Below are positions 1 to 43,429 of a stretch of DNA of 43,429 nucleotides, in pieces. Position 1 is the stretch's first letter. Each line of letters opens with the position of its first letter. The notes beneath the pieces were generated by a model. The model had not been told where the DNA came from and made no database searches. It worked only from the letters and a program-made list of their open reading frames with translations. Made by a program: the position numbers and the translations under genes. The stretch is from a virus, in the IMG/VR virus record IMGVR_UViG_3300005842_000021, positions 1-43,429 of that record. One strand, given 5' to 3'.

Positions 1-8
1 ATGAGAGA

Positions 9-35
9 GGGGGGTCTAATTTTCGAAGACCCCTC
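9..35. terminator. Hairpin at the end of the leftward transcription unit
   Basis: GGGGTCT (11-17) pairs with AGACCCC (27-33) around a 9-nt loop, and outer G residues extend the stem slightly. It lies just past the stop of the last gene, where the long leftward unit should end. The T-run on the minus strand is poor (TCTCTCAT), so it may be a processing or protective 3' hairpin rather than a strong intrinsic terminator. Confidence 0.55.
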
Positions 36-53
36 CCCCCTGTCAACAAATTC

Positions 54-296
54 CTAATCATCTTGAACTTCTATCTTCCGATAGATGCCAAGCACATTCT
101 CATTTACAATCTCATCAATTGCACTCTCTATCGCTGCATCCTGGTCAGCCAAGGACAGGTCGTCTGAAGTTTTGATGATGCGAGCGAGGAGGCCCGAGCT
201 GTGATAGCCAGCTGCTTCATCAAAAGCAAACCACTCATCAAAGTTAGTGAAAGGATTGAAGGGATTGTCGACAGTCGTCAGCATGTGTAGTGTCAT
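54..296 (-). CDS. Small acidic protein downstream of the RNA-polymerase-like gene (unknown function)
   Basis: 80 residues, acidic and soluble, with no signal or membrane segment. The N-terminal half is rich in aromatic residues (NPFNPFTNFDEWFAF near residues 11-25). The C-terminal half looks helical (ADQDAAIESAIDEIV). The ATG at 296 has a strong ribosome site (AGGAGGGATT). It is the last gene of the leftward operon and begins 8 bp after the RNA-polymerase-like gene. Similar short proteins with a DNPF.PF..FDEW start are remembered from Gram-positive phages, but no function is known to me. Its fixed place behind the polymerase gene makes an accessory or inhibitor subunit possible; that is inference only. 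Confidence 0.85.
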   Translation of the reverse strand: MTLHMLTTVDNPFNPFTNFDEWFAFDEAAGYHSSGLLARIIKTSDDLSLADQDAAIESAIDEIVNENVLGIYRKIEVQDD

Positions 297-304
297 AATC
301 CCTC

Positions 305-2953
305 CTACTTCAGTCCTTCTTTAAGAGTAGTTAGTGACACACCTAGTTGTGCTGCCACCTCTGCTTGAGTGAAGCCAGATGCTAGCATAGATAGGGCCCT
401 TTGTTTCTTTGCGCTAGTCATCTCAAGTCGAGACTTAGGTGTCGCTAGATGCTTGACCCTGTCCAAATCAGCATGAGTTAAAATCTGATTGAGTTTGTGA
501 TTGGTAATGGCTCCTGCCTGGATAGCTTCCCATTCAGACTCGGTTATTTCAATACGTTCTTTCTTAGCCCCGGTTCTTGTACGAGCCTCAGCTAGAGCTT
601 GAGATTTCACTCTCTTGAGGTCGGCGGGGTCCATATCGGGGTTTGCTTGCCTCTTTAGGGAGACTATGGCGTTTGCTAGGACCTGGGCGTTTCTTTCAAG
701 AGGTGCGTTTCTCAAAGCAAGATTCAACTTAGCATTGAGGGAGGCTACTTGCTTTGCATAGGCGATCTTTGCAGCAGGGGAGTAAACAACAGACTTAGTA
801 TTTACCGATGCTTTCCTTGCCTGATTAGCAAGAGCTTTCAGTTTATTAGAATGATCAGCATAGATGGATTCGATCTTAGTTCCAGAAGAAAGAGAGTGTG
901 CATCCTCCGTCTCTGCTAACTTCTTAGATCTCTCCTTAACTACAACAAGCTTGCCTTCTTTGTTAACAAACTGTCGGCCAGTCGGCTCAAATACTTTCTT
1001 TCCAGTAACCCTGTCTATTGGTCCGCCTTTAGCAGCAGACCTAGGCTTCTGCTCAGGTATGTCGATCCTAGACTTAGCTCTCGAGATCAGAGTCTTAGCA
1101 CCAGCATCAACACCACCTTGGTACTTCAACTTCAATTGGGGAATTCCATTGTCAATGGATGATTGTTTCCAATTGAGGCCATGCTTTTCAGCATCGATAA
1201 CAACCATCGAATGACGAACAGCTCGAGCAAGTTCATTAGGGTTAGCACCACGAATAGTCATGTCTGTGATTAGATTAGAGACGTCTCCCATTGCGATAGC
1301 CTTCTCGCGAGGAGTCATCTTATGCATACCGTCATAGCCAGGGTAAGAAGACTGAGGATCAAAGTCTTTCAAGCCAGCTAAGGCAGGAGCAGTCTTAATC
1401 TTACCATGATTGTTTGGTATCACGATCACAGTATCGCCATCGAAGTCAGCACCCGATAGCCGAGCGGCAACTTTACTATTAATTCCAATGGCGTTAGGTG
1501 CATTGCCTAATGTCTGTCGTGCTTCTCTATTCTTATTGTTGACAGTCAATTCCGGAAGTTCAAACTTACCACCATGTGGGTGACGAATCAAAACCACTCT
1601 TTCGCCATTGTTATAGTTAGGCGCATAGACTTCATTATCCTTCAATGAATTAATGGGAAGGATAACATGCGACTTCTGGCGAGGTAGAGCAGCAGCCTTT
1701 AGATGGACTGCTGATGAATCAGCATCATCAGCAAAGGCATCGAGAAGTCTTCGCTTAACCGCAGGATTCGTAAGAGCCATGATCTCGTCAAGCTCACGCT
1801 GCTTACGATCATACGTCATGTCAAGTTGAGACTTCGCTAGGCTGGGGCTTTGCTTCGACAAGAACTGAGAAGACAAAGTCTTGGACCAACGTTCCCAGTC
1901 TGCTTCCTCATTGACTAGGTTCATGGCAGAAGTTACTTTGTGGTTCCCATGCTTGTCAGGCTCAGTGATTTGACGAATCACCGCACCAAAGGGATTATCT
2001 GGATCTGAACTCAATGGTTTGAATGCGTCTAGTTTATTGCCTGTGTTGTGCTTACTCGTATTCACTACAAGATCTACGCCTGGAGGAAGATCGCTCTTAT
2101 AGGTGGCCATACCTTTAATGTAGTGAGTTTTATCTACGGCGATACGAACCTGAGCGTACTGATTGCTACCCAGAGAAAGATCTTTAATCCCTGGGCGAAC
2201 ATAAATTACACCATCAGCTTCTTTGCCGCCGTCTTCACCATAGCGAACTTGGATCCTTTTTGAGTTAACCGAAATGGGTGGGTGAATGCCGAAGTAACTA
2301 CGACCGCCATCATCAGATACCTGAGTAACTGATTTGATTTCATTTCGATTCCTGAATACTTCGCCATAAGGAGTTCCAGGAGCAGCAAGAACTTTGACTG
2401 TAGTTTGCTTTCCAGTGCCTAGTTGTGGCACCTTAACATAATGAACAGTGTAGCCTTCTTCTTGAAGACGAGCAACTGCGGTTCTTACCTTAGTGTCACT
2501 CACTCCAAGATGATGCTCGATACCTACACCAACATCGACATACTTTTTCTCTGCTACTTGATCCTTCAACATGTTCGCTGTAGATTCAAGAATATCTGCT
2601 TTGTCTTTCTGGCCAGGGGCAAGCAAAGCACGAACAGATGATTCATTAAGATTCATCCTCTTGCCAATAGCCACGTTTCCGTAACCCTTATCTTTCAGTC
2701 GCTGAGCCATACCAATAAGCTCTTGACGCTGTTGGTTTTTGGCAATCGACTTGGCCGCTCGAAGTTGAGTAGTAGTTATACCGAATCCAGAAGCGATATC
2801 AGTCTCACTCATACCCTCACGACGAAGACCGTCGACAGTGTCAAGGAAACTCTTATTTCTGGTACTTTGATTTCCACCAGATCCCCACGGGTAGCGACCG
2901 GAACGTCGCAGAATTCCATAGTGCGCGAGATAGTCTTCCTCGCTAATGATCAC
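305..2953 (-). CDS. Single-chain RNA-polymerase-like protein (YonO/QDE-1 type double-psi beta-barrels) with HTH segments and a HYG..WG N-terminal tag
   Basis: 882 residues. The catalytic loop ADFDGD (502-507) matches the Mg-binding NADFDGD of RNA polymerase beta-prime. It is preceded by VVLIRHPHGG (453-462), equivalent to the beta-prime LNRxPxLH segment. Upstream, AVDKTHYIKGM (272-282) followed by VDLVVN (293-298) resembles the beta-subunit barrel with its two lysines. After the active site, AVRHSMVVIDAEKHG (578-592) resembles the AVDxxKTG region of QDE-1-type RNA polymerases. Helix-turn-helix-like segments lie near residues 37-66, 78-110, 138-165 and 849-880. The first 26 residues contain HYGILRRSGRYPWGSG. 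The start is GTG at 2953 with GGAGGTG upstream, overlapping the nuclease stop as GTGA. The length is close to YonO (roughly 900). Polymerase homology is well supported; template, promoter and timing are not. Confidence 0.85.
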   Translation of the reverse strand: MIISEEDYLAHYGILRRSGRYPWGSGGNQSTRNKSFLDTVDGLRREGMSETDIASGFGITTTQLRAAKSIAKNQQRQELIGMAQRLKDKGYGNVAIGKRMNLNESSVRALLAPGQKDKADILESTANMLKDQVAEKKYVDVGVGIEHHLGVSDTKVRTAVARLQEEGYTVHYVKVPQLGTGKQTTVKVLAAPGTPYGEVFRNRNEIKSVTQVSDDGGRSYFGIHPPISVNSKRIQVRYGEDGGKEADGVIYVRPGIKDLSLGSNQYAQVRIAVDKTHYIKGMATYKSDLPPGVDLVVNTSKHNTGNKLDAFKPLSSDPDNPFGAVIRQITEPDKHGNHKVTSAMNLVNEEADWERWSKTLSSQFLSKQSPSLAKSQLDMTYDRKQRELDEIMALTNPAVKRRLLDAFADDADSSAVHLKAAALPRQKSHVILPINSLKDNEVYAPNYNNGERVVLIRHPHGGKFELPELTVNNKNREARQTLGNAPNAIGINSKVAARLSGADFDGDTVIVIPNNHGKIKTAPALAGLKDFDPQSSYPGYDGMHKMTPREKAIAMGDVSNLITDMTIRGANPNELARAVRHSMVVIDAEKHGLNWKQSSIDNGIPQLKLKYQGGVDAGAKTLISRAKSRIDIPEQKPRSAAKGGPIDRVTGKKVFEPTGRQFVNKEGKLVVVKERSKKLAETEDAHSLSSGTKIESIYADHSNKLKALANQARKASVNTKSVVYSPAAKIAYAKQVASLNAKLNLALRNAPLERNAQVLANAIVSLKRQANPDMDPADLKRVKSQALAEARTRTGAKKERIEITESEWEAIQAGAITNHKLNQILTHADLDRVKHLATPKSRLEMTSAKKQRALSMLASGFTQAEVAAQLGVSLTTLKEGLK

Positions 2954-3510
2954 TGCAACACCTCCGCTCTCATCGCGTTGATCCGCTTGTCAAACATGAC
3001 TATCCGATCCATGATGTGAGTAATCGTATCTGGATCACCATCATAAATTCGGACTTCATCATTCTGGTAGATACGGAATTCCATCTTGATATCGAAAGGA
3101 CGGTGCCGATACTCTAAACAGAAGAAAGCTGCATATACTTCTAGCTGATGAACAGAAGCTTCGGTAAGACCAGACTTGTAGTCATGAATACGAAGCATCA
3201 TTTGACGAAAGCCGATAGTATCCGCAGTTCCATAGGCATTCGGAGAATAAAACAAAAGTTGCTCTGAGCTCATCCGATAACCTATGGCGTCATTCACATA
3301 TAGGTTTAGTGTCTTCTTACTATTTGGTAGACGCTGTCCCAAACGAATTGCCTGATGAGCAAACGCATGAAGCTCAGAACCTCGTTTAGCTGCTTGTGCA
3401 GCCATAAACATTCGATCTAGTTTATCTTCATCATAGTTGATCCAGTGGTAGTTACTAGCGCTGAGAAACGCGTGAGTGCCCACAAGATTCAAATGTCTGT
3501 TGAAGAGCAT
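2950..3510 (-). CDS. Cas4/RecB-like PD-(D/E)XK exonuclease
   Basis: 186 residues from the ATG at 3510, chosen because GGAAG lies 6 bp upstream; the ATG at 3528 has no ribosome site. Visible motifs are ELHAFAH (about 46-52), GTADTIG (94-100), HDYKSG (109-114; the D-x-K catalytic core) and QLEVYAAFF (122-130; RecB-type QxxxY). These define the Cas4/RecB-like branch of PD-(D/E)XK nucleases found next to phage replication genes. The four cysteines of iron-sulfur Cas4 proteins are absent (only Cys131 is seen). The first 56 bp overlap the VRR-NUC gene, and the stop overlaps the polymerase-like start by 4 bp, so the three are translationally coupled. The likely role is end processing of phage recombination or replication intermediates. 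Confidence 0.85.
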   Translation of the reverse strand: MLFNRHLNLVGTHAFLSASNYHWINYDEDKLDRMFMAAQAAKRGSELHAFAHQAIRLGQRLPNSKKTLNLYVNDAIGYRMSSEQLLFYSPNAYGTADTIGFRQMMLRIHDYKSGLTEASVHQLEVYAAFFCLEYRHRPFDIKMEFRIYQNDEVRIYDGDPDTITHIMDRIVMFDKRINAMRAEVLQ

Positions 3511-3772
3511 CGAGAACTTCCGTTTCATTTTCGGGATAAATGAAGGCTGCGAACGACATCGCGTTGAACATATCGACGTAGTAACCTTGGTTTGGCTGTT
3601 CTGGAGCACCCTCATGGGCCTTAACTTCAAGCTTAGCCCACGTTGATCCCCAGAATATAGTCAAATCAAGCGTGCCTTGACGATATCCACTATCAGCCTT
3701 CTCAATGACACAACCAGGAAACAAGTCATACAACTTTGCTATGAGTCGTGCTTGATATTTAGACTCTCTCAT
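3455..3772 (-). CDS. VRR-NUC domain nuclease
   Basis: 105 residues, starting at the ATG at 3772 behind GGTGGGA; an in-frame TTG at 3787 lacks a ribosome site. The single domain follows the VRR-NUC pattern: a leading SKYQARLIAKLY helix, GTLDLTIFW with the acidic metal ligand, and LEVKAHEG with the E-x-K pair. These small phage nucleases belong to the PD-(D/E)XK superfamily and are thought to resolve branched DNA such as Holliday junctions. The gene sits between a NUMOD/HNH-like gene and the Cas4-like nuclease, and its 3' end overlaps the latter by 56 bp. Family assignment is good; the branched-DNA role is by analogy. Confidence 0.82.
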   Translation of the reverse strand: MRESKYQARLIAKLYDLFPGCVIEKADSGYRQGTLDLTIFWGSTWAKLEVKAHEGAPEQPNQGYYVDMFNAMSFAAFIYPENETEVLDALQQTFESCGHSRVSQR

Positions 3773-3817
3773 AACACGTCCCACCAAAAGTAAAAAGGCT
3801 TGTTCTCATCTCTTCTA

Positions 3818-4357
3818 TTATAATCTGCGTTTTCCTGCCGACTTTGTATGTGTTAGTCGGAATCTCTGATAGGTTGGCCAAACTCCCTGAACGTTGTGCT
3901 CTAGATAACGATCGTACATGAGAGCCCATTCAAACACATCCAGTGCTAGCAGTCCAAATTTCACGGCAGCATGCATAGCCGTTCTATATCGACGACCCGT
4001 ATCAACGTCAACTACAGTTTGATCATTAGACCATACTTTGCGAAACTGTTGATGATACTTAACGGCAAACCATCTGGGCCTCCACATAAGGTTAGTGACC
4101 TCGAGGTGGGTCCGGACGCCATCCAGATTGATCGGGGTATCAAATGTCTCAAATATAGGCGGGGGTAGAAAAGCTTCAGCTACGAGCCGAGCTACTGATC
4201 GATTGTGCTGTTCTCCATCTCGAGTGATCCCAACGTAAGCCACACCACCAGAATTAATGAGCCGAACAAGAAGTCTGTCGGTCTCGTCGTTGCGGACTAG
4301 TCCAGTGTTGCTCACCGAATACCCTGGGAAAGGGATGATCGCTTGCCAGATCGTCAT
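3818..4357 (-). CDS. NUMOD4/HNH-like protein with NUMOD1-like C-terminus; HNH centre appears degenerate
   Basis: 179 residues from the ATG at 4357 (a TTG at 4393 is unsupported). The N-terminus, WQAIIPFPGYSVSNTGLVR, is a NUMOD4 motif. The middle, RSVARLVAEAF followed by INLDGVRTHLEVTNLMW, aligns with the HNH homing-endonuclease consensus HxDGxxxNNxxxNLxW. However, the catalytic His is Asn and the first Asn of the pair is Thr. The C-terminal part (VVDVDTGRRYRTAMHAAVKFG) resembles a NUMOD1 DNA-binding element. The protein may therefore bind DNA without cutting. It has no obvious promoter of its own, but a 169-bp non-coding region upstream holds a perfect palindrome and heptamer repeats. It could be a decayed homing gene or a recruited regulator. 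Confidence 0.7.
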   Translation of the reverse strand: MTIWQAIIPFPGYSVSNTGLVRNDETDRLLVRLINSGGVAYVGITRDGEQHNRSVARLVAEAFLPPPIFETFDTPINLDGVRTHLEVTNLMWRPRWFAVKYHQQFRKVWSNDQTVVDVDTGRRYRTAMHAAVKFGLLALDVFEWALMYDRYLEHNVQGVWPTYQRFRLTHTKSAGKRRL

Positions 4358-4526
4358 CGGTGTGATACCTCTTCGTGGGGGTAGTTTTGTCAAATGTCAA
4401 ATGTCAATTCCATTTCAAAACTTTCTGTACACGTACACTTTGTATGTGTTCTATACACATACAAAGTATCATCGCGCGTAGGGTTTAGTTCGAGAACCAC
4501 TTTTGACAAATCGTGGTCAATTTGTC
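4358..4526 (-). promoter_or_regulatory. Non-coding control region with a 13-bp perfect inverted repeat and TGTCAAA repeats
   Basis: This 169-bp gap between the helicase gene and the NUMOD/HNH-like gene contains no gene. Positions 4437-4449 (ACTTTGTATGTGT) are perfectly complementary to 4455-4467 across a 5-nt centre. Near-tandem TGTCAAA heptamers run from 4389 to 4406, and related TTTGACAAA and CAATTTGTC copies lie at 4501-4527. No A- or T-run follows the palindrome on either side, so it looks more like an operator or RNA-structure element than an intrinsic terminator. No convincing -35/-10 pair was found. Confidence 0.6.
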
Positions 4527-5729
4527 CTACTTCCTCTCAAAATTTTTCGGCGTTTTTGGCCATTTTCCTGTCGTTTCTTTTACGAACGCAGATTCGTTGA
4601 AGTTTTTTTTGTGCAAAAGTGCGCGAGAAATCGCAAGATCCATCGAAGAATTTGACAAAAGGGTGTAGTAGAAAAGTTCCAAGTATGGTGTATTGATCCG
4701 ATCGATCCTACCTCGCGCCTGATGCCAGTATTTATACGAATATGGCAACGAGTAGAAAACCATCGCGTTCGTAGACGTACAGTTCCATCCTTCAGCCCCA
4801 GCAGCGTATTGCACAAGATAAACCCAAGAATCAGTTCTCGGAATCGCCTGGTGTTTGTGACCGTTGTACTCCCGGACTTCTACATTTTCCAACCTTCGAA
4901 GCGCCTCGAGCTCGAAGTCGAAGTTGTAAAATACAATAAGACGAGGGTGGACACTCAATAATCTGATAACCTCGCTTAGTCGCGATGAATGTGAGTTTAC
5001 AACCCTCCTCGCCACAAGGAATAGCTCTCCCATGTTCCTCAATGGACGACTCTCGTGCACGTGCCATTTCCTCTTAACCACCTTATTGAACGTTTCTTGA
5101 TCATATTCCACCGACACAGTTTCCTCATGTGCGACGGTTTTGCGTAGGTACGGCATCTCCACCAAGAGCTGATTCCGCAGGCGTACCAAACGCCCGACAC
5201 CAGTGTATCTCTCAACTTTCGGGAATCTACTAAAGGAAGAGTAGACAACGTGGTCACGCTTAAACTCCGTTCTGTTCTTGTAGAACCCGTTAGCTATGAA
5301 GAGCGGAATATAGTCTAACCAGTTGTCTCCGGGAGTGGCACTAAGAAGTATCCATCGGTTGTTAGGCGTAATTCGTAGAAAGTTCTTTGTCCATTCTCCA
5401 TTACCGACAAGGCGTTGCTCATCGAAAATAAAGAACCCCCCGGTAACGTCTCGATATCGACCAAGGTTATTCCAAGAGTCAACTGTAAGTAGTCCCGCAA
5501 CCGTAGCATCTTTTGCTGTTCCGACCCCGAACTTAGCAAATTCTCCAAGCCAGTCAAGCGAGTCCCGCTTCTTGGCTGTAGTGATGACGTAGACATTTTT
5601 AGGTGCTTCTCTCTGCATGTAGTAGGCGACCGCGGTCAATGATTTACCTGTACCCACACCACCCCACAATACTTTTCCATTACGTAGCTTATTCACCGCC
5701 TCCTGTTGGTGCGGATACAGCTGAACCAT
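4527..5729 (-). CDS. SF2 DEAD/SNF2-like helicase
   Basis: 400 residues. Superfamily 2 motifs appear in order: YPHQQEAV (Q-type, 5-12), Walker A GGVGTGKS (23-30), motif II IFDEQR (101-106), SAT (130-132), motif [11 protein letters not shown] (307-316) and motif [10 protein letters not shown] (337-344). The DEQR form and QARGRxDR place it with compact phage SNF2/DEAD-type translocases that follow replication genes. It presumably unwinds DNA or remodels protein-DNA complexes during replication or recombination. The ATG at 5729 has AAGGAGAGG upstream. An intrinsic terminator (5752-5778) lies directly before the ribosome site and no promoter lies between them, so expression probably depends on read-through. 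Confidence 0.9.
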
Positions 5730-5751
5730 TAGATCCTCTCCTTAGATAAAA

Positions 5752-5778
5752 CCTGAGCCCCTGTTACAGGGCTCGAGG
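5752..5778 (-). terminator. Intrinsic terminator (copy 1 of an exact 36-bp repeat)
   Basis: GAGCCC (5755-5760) pairs with GGGCTC (5769-5774), extended by TG/CA, followed on the minus strand by GGTTTTAT. The 36 bp 5746-5781 recur exactly at 17048-17083, with a diverged copy at 19923. It ends the 88-residue cassette and lies right before the helicase ribosome site. Confidence 0.8.
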
Positions 5779-5782
5779 CTTC

Positions 5783-6049
5783 TCATGCGGCCTTACGGCC
5801 TTTGAGTGTGGTACCCTTGGTTTCTTCCTCCGGTTCAGGGAACAGACGAACGTAGGATTGGCGGACATTGTTGGCATTGGTGCTAGCGGCTCCCCAGCCT
5901 TCGTTGAACGAAGCGTGCTTAGCGTCTTCGAGTGCATCTTTGTATTTGCTCTCGAGTACGTCTTTCACTGCTTTGTTCGCAACGAACGCTGTGACGGCGC
6001 CAACGGCGACACCAACAAGTGTTCCGACGACAACTCCTTCGGTCGACAT
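5783..6049 (-). CDS. Small membrane protein (cassette gene, unknown function)
   Basis: 88 residues. Residues 5-27 (GVVVGTLVGVAVGAVTAFVANKA) form a glycine-rich hydrophobic helix at the N-terminus. A charged helical stretch and a polar tail ending GRKAA follow, so a single-pass membrane protein with a soluble C-terminus is likely. It is one of the self-contained cassettes: a promoter-like element at 6071-6100, GAAAGGACG before the ATG, and a terminator at 5752-5778. Small membrane proteins of this kind are common in actinophages. No function is recognised. Confidence 0.85.
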   Translation of the reverse strand: MSTEGVVVGTLVGVAVGAVTAFVANKAVKDVLESKYKDALEDAKHASFNEGWGAASTNANNVRQSYVRLFPEPEEETKGTTLKGRKAA

Positions 6050-6070
6050 GGTCGTCCTTTCGGTAGTAGG

Positions 6071-6100
6071 GTCTCATTAAAGCCCATGTAATCTGTGCGA
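6071..6100 (-). promoter_or_regulatory. Cassette promoter 1
   Basis: Minus strand: TCGCAC, 13 bp, TTTAAT (6081-6076), GAGAC. It drives the 88-residue membrane-protein gene. The ATTACAT spacer segment is shared with several other copies. Confidence 0.8.
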
Positions 6101-6109
6101 AAAAAAAGC

Positions 6110-6136
6110 AAGGCTCTGCAGCTTACACAGAGCCTT
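6110..6136 (-). terminator. Intrinsic terminator of the 86-residue cassette
   Basis: AAGGCTCTG (6110-6118) pairs with CAGAGCCTT (6128-6136), a 9-bp stem. A run of eight A on the plus strand (6100-6107) gives a U-tract on the leftward RNA. The stem matches that at 7352-7378 with a different loop. Confidence 0.9.
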
Positions 6137-6149
6137 ACCTTTTGAGACT

Positions 6150-6410
6150 TTAGTGGTATCCTCCCTTACCTTTGACATTATCGGATAGCGCTAGCATAGC
6201 TTCCTTCAAACGGACAACAAGTCCATCCATCAGATATTGCTGGGTCTGCCGATCCAATACTGGGTGCTCCGTGTGGATTCCGATCATCACATTCAAGAAG
6301 ATGATTCGGGAATACTTGGAGTCCTTCAGTTGGGTCTCGACCAGAAACTCTGGGTAGAACTCATCCAATCCTTCGAGGATCTTCTGCGCAACTAACCTTG
6401 GGCCTGGCAT
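6150..6410 (-). CDS. Hypothetical cassette protein, 86 residues
   Basis: A soluble, mostly helical small protein with an acidic first half (LEGLDEFYPEFL) and a C-terminal helix (LMDGLVVRLKEAMLALS). It has no cysteines, signal peptide or transmembrane segment. I do not recognise the family. It forms a complete monocistronic unit: promoter 6431-6460, GAAAGGAACC ribosome site before the ATG at 6410, and terminator 6110-6136. The context is that of a dispensable early function such as a host-takeover or counter-defence protein; this is inferred from position and organisation only. Confidence 0.8.
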   Translation of the reverse strand: MPGPRLVAQKILEGLDEFYPEFLVETQLKDSKYSRIIFLNVMIGIHTEHPVLDRQTQQYLMDGLVVRLKEAMLALSDNVKGKGGYH

Positions 6411-6430
6411 CGGGGTTCCTTTCTATAGGG

Positions 6431-6460
6431 GTCTCATTATAAGCTATGAAAACCCTGCGA
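6431..6460 (-). promoter_or_regulatory. Cassette promoter 2
   Basis: Minus strand: TCGCAG, 13 bp, perfect TATAAT (6441-6436), GAGACCCCTAT. It drives the 86-residue gene. The preceding terminator ends only about 10 bp upstream. Confidence 0.85.
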
Positions 6461-6469
6461 AGGCAAAAA

Positions 6470-6496
6470 CCAAAGCCCTTGTTTAAGGGGCTCTGG
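6470..6496 (-). terminator. Intrinsic terminator of the 61-residue cassette
   Basis: The AGCCC core (6474-6478) pairs with GGGCT (6488-6492), with TT/AA and flanking CCA/TGG extensions. On the minus strand GGTTTTTGCC follows. It resembles 6766-6788. Confidence 0.85.
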
Positions 6497-6525
6497 CTTG
6501 AGATCTAGTAGGGATCTGATTCCGG

Positions 6526-6711
6526 TCAGCTGTTGTTGTTCTCGACGAGTGTGAGCAGATCACGAAGCACTATAGCTTGACTCCATGTCAATTCGATCCG
6601 GTCGTTGCCTTCTCGGTCAACAACCTTCACTACGACATCATCGTCAGCACTAACGGTGACTAGGGATTCTGCTCCATCCTCGTCTTTCACGACGGCCTGG
6701 GCCTGAATCAT
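6526..6711 (-). CDS. Small cassette protein, member of a window-internal paralogous family
   Basis: 61 residues. The pattern is alternating beta-like segments (VTVSADDDVVVKVVD) followed by a C-terminal helix, LTWSQAIVLRDLLTLVE. The same layout (acidic beta segments, then an aromatic or Thr turn, Glu/Gln-Ala, Leu-Arg, two or three Leu) occurs in the proteins at 19964-20185 and 20323-20526 and more weakly at 10063-10269. This suggests one small fold duplicated across cassettes. The ribosome site is AAAGGAG before the ATG at 6711; promoter 6730-6759; terminator 6470-6496. Function unknown. Confidence 0.8.
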   Translation of the reverse strand: MIQAQAVVKDEDGAESLVTVSADDDVVVKVVDREGNDRIELTWSQAIVLRDLLTLVENNNS

Positions 6712-6729
6712 GGTACTCCTTTCGTAGGG

Positions 6730-6759
6730 GTCTCATAATATGGTGTGTATAACTCGCGA
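6730..6759 (-). promoter_or_regulatory. Cassette promoter 3
   Basis: Minus strand: TCGCGA, 13 bp, TATTAT (6740-6735), GAGACCCC. It drives the 61-residue gene. Confidence 0.8.
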
Positions 6760-6765
6760 AAAGAA

Positions 6766-6788
6766 AGAGCCCTTGTTTAAGGGGCTCT
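6766..6788 (-). terminator. Intrinsic terminator of the 71-residue cassette
   Basis: AGAGCCC (6766-6772) pairs with GGGCTCT (6782-6788), then TTCTTTTCGC on the minus strand. It abuts the upstream element of cassette promoter 3. Confidence 0.85.
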
Positions 6789-6792
6789 AATC

Positions 6793-7008
6793 CTATAGCC
6801 AGATGCGAGTGAGTCGATTGACGACAATCTCATATACTTCATTAGCATTCCGCATTGCCTTGTCCCACAGTTTCCCCGAAACGTTCCAATTCTCAAGTCT
6901 ACGGATGTAGAAGTTGATCCATATGACTCTGATGGTCAGTTTCGTGGGACCGTGGTAAGCAAGGTTTCTGGTGACTACTCGAAGATACTCGACTTCGGGC
7001 GTACTCAT
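6793..7008 (-). CDS. Hypothetical cassette protein, 71 residues
   Basis: The start is set at the ATG at 7008 because GAAAGGATTCGAA is correctly placed before it; the in-frame ATG at 7023 overlaps that ribosome site. It is a basic, tryptophan-rich helical protein (IRVIWINFYIRRLENW, then GKLWDKAMRNANEVYEIVVNRLTRIWL). Its amphipathic segments are not long enough to be clear membrane spans. No family is recognised. The basic character and repeated Arg-Leu pairs would fit a small protein that binds nucleic acid or a host protein, without further support. Promoter 7028-7057, terminator 6766-6788. Confidence 0.8.
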   Translation of the reverse strand: MSTPEVEYLRVVTRNLAYHGPTKLTIRVIWINFYIRRLENWNVSGKLWDKAMRNANEVYEIVVNRLTRIWL

Positions 7009-7027
7009 TTCGAATCCTTTCATAGGG

Positions 7028-7057
7028 GTCTCACTATATGCTATGCTTTATTCGCGA
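7028..7057 (-). promoter_or_regulatory. Cassette promoter 4
   Basis: Minus strand: TCGCGA, 13 bp, TATAGT (7038-7033), GAGACCCC. Its upstream end is 2 bp from the 3' end of tRNA-like RNA 1. Confidence 0.8.
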
Positions 7058-7058
7058 G

Positions 7059-7140
7059 TGGGGTGGCCAGGAATCGAACCTGGATCAGATGAGGGCTACC
7101 GCCGAAGCCGACACCGCCTCTTCCATTGAGGTACCACCCC
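7059..7140 (-). tRNA. tRNA-like RNA 1 with an extended anticodon arm; no assignable anticodon
   Basis: Read leftward, GGGGTGG pairs perfectly with CCACCCC (7 bp), followed by discriminator A. U8 and A9, a D arm CCTC-AATGGAA-GAGG containing GG, a 4-nt variable loop (TGAT) and a T arm CCAGG-TTCGATT-CCTGG are all standard. The segment between D arm and variable loop is 28 nt, not 17. Ten positions on each side (GGTGTCGGCT and AGCCCTCATC) pair as 4 bp, a 2x2 mismatch and 4 bp, closing an 8-nt loop TCGGCGGT. No U sits in the usual position 33, so no amino acid can be assigned. CCA is not encoded. A routine tRNA search may miss it or call it a pseudogene; the preserved tertiary landmarks argue for a folded RNA. 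Confidence 0.7.
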
Positions 7141-7253
7141 GTGGAGACAGAGGGCCCGCGCATCACTTCTCGCAACAGATCGAGAGTGTTACTTTCCCGC
7201 TGTCTCGCTTCTGGGTTACATGATAACACACCTCCTATATGTAGTACCATGCG
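7141..7253 (-). other. Spacer between the two tRNA-like RNAs with a strong ribosome site before a start-stop ATGTAA
   Basis: This 113-bp interval has no supported gene. On the minus strand AGGAGG is followed, 9 bp later, by ATG and immediately by TAA (about 7213-7218). A GTG in another frame opens a reading frame that runs through tRNA-like RNA 1 and is treated as spurious. No promoter or terminator hairpin was seen, so both tRNA-like RNAs could be cut from one precursor. Confidence 0.45.
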
Positions 7254-7336
7254 TGGGGTGACCGGGATTCGAACCCGGATAGAATAGCAACTACGGCTAC
7301 TAGTCGCCATTGCCTCTACCATTGAGGTACCACCCC
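7254..7336 (-). tRNA. tRNA-like RNA 2 with an 11-bp anticodon stem; no reliable anticodon
   Basis: The GGGGTGG/TCACCCC acceptor (last pair G-U), discriminator A, U8, A9, D arm CCTC-AATGGTA-GAGG, variable loop CTAT and T arm CCGGG-TTCGAAT-CCCGG are canonical, and A15 can pair with U48. The anticodon region is a continuous 11-bp helix, AATGGCGACTA with TAGTTGCTATT including three G-U pairs, closing a 7-nt loop GTAGCCG. Some G-U pairs would be A-C mismatches if read from the plus strand, so the fold belongs to the leftward RNA. If the loop were read normally the triplet would be AGC, but the stem is six pairs too long for ordinary decoding. No CCA is encoded. The 5' end directly follows a U-rich tract. 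Confidence 0.72.
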
Positions 7337-7420
7337 AAAAAAGAAAAGAACAAGGCTCTGCAGTGGATACAGAGCCTTGCCCTTTACACCCGCCAGCTCG
7401 AGGTTTCTCTACCCGGCGGG
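7337..7420 (-). ncRNA. Probable small RNA between cassette promoter 5 and a terminator hairpin
   Basis: A cassette promoter (7421-7448) is followed by only about 45 bp before a terminator (7352-7378) with a U-rich tail (7337-7349). No ribosome site or usable start codon is present. The transcript would hold two hairpins: CCCGCC (7420-7415) with GGCGGG (7394-7389), and the 9-bp terminator stem. Alternatively it is the leader of tRNA-like RNA 2, since the U-tract runs straight into the tRNA-like 5' end. Confidence 0.6.
7352..7378 (-). terminator. Intrinsic terminator in front of tRNA-like RNA 2
   Basis: AAGGCTCTG (7352-7360) pairs with CAGAGCCTT (7370-7378). The minus-strand tail is a 13-nt pyrimidine run of T and C. 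The stem is identical to that at 6110-6136, with a different loop. Confidence 0.85.
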
Positions 7421-7448
7421 GTCATTATACCCTATGTAATTTTCGCGA
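7421..7448 (-). promoter_or_regulatory. Cassette promoter 5
   Basis: Minus strand: TCGCGA, 13 bp, perfect TATAAT (7429-7424), then GAC. It lacks two bases of the usual GAGAC. It drives the probable small RNA and perhaps the tRNA-like RNAs. Confidence 0.8.
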
Positions 7449-7455
7449 GGCTAAA

Positions 7456-7483
7456 CAGAGAGACCGAGTTAACGATCTCTCTG
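7456..7483 (-). terminator. Hairpin terminator after the 34-residue microprotein gene
   Basis: CAGAGAGA (7456-7463) pairs with TCTCTCTG (7476-7483), with a 12-nt loop, followed by TTTAGCC on the minus strand. The T-tract is weak. Confidence 0.65.
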
Positions 7484-7528
7484 AGTTCTCCGGTGGAACA
7501 CGATAGTTCTGGATTGCCGGGTGTTGGC

Positions 7529-7633
7529 CTACTCGATGCCTTGCCTGCGTGCGGTCTTCGCAGATCCGGCAAACAGGGCAATGAACATCACATTCAGCGC
7601 AACAATTCCGACAACGATCCATACGACTATCAT
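7529..7633 (-). CDS. 34-residue single-span membrane microprotein
   Basis: Too short for most gene callers, but well supported. The ATG at 7633 follows AAAGGATCATT and a perfect cassette promoter (7653-7682); TAG is at 7529-7531; a hairpin terminator follows. Residues 2-22 (Ile/Val/Trp/Leu/Met/Phe/Ala with one Asn) form a single hydrophobic helix. The tail SAKTARRQGIE carries Lys and Arg. Such a layout predicts an inner-membrane peptide with a cytoplasmic basic tail. It could be a holin-like, antiholin-like, exclusion or host-membrane-modifying peptide; nothing in the sequence decides between these. Confidence 0.72.
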   Translation of the reverse strand: MIVVWIVVGIVALNVMFIALFAGSAKTARRQGIE

Positions 7634-7652
7634 AATGATCCTTTCGTTGGAG

Positions 7653-7682
7653 GTCTCATTATAACAGTTGTAAAACACGCGA
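7653..7682 (-). promoter_or_regulatory. Cassette promoter 6
   Basis: Minus strand: TCGCGT, 13 bp, perfect TATAAT (7663-7658), GAGACC. It drives the 34-residue microprotein gene. Confidence 0.85.
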
Positions 7683-7728
7683 GACCGAAATTAACAACCC
7701 GTGTAACTTATATGCGTTGGGTGGTCAA

Positions 7729-7761
7729 AACAAGACACCGTGCAGGGGGTAGTGTCTTGTT
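7729..7761 (-). terminator. Intrinsic terminator of the second small-RNA cassette
   Basis: A 10-bp perfect stem, AACAAGACAC with GTGTCTTGTT, 13-nt loop, then TTTTGACC on the minus strand. It is related in sequence to the hairpin at 19666-19693. Confidence 0.85.
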
Positions 7762-7846
7762 CTCCGTAACACAGACGCCGGCGATCCTGCCCTTAGGCTC
7801 TATTATTCATGAGCGGTCGGGTGATAACACGGTAGCGTGGATTACG
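7729..7846 (-). ncRNA. Probable small RNA of about 115 nt
   Basis: Cassette promoter 7 (7847-7876) is followed by about 85 bp with no ribosome-site/start pair; the only short frame (ATG at 7810, five codons) has no ribosome site. It ends at a strong hairpin: AACAAGACAC (7729-7738) with GTGTCTTGTT (7752-7761). The same promoter-terminator layout encodes proteins elsewhere, so a stand-alone RNA is the simplest reading. Confidence 0.55.
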
Positions 7847-7876
7847 GTCTCATTATTATGCATGTTTTTCTTGCGA
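7847..7876 (-). promoter_or_regulatory. Cassette promoter 7
   Basis: Minus strand: TCGCAA, 13 bp, AATAAT (7857-7852), GAGACC. Its upstream end is 3 bp from the stop of the 106-residue gene (7879). Confidence 0.78.
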
Positions 7877-7878
7877 AA

Positions 7879-8199
7879 TCAGCTAAATACCTTCTCAAGC
7901 TGCTTCAATACCGCCGGATCAGAAACTTCCGCAGGGTTGAAACTGTTCTTGAAGGCGGTCTTGTGATAGACCTTGTATCCCTGATTTGTCTTGAGCACCC
8001 AATCATCCACAAATGCCGTAGTCTCTCGAATCCGCTTCGGGCGGAGAACACTCACCTTGATGTGGATAGCGACTTCTCCCTTAGCGGCAACGATAGATCC
8101 ATCGCACCACTCAGCTACTTCCCCCATGTTTTCGGAAGTAACTTGAACGGCATCGACATAGACGGGGCGGTGAACGAACTTGCCAATAGCGAGAGTCAT
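7879..8199 (-). CDS. Hypothetical actinophage-type protein, last of the replication operon
   Basis: 106 residues from the ATG at 8199 (AGAAGG upstream; an in-frame TTG at 8226 lies inside the previous gene and has no ribosome site). The sequence contains RPVYVDAVQVTSENMGEVAEWCDG, a pattern I remember from many small actinophage proteins of unknown role. It has alternating beta segments and a short C-terminal helix, and no membrane segment. It sits at the end of the overlapping train that begins with the polymerase fusion. No terminator separates it from cassette promoter 7. Confidence 0.8.
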   Translation of the reverse strand: MTLAIGKFVHRPVYVDAVQVTSENMGEVAEWCDGSIVAAKGEVAIHIKVSVLRPKRIRETTAFVDDWVLKTNQGYKVYHKTAFKNSFNPAEVSDPAVLKQLEKVFS

Positions 8200-8203
8200 G
8201 AAT

Positions 8204-8497
8204 CTATTCGCCTTCTCGAATATCAATTGATGAGATTACCGTTTGCGGATATTTCTGTCCGAAAGATTCGGACAGTTCAGTAAACTTGGTCCATACCTCA
8301 GTCCATTCTTCCGGGTTTGTTACATACACTGTTACCGAAATAGAATGGGTATAAGGTGAACGAGATTCTTCAAAATCGTCTAGCAAACGGATATCGTGGT
8401 CCCTAGCCGCATGATCAACAAGAAGTTTATGAATCTCCTCAATTGACCGACCTTGAAATTGTTTAGGGCAATAGGGACACTGGTGTGGAGCGATCAT
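8204..8497 (-). CDS. Small zinc-finger-like protein
   Basis: 97 residues. The N-terminus CPYCPKQF followed by two or three histidines (IHKLLVDHAARDH) has the spacing of a C2H2-type zinc knuckle at residues 7-32. The rest is beta-rich (SISVTVYVTNPEEW) with an acidic end. The start codon overlaps the preceding stop as ATGA, so translation is coupled. The zinc site suggests binding to nucleic acid or protein in replication or regulation. No orthologue is recognised. Confidence 0.75.
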   Translation of the reverse strand: MIAPHQCPYCPKQFQGRSIEEIHKLLVDHAARDHDIRLLDDFEESRSPYTHSISVTVYVTNPEEWTEVWTKFTELSESFGQKYPQTVISSIDIREGE

Positions 8498-8733
8498 TCC
8501 TTCTCAAGCTCCTCGTCCGTAACCTCTTTGACATATATGTTGATCTGAGTACGATCCACCTCATGATGAAGGAGCCAAACAATATCAGATACGAGTAGAA
8601 CAGTATTGCTCATTACAATTTTCTCGCCAATTCTGGGCAGGATCGGCGCACCATCCGACGAGAATGGAATAGGCGGGAATCTATAACCTTCGAGCTTAGG
8701 AACGGGAGTTAAAAGCAAAACAGAGACTCTCAT
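8494..8733 (-). CDS. Hypothetical protein, 79 residues
   Basis: A beta-rich small protein with a proline-rich first third (TPVPKLEGYRFPPIPF) and an acidic C-terminus (VTDEELEKE). Its stop overlaps the next start by 4 bp, and its own start overlaps the upstream gene by 4 bp, placing it inside the translationally coupled replication operon. No family recognised and no membrane or catalytic motif visible. Confidence 0.72.
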   Translation of the reverse strand: MRVSVLLLTPVPKLEGYRFPPIPFSSDGAPILPRIGEKIVMSNTVLLVSDIVWLLHHEVDRTQINIYVKEVTDEELEKE

Positions 8734-8912
8734 TTATCCTCGCATCCACATGTCGATGTGTGTAAATCTCCGTGAGTTCCAGAAGAATCCAGTGGACGAT
8801 GAGAATCGATTACCTTAATCAGGTGCCTGACGTATAGCTGAATATCACCAGGCCATTCCTCTACGTGCTGCTGTTCCTTACACAGGGCTTCACGAAGCAT
8901 TTTAAGGCTCAT
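8730..8912 (-). CDS. Hypothetical protein, 60 residues, with a CGC tail
   Basis: Mostly helical (MLREALCKEQQHVEEW, LYVRHLIKVIDSHRP), ending in STCGCEDK. The pair of cysteines plus nearby histidines could bind metal, but spacing is insufficient for a firm call. It overlaps both neighbours by 1-4 bp and follows the SSB gene directly, so it is co-expressed with replication proteins. Function unknown. Confidence 0.72.
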   Translation of the reverse strand: MSLKMLREALCKEQQHVEEWPGDIQLYVRHLIKVIDSHRPLDSSGTHGDLHTSTCGCEDK

Positions 8913-9445
8913 TATTTGGCCTTAAACGAGATCTCTCTGACTACGTGTTCACTCACAACTTCAGCGTCAACGTAATCAGAAGAACCAATTTCAGGAACAT
9001 CAGCATACTTAAGATCCAGCGCGTCTTCTTCGATCGTGACAAACAACGACTTGAGATATGCCTTGATACCACCCTTTCCTCCGACCTCCCACGTGTAGGG
9101 TCGGATAATCAGGTCGATCTGGCTAATCTCAACCCAATCTAGCAGTTCGATCTCACCCTCGCCAAGGTCTGTACGTCCCTTGGAGGTGATCATCACTACC
9201 TTCGGTGGCCGGTTCCTGAAGGAGACTGAAACCTGAAGGTACGGCCGTTCGGGATCTCCCTCCTCACGAGACCGAAGGGCCTTAACGTTCCAACCATCCT
9301 TGTCCAGTTCCTTGGCAAGGTCTTCATCCAGAAGAACACAGAAGTTCCTGTCTCCTTCTCGATTGTACATGCCTTCCTTACCGGCGAAGTTGTGGAAGAG
9401 AGTGTTGGCGTTTTCAATAAGGATAGTTCCCTTAGGTTGGCTCAT
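8912..9445 (-). CDS. Single-stranded DNA-binding protein (DUF2815-type)
   Basis: 177 residues. The start KGTILIENANTLFHNFAGK, the YNREGDRNFCVLLDED block, DGWNVKALRSREEGD and DLIIRPYTWEVGGKGGIKAYLKSLFVTIEED match the single-strand-binding protein family of Gram-positive phages (DUF2815-like). These proteins coat single-stranded DNA at the replication fork. Its place between the polymerase-helicase fusion and the rest of the operon supports that role. The ATG at 9445 has a GGAAGAGG ribosome site inside the preceding gene. The acidic-tail interaction motif of bacterial SSB is absent, as is usual for this family. Confidence 0.85.
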   Translation of the reverse strand: MSQPKGTILIENANTLFHNFAGKEGMYNREGDRNFCVLLDEDLAKELDKDGWNVKALRSREEGDPERPYLQVSVSFRNRPPKVVMITSKGRTDLGEGEIELLDWVEISQIDLIIRPYTWEVGGKGGIKAYLKSLFVTIEEDALDLKYADVPEIGSSDYVDAEVVSEHVVREISFKAK

Positions 9446-9599
9446 TCTGTTCCTCTTCCTTCTGGTTCACTACCATAAGTGTTCCGATGACCGCGAGATT
9501 TCCGTTCATCTTTTTCAGTTCTTCTTTAAGGTGACCGGCTATCCTTGCGAGATCGTTTATAGCCCTGGTAAGTTTAGCAAAATCCGGATCACTTGTCAT
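9432..9599 (-). CDS. Small helical coiled-coil-like protein
   Basis: 55 residues from the ATG at 9599, chosen because GAGGCG precedes it; a longer reading from 9641 lies mostly inside the upstream gene. Residues 6-31 are a charged helix (FAKLTRAINDLARIAGHLKEELKKM) with heptad-like leucines, followed by a hydrophobic stretch (LAVIGTLMVV) and an acidic tail. It could be a small oligomeric adaptor or a tail-anchored peptide. It overlaps both neighbouring genes. Not recognised. Confidence 0.72.
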   Translation of the reverse strand: MTSDPDFAKLTRAINDLARIAGHLKEELKKMNGNLAVIGTLMVVNQKEEEQNEPT

Positions 9600-9876
9600 T
9601 GTCTCGCCTCGCAAACGGATTCGGTCCCACATCAAAACCAAGACTGAAATGCGACACGTCGGCTCTAAGATTAAGTTGATCCATGATTTCCTCCGACACG
9701 TCTGTGCCGACGGTTGCTGTTACTTCTGCCCCTTTGACCGTTGCTTCGCCAATCACATGTCTTTTACCCTGCAAATAAACAACGAGAGGTACCGTTACAC
9801 GCGTATCCTCATCCGACTCGGTAAGAATAAGCCTATACTCGTCGTCACTATACATTGGAGGATTTTCAACAGCCAC
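9589..9876 (-). CDS. Hypothetical protein, 95 residues
   Basis: The GTG start at 9876 follows AAAGGAG. It is an acidic beta-rich protein (EYRLILTES, TRVTVPLVVYLQGK, VIGEATVKGAEVTATVG) with a polar C-terminus (NPFARRDNDK). No motifs for catalysis, membrane insertion or metal binding. It is embedded between two other small replication-operon genes with a 2-bp gap on one side and an 11-bp overlap on the other. No family recognised. Confidence 0.75.
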   Translation of the reverse strand: MAVENPPMYSDDEYRLILTESDEDTRVTVPLVVYLQGKRHVIGEATVKGAEVTATVGTDVSEEIMDQLNLRADVSHFSLGFDVGPNPFARRDNDK

Positions 9877-9878
9877 GA

Positions 9879-10073
9879 CTACTCCTTTGGTTTAGAAGGT
9901 CGTCCAAAGTTCCAGATTTCTTTCCTATCCTCGTCAGTACCTTGAATGAAACCGAATACTTCTTGCTCAGTCGGCATTCTTCCGAAACGTTCGTAAAGAC
10001 GATGTACAAGATCGTTCAGAGCACGATCCCTAGCCACCGAGTCTTGATAGCTGGAAGGCATATCATTGTCCAT
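9879..10073 (-). CDS. Hypothetical protein, 64 residues, helical
   Basis: Charged helical sequence: SVARDRALNDLVHRLYERFGRMPTEQEVFGFIQG then DEDRKEIWNFGRPSKPKE. The segment RMPTEQEVFGFI resembles the short turn-plus-helix found in many small DNA-binding or adaptor proteins, but no HTH can be asserted. The start overlaps the previous gene by 11 bp. Function unknown. Confidence 0.74.
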   Translation of the reverse strand: MDNDMPSSYQDSVARDRALNDLVHRLYERFGRMPTEQEVFGFIQGTDEDRKEIWNFGRPSKPKE

Positions 10074-10269
10074 CGGACAATTCCTCTATCAGAGCATCCC
10101 TAAGCTTAATAAGATCTTCGCGAGTAAGATTCACGACCGGATAACCGCTAAACGTTCCTTCAGTTACTATGAACTGCCAGCTGTCATCTCCACCAGTCTC
10201 TATGACGCATTCATCCCCGTCATTGTCAATAGCTGTCCATAGTTGCTTGTATCCAGAAGCATCAGTCAT
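10063..10269 (-). CDS. Hypothetical protein, 68 residues, weakly similar to the small cassette family
   Basis: Acidic beta-rich first half (YKQLWTAIDNDGDECVIETGGDDSWQFIV) and C-terminal helix VNLTREDLIKLRDALIEEL. The organisation beta segments then Leu-Thr-x-x-x-Leu-x-x-Leu-Arg-x-x-Leu mirrors the proteins at 6526, 19964 and 20323, so a shared small fold is possible. It lies right after the first small gene downstream of the polymerase fusion, not in a cassette. Confidence 0.74.
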   Translation of the reverse strand: MTDASGYKQLWTAIDNDGDECVIETGGDDSWQFIVTEGTFSGYPVVNLTREDLIKLRDALIEELSDGQ

Positions 10270-10277
10270 AAATATTC

Positions 10278-10493
10278 CTAACCATCAATAAAACGTCTAT
10301 GAATATCTTGTTCATGCAGCTCGATCTGGTCGTGAACGGTTTCCAGAGACATCCCTCCCGGGAAATTTTCCGGCCACTCAAAGATTAAAGTGTTTCTTTC
10401 ACTACAATTTGCGTGGTGAAGGCCCACTTTGTTATCATAATGTAAAATCTTATACTCTTGCAAGATCCGATTAGGAGATATATAGGTTGTCAA
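10278..10493 (-). CDS. Hypothetical protein, 71 residues, directly after the polymerase fusion
   Basis: The probable TTG start at 10493 lies just after the polymerase stop (10497) with GAGGTG inside the polymerase 3' end; no better start is available for a full-length product. The C-terminal half contains FEWPENFPGGMSLETVHDQIELHEQDIHRRFI, a helix with several His and Glu. No family recognised. Translation probably depends on termination of the polymerase gene. Confidence 0.65.
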   Translation of the reverse strand: MTTYISPNRILQEYKILHYDNKVGLHHANCSERNTLIFEWPENFPGGMSLETVHDQIELHEQDIHRRFIDG

Positions 10494-10496
10494 CCT

Positions 10497-13400
10497 TCAC
10501 CTCACGAAAGTAGCGAACGGACCAAAGAAATCGATAGCATTCTTAGCCTCTTCGGCCAGTTTCTCAAAGTAGGACATGTCGATGATGTCTTTACCAAGCT
10601 TGACGGCATGCTCAGCCTCGAGCCAGGAATACCCCTTAGTACCAGCCACAGCGTATCGCTTGTCGTCCTTAACCCGATACAACGTTCCACCACCGCTAAG
10701 CACCGGGACAAATAGACCTGTCCTACCAACGAACTGCATGACATCCCCATCGGTAAAGTGGAGATACATCGCTCCCTGCACCACCGACTTTGGCTCACAC
10801 AAATCCTGGAAGGTAATCTCTTCCTTAGTGAACAACTTCTTAAATACATATGGCTGCTGGAATTGAGCTCCGACCGCAGTCCACTTCGTCTTCCAGGCGT
10901 CGGTGTTTGGTCCTTCAAGGGTGGCCGGTATAATCTCTCGAGCAATATAGACCGCGTCATTTACAAGACAAAACTGTTCATACGTAGTCTCATGCTCGAA
11001 CTCGTACCCATACTTCTCCCCGAACAACTTTACCTGCTCGATAATCTCAGGCGTAGCGTTCGGGATCTTCACCGAATCCGTCTTGATGTGGACTACTTCG
11101 AAACCCTGCTCCTGGATGAAGTGCTTGAGATCGATCATAAACAAAGCGCCACGCTTGGCTACGATGTTGTCTTTGTTTCGAACGTCTCTAAACGGGTTGT
11201 CAAACTTCGCGCTTGTAAGACCGTAGACAATATTGATAACGATCTTAAGAGCGTCGCTAAGAGCTTTGGCCTGTGATTCATCCTTAAGGAAGGGGGCGAG
11301 CCGACCACCCATGGTCTTTCTAGCAGTTGCGAAATCCTTGCGCTTGATAGCAAGTCTTGCGGTGGTAAGGGCAGCGAAGTTTGGGGTGAAGTCGCCGAAT
11401 AGGTTGAGCACCCGAATTGAGGTTGGGTGCATCGACGCAACATCCAGCACCGCGACATTCGAGTACATCCCGGGTTCGGCGTAAACATAGCCGCCTTCTC
11501 CCACGAGCTCGTCTCGATAGGTGGATTTTCCTCTCTCATAAACATACCCAGGGAACTCCTTGCTAAGATCGGTGTAGACGAAGCTACGCTGTGGATTACG
11601 CTCCTCGCCAAAGATGATCCTGGCTGTGTGTTTCTGAGTAGTGTCATTGACCGATAATCCACTTAGCTCAGCCAAGATTTCTCGAGCTACGAAATCTCCT
11701 CCGCGAGACTCGAATGTAACTTCAGTAGAGATAACGTCGTTCGCGCAGTAGTCTACGACTCTAGAGATATCTTTGTCTTCAACAGGTTGATCCCATGGAA
11801 GATCCAGCTCAACGTGGTGAACACCCAAGTCGATCTGGAATTTCTTCAAGCTTTGTTTGACTGAGCTGAAGTCATAAATATCCGCGTATGAGATATTGTA
11901 CGCCTCGCCGAACATAGCATTTGCTTGTCCGTCGATGATTTTCTTTGAGAGTTGGTAAAGCTGTTCGTTGTTATAGCCCATATAGCGAGCCCATAGGATA
12001 TGGTTGTCGTAACGACGATTGTTAAATCCCACCAGCTTGAACTGGAACAGCGCTTCAATTTCCTGCGCTGTAGGGTTAATCATCTTTACGACGTCTGCGG
12101 CTCCTTCAAACTTCCAGCAGACCACAAAGAGGTTTGGATAAACCTCCACATCGAAGAATACAATTCGCTCGTCCGTAGCCTGCTTGCCACCCTCATCCAA
12201 AGGCTCTTTACGTGCTGCGACATCTGGCGACTTGAACTGCATCTTCTGCACAGTCTTCAAGCATTGCAATGCTTGGTTGGTTGAGTTGTTTGCAAACGCG
12301 ATGATCCTCGCCCGCATATCGGTAAGATCGTAAGTTAACCCAGAATTATATGCCTCGGCAAGAATATGCTCAATGAAATCAATCGAAGGCTTTGTTCCTG
12401 GGTGGATTTCCTTATGCAGATTTCGAAGGATGAGCTCACGAAGTCCACGTTCGGTTTTAATGGTATCGGTTTGAAGCACCGATTTCTCCTTCAGTGGGAG
12501 TCCGGAGTTAATAGTCGCCACGGGCACATTGTTGCAGCGGGACAGCCGTCTACGTAGACTCGCATCCCCCACGAACACCTTGATTTCGATTCCATCGTCA
12601 TATGATCGAACCAAGTCGTGCACATCACCGTCATACGTATAGTGGAGGTGGACTCCGGCCCCGGACTTGCTAAGCTCTGAATAGGTGGGGGGCCATTGAC
12701 TTGCTGCGGCGAGGTTTCGCTCAAGGGATTTGTTTCCATCGTCGTCCTTAAGGTCGAAATCAATTACAATATGATTCTCAGGGACCTTGACGAAATGCAC
12801 TTGTGTGGTATTTAGATCGCAGAGCTTGGTCTTTACTTCAGACCATTTTCTACTGGGGGTTCCATCGGCCTTAGCTTCCTGAGCTGGTTGTCCCGCCATC
12901 TGTTGATCAAAGAGACTGACACTCTCTTCAAGAACCAAGCTATAAACAGTCCGGTCAGGAACACGAGCAGAGCTAAAATGCCCTGTAAGTAGGCCCATGT
13001 AGTAGCTACGAACAGGTGTGCCATCCACAGTCGTTCGTTCCACAAATTCTTGAAAATAGTTCTTCAACTCCTCTCGGAATCGATACATAGGTAGCGTGAA
13101 CTCAAGTCCTGTATCTAGCACATATTGCTTGTATAGGCTATAGGCCTGCTTAAGAGTTACGCCACCCTGAGATTTGAAGACGTCGTAGTGAGCCTCAACG
13201 AAGTTGAAGAAGACGTCTGTCTGGAACATCATCTCCAAAGGACGATAGGAGTTGTAGTAGTTTTTACCCATCGACCGATAAACTTCGAGGCAGTGATATG
13301 CGATTGCTCCTAGCTCGAACTCAATCCGAGACATAAGAGTGTTGTAATGGTTGGGGTCAAACTTCTTCCCCGTCGGATGTACATCAATAAGCCGACGAAT

Positions 13401-14258
13401 AATACCGGACTTAGCGTCGCTGATCTTGACCGGCTTATTCGTGCCCATAAAAAGAAATGCGTTGATTCGAGCTGTAAAGCTCGGCTGGTATTTGATATTG
13501 ATCGTTATGTTTTCGTGCGAGATGATAGAGTTGAGCCTGCTGTTATCCTCAATCTTGGAAAGATCCCCATCGTGCTGGATCGCTACTAGGGGGTTTCCTC
13601 GGAAGACCTCTGTTGAGAAGGCGTTGTTGTTTCCGACGAGGGCCTTTGCCTCGAAGGAGGCAGTATATCCTTCAAAGAGGCTGTAAATAATGTTGAGGAT
13701 TGTAGATTTACCAGTGCCCGCGGCACCGTAGAAGACCAAGAACTTCTGGATCTTCTTCGAATCGCCCGAAAGTATAGCACCAATAGCCCACTCGATCTTC
13801 GCACGTTCATCAGGCGAATATAGGAAACCGACGAGTTCATCCCACGCACTATAGTCACCCTTTTCCAAGGAGTATGGAAGTCTCCGGCTGACGTAGTCAG
13901 TCTTCTTTACCTTAGAATTTGCGAATGTCAGCACCTCATCGAGTTGATGAGCATTGTCGCTGACGGCATTAATAAAGCGTCTGTACTGATTCCAACCATT
14001 GCTTTCGAACGAGCGGAGGGTTCTAACTCGGTATCTGGCATCCTTAGGTTGCTGGTCAGCGAACTCAAGGAGGGCTTGATCCACAAGACGTTGAACATCG
14101 TACTCGTCCGTAGACCATAGACCAACTGCTTCATCCCAGATAGCGTAAAACGTTCGACCTCGGACCATCAGATCCCTAGATCGCCCAACAGTGAAGTTGG
14201 GATAAATCTCAATAACTCCGCCCTTGGTTTCCTTCATGAAGATCTGAAAGAAATCCAT
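10497..14258 (-). CDS. Fused SF3 helicase - AEP-like primase - family B DNA polymerase
   Basis: 1253 residues with three modules. SF3 helicase: Walker A GAAGTGKST (178-186), Walker B VAIQHDGD (225-232), motif C FLFMGTN (268-274), Arg finger pair 288-289. Archaeo-eukaryotic primase-like module: VIDFDLKDDD (498-507, D-x-D), SGAGVHLHY (532-540, catalytic-type His537), GIEIKVF (556-562). Polymerase: exonuclease motifs FFDVEVYP (D703, E705), GFNNRRYDN (744-752), YCANDV (Y837, D841); motif A VLDVASMHP (D939), motif B KIVINIVYG (1005-1013), motif C HIKTDS (D1061). The first Asp of the usual DTD in motif C is Lys; the second, catalytic, Asp is kept. It thus combines unwinding, priming, synthesis and proofreading in one chain. 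In most primase-SF3 fusions the primase comes first; here it follows the helicase. ATG at 14258 with GGAGGGT. Confidence 0.9.
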   Translation of the reverse strand: MDFFQIFMKETKGGVIEIYPNFTVGRSRDLMVRGRTFYAIWDEAVGLWSTDEYDVQRLVDQALLEFADQQPKDARYRVRTLRSFESNGWNQYRRFINAVSDNAHQLDEVLTFANSKVKKTDYVSRRLPYSLEKGDYSAWDELVGFLYSPDERAKIEWAIGAILSGDSKKIQKFLVFYGAAGTGKSTILNIIYSLFEGYTASFEAKALVGNNNAFSTEVFRGNPLVAIQHDGDLSKIEDNSRLNSIISHENITINIKYQPSFTARINAFLFMGTNKPVKISDAKSGIIRRLIDVHPTGKKFDPNHYNTLMSRIEFELGAIAYHCLEVYRSMGKNYYNSYRPLEMMFQTDVFFNFVEAHYDVFKSQGGVTLKQAYSLYKQYVLDTGLEFTLPMYRFREELKNYFQEFVERTTVDGTPVRSYYMGLLTGHFSSARVPDRTVYSLVLEESVSLFDQQMAGQPAQEAKADGTPSRKWSEVKTKLCDLNTTQVHFVKVPENHIVIDFDLKDDDGNKSLERNLAAASQWPPTYSELSKSGAGVHLHYTYDGDVHDLVRSYDDGIEIKVFVGDASLRRRLSRCNNVPVATINSGLPLKEKSVLQTDTIKTERGLRELILRNLHKEIHPGTKPSIDFIEHILAEAYNSGLTYDLTDMRARIIAFANNSTNQALQCLKTVQKMQFKSPDVAARKEPLDEGGKQATDERIVFFDVEVYPNLFVVCWKFEGAADVVKMINPTAQEIEALFQFKLVGFNNRRYDNHILWARYMGYNNEQLYQLSKKIIDGQANAMFGEAYNISYADIYDFSSVKQSLKKFQIDLGVHHVELDLPWDQPVEDKDISRVVDYCANDVISTEVTFESRGGDFVAREILAELSGLSVNDTTQKHTARIIFGEERNPQRSFVYTDLSKEFPGYVYERGKSTYRDELVGEGGYVYAEPGMYSNVAVLDVASMHPTSIRVLNLFGDFTPNFAALTTARLAIKRKDFATARKTMGGRLAPFLKDESQAKALSDALKIVINIVYGLTSAKFDNPFRDVRNKDNIVAKRGALFMIDLKHFIQEQGFEVVHIKTDSVKIPNATPEIIEQVKLFGEKYGYEFEHETTYEQFCLVNDAVYIAREIIPATLEGPNTDAWKTKWTAVGAQFQQPYVFKKLFTKEEITFQDLCEPKSVVQGAMYLHFTDGDVMQFVGRTGLFVPVLSGGGTLYRVKDDKRYAVAGTKGYSWLEAEHAVKLGKDIIDMSYFEKLAEEAKNAIDFFGPFATFVR

Positions 14259-14274
14259 CTACCCTCCTCTCGTC

Positions 14275-14811
14275 CTACATTCTTTCCAAAAGATATGCAT
14301 TCAACTGATACCAGATTTCAATTTCTCGTTGATCTTCTTTCGGATCCTTAAGCGGGAATAAACCCCCACTACCATTGCGCTTGTAGGTGCGCCAAAGTAC
14401 TCGATCCAAAATCTCATCAACATTTTTTTCAGAATATCTAGTTGGGATACGATCGTCGGTGTAACCACCTAGTCCTATGTTCTTCATAAGTTCCCAGAAC
14501 CAATCTCGGGGCTCACCCTCAGCTTCGAAGGCAAGCCGCCGAGACAGGGCTATCATCAACTCCAACATTGAACAGCCGAGTTGAATCCAATTGGGGTCTA
14601 CGTCTTTGAGTCCTGTTTGGTCGACGAACTCGTAGCGTAAATCTTTTCCGTCTTCGATGCGATTGTCATCGTTGGGGACGAACCACACAAACTCTTTCTC
14701 ATATAATAGTTTGAGTACTCGCCAATAAGTGCGGGCTGGATTCTTTACCTTCGAGTCGCCGACTTGATCGCAGAGCCATACAAAGTACAACTCGTCAAGT
14801 GGCGCTTTCAT
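14275..14811 (-). CDS. Hypothetical protein upstream of the polymerase fusion
   Basis: 178 residues, Trp- and acid-rich and mostly helical, with no membrane span. Blocks such as LYFVWLCDQVGDSKVKNPARTYWRVLKLLYEKEF and WIQLGCSMLELMIALSRRLAFE give the impression of a conserved phage protein that I remember near actinophage replication genes without a known function. Its stop lies 16 bp before the polymerase start, and it is coupled to the preceding membrane-protein gene by a short gap. It could be a replication accessory factor; inference from position only. Confidence 0.78.
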   Translation of the reverse strand: MKAPLDELYFVWLCDQVGDSKVKNPARTYWRVLKLLYEKEFVWFVPNDDNRIEDGKDLRYEFVDQTGLKDVDPNWIQLGCSMLELMIALSRRLAFEAEGEPRDWFWELMKNIGLGGYTDDRIPTRYSEKNVDEILDRVLWRTYKRNGSGGLFPLKDPKEDQREIEIWYQLNAYLLERM

Positions 14812-14816
14812 TGGCG

Positions 14817-15428
14817 TCAGTCCTTAGTAATTCCGTGTACTACTTCTGCGTATGAACCCTCGTGTCGGGCGATTTCGTACTCAACAAGGGTGCGCTCATT
14901 TCGAACGTAAATGAGATTATCCTCGCCAGACAACTCACCAAACCTATTGAGGTTGGCCTCACCGACGTGGAAATCGACATCCTCGATGATCTCATCATTC
15001 TCGTCGGCCAGAACGTTGTCTGCGAGATAATAGGTGAGCGACTTCTGATCGTGACCGGAGTCATTGTCCAGGAATTCATCACTTCGAATCGGGTAAGGAC
15101 GATCAGGCCCTCGCTCAATAACCTCATCACGAGAAGCTGTGGCTGATCCACGATAACCAAGCCCATTGATCAAGGCTTGAACAGAAGGCCGTGGATCGAC
15201 CTTGATTTCAGCAGCAGATCGACCAAGGGCTTCAACCGCTGCTTCTGGAGTTTCGAATTGATCTTTCTTGTAAAATCTTGCATAGTACTGGCGGGCATCT
15301 TCAATCTCAGCATCCGAACGTTCTGCGTAGATATCTTCTAGCCGCCGTTTGGCGTACAAATATCCAGCAGCGAAACCGCATCCCGCGGAGAGGAGAGCGC
15401 CAACCGCGCCCAGCATTTTGTAATTCAT
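14817..15428 (-). CDS. Membrane-anchored protein of unknown function
   Basis: 203 residues from the ATG at 15428, which overlaps the stop of the Cys-rich microprotein as ATGA. Residues 4-23 (KMLGAVGALLSAGCGFAAGYLYAKRR) are an N-terminal membrane anchor with a basic flank. The remainder is soluble and highly acidic, with coiled-coil-like SDAEIEDARQYYARFYKK and a mixed C-terminal domain (GEDNLIYVRNERTLVEYEIARHEGSY). This is one of a run of anchored proteins at 14.8-21.9 kb. No family recognised. Confidence 0.8.
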   Translation of the reverse strand: MNYKMLGAVGALLSAGCGFAAGYLYAKRRLEDIYAERSDAEIEDARQYYARFYKKDQFETPEAAVEALGRSAAEIKVDPRPSVQALINGLGYRGSATASRDEVIERGPDRPYPIRSDEFLDNDSGHDQKSLTYYLADNVLADENDEIIEDVDFHVGEANLNRFGELSGEDNLIYVRNERTLVEYEIARHEGSYAEVVHGITKD

Positions 15429-15496
15429 GAACAGATTCCATCCTTTGGACAATCGCCAATATCACATCGATCGCAGTCACAAGTGCATTCGCTCAT
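15425..15496 (-). CDS. 23-residue cysteine-rich microprotein
   Basis: ATG at 15496 to TGA at 15425-15427. The peptide begins MSECTCDCDRCDIGDC and contains six Cys and six Asp or Glu in 23 residues, a metal-binding (metallothionein-like) composition. It starts 7 bp after the stop of the DUF6353-type gene and ends overlapping the next ATG (ATGA), so it exactly fills the gap between two genes. The ribosome site is weak, consistent with re-initiation. I recall similarly short Cys-rich peptides in actinophages, but none with a known role. Alternatives are a purely regulatory upstream peptide or chance. Confidence 0.6.
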   Translation of the reverse strand: MSECTCDCDRCDIGDCPKDGICS

Positions 15497-15502
15497 GACT
15501 TA

Positions 15503-16393
15503 TCAAATCTTGTCGTAGATGACGCCGTCGACGTTGAAGTCCAACCAGACTGCGTTGTTGTCTCCCTTGACGAACCGCATCCCGGAATACCGATCTCCCT
15601 TGAAGACACCGAAGTCGACGTAGTTGTCCCCGTCACACCCGATCAGCCAGCCAACGACCGCGCCTTCCTTCGACCGTGGCATCCCGAGCATGTCGTATAC
15701 CTCATTCAGGAACAGATGCCCCACGGCCCGAAGACGATCGTTCGCATAATTCTGTTGACATTGCAGGAACATTTGGTTGTATCCAGGAGCCGGCGACCAG
15801 CTCGAGCATGTCTGGTCAAAGACCCGGGCATAAATGGAAGGAAGCCCGTCGATTACGTCCTTAACCCTTTCAGTCTCGGGACCGTTCTCACCCTCGAAGA
15901 CGATCTCCCGCTCTTCGCCACCGTAGCGGAACTCCCGATCCTTTTCCTCGCCCAGGGCTGAAACCACCCGCTGACGATACTCCCGGAATCCCCTGTCCAG
16001 GACTGTATATGCGGCCATCAAAGCTGTATTTCGCCGAGTGAGAATCACATGCGATCCAGTCAGTGCGGCAATGGACAGCCCACCAAGTACAAGAGCCGGT
16101 GCGTACATCCTTGCAATCGTGGCTCCGGTACGGATGAAGATGAGCATCTGGTCGTTGCGGCGATCGTCATCTGAGTAATTCGGGTGCTCGATGGTCCTGG
16201 TCTTTTCCAGATCCTCCTGAGCCTCCTCAAGTACTTCCTCGAGCTTCAGGGTGGCTCGGCTGGCTAGAACTACGGTTCCCACTACCCCAGCCACACCAGC
16301 CGCGAAGAGAATCGCTGGTGAATGCTTTCGCATGACGAGTACCTGACGAGCGGTTTTGCTTGTGATTGCATTCTTAATGATGCTGAGTTTCAC
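15503..16393 (-). CDS. DUF6353-like membrane protein, copy 1
   Basis: 296 residues, GTG start at 16393 with AAGGAGC. An N-terminal hydrophobic helix (ILFAAGVAGVVGTVVLASRAT, about 28-48), a charged coiled segment (EEVLEEAQEDLEKTR), a second pair of helices (MYAPALVLGGLSIAALTGSHVIL, about 95-118), then a soluble C-terminal domain with DMLGMPRSKEGAVVGW and an acidic beta-rich end. This layout matches the DUF6353 family of actinophage membrane proteins. A paralogue lies at 18245-19039 with the same order (RATxKxxEx, NTALMAAYTVLDRGFREYR versus AALAAAYTISEKAFDEYR). Function unknown. Confidence 0.8.
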   Translation of the reverse strand: MKLSIIKNAITSKTARQVLVMRKHSPAILFAAGVAGVVGTVVLASRATLKLEEVLEEAQEDLEKTRTIEHPNYSDDDRRNDQMLIFIRTGATIARMYAPALVLGGLSIAALTGSHVILTRRNTALMAAYTVLDRGFREYRQRVVSALGEEKDREFRYGGEEREIVFEGENGPETERVKDVIDGLPSIYARVFDQTCSSWSPAPGYNQMFLQCQQNYANDRLRAVGHLFLNEVYDMLGMPRSKEGAVVGWLIGCDGDNYVDFGVFKGDRYSGMRFVKGDNNAVWLDFNVDGVIYDKI

Positions 16394-16402
16394 CTATGCT
16401 CC

Positions 16403-17032
16403 TTAGTCAAGTGGTTCTGGTTTGGGGAGATCCAACAAATATCCGTCGTTGACTCGTCTTGGAATTGCCCCGCGAAAATCGGTCCAACCCCATCGCTCAT
16501 CCGTGAACTTCCCCTCAAGTCCAACAAGCTCCAGAAGATCCGACACCGTTGCCTGATCATACTTCGAGATAAGGTCGAACATGCGATCAATTACTTCGGT
16601 TGCTTCGGCCCTAGTCGCCAGAATGATGTCGTCGAAATCGTGTGATCCTCTTGGTCTCGGGCGAGCTGGACGTTCTTCTCGCCGTTCACGATCTCGATTC
16701 CACGGAGACGGAGAAGAATATCTGTTGTAGCTAACATAGCCTCCGCCTGGGCGAGCTCCAGTCCTACGACTTGTCGACCGAGCATCGCCGAAGAGCATCC
16801 GCTCGATGCCTTGTGAGACCATGTCTGCGATTGTGTCCTTTACCGCAGGCAAGAGGATCTCTAAGAAAACGAAATTCGATACGTTCTTAGCATCTCCTCC
16901 CACGAACATCTCACGAAAGCGCCGACTCATAGGAGGCTTTCGTCTTTCGACATTACCGGTGACAACTTTTTCAACTTTTTTCTGTTCTGGTTCCTTTCGA
17001 TTTCTATTCGAAGGGAAGGCCGGATCTTCCAT
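16403..17032 (-). CDS. Hypothetical basic protein with Arg/Pro-rich linker
   Basis: 209 residues from the ATG at 17032 (MEDPAFPSN start; GGGGATTT upstream); a longer version from 17047 is possible. The first 40 residues are basic. The centre holds FLEILLPAVKDTIADMVSQGIERMLFG, an amphipathic or membrane-associating helix pair. A low-complexity linker rich in Arg, Ser, Gly and Pro (about 105-150) leads to a C-terminal helical domain (ATEVIDRMFDLISKYDQATVSDLLELVG). I recall similar MEDPxFPSN proteins in actinophages with no assigned function. The exact 36-bp terminator repeat lies directly upstream without a promoter between. Confidence 0.78.
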   Translation of the reverse strand: MEDPAFPSNRNRKEPEQKKVEKVVTGNVERRKPPMSRRFREMFVGGDAKNVSNFVFLEILLPAVKDTIADMVSQGIERMLFGDARSTSRRTGARPGGGYVSYNRYSSPSPWNRDRERREERPARPRPRGSHDFDDIILATRAEATEVIDRMFDLISKYDQATVSDLLELVGLEGKFTDERWGWTDFRGAIPRRVNDGYLLDLPKPEPLD

Positions 17033-17053
17033 AAATCCCCATCTCAAATAAAA

Positions 17054-17080
17054 CCTGAGCCCCTGTTACAGGGCTCGAGG
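17054..17080 (-). terminator. Intrinsic terminator (copy 2 of an exact 36-bp repeat)
   Basis: Identical to the hairpin at 5752-5778; the whole 36 bp 17048-17083 match 5746-5781. It ends the 84-residue cassette. The next gene begins about 16-22 bp downstream, so read-through must be assumed for that gene. Confidence 0.8.
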
Positions 17081-17081
17081 C

Positions 17082-17336
17082 TTAGACGATCTCAGAATTG
17101 ACCTTGGTGATGTTCTTCATCCACCATTCGATCAGCTTGTCGATTTTGGCGTCGGTCCATACCTTAGACGCGTCCGCTGCGATTGCACCCAGCACGTAGC
17201 TGGCGATCAGGACAGCTGCTTTATCAGCTACCTTATCGGGCGTGGTGTTGTTCTGAATGATCTCACGAACGACTTTGGCGGTTGCTCCACCAACGAACAA
17301 CGAAGCCGCCGCTTTGGCGATTTCAGTCTTGGTCAT
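17082..17336 (-). CDS. Small cassette protein with a weak membrane helix
   Basis: 84 residues, Ala/Lys-rich. Residues 9-22 (AAASLFVGGATAKVV) and 41-56 (AAVLIASYVLGAIAAD) are hydrophobic enough for membrane association; the end is amphipathic (IDKLIEWWMKNITKV). A complete cassette: promoter 17355-17384, AAAGGACC ribosome site before the ATG at 17336, terminator 17054-17080 beginning within the stop codon. Not recognised. Confidence 0.82.
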   Translation of the reverse strand: MTKTEIAKAAASLFVGGATAKVVREIIQNNTTPDKVADKAAVLIASYVLGAIAADASKVWTDAKIDKLIEWWMKNITKVNSEIV

Positions 17337-17354
17337 TGTGGTCCTTTCTGTAGG

Positions 17355-17384
17355 GTCTCATTAAAGGAAGTGTTTTTTTCGCGA
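17355..17384 (-). promoter_or_regulatory. Cassette promoter 8
   Basis: Minus strand: TCGCGA, 13 bp, TTTAAT (17365-17360), GAGACCC. It drives the 84-residue gene. Confidence 0.8.
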
Positions 17385-17421
17385 AGGTAGGGGCGCACAT
17401 TTTCTCAATTGTCGTTTAAGA

Positions 17422-17471
17422 TTGGCATCGGAGTAGAATCCTAGAGACCCCTATCACCAGATTCTTGCCAA
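17422..17471 (-). promoter_or_regulatory. Long hairpin after the chaperone-like gene, loop complementary to cassette leaders
   Basis: TTGGCA (17422-17427) and AGAATC (17435-17440) pair with the contiguous GATTCTTGCCAA (17460-17471), a 12-bp stem interrupted by a 7-nt bulge. The loop, in the leftward RNA, contains AGGGGTCTC, which is the complement of the GAGACCCC(T) found just after the -10 of most cassette promoters. It may be a 3' hairpin of the chaperone-like mRNA; there is no T-tract. Confidence 0.45.
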
Positions 17472-17483
17472 CCCCCCTCACTA

Positions 17484-18032
17484 TTATTCGGAGCTGAGCC
17501 TTCGCATCGCCAAGGTCAGGCCACGCTTGGTCGTCTTTTTGGGATCAACAATGTCAAAGAATTCCTCATCAGTCATCGCCAGGAGTTGCTCATCCGAGAA
17601 ATCATCGATGGTCATCTTGACCGAGGCCGGAAGCTGCACGTTCTCGATCTCCATCAACTTCACACGATCAGCAATATTCTGTGGAATGACCTTCTGGATG
17701 AATTCCGCCGCGGCCTTAGCGTCCGTACAAAGCTCCATGAACAACTTGGAATACGCATCGGTCTGCATAAACTCTTCGCGGATCTGGTCATTCTTGATGA
17801 AGCGTCGACCATCATCAGATCGACGTCCAACCGAGGCAGTAATAATCATCTTGAACGTACTGAGAATAACCCTTGGATTACCTTCGGCCAGGATAGCCTT
17901 AAGATGGTTTGCAAGACCGCCTTCCTGACTCATCTCCATCTCAGCAATCTCAGCTTCGGACAGATTGAAGTAGAAATCCTCGACGATGTTATTACCGTCG
18001 AGGTCTTCGTATTGAATAGTTCTCTTGAGCAC
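17484..18032 (-). CDS. Tail-assembly-chaperone-like protein, displaced from the tail module
   Basis: 182 residues, GTG start at 18032 with GAAAGG. The opening (KRTIQYEDLDGNN, then EDFYFNLSEAEIAEMEMSQEGG), the FKMIITASVGRRSDDGRRFIKNDQIREEFMQTDAYSKLFMELCTDAKAAAEFI core and an acidic C-terminus follow the pattern of tail-assembly chaperone or tail-structural proteins that I recall from many siphoviruses. Those genes normally precede the tape measure, as the different chaperone-like gene at 32385-32927 does here. This copy instead lies about 8 kb away in the accessory region. It has no cassette promoter. Either a second chaperone or a repurposed relative. Confidence 0.65.
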   Translation of the reverse strand: MLKRTIQYEDLDGNNIVEDFYFNLSEAEIAEMEMSQEGGLANHLKAILAEGNPRVILSTFKMIITASVGRRSDDGRRFIKNDQIREEFMQTDAYSKLFMELCTDAKAAAEFIQKVIPQNIADRVKLMEIENVQLPASVKMTIDDFSDEQLLAMTDEEFFDIVDPKKTTKRGLTLAMRRLSSE

Positions 18033-18069
18033 TGTATACCTTTCCGTACTGACTAGTGTGGGGATCTAT

Positions 18070-18222
18070 TTACGGGTTGACAACTTCTTCCGAGTAGTCC
18101 TCGAGGATTTCTTCCTCGTCCTTACCCTTCTTCACCGCAAGAACTACTCCACCGACCACAGCGACAAGCACTGCCGGGACGTAGAACTTCGGGTTCTTGA
18201 CCAGGTTAACAAGCTTCTTCAT
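18070..18222 (-). CDS. 50-residue single-span membrane protein
   Basis: Missed by length cut-offs. ATG at 18222 preceded by GGAAGG with 7-bp spacing; TAA at 18070-18072. The sequence is a basic N-terminus (KKLVNLVKNPKF), one hydrophobic helix (YVPAVLVAVVGGVVLAV, about 14-30), then a charged tail rich in Lys, Asp and Glu. It sits between the DUF6353-like gene and the chaperone-like gene with short gaps. Single-span layout is secure; function unknown. Confidence 0.78.
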   Translation of the reverse strand: MKKLVNLVKNPKFYVPAVLVAVVGGVVLAVKKGKDEEEILEDYSEEVVNP

Positions 18223-18244
18223 GGGTGTACCTTCCAGTTAGTTT

Positions 18245-19039
18245 TTACATTAGTCGATTGTAATGCCGAATTGGGGCTACAGTGAATTCTACAGATATAC
18301 ACGGCTTACCCGTATCTGTGAGAACAGGTACGAAATGCAGTTCAAGCAACTTGTCGAGGTTCCAACCCACCTCGTCTGACATTGACGTGTGAGGGAGACC
18401 TATGGAGTCATACAAATCCGAAAGTGATGCGAACGAATCATGTATGACTTCATGGTTGATATCGTTCTCGGCTTTCCTGAGGGTCTCAAGGTCTGATAGG
18501 AAATATCTTCCGGTGAAAGCCTCGTAGCACAGATGACTACCACCGAATGTCCCTAAAACTTGACTCTCTTCCGGAGGTAAACGATCAAGCCGATCTTTAG
18601 CTATCTCTGCTCTGGCAGCTTCCTCTCTCTTCGCCCCCATCTTCTCGACTATCTTCGTCCGGTACTCGTCGAAGGCCTTCTCTGAGATGGTATACGCGGC
18701 AGCAAGGGCTGCTGCACGACGGGATCCCACACGGTTCGCACATATGATTGCTGCGAGGGCGACCACGGCCGTTACTGTAGGTGGTATGTACAGTTTCCAT
18801 ACGAGTGCAATCTTTTCCTTCGGCTCGAGCTCATCCGTGTTGAAATCAGGAAGCTGTTCAGCCACTATTTGGTCGAATTCTTCTTGTTCTTTACGAAGAA
18901 TTTCAGCAGCCTTAAACGTAGCGCGGCCCGTCAAATATGCGGTCGTCAATACACCAGCGACACCAATCGAGGTCATAATTGCTGGGGAGTTATCGACAAC
19001 CAACTTCTCAACACGACGAGCAACATCACTCAATGTCAC
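18245..19039 (-). CDS. DUF6353-like membrane protein, copy 2
   Basis: 264 residues from the GTG at 19039, which has AGGGGAG at 7-bp spacing; the longer frame to 19081 runs through the preceding gene. Same design as 15503-16393: N-terminal helix (IMTSIGVAGVLTTAYLTGRATFKAAEIL), charged helix (RKEQEEFDQIVAEQ), central helix (YIPPTVTAVVALAAIICANRVG), AALAAAYTISEKAFDEYRTKIVEKMG, then a soluble C-terminal domain (SFASLSDLYDSIGLPHTS). Two paralogues in one genome suggest hetero-oligomers or divergent timing. The start overlaps the upstream membrane gene by 14 bp. Confidence 0.8.
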   Translation of the reverse strand: MTLSDVARRVEKLVVDNSPAIMTSIGVAGVLTTAYLTGRATFKAAEILRKEQEEFDQIVAEQLPDFNTDELEPKEKIALVWKLYIPPTVTAVVALAAIICANRVGSRRAAALAAAYTISEKAFDEYRTKIVEKMGAKREEAARAEIAKDRLDRLPPEESQVLGTFGGSHLCYEAFTGRYFLSDLETLRKAENDINHEVIHDSFASLSDLYDSIGLPHTSMSDEVGWNLDKLLELHFVPVLTDTGKPCISVEFTVAPIRHYNRLM

Positions 19040-19286
19040 GATACAACTCCCCTTTTCTAACCCCAAAGAACCAGTAATCAATTCCCGTGTCTTCGACCGA
19101 TTCTTCGAAACGCTCCGTCAATACTGCTACCGACAAGAGTTTCGGATCTACTCGATGGGTGGTTCTGTTGACTGCCCATATGCACAGAAGCAACGCCAAC
19201 ACGATAAGGCCGATCGAGCCGTACACTTTGAACATGATTGGCCATAGGTCGCTGAGATTTTCTGAGCCTCCTGGGCGATTCTCCAT
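19026..19286 (-). CDS. Small single-span membrane protein overlapping its neighbour
   Basis: 86 residues. The ATG at 19286 has GGAG 8 bp upstream. Residues 18-40 (MFKVYGSIGLIVLALLLCIWAVN) form a clear transmembrane helix, followed by a soluble tail with VAVLTERFEESVEDTGIDYWFFG. It overlaps the 106-residue frame at 19078-19398 by about 200 bp in another frame. Both starts have good ribosome sites, so both may be made, or the region may be a frameshifted single gene. The stop overlaps the DUF6353 start. Confidence 0.72.
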   Translation of the reverse strand: MENRPGGSENLSDLWPIMFKVYGSIGLIVLALLLCIWAVNRTTHRVDPKLLSVAVLTERFEESVEDTGIDYWFFGVRKGELYRDIE

Positions 19287-19398
19287 TCACATCACTCCAA
19301 CCAAAAATATAGAAAGCCCATATAGTGATGCCAGACCCTACAATGGCGCCGCTAAGTGCAATGAGCCCAACCCCAACGAATTCCAACCAATTCGGCAT
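19078..19398 (-). CDS. Small membrane protein; C-terminal two thirds overlap the next gene
   Basis: Up to 106 residues. The N-terminal 35 residues (LEFVGVGLIALSGAIVGSGITIWAFYIFGW) are a convincing membrane helix with GGAGAGT before the ATG at 19398. After residue 38 the sequence becomes Arg/Ser-rich and reads as the shadow of the overlapping gene (19026-19286). The real product may be a short anchor that is frame-shifted or truncated, or a genuine dual-coding overlap. Upstream neighbour stops at 19352, overlapping this start by 47 bp. Confidence 0.5.
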   Translation of the reverse strand: MPNWLEFVGVGLIALSGAIVGSGITIWAFYIFGWSDVNGESPRRLRKSQRPMANHVQSVRLDRPYRVGVASVHMGSQQNHPSSRSETLVGSSIDGAFRRIGRRHGN

Positions 19399-19630
19399 TT
19401 GTTACTCTCCGTACTTCGCCTTGTCGATGCCGACCGGTGTGCTTGTAACGAACCTTAATCGCACTCAGCCAGAAGCTGAGTAGAACAAGCCAGTGAGAAA
19501 ACTGGACGATGGCTTGCTGAACGTAAGGCTCCTCTGAGATGAGAACCGCCGCAAAACATCCCACCATAATAAGACCTGGAATAAGGATATAGCTTACGAC
19601 GATAAGCAACGCAACTAGATAGAGGTCCAT
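19352..19630 (-). CDS. Two-span membrane protein
   Basis: 92 residues from the ATG at 19630 with AAAGGAAG; the longer frame to 19675 crosses a terminator hairpin. Residues 3-28 (LYLVALLIVVSYILIPGLIMVGCFAAVLI) and 42-54 (FSHWLVLLSFWLSAI) are hydrophobic helices; a basic tail follows (KVRYKHTGRHRQ). It starts just downstream of the terminator 19666-19693 and no cassette promoter lies between, so it depends on read-through. Function unknown; a holin-like role is conceivable but the lysis cluster is elsewhere. Confidence 0.75.
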   Translation of the reverse strand: MDLYLVALLIVVSYILIPGLIMVGCFAAVLISEEPYVQQAIVQFSHWLVLLSFWLSAIKVRYKHTGRHRQGEVRRVTNAELVGIRWGWAHCT

Positions 19631-19665
19631 GGTTCTTCCTTTCGTGAGATGGCGGACAAAAAGAA

Positions 19666-19693
19666 AACAGGACACCGTGTTAGGGTGCCTGTT
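19666..19693 (-). terminator. Intrinsic terminator of the 52-residue cassette
   Basis: AACAGG (19666-19671) pairs with CCTGTT (19688-19693) and CACC with GGTG, with one bulged A. On the minus strand TTTTCTTTTTG follows. It lies about 35 bp before the next gene start. Confidence 0.85.
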
Positions 19694-19710
19694 CCTTTCC
19701 TGGGGACATC

Positions 19711-19869
19711 TTAGTCTTCGCGCTTCTCGATTTGCTTGATGACGATTGCGGTAGCTGCGATTGATACGGCAGTGACGACCGCCATGCTTGCTAATTGCAC
19801 GACGAGCGCCTTACCATTAATCGCGGCCACAACATTCTCAGCAGCATTCGATACAGCCTTGTCAACCAT
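19711..19869 (-). CDS. 52-residue membrane-associated cassette protein
   Basis: ATG at 19869 behind AAAGGACC; TAA at 19711-19713. The sequence begins MVDKAVSNAAENVVAAING and has one hydrophobic helix (VVQLASMAVVTAVSIAATAIVI, about 23-44), ending in the charged IKQIEKRED. A complete cassette with promoter 19891-19920 and terminator 19666-19693. It is similar in size and layout to the other single-span cassette proteins, but without clear sequence identity. Function unknown. Confidence 0.78.
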   Translation of the reverse strand: MVDKAVSNAAENVVAAINGKALVVQLASMAVVTAVSIAATAIVIKQIEKRED

Positions 19870-19890
19870 GATGGTCCTTTCGGTAGTAGG

Positions 19891-19920
19891 GTCTCATCAT
19901 AGTGCTTGTAATTCTTGCGA
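19891..19920 (-). promoter_or_regulatory. Cassette promoter 9
   Basis: Minus strand: TCGCAA, 13 bp containing ATTACA, TATGAT (19901-19896), GAGACCC. It drives the 52-residue gene. Confidence 0.8.
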
Positions 19921-19928
19921 GGATAAAA

Positions 19929-19955
19929 CCTGAGCCCTTGTTAGGGGCTCGAGGC
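19929..19955 (-). terminator. Intrinsic terminator (diverged copy of the 36-bp repeat)
   Basis: GAGCCC (19932-19937) pairs with GGGCTC (19945-19950), tail GGTTTTATCC. It is a variant of the repeat at 5746 and 17048. It ends the 73-residue cassette and abuts cassette promoter 9. Confidence 0.82.
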
Positions 19956-19963
19956 TTAGAGAC

Positions 19964-20185
19964 TTATTGAACAGATACCGATTGCGTAGTAATGCCTCGA
20001 AGCAATTCTTGCTCGAGCTGAATCACCAAATACCGGAGCACTCGTGCTTCCTCATACGTGAAAGTGTTCTCTACCTGGCTATCTGGGCCTTCGGCAGTAA
20101 TCACTACCTCGTCTTCGTTGCAGGAGACGCTCATCGAGATCTGGTTTCCCTTCTCGTTCACGAATTCCTTGATCAGCTTAGACAT
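19964..20185 (-). CDS. Small cassette protein, paralogous family member
   Basis: 73 residues: charged start (SKLIKEFVNEKGNQISMSVSC), acidic beta segment (EDEVVITAEGPDSQ), then FTYEEARVLRYLVIQLEQELL. The C-terminal Glu-Ala-x-x-Leu-Arg-x-Leu helix and the preceding beta hairpin match the proteins at 6526-6711 and 20323-20526. GAGAGGATT before the ATG; promoter 20205-20234; terminator 19929-19955. The family may be a small host-interaction module; unknown. Confidence 0.8.
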   Translation of the reverse strand: MSKLIKEFVNEKGNQISMSVSCNEDEVVITAEGPDSQVENTFTYEEARVLRYLVIQLEQELLRGITTQSVSVQ

Positions 20186-20204
20186 TTCAATCCTCTCTGT
20201 GGGG

Positions 20205-20234
20205 GTCTCACTATAGAACGAGAAATTCTTGCGA
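20205..20234 (-). promoter_or_regulatory. Cassette promoter 10
   Basis: Minus strand: TCGCAA, 13 bp, TATAGT (20215-20210), GAGACCCCC. It drives the 73-residue gene. Confidence 0.8.
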
Positions 20235-20278
20235 GGGTTTTCAGAAAATCCTTCCGCGGGAATTTTTGGAAAAGAAAA

Positions 20279-20302
20279 CCAAACTCCTTGTGGGGAGTCT
20301 GG
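20279..20302 (-). terminator. Intrinsic terminator of the 67-residue cassette
   Basis: ACTCC (20283-20287) pairs with GGAGT (20294-20298) with CC/GG flanks, then GGTTTTCTTTTCC on the minus strand. Confidence 0.82.
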
Positions 20303-20322
20303 CTTTAGATCTACTCGGGTGA

Positions 20323-20526
20323 CTAGTCGTTCTTGTACGCAGGTTCAGCAAGAATCAGAAGTTCTCGGATCACCTTAGCTTCGTTGGAAGAGCATTCGAA
20401 TACGTCCCGATCCTCCTCGTTTCCGGGGTGGGCCAAAACAATTAGTACACTTCTTCCTTCGACACTAACCGTGATCTCGACCTCTTCTTCGAGTTCATTG
20501 ATGAAAGTGCGTTGGAATTTGACCAT
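20323..20526 (-). CDS. Small cassette protein, paralogous family member
   Basis: 67 residues from the ATG at 20526 (AAAGGATT upstream; a TTG two codons earlier is unlikely). The sequence FQRTFINELEEEVEITVSVEGRSVLIVLA is beta-rich and acidic; SSNEAKVIRELLILAE is the conserved terminal helix shared with 6526-6711 and 19964-20185. Promoter 20545-20574, terminator 20279-20302. No known homologue recognised. Confidence 0.8.
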   Translation of the reverse strand: MVKFQRTFINELEEEVEITVSVEGRSVLIVLAHPGNEEDRDVFECSSNEAKVIRELLILAEPAYKND

Positions 20527-20544
20527 TGTCAATCCTTTCGTAGG

Positions 20545-20574
20545 GTCTCACTATAGGATGTGTATAATTTGCGA
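20545..20574 (-). promoter_or_regulatory. Cassette promoter 11
   Basis: Minus strand: TCGCAA, 13 bp, TATAGT (20555-20550), GAGACCC. It drives the 67-residue gene. Confidence 0.8.
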
Positions 20575-20577
20575 AAA

Positions 20578-20598
20578 CCAAAGGCCTTGCGGCCTTGG
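20578..20598 (-). terminator. Intrinsic terminator of the 28-residue cassette
   Basis: CCAA-GGCC arms (20578-20586) pair with GGCCTTGG (20591-20598) with one bulged A and loop TTGC, then TTTTCGC on the minus strand. Confidence 0.85.
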
Positions 20599-20615
20599 CT
20601 TAGAAATCTCGAAAT

Positions 20616-20702
20616 TCAGATGAGTTTCCTGACGATCAGCACGATTAGCCAAAGCCCTCCAGTGAGGAAGGTTAGGGCTACGTGGAGAATCAGTTTACAC
20701 AT
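20616..20702 (-). CDS. 28-residue membrane microprotein
   Basis: ATG at 20702 with AAAGGAAATGTC upstream. A longer in-frame reading to 20807 crosses the promoter and is rejected. After MCKLI the product is almost entirely one hydrophobic helix (LHVALTFLTGGLWLIVLIV) with a basic end (RKLI). Promoter 20720-20749 and terminator 20578-20598 make it a complete cassette. Together with the 34-residue peptide at 7529-7633 it shows that the phage spends full promoter-terminator units on peptides of about 30 residues. Function unknown. Confidence 0.72.
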   Translation of the reverse strand: MCKLILHVALTFLTGGLWLIVLIVRKLI

Positions 20703-20719
20703 GACATTTCCTTTCGTAG

Positions 20720-20749
20720 GTTTCATACTATCCCATGTTAAATTCGCGA
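20720..20749 (-). promoter_or_regulatory. Cassette promoter 12
   Basis: Minus strand: TCGCGA, 13 bp, TAGTAT (20730-20725), GAAAC in place of GAGAC. It is the most divergent copy and drives the 28-residue gene. Confidence 0.7.
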
Positions 20750-20784
20750 GGCAAAAAATATAATCCATGCGTAAAGCTAAGAAA

Positions 20785-20823
20785 ACACAGAAGGCATGTA
20801 ATCGCAATACACACCTTCTGTGT
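20785..20823 (-). terminator. Intrinsic terminator of the 123-residue cassette
   Basis: ACACAGAAGG (20785-20794) pairs with CCTTCTGTGT (20814-20823), a 10-bp stem with a 19-nt loop, then TTTTCTTAGC on the minus strand. Confidence 0.82.
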
Positions 20824-20844
20824 CGTCCTTCTTTTCAGGGTCGG

Positions 20845-21216
20845 TTACCTCAGTTTCATAACGAGGTTCATCGCTCGAGAAGTTATGACATTTGCTCTCT
20901 CATAACCGAGGATGATTACAATCCCGAGGAGATTTCCTGCTACTAGAATCAACGTATCCGGGCTCACTCGTTTGGGACGAAGAAGATCTCTTTGTTTCAA
21001 AGCCGTCTCAACAACACGCAGATCATTATTAGCGTTCGTATCGAGAGCTTTAAGCCGTAGGTTCTCCTCAATATCTCTCATCTTGTATAGCTTGGTCAGT
21101 TGATTCGCCATAACGTCGAATTCCTTGGAACTGCAATCAACACTCGACATTTCGTCAAGCAGTCTGTCAATTGCTAGTTCGAGTTTTCCTCTCGTCTCTT
21201 CGACTTCGGGTAACAT
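20845..21216 (-). CDS. Coiled-coil protein with a C-terminal membrane anchor
   Basis: 123 residues. The first 80 are a charged helical region (VEETRGKLELAIDRLLDEM, MANQLTKLYKMRDIEENLRLKAL, VVETALKQRDLL). Residues about 87-105 (DTLILVAGNLLGIVIILGY) are one transmembrane helix, followed by a short basic tail. ATG at 21216 with AAGGAGATTG; promoter 21237-21266; terminator 20785-20823. Similar helical, C-terminally anchored proteins occur beside actinophage lysis genes, as here next to the holin, so a lysis-related or exclusion function is possible. Confidence 0.8.
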   Translation of the reverse strand: MLPEVEETRGKLELAIDRLLDEMSSVDCSSKEFDVMANQLTKLYKMRDIEENLRLKALDTNANNDLRVVETALKQRDLLRPKRVSPDTLILVAGNLLGIVIILGYERANVITSRAMNLVMKLR

Positions 21217-21236
21217 ACAATCTCCTTAAAATAGGG

Positions 21237-21266
21237 GTCTCATCATAGGAGATGTTTACAGCGCGA
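21237..21266 (-). promoter_or_regulatory. Cassette promoter 13
   Basis: Minus strand: TCGCGC, 13 bp containing AAACAT, TATGAT (21247-21242), GAGACCCC. It drives the 123-residue gene and is the first copy met after the structural and lysis genes. Confidence 0.8.
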
Positions 21267-21275
21267 CCCTTTTTG

Positions 21276-21920
21276 TCACTGTCTGATAATTTTGAAGGTA
21301 ATATCCGGCCTCGTTGTAAGGATGACGGGGTCAACATCCTTCAAGTGAAGAGACGAATGATCTTCGTGATCTTCGATGGCCAGAGTACCGCCATATTTCT
21401 CTGTCTTGTCATATGTGTTGGAGCTGATTCCGAGGAGGACTCCAAGGAATGTGTCGAGAGCTAGGATAGTACCGCTTACTTCCTCTGGATATGGAAGAAG
21501 CCAGATCTGAGCTAGCGTAAAATACAACGTTCCGAGAGCAGGAAGGTAGATCTGGGCTACCCTCTTAAGGACGTCATATACGGGGGACGTGAATTTCACG
21601 ATTTCAACCTTCTTTCGACTAGGCCTGTTTAACCTCCAAATCCACCAAGCCAAAGCTGATGTAGAACTGGCGATTAATGTGTAAAGCACAACTCCAGACC
21701 AGAATATAACAAGAATGTCCAGGGGTCGCCACATTTGAAACAACAAGGAAACGTCAATAGCGAAGGCGAAGGAAGCAGCTTGGAACATAAATATTCGTCC
21801 AAGTCTGGTAGATCGCCAAGGTGAAAAGAAATATATCATAGGCACTGCATTAACGCCAACGGCGCTGATGCCCATGAGGACAGTTAACCATGCTCTCAAA
21901 ACCGCTATGTCACGAGTCAT
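21276..21920 (-). CDS. r1t-type holin fused to an N-terminal multi-span membrane domain
   Basis: 214 residues. Residues about 112-180 (YDVLKRVAQIYLPALGTLYFTLAQIWLLPYPEE followed by VSGTILALDTFLGVLLGIS) match r1t-family phage holins, which form the membrane holes that let endolysin out. The first 100 residues carry three further hydrophobic helices (AWLTVLMGISAVGVNAVPMIYFF, FMFQAASFAFAIDVSLLF, DILVIFWSGVVLYTLIASS). That domain is normally a separate small membrane protein or absent. The C-terminus is soluble (DHEDHSSLHLKD). ATG at 21920 with GGGAGGAG. It follows two other lysis-region genes. Confidence 0.78.
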   Translation of the reverse strand: MTRDIAVLRAWLTVLMGISAVGVNAVPMIYFFSPWRSTRLGRIFMFQAASFAFAIDVSLLFQMWRPLDILVIFWSGVVLYTLIASSTSALAWWIWRLNRPSRKKVEIVKFTSPVYDVLKRVAQIYLPALGTLYFTLAQIWLLPYPEEVSGTILALDTFLGVLLGISSNTYDKTEKYGGTLAIEDHEDHSSLHLKDVDPVILTTRPDITFKIIRQ

Positions 21921-22114
21921 TATCTCCTCCCGTGACGAACTATAACATCTTCAAGAGCCTCAGCAAAATGATTACGTTCGCGAATATCCTTCAAAGCCTT
22001 GGACACCTTATTAACTTCGGTGGACCTTTGTTGGACAGCTCGAAGGTTTCTTTGTGCATCCGCTAACGCCTCATCCGCTTTATTGTGATTATTCCTATGG
22101 CGTCGGAACCACAT
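21920..22114 (-). CDS. Small coiled-coil protein of the lysis region (DUF7620-like)
   Basis: 64 residues from the ATG at 22114 behind AGGGGGAACC; a longer frame to 22162 overlaps the preceding gene. Basic start (WFRRHRNNHNKADEAL), then a long charged helix (ALADAQRNLRAVQQRSTEVNKVSKALKDIRERNHFAEALEDVI). I recall the RERNHFAE motif in actinophage proteins next to holins, as here. It may be a cytoplasmic partner of the holin; unproven. Its last base overlaps the holin start. Confidence 0.78.
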   Translation of the reverse strand: MWFRRHRNNHNKADEALADAQRNLRAVQQRSTEVNKVSKALKDIRERNHFAEALEDVIVRHGRR

Positions 22115-22388
22115 TGGTTCCCCCTGACTGGCGCACCTGAGATGCGTTGAAGATAGCTTCAACTATCTGGTGTGTCGTTTTGGCTTGCTCTAAAAGTTGA
22201 GCTGTCTGCGCATCTGATAGCCTCCGCGCTTCTCTTTCGGCCTCATACGCTTTTTCCCACTTCTCAGCTTCCTTGACCTTCTCTGTGTAGAAAAATCTAG
22301 GAACTAGCTTGCCAATAAACACCAGCAGGACGGCAATTCCAAGTAACACGGGGGGCGTCAAAGTGGCAATAGGTATACCGTCCAACAT
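22095..22388 (-). CDS. Lysis-region membrane protein, putative second holin
   Basis: 97 residues if started at the ATG at 22388; a GTG at 22397 (three codons longer) is equally possible with AAGGAAGGAG just upstream. Residues about 8-28 (TLTPPVLLGIAVLLVFIGKLVPRFFY) are one membrane helix, then a long charged helix (TEKVKEAEKWEKAYEAEREARRLSDAQTAQLLEQAK). This N-anchor plus cytoplasmic coiled-coil layout is common for small proteins beside actinophage holins. It overlaps the next gene by 20 bp. Confidence 0.78.
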   Translation of the reverse strand: MLDGIPIATLTPPVLLGIAVLLVFIGKLVPRFFYTEKVKEAEKWEKAYEAEREARRLSDAQTAQLLEQAKTTHQIVEAIFNASQVRQSGGTNVVPTP

Positions 22389-22406
22389 GGTTTCCACTCT
22401 CCTTCC

Positions 22407-23489
22407 TTAGGTCGATTCCTTCCAAGTTCCTAGAACTTTGACCCAAGGTCTAGCTACTCGCCAAACACCGCTAACCTTAACATAAGGGACTGCTGATTTC
22501 CACACGCCGCCTACGTTAATTCTAGCACCAGCAATCATGGTAGCGGATTTGCTAGCTGACCAGGGACCAGAGCCAACTGCATTATTAGCCCGAACAAAGA
22601 AATAATACTTTATTCCTGGGTTTAGACTAGTTATTGTCTTAGGAGAGGTTGCGGTCACAATAGTCAAACCAGATGAGCTATTAATAGTGCTATAGCCGAC
22701 TTCGTATGAAGTTATTGCTGTGCCGCCGTTATAGGGAGCAGTCCAAGATACAACGGCCTGTACTTGGGTAACGCCGGATATCGGATCAACTACTGGAGCG
22801 CCAGGAACACTCCAAGTAGTGGCCGTAGCCATCGGAGACCAGTCTGAATATCCCGCCGAATTATGCGTACGAGCCCAGACATTGTATGCAGTGCCTTGCG
22901 TTAGACCAGAGATGGTATCCGATCCGTCCGAAGCTATAATAGTGCCTGCGTTCGGATCCGTTCCAGTACTATACGAAAGTTGTCGACTATCGATAGGAGC
23001 TCCTCCGGAGCCATCACTGAATGTCGCAACAAACGAATCCTGGTCTAGACTTGATATGACTGGTGTACTTGGCGGGTTTGAAAATCTCGCAATCGTGGGT
23101 AGACTGAAACTGCCCGACGCGCTTGATACTGATCCGGAGAAGCCAGTAAGCGTCGCAGATAGACTTATCGATCCTGTTCCATCTGCGTTATGCGCAATCC
23201 AAACCGATCCAGATGCCACTTGCAAATTAGGAACTCTATGGTCATGACCACTATTATAAGCATGAACATGGTCTCCGGCACCATGATCGTAGTAATATGA
23301 TCCGGCGTTTATCCAGGCTTCGCCGTTCCTCAAACCACGACAAGAATAGGTGACAAAGTCCCAGCCCAATTGCCAATTTATCAAAGATCTGTTACCAGCG
23401 ACGTCCTGACTAGCAACCTGCCAATTCATGAAAACGAATTCATTACCGTCGGCTACGTGGTTGCCAGTAATACTACCTGAGCTGGGCAT
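22407..23489 (-). CDS. Minor tail protein with fibronectin type III domains (receptor-region candidate)
   Basis: 360 residues from the ATG at 23489 (GGAGGTGAC). The first third is beta-rich, with glycine/tyrosine/His clusters (NAGSYYYDHGAGDHVHAYNSG) that look like a carbohydrate-binding or metal-binding surface. Two fibronectin type III repeats follow (about 140-232 and 233-318: PSTPVISSLD... WARTHNSAGYSDWSP; PGAPVVDPISG... VRANNAVGSGPWSAS). The C-terminus holds three copies of a GVWKxAxPxVKVxGxW motif. FN3 domains and short Trp repeats are typical of the tail tip. It is the last tail gene before lysis. Confidence 0.8.
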   Translation of the reverse strand: MPSSGSITGNHVADGNEFVFMNWQVASQDVAGNRSLINWQLGWDFVTYSCRGLRNGEAWINAGSYYYDHGAGDHVHAYNSGHDHRVPNLQVASGSVWIAHNADGTGSISLSATLTGFSGSVSSASGSFSLPTIARFSNPPSTPVISSLDQDSFVATFSDGSGGAPIDSRQLSYSTGTDPNAGTIIASDGSDTISGLTQGTAYNVWARTHNSAGYSDWSPMATATTWSVPGAPVVDPISGVTQVQAVVSWTAPYNGGTAITSYEVGYSTINSSSGLTIVTATSPKTITSLNPGIKYYFFVRANNAVGSGPWSASKSATMIAGARINVGGVWKSAVPYVKVSGVWRVARPWVKVLGTWKEST

Positions 23490-23498
23490 TGTCACCTC

Positions 23499-23738
23499 CT
23501 ACGTGAGAATCTTGAAGTAAATATCCCCATCACTTCCGCCGGAAGGATCAGCTGTACCTGACGTGATACCAGAAGCCGTCCGATAAGCAGCCTTCCCTGT
23601 TGGTATGCTTGCCATGGTTAAGGCGACCTCATCCCTCGTACGATTAATCTCTCGAGCTCCCCAGCGAACGCGACCTTCTTCTCCTGTATCAGGCACAAGC
23701 GGAAGGCCGGCAGCTACTGCATCATCCCCAATAGCCAT
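23499..23738 (-). CDS. Small minor tail protein
   Basis: 79 residues from the ATG at 23738 with AGGAGGTGTC; the longer frame to 23825 crosses the previous gene. The segment DDAVAAGLPLVPDTGEEGRVRWGAREINRTRDEVA recalls small proteins placed between the Gp37-like tail protein and the receptor-binding protein in actinophages. Low-complexity Gly/Ser/Asp tail (DPSGGSDGDIYFKIL). Probably a structural linker or short baseplate component; not recognised more precisely. Confidence 0.72.
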   Translation of the reverse strand: MAIGDDAVAAGLPLVPDTGEEGRVRWGAREINRTRDEVALTMASIPTGKAAYRTASGITSGTADPSGGSDGDIYFKILT

Positions 23739-23749
23739 ATGACACCTCC

Positions 23750-24928
23750 TTAAGGCAAGTCGGCCCATTCTGTCGGGTCTGGGTTCAAGTCGGCCCATTC
23801 TTGAGAAATTGGCCAGTCCAGCCAAGATCCCGGGAATATGAACGTATTGACGGAAAGGGCAGGGAAAGACCTATCACCCTCTGCATCGCTTACAAATATC
23901 TGCTCAGTGACTTGCATAGTGCTGGTAGTTCCGTCATCGTCACTAAGCTCAACCAAGTCGCCCAGATTATAATCGACGCCATACTTGAACTGGCTTGTCT
24001 GAGCAACTTCACCATCTAGAACAGTGAACACTCGATTTTTGGCTAGCTCGTCCTTACCCCTCTGTATCATCTGATCAGAAGCAGTCGGGCCGTCAGGATC
24101 GGTAATATCGCTAGCCACCACGACCAATGCACGTCTCTCAAAGCCAGCCACAGTTGGATCTACATCTGCAGGATATACGACCTCATGACCCACTGGAGAG
24201 ATCACGTAGGCCACATTCTTGTACAATGCAGTTGACGTCAACTTATTAGTGTCTCTCAAATTATCCATATCTGGAGAGAATATAACTGCTGGCAAAGTGG
24301 TCTGTGTGGTAGTCCGATCACTACCCATGTAAACATCAAAATATAGAGTATTCGTGGAGGAGTCCAGCACGAGACGGAAACCCATAGCAAATGCATCACA
24401 AAGCTCTTTTTCGGCAGTATATAAAGGCTTCGGATCTATGGAATATACTATCACATCGGTAGGTTCGGCGATTGTATCTACCGGGAACAGAACGTTGTCC
24501 TCAACTACTCCCGGTATGATATCACCAGAATCAATCACTCCGGTAACACAAATATCATGGAAAAGTTGACGAGCTATGGCAGCCGGAACATCTGTGATAA
24601 CCCATTTAGGATCATCAGTAAGATTAGTCAGATCTGCCATAGCCAATCGATGTTGCAAGATTGACTCTAGCGAAGGACCTTTGACCTTCAGTAGCCTAGC
24701 GCCATCAACGTCAGTCACATCCTCTACTGTTTCTATTGTCATCACACGATAGGAATTTGGATGACTAAGGCGCACGCCAGGGACAAATATACGACGGTTC
24801 TCCAAGGTTGAGAAAACATCTAGCTCAAAATCCCCGGAGGCTGAGAAGCGCTCTGTCCAGATAAATGATTTGAACTTGTCGACTACCGCAACCGTACGAT
24901 AGAGGCTGTCTAGAATATAGATCTCCAT
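23750..24928 (-). CDS. Tail protein of the ReqiPepy6 Gp37-like family
   Basis: 392 residues. The N-terminal YILDSLYRTVAVVDKFKSFIWTERFSASGDFELDVF and GPSLESILQHRLAM sequences follow the Siphovirus ReqiPepy6 Gp37-like family of actinophages, structural proteins at the tail tip acting like the phage lambda GpJ or T4 gp27 hub. The rest is beta-rich (DQMIQRGKDELAKNRVF, then VDYNLGDLVELSD, a segment shared by many tail-hub proteins). The start overlaps the distal tail gene stop as TAATG. Confidence 0.82.
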   Translation of the reverse strand: MEIYILDSLYRTVAVVDKFKSFIWTERFSASGDFELDVFSTLENRRIFVPGVRLSHPNSYRVMTIETVEDVTDVDGARLLKVKGPSLESILQHRLAMADLTNLTDDPKWVITDVPAAIARQLFHDICVTGVIDSGDIIPGVVEDNVLFPVDTIAEPTDVIVYSIDPKPLYTAEKELCDAFAMGFRLVLDSSTNTLYFDVYMGSDRTTTQTTLPAVIFSPDMDNLRDTNKLTSTALYKNVAYVISPVGHEVVYPADVDPTVAGFERRALVVVASDITDPDGPTASDQMIQRGKDELAKNRVFTVLDGEVAQTSQFKYGVDYNLGDLVELSDDDGTTSTMQVTEQIFVSDAEGDRSFPALSVNTFIFPGSWLDWPISQEWADLNPDPTEWADLP

Positions 24929-25752
24929 TACAAGCCCCCATGCCTTTGCATGTAGGAAAAGCTAAACGGTACCGGAGCACCTAAAGCATACACGCGAAGA
25001 TAGTTGTCTCCCGGTCGTAATTGAATCCAGTCAGATTGCGAAGACCTGGCATATAGGAGTGAGCTATCAGTACTAGCTCTTGTCAGGGTGACATACTTAT
25101 TACCTGTAACAGTACTAATTTTAAGTACGTCATCAGCTACCAAGGACGCCTGAATATCCAAGCTACGAACAATATTATCCGGAGGGCGATGATAAATCGT
25201 GAACTCACTAAGCGATCTATCAACGTTCAACGTGAATACAATACCCGTGTCTACCGAACCGTCGTAAGTCACAAGAAATTCAGTAGTGTCAGCGACGGTA
25301 TCTCCGGTAACAGTCGTAGTGTCAAGCTCAATGAAATCCGGATCAAAACACATGATGGAGATGGTAGCCTTAGGTTCTTGGACAAAGAGTGGAGCCTCGC
25401 AAGTCTCCACCCTGCCCATGATGTTTACGATGAGACCGTCCACCATATAGAACTGAAGCTGAACTTCAGTTTTAGTCATGAAAAACTGATACAGATTAGT
25501 TCGGAGAGCTCGAACGGTTTGTGTAGCGTAGTCAGGATGGAAGCTAACAGTCAATATGATGTTTCTTGGATCGCGCTTACTGGATTGGTACTGAGCACCG
25601 TCTAGATTTGCGAAGCTAGACGACACTAAGGTCGCCTTTACCGGGTCTAACCCTTCAACGTCTTCTAGCGCGTAGCCATTAGATATGTCGCCTAGCTGGA
25701 AGGTAAGAAGCGATCCTACAGAACTCCTTGCTTCAATTTTGCTAATGCTCAT
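24928..25752 (-). CDS. Distal tail (Dit-like) minor tail protein
   Basis: 274 residues. N-terminal ISNGYALEDVEGLDPVKATLVSSSFANLDGAQYQSSKRDPRNIILTV is the pattern of Dit or sipho-tail proteins, which join the tail tube to the tip. The C-terminal half is a beta sandwich ending LRPGDNYLRVYALGAPVPFSF, typical of phage minor tail proteins. It follows the tape measure with a 4-bp ATGA overlap and precedes the Gp37-like protein, the usual order. Confidence 0.82.
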   Translation of the reverse strand: MSISKIEARSSVGSLLTFQLGDISNGYALEDVEGLDPVKATLVSSSFANLDGAQYQSSKRDPRNIILTVSFHPDYATQTVRALRTNLYQFFMTKTEVQLQFYMVDGLIVNIMGRVETCEAPLFVQEPKATISIMCFDPDFIELDTTTVTGDTVADTTEFLVTYDGSVDTGIVFTLNVDRSLSEFTIYHRPPDNIVRSLDIQASLVADDVLKISTVTGNKYVTLTRASTDSSLLYARSSQSDWIQLRPGDNYLRVYALGAPVPFSFSYMQRHGGL

Positions 25753-28700
25753 TGGGGTAGACCTCCCTTCGCAGTTGCGAGTTGGTTCTTGGTTAGACGG
25801 TAAATATCAGCAGTAGACAATGCCTTAGGCGAAGTGTTGTACTGATTGTAGTTGAACGTGTCTCCAGCAGACGCAGCGTTTTCATCAACAGTCTTCTTGT
25901 TGTTATCAAAGCCTTCTCCAGCTTGAGTGGCTGAAGAATAAGCGGAGTTGACAACAAGAGGATTCGAACTCAACACTGAGTTCAACTGATCTGCATTCTT
26001 CTTAACCGAGGTGAGGTCAAGAACTGGCGTGATTGTGGGGCTCAGATTCATTTCTCCGGTAATAATATCTTCCCAGCCGGATAGAGAATCTCTCAAAGCC
26101 TTGATAGATTCCGCGCCTAGATGCGAAGCAGAACTCTCCGCGGCGTGGGCCATCTTGTTAAGTCCAACCACATATCCCTCACCAGACAAACTGCCCAGTT
26201 CCATGTACAACCTCGAAGGTGAGTGAACACCCAAGAAGTCTAGAGCCGCATTCCAAGCACCCTTAACGAGATTGACTGCTTGTTTAGCTACCTCACGAGA
26301 CGCTGAACTTAATCCCTTAACTAGCCCTTTAACAATCGCAATGGCCATATCTGCGCCAGCCTTGCCTAGGGCATCTGAGTTCGCATCGATTGCTGCAGAC
26401 AAGCCGTTGATAAACGCAATCAATGTCTTGAATGCTTGATCTGTTACCCCTGGTAGCCCATCGGCCAATCCCCTTAGGAAGTTCTGAATGATCTGTAGAC
26501 CCACGACAACGACGTCATGAACATGATCACGAATAGCCTTCAGAACGCCAACTAGAATATCAAGACCAGCCTGAGCCATCTTGGGTACCGCGAGCACAAG
26601 AACATTAAGGAGAAGGAGAATAAGAACCTTTAGGGCGTTCTCAAGATCTGGAGCAATCTTATCGATTCCCTTAAGGATTTGAACAAGAATATCAAGGACT
26701 AGTTCAACGATTTTAGGCGTTCCTGCAATTAGAACGTCTATCAAACCTAATAGCGCGACACCAACCTGTTTGACAATCATCGGTATGAGACCAACAATTG
26801 CTGTGATAACAGCTACCAGGGCTGCAGCACCTGCCGCGCCCGCAACACTCAAAGCAGTAAGACCCGCTGCAAACAGGAATACACCAGCACCACCAAGAGC
26901 AAGACCCGCACCAATGACAAGCAAGGCCGCACCCAAACCCAACATAGCTGGTATTACTGAACTCAGAATAGCTGCTGATACGCCAAGAACACCGAATGCC
27001 AGGGCAAGAGCCCCAAGACCCTTTGCTATCTCTCCCCAAGACATTCCGGCCAGTGACTTGAGTACACCAACAAGAACTGTAAGTGCACTAGCAACCAAGA
27101 GCAACGCTACTGCTCCACCAATGCTCCCTTGTATAACCAGAAGCGCAGCAGATATGATCACCAATGCACCAGCTAGAGTTACCAATCCCTTAGCAATCTC
27201 AGACCAACTGAAATTACCCATTTTCTTCAAGGCGTCGGCCAAATATCCCAAAGCTACGGCAACAAGCAGAACACCAGCGGCTTGAAGAGGTGCGGTCGGC
27301 GGGATTAGAACCAACGCAGCTGCGATTAGGGTTAGTCCTCCAGCCAAAACTAGAAGTCCCTTACCAATCTCGCCCCAGTTGAAACTGCCCATTTTCTTAA
27401 GCGCATCGGCCAAGGAACCAAGAGATAGAGCTACAAGCAATATACCTGCTGCTTGTAGTGGTGCTGTTGGCGGTATCGCAACCAAAGCTGCTGCAATTGC
27501 AGTCAATGATCCAGCAAGCACTGTTATGCCCTTGGCGATTTCAACCCAGCTAAACTTAGAGGCATCCCCAAGCGCGCTGACTAGTATCTTAATTCCAGTT
27601 GCTAGAAGAACAATTCCTGCGCCAGAAAGGATTCCAGCAGCATCAAGTGTAGCTAGTTTACTAAATATAGCCAATGAAGCAAGAAGCGTCCCTACACCGA
27701 CTAATCCCTTGGCCAGCTCTTCCCAACTCAATCCAGAGAGATCTTTTACGGCACTGGCTAGAATCTTAATAGCACCGGCCATGATGACCATACTCGCACT
27801 TGAGTTAAGCATCAGTTTACCGTCAGGCATCAATCGAGCCGCAGCGACAACAGATCCAAGTAGAACCATAACCCCGATTAAACCCTTATGTAGGGCTGGG
27901 GCATCGATTCCAGCTAGAACTTTTACCGCCACCGTAAGCAAGTCGATGGCTCCAGCGAGAACGACCATCGAAGCTGCCGCAGTGTAGACTCGAATGAAAC
28001 CGCCGCCTGGCAACGATTGCATGACAGCCAAGGTGGCTACCAATTGCACAAGCATTACGGATATACCACCAAGTGCTTTGGCAATATCTTCCGGATTAAG
28101 CTTTGAGAGAGCGGACATAGATATAGTCAGTACGCCGATCGCAAGAGCAATCTCAAGCAATGTGGCCGCTTGAAGCGTATGGGTCATCGCAGACAGAACA
28201 CTTGTTAGTTCGCTGATCGCTCCGGATATGCCGCCACGGCCAATAGAAGTACGAATGATCTCTACCAGGGCCAAGAATCCTGCGGTGTTGAATGCGTGAA
28301 GAAGGTCTTCGAAATTGAGACCGCCTACTGCGTCACTAATCTCACGGAACTTATCCGCCATCTTCGAGGCGACTGGTTCAAAGAAGTCCCATACTTTTCC
28401 AAACAAGTGAAGTATGTTGGACCACGTCGTCACAATAACATCGGTCATGTTGTCAAGAGATATCAATTGACTCAGGAAATCACCAAGAGCTGTTCCTGCG
28501 CCGGAAGTATCTATTCCCTTGAACAACGCGCCTATTGCATGAGTAACAGTACCTATAACAATTCCAACACCATGCAGTACGTCGTATACGCGCCCAAAGA
28601 ACTTTTCAAGACCACGACCATCTCGAATTGCCTGGCGCAAGGCAACTAGGAAATCGCCGATACTAGCGGTTGTATCTAGAATTCCACTATTTCCCAGATC

Positions 28701-30113
28701 CAAAGTGCTGAACAGGGATAGAAACAGATACCCAAGTTGTCGAAGGACATCATATCCGATCCCAAATATAGCGAATACCCCAGCAAAAGTTCGCTTTAGT
28801 TTATTCGCTGTTTCATCACTAATCTGAAGGAATTGAGTGAAGTTCTTCAGTGCTACCGTGATATTATATAGATCCAAGCCGGTTTTCTTGGGAAAGATCT
28901 CCCGGAAAGCATCTCTGATCGGCCTAACGATATCCAGAACTGCGTGGAAAGCATTGGATATGGCTTGGATCAGGACTGTTCTTCCGCCTAGATCTTTCCA
29001 ATCTTGAAGAACGTTATTCCGTGCATCCGCAGACGTCTGGATAAATGCGCCTAGCACATCATTCACATTAGTGAAGAACGTACGAGCTTCCTCGAAGTCA
29101 CCAAATATGAGTTGCCAAGTCTTCGCCCAACCAGAACCAGCTGCTTCCTGAAGCGTAGATAGAAGCTGAGATATCGTCTTTACCTTGGTAGCGGCAGCCT
29201 GAGCATCTTTACCCATGGCGATAATGCTGTCGGCCTGGGCGTTGGTGTAGCCCATTGAAAGGATTTGCTGCTTTGTAAGGTCGCCGGTAAACTGCTGAAG
29301 AGTTTCAGTCAGAATATCGGCAGTCAACCAACCTTTCTCCAGGGTGGCCCGGAAGCTTCCAGCATCCTTAAGCATTGAGTCGATGGCTACGTGATGAGCT
29401 CTAGCTGTCTGCATAAGAGCGTCTTGGAAAACCTTACCGCCCATACCTGCATTAACAACCGAGTTCCAGTCGATCAGCTTCACAGTACCCGTAGCAAGGG
29501 CCTGAGAAAGCTGATACATAGCCAGGGATGCTTGTTCAGCGTTTGAGCCGGAGACCGCAGCGAGGTTGGCAATACCTTTGATCGCACTAGTGGCGACATC
29601 GAGCTTTACGCCGGCTGCAGTAAAGGTACCGATATTCCGAGCCATCTCAGAGAAGTTGTAGATGGTTTGATCTGAATAATGATTCAGAATATCGAGAGCT
29701 TTATTGACATCTTCAAGCCCGGTATGTTGCCAACGAGTATTAGACAGGATTGTTTGAATTGCGTTGATGTTTGTCTGATATTCTTGCAAACCAGCTTTGA
29801 TTGGATCAACTGTCAAAGACTTTGCAATACTAACGCCGGCGTCGAAAGCCCTAGTTACGACGTTTGCCAAGGCAGTAATAGCAATAATTGACATCGCCTT
29901 GAAATGACTTGCAATGTCATCAACTGCGTTTGAAATATGACCAAGCTGCATGTTCTGTGCTGCGGCACTAACATCGCCGAGACCTTTAGTAGCACCTTCG
30001 AGCTTCAGGCCTTTATTCAAAGCGTCTAAAGAAGTCAGCGTAGTTTTAATTCCTTGCTCAAACTGAGCGTTGTCGAACTTCATACCAACAACGCGCTCGT
30101 CGATGCTGCTCAT
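25749..30113 (-). CDS. Tape measure protein with internal repeats
   Basis: 1454 residues from the ATG at 30113, which overlaps the previous stop as ATGA. The start is a soluble helical segment (SSIDERVVGMKFDNAQFEQGIKTT). The first third contains the TMP-like block ITALANVVTRAFDAGVSIAKS and NGEM-like helices. From about residue 660 to 1060 a hydrophobic 57-residue unit recurs about seven times, each with SW.EI.KGL and, in two units, IPPTAPLQAAG and ADALKKMG. Several membrane-type helices follow (about 1040-1180), then a soluble C-terminal domain (VNLVKGAWNAALDFLGVHSPSRLY) with a polar tail. It sets tail length and enters the host envelope. Confidence 0.92.
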   Translation of the reverse strand: MSSIDERVVGMKFDNAQFEQGIKTTLTSLDALNKGLKLEGATKGLGDVSAAAQNMQLGHISNAVDDIASHFKAMSIIAITALANVVTRAFDAGVSIAKSLTVDPIKAGLQEYQTNINAIQTILSNTRWQHTGLEDVNKALDILNHYSDQTIYNFSEMARNIGTFTAAGVKLDVATSAIKGIANLAAVSGSNAEQASLAMYQLSQALATGTVKLIDWNSVVNAGMGGKVFQDALMQTARAHHVAIDSMLKDAGSFRATLEKGWLTADILTETLQQFTGDLTKQQILSMGYTNAQADSIIAMGKDAQAAATKVKTISQLLSTLQEAAGSGWAKTWQLIFGDFEEARTFFTNVNDVLGAFIQTSADARNNVLQDWKDLGGRTVLIQAISNAFHAVLDIVRPIRDAFREIFPKKTGLDLYNITVALKNFTQFLQISDETANKLKRTFAGVFAIFGIGYDVLRQLGYLFLSLFSTLDLGNSGILDTTASIGDFLVALRQAIRDGRGLEKFFGRVYDVLHGVGIVIGTVTHAIGALFKGIDTSGAGTALGDFLSQLISLDNMTDVIVTTWSNILHLFGKVWDFFEPVASKMADKFREISDAVGGLNFEDLLHAFNTAGFLALVEIIRTSIGRGGISGAISELTSVLSAMTHTLQAATLLEIALAIGVLTISMSALSKLNPEDIAKALGGISVMLVQLVATLAVMQSLPGGGFIRVYTAAASMVVLAGAIDLLTVAVKVLAGIDAPALHKGLIGVMVLLGSVVAAARLMPDGKLMLNSSASMVIMAGAIKILASAVKDLSGLSWEELAKGLVGVGTLLASLAIFSKLATLDAAGILSGAGIVLLATGIKILVSALGDASKFSWVEIAKGITVLAGSLTAIAAALVAIPPTAPLQAAGILLVALSLGSLADALKKMGSFNWGEIGKGLLVLAGGLTLIAAALVLIPPTAPLQAAGVLLVAVALGYLADALKKMGNFSWSEIAKGLVTLAGALVIISAALLVIQGSIGGAVALLLVASALTVLVGVLKSLAGMSWGEIAKGLGALALAFGVLGVSAAILSSVIPAMLGLGAALLVIGAGLALGGAGVFLFAAGLTALSVAGAAGAAALVAVITAIVGLIPMIVKQVGVALLGLIDVLIAGTPKIVELVLDILVQILKGIDKIAPDLENALKVLILLLLNVLVLAVPKMAQAGLDILVGVLKAIRDHVHDVVVVGLQIIQNFLRGLADGLPGVTDQAFKTLIAFINGLSAAIDANSDALGKAGADMAIAIVKGLVKGLSSASREVAKQAVNLVKGAWNAALDFLGVHSPSRLYMELGSLSGEGYVVGLNKMAHAAESSASHLGAESIKALRDSLSGWEDIITGEMNLSPTITPVLDLTSVKKNADQLNSVLSSNPLVVNSAYSSATQAGEGFDNNKKTVDENAASAGDTFNYNQYNTSPKALSTADIYRLTKNQLATAKGGLPQ
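26990..28130 (-). repeat. Tandem repeats inside the tape measure gene
   Basis: The conserved Trp-Gly/Ser-Glu-Ile turn codons recur near 27034, 27207, 27378, 27549, 27722, 27900 and 28090, a period of about 171-190 bp. Units at 27207 and 27378 are the closest pair. The repeats alter the encoded tail length by whole helical units. Confidence 0.75.
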
Positions 30114-30487
30114 GCAGAGGTCACCACCTTCCATACCTCGGACTCTATATGGTCAAATATGGGCTTGATCGCTGGGTTTATGAAATCTCTTCCTTGCACG
30201 TAACCACCGGTTCTAGTACCGTGGCCAAATTGCAACATTATGACAACGGGAAATCCGTCTTCCACATCGGAGTTATACCAATCAATGAAATATCTGGATC
30301 CTTGCCGACCTACTTTATAACTCCATGACGCAGCCGCACGACCGCTATCTATCGGTGTGTGGGAAGACAGTGCCTGTACGCCAAGAGCTCCATAAGAATG
30401 GAGAATGGAGAGAATATTAAATCTCTCCATAGCGTGTAAGAACGCCTCCGTGTGCTTGAAGGAGCCGCTAGATGTGATAGTTAACAT
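30110..30487 (-). CDS. Tail completion or HK97 gp10-like protein
   Basis: 125 residues. LGVQALSSHTPIDSGRAAASWSYKV and QFGHGTRTGGYVQGRDFINPAIKPIFD are typical of HK97 gp10-like head-tail joining or tail completion proteins. These usually lie with the head-closure genes; here the gene sits directly before the tape measure, after a repeat fibre protein. ATG at 30487 with AAAGGAGCC. The 4-bp overlap with the tape measure suggests coupled synthesis. Confidence 0.72.
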   Translation of the reverse strand: MLTITSSGSFKHTEAFLHAMERFNILSILHSYGALGVQALSSHTPIDSGRAAASWSYKVGRQGSRYFIDWYNSDVEDGFPVVIMLQFGHGTRTGGYVQGRDFINPAIKPIFDHIESEVWKVVTSA

Positions 30488-30504
30488 TTATTGGCTCCTT
30501 TACA

Positions 30505-31569
30505 TTATGAGAATCTTTGCAAACGCCACCATGAATTGCCAGCTACGATAGTATTAGTACCACCAGTGGTAGTATTTTGCGCCCATGCGAAGTTAAAAGT
30601 TCCACCGATGCCAGTATACAAATAACCACGAACAGTAAAAAAGTGGAAACTAGTATTAGCAACTGTCACTACTTGAACGTTATTATCAAACTGGATCGTG
30701 TCTACAATACTCGATGACCATTTTGCTTTCCAGTCCGTTCCCGCGACACCAGGACCTGTAAAACCAAATTTGAATCCAGGTGTAACATCACTCTTATACC
30801 ACAAACACATATCGAAAAGATAAGTTGCAGTGGTTGGCAAGCTGGCAAAGGTTAAATCTGGATCAGCCGTAAGAGTATTGTCTGTTCTTGTCGTATCGCC
30901 ACTGCCCTTGTAAGCTGCCTTAAATATATGTCTTAGATCGTCTGGGGTAAGGGCTTTTGTTGTGTTAGTACCAGTTATAGTCTCAGCATTTGTAGCGATC
31001 TGTATACGACCTGCGGTGGAAGTACTCGCGCTAGGAACCAATGTTGTGCTAGCAGCAGTTAAACCATGTGGAGTAACAGCTCTTACTGCGTCAGTACCCG
31101 TGATGGTCTCAGCATCAGTGGCAAGTTCGACTTTACCTGAAACTGTATCGCTTGCCGCGGGCACATACGAAGCTAGAGCAGCCGCAATATTAGCCGGCGT
31201 AGTAGCCCGAACAGTATCAGTACCCGTGATAGTTTCAGCATCGGTAGCTAATTCGACCTTACCCTTAACTGTTGCAGAAGCATCAGGAACAAGTGAACCA
31301 TTGGCCGCAGCTGCGGCTACACTAGCAGGAGTCGTTGCTCGAGTTGCGTCGGTTCCTGTAATGGTTTCAGCATTTGTAGCTAGCTCTACAATGCCCTGAA
31401 GAGTACTAGAGGCGACAGGAAGTGCAGGAAGAGCACTACCAGCGTCAATATCAGTTCCACCGAAAGTCGTAAGAATCAAATGTCCGGAGCCATCGATGGC
31501 TCCGCTAACTACCGAAGCATCTTCAATTGCTTCCATACGTTCGGCGGTTAACCCGGTTACAGTAGCCAC
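30505..31569 (-). CDS. Repeat-containing tail fibre protein between major tail and tape measure
   Basis: 354 residues, GTG start at 31569 with AAAGGAG. Residues about 46-215 hold four units, each containing G.VELATxAETITGTxxxRAxTP, a pattern known from phage tail fibre repeats. The C-terminal 130 residues form a beta-rich domain ending in FAWAQNTTTGGTNTIVAGNSWWRLQRF. Fibres usually lie at the end of tail modules; here the gene is inserted before the tape measure with the completion gene. It probably decorates the virion or binds the host surface. Confidence 0.78.
   Translation of the reverse strand: MATVTGLTAERMEAIEDASVVSGAIDGSGHLILTTFGGTDIDAGSALPALPVASSTLQGIVELATNAETITGTDATRATTPASVAAAAANGSLVPDASATVKGKVELATDAETITGTDTVRATTPANIAAALASYVPAASDTVSGKVELATDAETITGTDAVRAVTPHGLTAASTTLVPSASTSTAGRIQIATNAETITGTNTTKALTPDDLRHIFKAAYKGSGDTTRTDNTLTADPDLTFASLPTTATYLFDMCLWYKSDVTPGFKFGFTGPGVAGTDWKAKWSSSIVDTIQFDNNVQVVTVANTSFHFFTVRGYLYTGIGGTFNFAWAQNTTTGGTNTIVAGNSWWRLQRFS
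30950..31420 (-). repeat. Four coding repeats of about 126 bp in the fibre gene
   Basis: The GTxxxxAxTP-coding segment occurs near 30961, 31086, 31212 and 31343, a period of about 125-131 bp, with strongly similar DNA. The repeats encode the ELATxAETITGT units and are prone to copy-number change. Confidence 0.75.
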
Positions 31570-31581
31570 AGTGTCTCCTTT

Positions 31582-32373
31582 CTAAGCCGAACTAACTGTG
31601 TAACTATCGGAATCGATAAATACGGCGGTGGGGCTGGTAATTTGGAACGTCGTGTCATCGAGCATTATTACTGAATCACCGAAACCGAATACGGTGAATG
31701 TACCATCTCCGTTATCTGTAACTACAATTCCATCGCCAGCATCAAAGTACAACAGAACCTCTGCCGGAGTCAGAAGTCTAGGCGCTTCAGTTTCTGTTCC
31801 ATAAAGCACATCTTCGATGTTAGATAAAACCAGAGGAAGAGTCTGAGTTGAATCGATTATCAGATGCGCTGTGTTTTTATAACCAGGAACTACTGGCGGA
31901 GTTGCGGTAATATCCCAATTAAATTCTTCCGGGTTCGCTGAGTCATTCAAAGTTATATGGGCGTGAGCTGAAGGGGCAGCGAGAGCATTGTAAACTAGAT
32001 GAATCTTGTACCCGTAATCAATACCTTCAGCATCGTTGCCCAATATGGTTCGAAACGAGAAACCAAATGATTGACGACGTTGTCTAGTCACCGAAAGTCC
32101 TGGGAATGGCTGTGCGTTTCCATCCAGTATAGCAAACTCATCTGGCCTGTATAACGCCCTGATTGTAGCTTCAAATTCTTCAGGAGTTGCAAGATTCAGG
32201 AATTTCTCTCCATCAAGATAAAATCCTTTTGCTTCTCCTCCAGCAACATTCTCTGAGACAGAGATTAGCCCCTGCCACGCAACACCGGGTTGGTCGGTGG
32301 GGTAAAGAACGCCTCGGTCAACGCCAGTTTCGAAATTACGATTTCCGAGCGCGTCCCAAGTCAATCGTGACAC
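31582..32373 (-). CDS. Major tail protein paralogue 2
   Basis: 263 residues, GTG start at 32373 with GAGGAG. LTWDALGNRNFETGVDRGVLYP, AWQGLISVSENVAGGEAKGFY, RRQSFGFSFRTILGNDAEGIDYGYKIHLVYNA and HITLNDSANPEEFNWDI match the larger paralogue at 32955-33827 block by block. The C-terminal 60 residues are different (DNGDGTFTVFGFGDSV...), an alternative surface domain. Two different tube proteins in one genome may form a mixed tube, or one may be a minor cap. Confidence 0.8.
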   Translation of the reverse strand: MSRLTWDALGNRNFETGVDRGVLYPTDQPGVAWQGLISVSENVAGGEAKGFYLDGEKFLNLATPEEFEATIRALYRPDEFAILDGNAQPFPGLSVTRQRRQSFGFSFRTILGNDAEGIDYGYKIHLVYNALAAPSAHAHITLNDSANPEEFNWDITATPPVVPGYKNTAHLIIDSTQTLPLVLSNIEDVLYGTETEAPRLLTPAEVLLYFDAGDGIVVTDNGDGTFTVFGFGDSVIMLDDTTFQITSPTAVFIDSDSYTVSSA

Positions 32374-32384
32374 GGATACTCCTC

Positions 32385-32927
32385 TCAGCCCTTAGTTCCT
32401 AAAGACAACCTACGTTGATCATTCAATGCACGCTGACGAGCTGCAATCTCGGATTTACTCATTTTAGTTGGTGGGGTATTCTTGACATTACACACACGAA
32501 TAAGCGTAAGAAGGCGATTAAGATGCCAATGTTGACATTCAAACGGGATATTCAAAGCTATCATCCAGTAATAAATCAACTCGGCAGTGATGATTTCTCT
32601 ATTTGGTTTTGATGGTTTACGTTCACTAAACCAAGTTGCAGTCATCTTTGCTGCGACATACTCATTGATTTGTTTCACGTTGGCTTCGGACAGCTTCTCA
32701 AAGACTTTCTCTGGAACCTCCGGAGTCAAAACCATCATTCGAATGTACGCAATCGATTCCTCAGTAGTCTTTTCCTTTGAGTTCAAGAAGGGCCTACCAA
32801 AGAATGACTCCCATTTTGACAGTGAGACCAGAGAATGCTCTAAATCTAAAACAAAAGTTTCAGTAGCAATGAACTCATTGGTTTCCTGATTGAAACTTTC
32901 CTTTAATGTAACAACAATAGTCAGCAC
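32385..32927 (-). CDS. Tail assembly chaperone-like protein between the two major tail proteins
   Basis: 180 residues, GTG start at 32927 with GAGGAGG. It opens [18 protein letters not shown] and carries [41 protein letters not shown], the pattern of tail-assembly chaperones of siphoviruses. No slippery frameshift site was evident at its 3' end. An ending like [21 protein letters not shown] recalls chaperone C-termini. A second, unrelated-looking chaperone-like protein lies at 17484-18032. Confidence 0.72.
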
Positions 32928-32954
32928 TCTCTGGCCTCCTCTCAGTTTAGTAGA

Positions 32955-33827
32955 TTAAGAGAACGTGATCAACCAGTCATCGTCGACCAGAGTCGGGAAC
33001 TTGTAACCCGTATCCGGCCGAGCCTTGACCAGAATGTTCTCGGTGATCGGGCCGTATGCACCAGAAGGCACATCTCCAACGCCCACAACCGAGTAGATGA
33101 CGCCCGTGACCGACGGAATGGTCACAATGTCTGTCGTCGAGTTGTAAGTTGGAGCAGTCGGCGAAACCTGCGTGACCGAAGCGGAGAAGATAGCAATCAC
33201 ATCGTCCGGCATCGGGAGCGATGGGTCAGACCCGACCGTTCCGTAGAGCAGAGCTTCCAACGTAGCCAACGCCGTCGAATCCACCAATGTAGAATCGATG
33301 CACATGTACGAAGTCGGCTTCATATCAGTAACAGGAACCGGAACCGTCCAGAACTCCCAACTAAAGGTGATAGCCTCGGGGGAGTCGTTGATGGTTGCGT
33401 AGGCCTTCTCCGAAGGGGCCGCAGTAGCTCCCCAAACAAGATGCAGCTTGTAGCCGAGTTCGGTCTGCTCAATCTCATTACCAACTCGAGTACGGTAGGA
33501 AAAACCGAAAGGCTTCCGCGGCTGTTGACCGACATAAACGCCAACTTCAGGTGCCACCGTACCATCGCATTCACCGAACTGAACCGGGTAGGTGAATGCT
33601 TCGATGGTTCCAGCGAACTCCTCGACTGAAACCAAGTTCAGGTACTTAATGTTATCCGCGTATTGAGCGGTAGCTTCGGCACCCGTAGGAGCTTCGGTCA
33701 CAGTGGTCAGACCATTCCACGCAAACCCGGTGTCATAGACACCATCCGTGATCCGGTACAGAACACCCTTGTCGACACCAGTCTCGTACAAGTGTTCGCC
33801 GACGCCATCCCAGGTGAGGGCTGTCAC
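32955..33827 (-). CDS. Major tail protein paralogue 1 with added C-terminal domain
   Basis: 290 residues from the GTG at 33827 (AAGGAGAAAGAA upstream); the longer frame to 33884 overlaps the previous gene. The core matches 31582-32373 (LTWDGVGEHLYETGVDKGVLY; PRKPFGFSYRTRVGNEIEQTELGYKLHLVWGA). The last 75 residues (PTAPTYNSTTDIVTIPSVTGVIY... KARPDTGYKFP... DDWLITF) form a separate beta domain that also ends the capsid protein (34475-36505). Such a domain is likely exposed on the virion. Confidence 0.82.
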   Translation of the reverse strand: MTALTWDGVGEHLYETGVDKGVLYRITDGVYDTGFAWNGLTTVTEAPTGAEATAQYADNIKYLNLVSVEEFAGTIEAFTYPVQFGECDGTVAPEVGVYVGQQPRKPFGFSYRTRVGNEIEQTELGYKLHLVWGATAAPSEKAYATINDSPEAITFSWEFWTVPVPVTDMKPTSYMCIDSTLVDSTALATLEALLYGTVGSDPSLPMPDDVIAIFSASVTQVSPTAPTYNSTTDIVTIPSVTGVIYSVVGVGDVPSGAYGPITENILVKARPDTGYKFPTLVDDDWLITFS

Positions 33828-33837
33828 TTCTTTCTCC

Positions 33838-34143
33838 TTAGAAATATAGCACGAATACGTCGTGATTGAGGTTATCTGCCGCAAAAGCTCTATTAAAGTT
33901 GCTTTGCGGGAGAGAGGCGACTTTTAACGGAATCTCACTGTCGGGATTCCTATCAATTACCGTCACCATATAACGTGTGGTTAGGCGATACGGATTATTA
34001 TCGGCGAACGCTGGCTGAATATCGTCTCTTTTATAAACGATAGCAGGATACGCCATTTGCAAATTAGTTGGAGGTTGAAAATATACATTCTCAGAACCGA
34101 GAAGAGTTTCCAAAAGTGTCTGCAAATCAAGCCGTCGGGCCAT
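33838..34143 (-). CDS. Tail terminator-like protein
   Basis: 101 residues from the ATG at 34143 with GGGAGGTG; a GTG at 34152 overlaps the ribosome site. PPTNLQMAYPAIVYKRDDIQPAFADNNPYRLTTRYMVTVIDRNPDSEIP is a pattern of small siphovirus tail terminator proteins, which cap the tube at the head side. It stands between the head closure and the major tail genes, the expected place. Confidence 0.75.
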   Translation of the reverse strand: MARRLDLQTLLETLLGSENVYFQPPTNLQMAYPAIVYKRDDIQPAFADNNPYRLTTRYMVTVIDRNPDSEIPLKVASLPQSNFNRAFAADNLNHDVFVLYF

Positions 34144-34456
34144 TATAGACACCTCCCAACCTCAATAGTAGGCGAGGTCTCTTGACTTCGACTTCAGTAA
34201 CAGTCCACAGAGACCTCGCCCACGCAACGTAGCGAATGGCAAAGAAATTTTCATCAGCGTAAGCGTCCGCGACAATGCTGATAGAGTTATTGACAGAAAT
34301 ATCTGGGAGGACCTTATCTCTATCATCTAGCCTTCGAGTATTAGTGATGACGTCACCATAATATTGTCTTTCAGTGATGACATCTTCAAATACTCCGGCG
34401 GCACTTGAACTCTCTTCGGCATGGCCGTAACCAACTACCCCGAAAAACTTTGCCAC
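34127..34456 (-). CDS. Head closure-type connector protein
   Basis: 109 residues: KFFGVVGYGHAEESSSAAGVFEDVITERQYYGDV, then VNNSISIVADAYADENFFAIRYVAW and PRLLLRLGGVYNGPT. I recall this family as head-closure or neck proteins of Gram-positive siphoviruses. It lies between the capsid gene and the tail terminator, with 17-bp overlap into the next gene. Beta-barrel-like, no membrane segment. Confidence 0.78.
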   Translation of the reverse strand: MAKFFGVVGYGHAEESSSAAGVFEDVITERQYYGDVITNTRRLDDRDKVLPDISVNNSISIVADAYADENFFAIRYVAWARSLWTVTEVEVKRPRLLLRLGGVYNGPTA

Positions 34457-34474
34457 CGAGTGCTACCCCCTACA

Positions 34475-36505
34475 TTAAGGCGTCGCGGTGAAGGTCCACT
34501 GGTCTTCGGCGTTCGACTCGAAGTAGTAACCCGAGTTTGCAGTCGCGTCGATAGTCCATGGCGTACCAACCGGGACGGTGTACGGGCTACCACCGTTGGT
34601 GACCGTAGTCACGCCGTGCTTGTAAGTGACACCAGTAACAGTCGGAATGGTCAGCTCACCGGTCTCCGGGTCGAAGGTCGGCTTGGTCGGAGTGGCCAGA
34701 ACGTCAGTCGAAGCCACAGGAACAATAACGATAGCGGCCTTGTACTTCACGAGCGCGCCCGAGAGACGAGTCTCGTCCAGGTACTTGTACTGGTTGTAGT
34801 CAATGTCGAAGAAGTCGAAGAAGTTGACTTCCCCGCCACGGTCAGTACCAACGTTGTAGTCAGCCAGGTTCACCATGATACCCAGAAGAGTACCAGCGTT
34901 AACCAGCTCTTCCATGGCCTCAACCTCAACAATGTCGGCCACGTTAAGAGCAGAAACCAGCTCGGCCTTGTTCTGGTAGAGACGACGGCCGGTAGTGTCC
35001 TTGACCAACATCATTCGAGTTGCCACTGAGTTGGTGGTGTAGAGCGTTGGCGTACCAGTACCCCGGTAGAAACGCCGACCAAGCAGAAGCTCGTCAATGA
35101 GTTCAGCATAGCTGGAAGAAGCGTCAAGAAGATTGACCCGAAGAGTCGTCACATACATCTCGTGGTCGTGAAGAATCGAACGAATGCCAGACCCATCAAC
35201 CGAACCTGCCGGGTCCTTCACCTTGTCCGGGTCATCCGGGTCGCGACCGTCGCCAAAGAGGATAGCCCGAGCGATTTCCTCCTCCAACATCAGCCGCAGT
35301 TCACCCTTGATCCAGGCGACAGCATCGAAGTCAGTGATGTCCAGGACGTCATCGCGGTCAAGCTTCTGCTTCTTGTAGATGGTGGTGGGAGTGGTCTCTC
35401 GCTTGGTTACTCCGAAGAACTCTTCCTTCTTCAACGAACCCTTGATGTAACCCTTGGCGCGGGCAGCGTCCTGGGTGATGTCAGCAAAGATCGTCTTGAC
35501 TCGAGAGAACGGCGAGCGACGAACACCGTTGATGACGTTGGCCACCCACTCGGTGCGGCGCTTGATGAATTCAGGAGTATCGGTGAGAGTCCGGGCATTC
35601 GGGAAGAGGACGTCGATGTCCTCGATCCCGTGGGCGAGAGCGTACTGCTCAACAGCGTGCTTGAGTGAGCCACTCTTCACTGCGGCAGCGAAAATACCGC
35701 TCATCTCGTCGTGAGAAAGGGTGGTGGATACGACCCCACCCTGCGTTCCGCCGTTCTGCTCGAAGACGTTGCGCGTCACGGTGCCATTTCCTTCCTGGTG
35801 GGTGAGGTCTCCCTCAGTGGTTTGTTCCTCCGCAGGCTTCTCTGTTTCTTTGGAGGGCTCTTCAACTACTTCTTCCTCAGACTTCGTCTCTGAGTGAGCG
35901 GCTTCACCGGCCTGAGCTTGCTCAAGTGCGGCGCCGATCATGTAGTGAACGACAGTTTTCTGTTCATCAGAAAGGCTGTCATAAACTTCTTGGATTGTGG
36001 CGTGCTCTAGCTCTTGATCTTCAACCTGCTCAAACTCAAGCGGTAGACCAGTGTGGATGATTGCTTCGTCGGCCAGTTCCTCGAGGTCTCCGCCCTCGCC
36101 ATGCTGGACAGCAACGTAATCAATCTTTGCTCCTGGGTTTGCTCCCGCAAGAGTAAGACTGACCTCACGAATCATACCGTGCAGGACCTGCTTACTCTTA
36201 CCAATCAACTTCTCGACAAGCTGATTTGCCCAGATTGACAAAGAATCTAGATCCTTGTGCTGAACCAGAGCCTTGGCATTCAACCCCTGCTTCGTACTGT
36301 TGAAGTAACCGTAGCAGTAAACGCCTTCGTCACGAGCTTCAAGAACCGCGTGACCTAGAACATTCTCGGGACTGCTGTGACCATGCTGCCAAACCAGCGG
36401 AACTTGCACGCCATTCATGTGTTGGAAAGCCTGCGGCGAGATAGTTCTACCGTCGGAGCATACGAGACCAGTCTTGGTAGCCCATCCGCTGAAATCAGCT
36501 TCCAT
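34475..36505 (-). CDS. Prohead protease-major capsid protein fusion with C-terminal decoration domain
   Basis: 676 residues. The N-terminal 150 residues carry HK97-type prohead protease features: LVWQHGHSSPENVLG (His41 region) and HGMIREVSLTLAGANPGA (Ser116). A highly acidic Glu-rich linker (about 195-240) follows, then the capsid domain (about 245-600: FEQNGGTQGG, LFPNARTLTDTPEFIKRRTEW, TPTTIYKKQKLDRDDVLDITDFDAVAWIKGE, ARAILFGDGR). The last 70 residues (PTKPTFDPETGELTIPTVTGVTY... SGYYFESNAEDQW) are a separate beta domain shared with the major tail protein. The linker may act as scaffold and be cut off. ATG at 36505 with AGGAGGG. Confidence 0.88.
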   Translation of the reverse strand: MEADFSGWATKTGLVCSDGRTISPQAFQHMNGVQVPLVWQHGHSSPENVLGHAVLEARDEGVYCYGYFNSTKQGLNAKALVQHKDLDSLSIWANQLVEKLIGKSKQVLHGMIREVSLTLAGANPGAKIDYVAVQHGEGGDLEELADEAIIHTGLPLEFEQVEDQELEHATIQEVYDSLSDEQKTVVHYMIGAALEQAQAGEAAHSETKSEEEVVEEPSKETEKPAEEQTTEGDLTHQEGNGTVTRNVFEQNGGTQGGVVSTTLSHDEMSGIFAAAVKSGSLKHAVEQYALAHGIEDIDVLFPNARTLTDTPEFIKRRTEWVANVINGVRRSPFSRVKTIFADITQDAARAKGYIKGSLKKEEFFGVTKRETTPTTIYKKQKLDRDDVLDITDFDAVAWIKGELRLMLEEEIARAILFGDGRDPDDPDKVKDPAGSVDGSGIRSILHDHEMYVTTLRVNLLDASSSYAELIDELLLGRRFYRGTGTPTLYTTNSVATRMMLVKDTTGRRLYQNKAELVSALNVADIVEVEAMEELVNAGTLLGIMVNLADYNVGTDRGGEVNFFDFFDIDYNQYKYLDETRLSGALVKYKAAIVIVPVASTDVLATPTKPTFDPETGELTIPTVTGVTYKHGVTTVTNGGSPYTVPVGTPWTIDATANSGYYFESNAEDQWTFTATP

Positions 36506-36522
36506 TTTGACTGTCTCCCTCC

Positions 36523-37755
36523 TTAACTTGTTGGTTGTAGTTGAGTCGACTCCGACGGAGCTGGAGTTTCCGGCATATTACTGTTCCGAAGTTCATCAGC
36601 CTTAGGATCCTTCGAGGGAGGAATACCAAGGAATCCTCGGAACTCATTGCTAGTAACAATCTCGTTCCTAGTAAACTTGTCTGCGATTTCAGCCATGTCC
36701 TTAAGAGGAGCGAGCTTAAACGGGTTATGGAAGTACATGATTGACTGACGCTGAGAACGAGCTGTTCGAGACAGGAAGGATCGAATCATGGCTTCAACCA
36801 TGGCCGTTACCAGGGGTTCGATCGTGCGTTCACGATAATTTAGCATAGCCCCTTCATCGGCTGTGCCATTCATAACCTCTGGCGTTAAGCCAAGTTGCCC
36901 ATACAACATGTTAACCAGATACTCAACCTGTTTTAGTAGATTGTTCTCGGCAGGCCTGTTTAACTGAATTACCTTTTCAGTACCATCAACATAGGCAACG
37001 CCATACTTACTACCCCTGAGCTGAGCCTCCAAATCTTGTCTTCGTTGAGAAGCCGCCTCTCGACGAGCTTCCGATTTAACAACATATGGAAGCTGAATGA
37101 TGATATCTAGACGACCTGAACTAGATTGTTCATCAACAGTATCAAGAAGATTCAACTTTCGAATTAATCGCTGAAGAGTTGAGTTTGGTTCATTCATCAC
37201 TGCATAAAGTGGATTCTCAACTATCGCAACGAACTTCTTCTCAAGAGTAATCTCTTGTCGGCGGCCTAACGCTTCATTATAAAGACTTACTCGGATGTGT
37301 TGAGGCATCCAAGCCGTTATTTCACCAACACGAAGCGTCTTAATATCAAATCCGGCGGATTGAGCTGGATTAATCGTTGTATCTACCGGAACAATCGCGG
37401 CGCAACCTCGATCGAAGAGCGTCAGCATTACGTCTTGTCGAAACTGTCTAGCTGCTTGGTCCAGATTAGCTTCGACGGTTAGACAATTATTCAATCCGCT
37501 GTCGATGTCTTCGAGATATCTATTCGACTCGTCTAAACGAACGTGCCGAATATCAATCTTAGCCACATCAATGCTGATACGAGTAAATACGGATGAGATT
37601 ATGGATCGTTCGTTCGACCATTTAAGTCTGGACTTGTCAGGCCTAACGCCAAACGACATTCCCTCTCCGTAGGATACACCACGTTTGTTAGGATCATCAT
37701 CCTTAAACGCATTCCATGCGTGAAAAAACTGCTTGAGGCGGGCGATAATTGCCAT
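36523..37755 (-). CDS. Portal protein
   Basis: 410 residues. Residues 30-75 (RPDKSRLKWSNERSIISSVFTRISIDVAKIDIRHV), ENPLYAVMNEPNSTLQRL and the LYGQLGLTPEVMNGTADEGAMLNYRERTIEPLV block are standard for HK97-type portals, the twelve-subunit ring through which DNA enters. The C-terminal crown helix is followed by a Pro/Ser-rich tail. It lies directly before the protease-capsid fusion. ATG at 37755 with GGAGGTGAC. Confidence 0.9.
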   Translation of the reverse strand: MAIIARLKQFFHAWNAFKDDDPNKRGVSYGEGMSFGVRPDKSRLKWSNERSIISSVFTRISIDVAKIDIRHVRLDESNRYLEDIDSGLNNCLTVEANLDQAARQFRQDVMLTLFDRGCAAIVPVDTTINPAQSAGFDIKTLRVGEITAWMPQHIRVSLYNEALGRRQEITLEKKFVAIVENPLYAVMNEPNSTLQRLIRKLNLLDTVDEQSSSGRLDIIIQLPYVVKSEARREAASQRRQDLEAQLRGSKYGVAYVDGTEKVIQLNRPAENNLLKQVEYLVNMLYGQLGLTPEVMNGTADEGAMLNYRERTIEPLVTAMVEAMIRSFLSRTARSQRQSIMYFHNPFKLAPLKDMAEIADKFTRNEIVTSNEFRGFLGIPPSKDPKADELRNSNMPETPAPSESTQLQPTS

Positions 37756-37790
37756 GTGTCACCTCCTTCCTGATCCTAGTCGTAAGTGCA

Positions 37791-38150
37791 TCACGATGCC
37801 TTGCGGGCTTGATCAGTTTTAGCTGCGACATTCTTAACAAGACGATTATTCCTAGTAACAACGACAAGGCCGATAGGGCCTCCTAACATGGTTGCCGTTA
37901 CCTTTTCGCCTAGCGTCATTCTAGCCGCAGTTACTCTATCTTCGCTGGTATTCAACTTCTTAGTTGCGACCGACACCTGTTTCGGTGTCTTAGCCTTATG
38001 AAGCTGAACAACTCTAGCTTCTTGTCTCTTACGAGCAGAGTGAATCTCCGTGGCTGATGGATGGGATTTCCGAACGCCCCATCGCTGGCCTTTAACACCG
38101 TGATGAGCTAATTCCTCTAGGGAGGGCTTCTCATCACCATAAACCTTCAT
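37791..38150 (-). CDS. Small basic protein carrying the H-x-G...R-W-G tag
   Basis: 119 residues, strongly basic and helical after residue 30. Near the N-terminus stands LAHHGVKGQRWGVRKS (14-29), the same short motif found in the 2H phosphoesterase (40591-41466) and, in diverged form, at the start of the RNA-polymerase-like protein. The remainder (SARKRQEARVVQLHKAKTPKQVSVATKKLN) is a Lys/Arg-rich helix, with a hydrophobic helix near the end (GPIGLVVVTR). It lies between head-fibre-like and portal genes, so an internal head protein is likely. Confidence 0.75.
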   Translation of the reverse strand: MKVYGDEKPSLEELAHHGVKGQRWGVRKSHPSATEIHSARKRQEARVVQLHKAKTPKQVSVATKKLNTSEDRVTAARMTLGEKVTATMLGGPIGLVVVTRNNRLVKNVAAKTDQARKAS

Positions 38151-38173
38151 CGGTGCCTCCCGTAGGAATATGC

Positions 38174-38533
38174 TTACGGTTCCAGAGCCGCGATACGGCT
38201 CTCATGATCAGCAATCGTCACCTGTGCTGCTGCGAGATCTGTCTGAAGAGTATCGATATCGGATTGTGCAGTAGCGAGATCGGTTTCAAGAACCGCAATA
38301 CGAGCTTCAAGCTTTCCAACAGCTTCGTTGACCTTATCAGTCGCCCCGACATTTCCCGCGGCATGACCAGCATAACCTGTCATGGGTACTGTAGCACCAG
38401 TGCCAGTGAAAGCCGTTACACTCACTGGCGCGCCATCAGTTCCGAACAGAGCAACTTCCTTATAGTCATGATGACTACTGACTTCGGCCTGCGAAACGAC
38501 CATCAGTTGCTCGACGGGTCGATTCCTCGTCAT
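38174..38533 (-). CDS. Head fibre-like protein with coiled-coil C-terminus
   Basis: 119 residues. The first 70 are a small beta domain (VALFGTDGAPVSVTAFTGTGATVPM). Residues 75-117 are a coiled coil with regular heptads (AVGKLEARIAVLETDLATAQSDIDTLQTDLAAAQVTIADHESRIAALE), a typical trimerisation stalk. Such proteins decorate heads as fibres. ATG at 38533 overlaps the terminase stop as ATGA. Confidence 0.72.
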   Translation of the reverse strand: MTRNRPVEQLMVVSQAEVSSHHDYKEVALFGTDGAPVSVTAFTGTGATVPMTGYAGHAAGNVGATDKVNEAVGKLEARIAVLETDLATAQSDIDTLQTDLAAAQVTIADHESRIAALEP

Positions 38534-40275
38534 TCGAATGCCTCCTTGTTGACTTTATAAGCAACCCACGCGTCCATAAGAGCAGCGACGTTGTCGATCT
38601 TCTCTTCGTATCGACGTTTAAGCAATTTTCTATTTCCGTTAGTGTCTTCCACCGTTATAGCATTGCCCATGGCGAAAGACATTAACTCCTGATCAAAGAG
38701 GAGCATTCGCTGCTCACTCAGATTCTTTAGCTCTCCAAGGGGCACCGATTCCGTACGAGCACCTTGGATTACTTTCTCAATTCCAAACGGTCCATTCTCT
38801 AATTCCCACCTTGTAACGAACTCTTTGGCGTTATAGGGGTCAAACCCTAGTGTACGAACGTCGTAATTAGAAGCTTCAATAAAGGCATCCAGGTCGTCAT
38901 ATACCTCCATCATGTCGAGGATTGTTCCCTCTAGGACATGAAGACTGCCTTCCTTGATAAACTGTTCATACTTAGCTCGCATTGCGCCAGGTAGTTTTCG
39001 ATGGGTAAGAGAAGTAATGTAGCTTCTGGTTTTAACTCCGAAGCACCCATTAGACAAAGGAAAGAGAAAAGTAAAAGCGCAAAAGTCATCGCCTTGAGAG
39101 AGGTCGGCCCCGAGGGAACAAGGTAGCTTCCAGAATTCTCTTGGACGGTGGGGAAGTGTTTCGTCGTACGTGAAGTAGTAGGTGTAACCCTCCATTGGAA
39201 TACCAAACCTCTTAGCTAAAATGTCGTTCCTAGAAGCAGGAGCTTTCTCTGCTCGTTCGACATCAAGCTGATAGGTCTCGTAAGAAACGGTCAACCCAAG
39301 ATTGGGTTGAGCCTTTACCCACATGGCAGGATTGCCAACTTCTTCCAAATCATCAAGCTTATAATGCCAAATGGAAATGTGAGGAGCTTGGTACTCACCC
39401 TTTAGTATGCTAGCGAGTTCCATTTTGATTGTATCGCCAGAACCATTTCGAACAGTTCCTTCTGAACTAATAGCGACAATCAAATAGTCGTCAACCTTAG
39501 AAGCTCCTTGTTCGACGGCTCCAACAACATCTTCCCTTAGATCTCCAGAAAGCCATTCATCGATCGTAGCAACCTTAGGACGTAGACCTTGAAGCTTAGC
39601 GATTGACATGGGTCGTACCTCAAGGAGAGAACCAGTTAAAAAGTTCTCTATTCCTTTCTTGGTAGACACAAGTTTCTGTCTAAGTGCACGTGCCCCTGTG
39701 GTGTTCTGAAGACTACCTTCGGTTAGGAACTTGAACAGAGGTCCTCGACTACGCATGATGGCCGTTCGAAACGGCGACATGACCTCATCGGCCTGTTTCA
39801 TCGTTGGAGCTGTTGTGATCTGATGCGTTGTCGACGTATCTACATTCAGGAAGTAATTTTGTATGCATTGTGCATACATCGACTTAGCAGCGCCTCGGGC
39901 TACGATCAAATATTGCTTAGTTATGAGACGTTTTTTAATCGTCTTCTTAACGTAGTGTCCCCCATGATTATCTTTGGTTGGTTGATAAACACTTCTCTCG
40001 ATAAAGTAATACCAACCAAAAATTTGTTCGGCCCAAAGCTTGAAACTAGGAAGCAAATGTAAATCGCTACCATCAGTCAAAGTCAGTTCGTTTTCGCAAT
40101 AACGATTAAAGCCCTCGACTGCCTGATCATCATAGTAGATGTTAGGGTTGGCAATAAGAGCATCGATACGGTTCATCTCCTGGGCAATTTCTCGGTTTAC
40201 CGGGATCTCGCCTCTGAGCACCGCGTCACGAAACTGACCGTAGTAAATCGGGGTCGCCGTGTTCGATAGCCCCAT
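38530..40275 (-). CDS. Terminase large subunit
   Basis: 581 residues from the ATG at 40275 with GGAGGG. Motor domain: RGAAKSM at the Walker A position (about residues 134-140; deviant form usual in terminases), APTMKQADEV, and the Walker B-like VATIDEWLS near 236-244. Nuclease domain: LGADLSQGDDFCAF with metal-binding Asp residues and LGFDPYNAKEF. It cuts and pumps genome DNA. Interestingly it lies after endolysin and connector genes rather than next to the small subunit. Confidence 0.9.
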   Translation of the reverse strand: MGLSNTATPIYYGQFRDAVLRGEIPVNREIAQEMNRIDALIANPNIYYDDQAVEGFNRYCENELTLTDGSDLHLLPSFKLWAEQIFGWYYFIERSVYQPTKDNHGGHYVKKTIKKRLITKQYLIVARGAAKSMYAQCIQNYFLNVDTSTTHQITTAPTMKQADEVMSPFRTAIMRSRGPLFKFLTEGSLQNTTGARALRQKLVSTKKGIENFLTGSLLEVRPMSIAKLQGLRPKVATIDEWLSGDLREDVVGAVEQGASKVDDYLIVAISSEGTVRNGSGDTIKMELASILKGEYQAPHISIWHYKLDDLEEVGNPAMWVKAQPNLGLTVSYETYQLDVERAEKAPASRNDILAKRFGIPMEGYTYYFTYDETLPHRPREFWKLPCSLGADLSQGDDFCAFTFLFPLSNGCFGVKTRSYITSLTHRKLPGAMRAKYEQFIKEGSLHVLEGTILDMMEVYDDLDAFIEASNYDVRTLGFDPYNAKEFVTRWELENGPFGIEKVIQGARTESVPLGELKNLSEQRMLLFDQELMSFAMGNAITVEDTNGNRKLLKRRYEEKIDNVAALMDAWVAYKVNKEAFE

Positions 40276-40293
40276 TGCCAACCCTCCTTCTAG

Positions 40294-40578
40294 TTACGCG
40301 TAGAACCACTGCCAAGTCGGAGCGCCGCTGCCAACCCAGGCGATCGTGCTGCCGGCACGGACATAGAACATGCCGCTGGTACGAGCACCAACCGTCACAC
40401 CATCGACCTTGACCGCGGTAACAGTACCGCCAGTGATCTCGACAAACATGTTGTAGCCGGACTCGTTCTCGACTTCAACCGTCGTCGCTGCAACCGCAGG
40501 CTTGTCAGCCCAATCGCCCATAGGGATTTCCGAGTTCCGAGCATCCTGAGTTGCCTTGAGCTGCTGAACGTCGACCAT
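40294..40578 (-). CDS. Small capsid decoration-type protein
   Basis: 94 residues. The C-terminal half (NESGYNMFVEITGGTVTAVKVDGVTVG... SGMFYVRAGSTIAWVGSGAPTWQWFYA) is a small beta domain that in other phages ends capsid or decoration proteins. The N-terminal 28 residues are helical and polar (LKATQDARNSEIPMGDWADK). ATG at 40578 with GGAG. Placed just upstream of the large terminase, in the head module. Confidence 0.7.
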   Translation of the reverse strand: MVDVQQLKATQDARNSEIPMGDWADKPAVAATTVEVENESGYNMFVEITGGTVTAVKVDGVTVGARTSGMFYVRAGSTIAWVGSGAPTWQWFYA

Positions 40579-40590
40579 CTTCTTCTCCTT

Positions 40591-41466
40591 CTACTTCTTG
40601 AGCACGAGACCGACAAGCTTAGTTGCTTGGTCAGCCGCAAGCTTTGTCGCTTGCTGTTTTCCAACATTGACAAGTACGTCACCAGTAAACTTCCCGCCCG
40701 CGCGCAGGAGTCTAATTCCTCTCGGAGTTGGCGCGACACTTGCGTATTGCTTTTCCAGATTCATTCTGGTGATAAGAGCTTGAAGCTCATTGTTGGTAAG
40801 CGCTTTGCTGCCATGCTTCCTAGCTTTCTTCGCAGAAGCCTTAGCTGTGGCATGATCTTGAGACTCGTTAGGAGAGCCTCCACCTTCCGTTGAAGACTTG
40901 CGAACACCCCAGCGCATTCCTTTAACACCGAAATGCTGAAGAAATTCCTCACCGAGGCCGGCCATACTGATATCATCCATTTCGTCCTTCAATAAGAACG
41001 TAGGTCCCTCGTAATTCCCAGTCCAAAGAGCGACGCGATCAAACACAACCCAAGTAATACCCGGGTAATCACGATTATCAGGCTTGGCTGGAGAGTTAGG
41101 ATAGCCTAAAGTCAGATGAGGAATATACTCTTCGTACTGAGGAGTGGAGTTGTAGGCGTCCTTGATGTGCGGTTCGCCTAGCAAATAAGTGCTCAGATCT
41201 TCGAGCGTCCGATAACAATAGTTATGATCGAAGAATAGAACATCAGCTTCGTTAGGTCCTAAAGTCCCACGTCGATCAACGCTAAGACCGAATCGATTTA
41301 GAGATGTAGCTGCAACGTGCTCAAGATACTCAGCCATTGCAACGACGTTCTTGTCTGGAGTCATCTCACCGAGATTACACAACGTCAGATGAGGAACTTT
41401 CTCGCTAGAAATCTTCCAGACATAATCGTCTTCTCTAGGAATTGCTACAATTACAAGTTGGCTCAT
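40591..41466 (-). CDS. 2H phosphoesterase fused to a tagged internal-head-type domain
   Basis: 291 residues from the ATG at 41466. Residues 1-155 have the two H-x-T motifs of 2H phosphoesterases, PHLTLCNLG (25-33) and PHLTLGYPN (116-124), spaced about 90 residues apart. Members cleave 2',3'- or 3',5'-cyclic phosphates or 2'-5' bonds; phage Acb1, which destroys CBASS signals, belongs to this fold. Residues 175-190 hold FLQHFGVKGMRWGVRK, the tag seen also in the 119-residue protein. The C-terminal 100 residues are basic and helical with an Ala-rich end. The position between connector and terminase indicates a virion context. Substrate unknown. Confidence 0.78.
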   Translation of the reverse strand: MSQLVIVAIPREDDYVWKISSEKVPHLTLCNLGEMTPDKNVVAMAEYLEHVAATSLNRFGLSVDRRGTLGPNEADVLFFDHNYCYRTLEDLSTYLLGEPHIKDAYNSTPQYEEYIPHLTLGYPNSPAKPDNRDYPGITWVVFDRVALWTGNYEGPTFLLKDEMDDISMAGLGEEFLQHFGVKGMRWGVRKSSTEGGGSPNESQDHATAKASAKKARKHGSKALTNNELQALITRMNLEKQYASVAPTPRGIRLLRAGGKFTGDVLVNVGKQQATKLAADQATKLVGLVLKK

Positions 41467-41480
41467 ACCTCCTCCCTCCT

Positions 41481-41840
41481 CTATACTACTGGAGCGACCC
41501 AAGCAGTCATCTCACGGACGGTATTCAAACGCCATTCAAGCTCTTTGATCTGATGATTGACTGCCTCGAGGTGATGAGCAGTTTGCGGAGGGTCAAATAA
41601 CAACTTCACTTGAAGGGTGACATAGGTCTTAACTGAGTTCAGCTTCAGGTCGGTTCCAAGGAAGTCATCCCACGTCGCCGTATCGTCTTCGATGGCAAAA
41701 CCACCCTCAGGACCGATGCCCAGCTGATCGAGCGTCGAGAATACACCGTTAATGTACATGAGAATATCGGCATCGAAGGCTGTGTAGCTTTCGTCGAGAC
41801 CAAGATTCTTCTTAGTGCTTGTGAGAATGCTTTCTGCCAT
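41481..41840 (-). CDS. Head-tail connector (gp6-like adaptor)
   Basis: 119 residues from the ATG at 41840; a GTG at 41849 is too close to the ribosome site GGGAGG. AESILTSTKKNLGLDESYTAFDADILMYINGVFSTLDQLGIGP followed by ATWDDFL and KLLFDPP is the standard pattern of gp6-like connector proteins, which sit under the portal. In most phages the gene follows the capsid; here it precedes the terminase. C-terminus helical (NHQIKELEWRLNTVREM). Confidence 0.78.
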   Translation of the reverse strand: MAESILTSTKKNLGLDESYTAFDADILMYINGVFSTLDQLGIGPEGGFAIEDDTATWDDFLGTDLKLNSVKTYVTLQVKLLFDPPQTAHHLEAVNHQIKELEWRLNTVREMTAWVAPVV

Positions 41841-41860
41841 GTGGGACACCTCCCTCGTGC

Positions 41861-42580
41861 TTAGTGTTGGTAACCGTACTCTCTGAGTTTAGTAAGAGTC
41901 TTCCGACCTACGATGCCATCAGTAACAAGCCCAGTGCGATGTTGAAATTCCTTAACCCAGGCTTCGGTCTGTGGGCCGAAATTACCATCCACAACCAGAA
42001 GCACTTCTCGACGAACCGAAACTGAGTGGCGGTATGCTTGGAAGTTGTTACGAAGGAACTGCTGAAGATTGTTAACCGCCGGGCCAATTGAGCCCCGCTT
42101 CAATTCAACAAATACGGGAGGGGGAGTTGACGGGGTAGGACCCGATCCGGTAGCTACGTAGACTACTGGCCAACCTGAAGAGTCTTCGTCATTGGGAGCG
42201 TAACCGTCGACATGCACATGATCGGTGTGGGGGTTACTGCCGGTATATGATTCCTGTACCCAATTACCCTTACGGCGCCAGATGTGATGATTCCAGATAA
42301 CGTAGTAAAGACGGTCTCGAGTTGCAGGATCGGAAACCATCTTAGCAACTAGATGATCCGCTTCGTCATGAGTAAATGTTCCCGACAACATAGCGTCAAT
42401 AGCGCGATGCTCAGGGACGGTGTCCGCATCCGTCTGATCGGTTCGTACACCAGCCGTGTCATCTTCGTTGTGGTCAGAAGTTTCCAAACGATGAGAAGCA
42501 TCGCCGATGCCGTAAATGATAATTCCGGGATAACGGTTCTTAAGATCGTTGGTCAAAGCCTGCATGTTTGCTGAACGCAT
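41861..42580 (-). CDS. Endolysin: M15-like peptidase with C-terminal peptidoglycan-binding domain
   Basis: 239 residues. The N-terminal domain carries zinc-ligand-like TSDHNEDDT (about 34-42), EHRAIDAM (57-64) and NPHTDHVHVDGY (about 115-126), as in small D-Ala-D-Ala/L-Ala-D-Glu peptidases. A Pro/Thr linker (about 145-157) follows. Residues 160-235 form a PG_binding_1 domain (RGSIGPAVNNLQQFLRNNF... DGNFGPQTEAWVKEFQHRTGLVTDGIVG). It cuts host cell-wall peptides when the holin opens the membrane. The gene sits near the right edge, far from the holin at 21276. ATG at 42580 with AAGGAGATA. Confidence 0.85.
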   Translation of the reverse strand: MRSANMQALTNDLKNRYPGIIIYGIGDASHRLETSDHNEDDTAGVRTDQTDADTVPEHRAIDAMLSGTFTHDEADHLVAKMVSDPATRDRLYYVIWNHHIWRRKGNWVQESYTGSNPHTDHVHVDGYAPNDEDSSGWPVVYVATGSGPTPSTPPPVFVELKRGSIGPAVNNLQQFLRNNFQAYRHSVSVRREVLLVVDGNFGPQTEAWVKEFQHRTGLVTDGIVGRKTLTKLREYGYQH

Positions 42581-42589
42581 GATATCTCC

Positions 42590-43000
42590 TTACCAGAGTT
42601 TTGTATCGCCAGGTTTTCGTTCTACCACTGGCCGAGGTAACAGATTATCATCACCGTAGTGAATCGCATTGTGAGTGAGATGAGTTGTTGTGATCAGATA
42701 CTCCGGGTCGATGATAGACTCGGCTCCCTCTCTAAGATCTTCTATCGTCAGTGGATTCAAATGATGAATATACAGACGACCATAGATCTCATGACCATCA
42801 ACTCCCAAATCACAGCCATTGTCTCGAGCAATGACATGATGTCTAACTTGGCGCCACTGTGTTGAGGTGTAAAACTGCTGATTCATCCATCGATCGTAAC
42901 CGAAGGTAGCTACCCCGACACTACTCTGCAATTTTAGATACTCGTAACGCTCTCTGAAGCCCTCAATCTCTTTAAGCTTCGAGTAGGATCTAGTCGTCAT
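42590..43000 (-). CDS. HNH endonuclease next to the small terminase
   Basis: 136 residues from the ATG at 43000 with GAGG upstream; a longer frame to 43078 overlaps the terminase gene. The C-terminal HNH core is visible: YTSTQWRQVRHHVIARDNGCDLG, IHHLNPL and ITTTHLTHNAIHYG. HNH proteins beside the small terminase assist cleavage of concatemers in many cos-type phages. Only one Cys of the usual zinc-binding pairs is present. The first 45 residues are a helical linker (LKEIEGFRERYEYLKLQ). Confidence 0.85.
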   Translation of the reverse strand: MTTRSYSKLKEIEGFRERYEYLKLQSSVGVATFGYDRWMNQQFYTSTQWRQVRHHVIARDNGCDLGVDGHEIYGRLYIHHLNPLTIEDLREGAESIIDPEYLITTTHLTHNAIHYGDDNLLPRPVVERKPGDTKLW

Positions 43001-43346
43001 ACTCGATACCTCGATCGATAGGCTCTTGACCTTGATACATACGCATAGCATCCAAGGCTGCGATGTAAAGTTCTTCAATTCGCTTGGCTGAGGCAGTTGC
43101 TTCAGCTCTGACCTTCAATAATTCGTTTTCCCGCTGAATTTTTTCTCGTTCTAGCTCCTCTCTCATCGAACCAGCCTTCAAAAAATGGCTGATCACTTGA
43201 GCTGAGGCTGTTCCCTCACGTAATTGCTTCTCCGCGAGGTCTACCGCGAGAGCAACGAGCTGATTCTCCCGTCCTTCTGGAGTCGTCGCTGGTTTTCGCG
43301 GGCGCGGTGGTGGAACTTCAGGGTCACTTCTTCGCCTGCTAGCCAC
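42990..43346 (-). CDS. Terminase small subunit
   Basis: 118 residues from the GTG at 43346, behind AAGGAG with 8-bp spacing; an ATG at 43376 lacks a ribosome site. Basic, Pro-rich start, then the helical core NQLVALAVDLAEKQLREGTASAQVISHFLKAGSMREELEREKIQREN followed by ASAKRIEELYIAALDAMRMYQGQ. I recall this family as the small terminase of Gram-positive siphoviruses; it recognises the packaging site and regulates the large subunit. It is the first gene of the genome in transcription order. Confidence 0.8.
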   Translation of the reverse strand: MASRRRSDPEVPPPRPRKPATTPEGRENQLVALAVDLAEKQLREGTASAQVISHFLKAGSMREELEREKIQRENELLKVRAEATASAKRIEELYIAALDAMRMYQGQEPIDRGIEYDD

Positions 43347-43429
43347 AGTTTCAACTCCTTCCAAGCAGGTTCCCACTGAGTCTAAGTGAGAAACATTGTA
43401 GTTTTTGACCCTCCGGGGAAATTTTTAGG
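43347..43429 (-). other. Leader of the first gene and probable genome end
   Basis: 83 bp with no gene. The minus strand contains ACTACAAT, an extended-like -10, about 60 bp before the GTG start, but no clear -35 box. The last bases, CCTAAAAATTTCCCCGGAGG on the minus strand, would form the genome left end in conventional orientation. No direct repeat of the other window edge was seen, favouring cohesive rather than terminally redundant ends. Confidence 0.45.

Follow-up and report, generated by a model that had tools for sequence, protein, structure and literature searches.

The ancestral enzyme from which all cellular RNA polymerases descend may have looked like the single-chain RNA polymerases built on two barrels, and the question addressed here is how so small an enzyme finds its promoter without a sigma factor. 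YonO, encoded by the Bacillus phage SPbeta, is DNA-dependent and transcribes the late genes of that phage, its promoter being undetermined as of 2017 (PMC5467207). QDE-1, a eukaryotic RNAi polymerase, accepts DNA as well (PMC2950127). Thermus phage P23-45 has two single-chain two-barrel enzymes, namely gp96, which is carried in the virion and fused to the tape measure, and the non-virion gp64; an AT-rich motif on the pre-early genes was assigned to the virion enzyme by location, ChIP-seq and co-occurrence. The virion polymerases of crAss-like phages, which are fused to large proteins, are discussed in PMC10770324, and gp66 of the crAss-like phage phi14:2 is also a single-chain two-barrel enzyme.

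The locus described here lies in a 43,429-base virus record (the window, i.e. the whole stretch of DNA that was analysed) and encodes a protein of 882 aa. Members of PHROG 4291 from actinophages and from Lactococcus phage 1706 match this protein over its full length and share its gene order and companion gene. It is akin to YonO in being a single chain, in matching the YonO family over residues 435-514 and in the location of its gene just before the late genes; it differs in belonging to a separate PHROG and in that YonO serves late genes, whereas the promoter-like element of the window marks early ones. In the fold of the two-barrel core it is matched best by the eukaryotic RNAi polymerases QDE-1 and RDR2, from which the phage protein is set apart by falling below the Pfam RdRP cut-off. 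Neither of the two is known to have an HTH array or a promoter element. Like the P23-45 enzymes it is a single-chain two-barrel phage polymerase, yet it is free of any tape-measure fusion and is equipped with HTH modules and a short tag of its own; phi14:2 gp66 is not among the fold matches listed for it.

The polymerase family and its catalytic core

The open reading frame (305..2953, reverse strand) starts with GTG and runs through all 882 codons free of internal stops. Its product matches the PHROG 4291 profile from end to end (E 0, 1322 bits, residues 3-882 against profile positions 6-906 of 909). By tblastn, 250 phage records match it, all except one over at least 80% of the length (249/250) and at about 38-65% identity, their hosts being Streptomyces, Arthrobacter, Gordonia, Rhodococcus, Microbacterium, Curtobacterium, Bifidobacterium, Faecalibacterium and Lactococcus, and a profile scan of IMG/VR confirmed at least 514 relatives. 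PHROG 4291 bears the name 'RNA-dependent RNA polymerase', and in the databases its homologues are labelled as HTH protein, as RdRP or 'RNA-dependent RNA polymerase', or as hypothetical. The family is known by name, through homology, yet uncharacterised: in the accessible literature no description of its promoter, function or structure was found, and work on phages of Arthrobacter, Gordonia and Rhodococcus is silent on a polymerase or promoters of this kind. Judged by the accessible literature, three things set out below are new: the promoter code, the tie between it and the gene, and the packaging hypothesis.

The initial annotation had read the protein as a single-chain polymerase on the strength of a few motifs, and most of these hold. 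ADFDGD lies at residues 502-507 (1433..1450, reverse strand), preceded by VVLIRHPHGG, and in an alignment of 91 family members G501, A502, D503, F504, D505, G506 and D507 are invariant, so that a chance match can be dismissed; the DxDxD metal-binding motif of two-barrel RNA polymerases is present in its invariant aspartates D503, D505 and D507 (n=91). The proposed downstream segment, HSMVVIDAEKHG, occupies residues 581-592 and overlaps a long predicted helix at residues 572-591 (1181..1240, reverse strand), which includes HSMVVIDAEK and which by its position in the AlphaFold model would correspond to the bridge helix. An upstream DK...KG signature fared less well: K280, in KGMA, is invariant (n=91) and may be one of the basic active-site residues of the second barrel, but the DK of DKTHYIKG is unconserved, most members having DGTHYLKG.

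Structure prediction, which had been suggested as a check, was carried out. The AlphaFold model of the 882-aa protein (mean pLDDT 81.4, pTM 0.68) has as its best solved matches in Foldseek QDE-1 (E 1.7e-9), gp62 of P74-26 and maize RDR2. A second aligner returned RDR2 (Z 18.0) and QDE-1 (Z 17.9), over some 370 residues, followed by P23-45 gp64 (Z 13.7), P74-26 gp62 (Z 13.3) and the largest subunit of RNA polymerase II (Z about 10); these matches span residues 224-716 or part of them and compare the overall core fold rather than the individual barrels. The polymerase core, residues 224-716 (806..2284, reverse strand), superposes on QDE-1/RDR2 and on P23-45 gp64. At the sequence level, residues 435-514 match PHROG 8308 (E 2.2e-6), the YonO family, of which YonO is a full-length member; hhalign of the polymerase family against the single YonO sequence gave no core match, and full-length profile similarity was not found. 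When the solved structures were searched by sequence, starting from the protein or from its family profile, HTH and unrelated proteins were all that came up, the polymerase relatives emerging by fold only, and the Pfam RdRP model (PF05183) scores 14.1 bits, below its cut-off of 23.8. Taken together, the predicted fold, the invariant GADFDGD, the link to PHROG 8308 and the sub-cut-off RdRP match make it very probable that the protein is a single-chain two-barrel RNA polymerase, as originally read; most likely it is DNA-dependent.

Predicted DNA-binding modules

Three HTH-like segments had been placed before the core and one after it, an arrangement that the predicted structure bears out and that Pfam backs for the C-terminal one. 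The first predicted HTH, residues 36-88 (2690..2848), is a helix triplet in the model with a match to phrog_3855 (HTH) at residues 31-65; the second, residues 93-136 (2546..2677), is another helix triplet with weak HTH matches; a predicted winged HTH follows at residues ~137-192 (2378..2545), with weak matches to GntR and HTH_24; and the C-terminal HTH, residues 847-882 (308..415), is seen in the model at 847-881 and scores above the Pfam cut-off for HTH_23 (all on the reverse strand). Identity to the homologue of Lactococcus phage 1706 is 58% over residues 421-612, which contain the catalytic motif and the following long helix, and 29-39% in the HTH units; in the most distant of the eight phages compared, identity in the HTH units drops to 23-36%.

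A promoter-like element on the early genes

A repeat search of the window led to a repeat family of 34-43 nt in intergenic gaps. The element has the form TCGCR-N6-ACA-N5-TATARTGAGACC with fixed spacing, and reads TTCGCRAGANTTACANNNNCTATARTGAGACCC on the gene strand, its spacing constant. With a weight matrix, 13 sites are located on the gene strand and none on the opposite one, against about 0.5 expected by chance and 0-1 in shuffled genomes. All of them fall between 21.3 and 6.0 kb, i.e. in the early half, and the late region (43 to 21.3 kb) has none. All on the reverse strand, sites 1 (21234..21267) and 2 (20717..20750) were found by the weight matrix, and sites 3 (20542..20575), 4 (20202..20235), 5 (19888..19921), 6 (17352..17385), 7 (7844..7877), 8 (7650..7683), 9 (7416..7449), 10 (7025..7058), 11 (6727..6760), 12 (6428..6461) and 13 (6068..6101) by both the repeat search and the matrix. 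Eleven of the 13 lie 21-26 nt before a start codon equipped with a Shine-Dalgarno-type sequence; of the others, site 9 is ahead of two tRNA genes and site 7 has no clear start codon, or other clear follower, after it. Site 13 is the last ahead of the block of genes running from the helicase to the polymerase, and a terminator-like hairpin (5755..5774, reverse strand) marks the boundary between the site-13 gene and this block. Such hairpins are enriched in the element-bearing region (29 found, 13.8 expected), and since the element sites share that region, it appears to be organised in terminator-promoter-gene units. The genes that bear the element are presumably expressed early.

The element recurs beyond the window. 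It is present in all nine of the polymerase-bearing phages examined (six named host genera plus the host of the window), and in each it is one-stranded: recognisable in phages of Streptomyces, Rhodococcus, Arthrobacter and Gordonia, and diverged in those of Bifidobacterium and Lactococcus. Streptomyces phage Scap1 has 6 sites, RosaAsantewaa 6, ReqiPoco6 14, Arthrobacter phage Circum 9, Secretariat 10 and BitterVaud1 7, and a diverged form that keeps TTTTACA-N5-CTATAGT/AAT occurs in the Lactococcus phages 1706 (12 sites) and P078 (10); in none of these genomes does the opposite strand have it. Mean top scores of motif fits range from 40 to 51 in the real genomes as against ~20-32 in the controls, which comprised shuffles, opposite strands and two phages without the polymerase (c2 and phiC31). 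One site of ReqiPoco6 immediately precedes tRNA-Ala, so the element serves untranslated RNAs too, as a promoter should.

Among long IMG/VR records picked by the exact motif, 38 of 39 match the polymerase, 37 of them strongly. All 14 records picked by the polymerase alone have motif sites, nearly always on a single strand; with the reversed pattern there were 5 hits in 39 records. In 84,980 bacterial genomes (257 Gb) the exact pattern turned up in 5 stretches, about 2 being expected on an estimate from base counts, and one of the five, a contig of 4.1 kb on which five sites occur, probably represents a piece of phage placed in the wrong bin. The gene is absent from one motif-selected record and from five others selected by the tag discussed below; one such gene-less record of 43.8 kb has 10 element sites, and these records are also without the neighbouring helicase and exonuclease genes and may be fragments.

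From this distribution, the element is quite probably the cognate promoter of the polymerase. The association of motif and gene is strong, and common inheritance within one phage lineage may fit it equally. HTH units and motif diverge in the same order, the Lactococcus phages being the most diverged in both, which is suggestive only. As to the original proposal that the enzyme finds promoters without a sigma factor, it gains indirect support from a private promoter-like element of fixed spacing that tracks the gene across host phyla and has no -35 box. A start signal shared across such different hosts suggests that these phages bring or make their own transcription system, independent of the host promoter-recognition factor.

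The N-terminal tag and proposed virion packaging

The protein begins with a near-invariant tag, LAHYGILRRSGRYPWGSG, at residues 9-26 (2876..2929, reverse strand), within a stretch predicted to be disordered (residues 1-33; pLDDT 32-38 over residues 1-30). The tag, L.HYG[IT].R.SGRYPWGSG, is 72-100% identical to that of the window in seven of the eight phages compared and is more conserved there than the HTH modules; a disordered segment conserved in this way usually binds a partner. In IMG/VR the long form is essentially limited to this polymerase. A wider spread of SGRYPWGSG over phage proteins of many sorts was considered and dismissed: of the 228 ORFs that have it, 215 also contain GADFDGD, and almost all of the remaining ones are cut by contig ends. 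A literature search by the letters of the tag retrieved no paper.

A shorter form, L.HYGVKGMKWGV, is found on head-module proteins, two of them in the window, where related tags are EEFLQHFGVKGMRWGVRKS (40591..41502, reverse strand) and, at the N-terminus, EELAHHGVKGQRWGVRKS (37791..38150, reverse strand). When IMG/VR records were chosen by the head-protein tag, 20 of 25 had a polymerase match, one of the 20 weakly. For the homologue in Lactococcus phage 1706, orf75, the deposited entry (EU081845) gives 'structural protein', a name replaced later in RefSeq. Similarly labelled structural is orf7 of the same phage, which has a related tag, LQHRGVIGMRWG. These labels in 1706 reportedly derive from particle mass spectrometry. 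In ReqiPoco6, gp106 is labelled 'structural protein' by similarity. Tag and labels slightly favour a polymerase carried in the phage particle, although the likeness to the head-module tags could reflect convergence or another purpose.

A virion-carried, injected polymerase is the leading, unproven model. The fold match, the invariant catalytic motif, the predicted HTH units, the conserved tag and the promoter-like element with its link to the gene are observed; the activity of the enzyme and its kind of template, its reading of the promoter, the point where transcription starts, and its packaging and time of action are inferred. The N-terminal HTH array together with the C-terminal HTH would read the private promoter TCGCR-N6-ACA-N5-TATARTGAGACC, RNA synthesis would begin at, or close to, the GA that follows TATART, and the polymerase would initiate early phage mRNAs and tRNAs without a sigma factor; at assembly the tag would put the enzyme into the particle, from which it would leave together with the DNA and immediately transcribe the early genes, in the manner of the virion polymerases of N4, crAss-like phages and P23-45. 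Presence in the particle would readily account for promoters that lie on early genes. The whole model, i.e. a sigma-free polymerase with private promoters that is packaged by its tag, injected and active early, is judged somewhat the better bet. A broader version is put forward tentatively, namely a virion-carried one-protein system with built-in promoter-reading modules and a portable code, recognisable in Actinomycetota phages and co-diverged in Bacillota phages, whose tag would belong to a general packaging signal loading other phage proteins.

The alternative that survives best, though on balance it seems unlikely, keeps the same polymerase and promoters outside the virion: made after infection from a host-transcribed operon, the enzyme would then take over early or middle genes, as P23-45 gp64 does. 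Its gene does sit among replication genes, outside the head module, the closest solved phage folds (gp64 and gp62) are those of non-virion enzymes, and the terminator-like hairpin separates the last motif site from the helicase-to-polymerase block. Against this, the homologue in 1706 was deposited as structural, the tag is conserved above the HTH modules and resembles those of the head module, and a clear host-type promoter is absent before the block (8 found as against 6.9 expected).

Position of the gene and the late-transcription alternative

The gene does close a long leftward operon, as the initial annotation had stated, with helicase, HNH, endonuclease and exonuclease genes ahead of it; the further remark that this position is unusual does not stand, for once the map is circularised the gene lies directly upstream of the late module, an ordinary position that calls for no special explanation. 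In its gene order the window agrees with Scap1, ReqiPoco6 and other linear genomes, so its end can be taken as the end of a linear map. Linear relatives have the polymerase as their last large gene; a small conserved ORF comes next, and there the record stops. In ReqiPoco6 a 3' cos overhang is annotated right at this polymerase-side genome end. In BitterVaud1, whose record is opened elsewhere, polymerase and small ORF are directly followed by a large forward operon with the longest genes, presumably the structural ones, judging by size and order in an unannotated record.

Since yonO of SPbeta is likewise upstream of terminase and portal genes, and YonO transcribes the late genes of that phage (PMC5467207), the enzyme might serve the late genes and be expressed immediately ahead of their module, with the motif sites serving another factor. 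That is improbable: the late region of the window is devoid of the motif, the strongly associated element is found on early genes, and full-length profile similarity to YonO was not detected.

Host RNA polymerase and the database name

TATAAT is the -10 consensus of sigma-A, and many phages use the host polymerase. The element might hence be read by the host enzyme, TATAAT being its -10 box, with a phage activator or repressor, leaving to the HTH protein primer or small-RNA synthesis or the like. The element, however, is not a sigma-70 promoter. A scan for -35 and -10 boxes 16-18 bp apart detected none of the 13 sites and showed no excess (17 found vs 16.6 expected), and TCGC fails as a -35 box because it is too close to TATAAT. 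Moreover, the conserved sequence, fixed in its spacing, does not stop at the -10 but continues into GAGACC, and the element, common to Actinomycetota and Bacillota phages, is almost absent from bacterial genomes. A host-read element is therefore given little credence.

In RefSeq and PHROGs the protein goes by the name of RNA-dependent RNA polymerase, and its closest solved folds, the RNAi polymerases QDE-1 and RDR2, might suggest as much. Such a function is scarcely credible given the Pfam RdRP score below cut-off, the use of DNA as well by QDE-1 (PMC2950127), the DNA dependence of YonO (PMC5467207), and the HTH modules and promoter association, which point to double-stranded DNA. The 'RNA-dependent' of the family name is probably wrong, and the present reading would correct a misleading label carried by many phage genomes. 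It also provides a large family, represented in cultured phages whose hosts are easy to handle in the laboratory, with an explicit, testable promoter sequence and a prediction of virion packaging, and the polymerase could yield a compact transcription tool for Actinomycetota.

A companion gene

Among the structural matches listed for the protein of PHROG 4303 (80 aa; model pLDDT 91), none exceeds Z 3.1, and a likeness to omega-type subunits was set aside; no convincing Pfam family was found for it. Its gene (54..296, reverse strand) lies directly downstream of the polymerase gene, as in 79 of 87 loci, and the protein is a candidate partner of the polymerase.

Companion of the polymerase and outlying motif sites

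The companion protein of the single-chain polymerase (PHROG 4303; 54-296, -) adjoins it in nearly all loci and carries the invariant pattern MLTTxDNP..P...W..D; its fold was predicted with confidence by modelling, and no good match to that fold was found among solved structures. Nearby, on the same strand, TTGACA-16-GAAAAT (19-46, -) points to the genome end and thus, on the circular map, into the late module; it is possibly a host-type late promoter, or else a chance occurrence. An inverted repeat, CTTTGTATGTG..CACATACAAAG (4430-4475, -), lies in the gap separating the helicase and HNH genes.

Outside the window, the promoter-like motif has ten sites in record G049 (L272; 43,769 bases), in which polymerase, helicase, exonuclease and companion gene were all looked for and none was found; this record is either a fragment or a phage that has lost the module. 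Five further sites, each before small ORFs, occur in QHXL01000552.1 (L471), a contig of an Acidobacteria genome bin which is probably a misbinned phage fragment.

Structural and tRNA genes

In the head maturation protease (34475-36505, -), the C-terminal half matches the profile of a major head protein; by this match it is a protease-capsid fusion, as described in cluster AM phages (PMC5513430). Two genes belong to the major tail protein family PHROG 2645 (31582-32373 and 32955-33884, both -), and PHROG 2152 is likewise present twice (15503-16393 and 18245-19081).

One head-module protein (40591-41502, -) bears the tag EEFLQHFGVKGMRWGVRKS, which is related to the polymerase tag, a proposed packaging signal. 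Two HLTL motifs precede the tag, a pair which by eye resembles 2H phosphoesterases; were the tag to load cargo, this protein could be an injected enzyme.

A tRNA-like gene called by ARAGORN (7253-7336, -), whose anticodon has four bases (ctag), adjoins a tRNA-Ala (7058-7140); it is possibly a frameshift-suppressor or a decayed tRNA.
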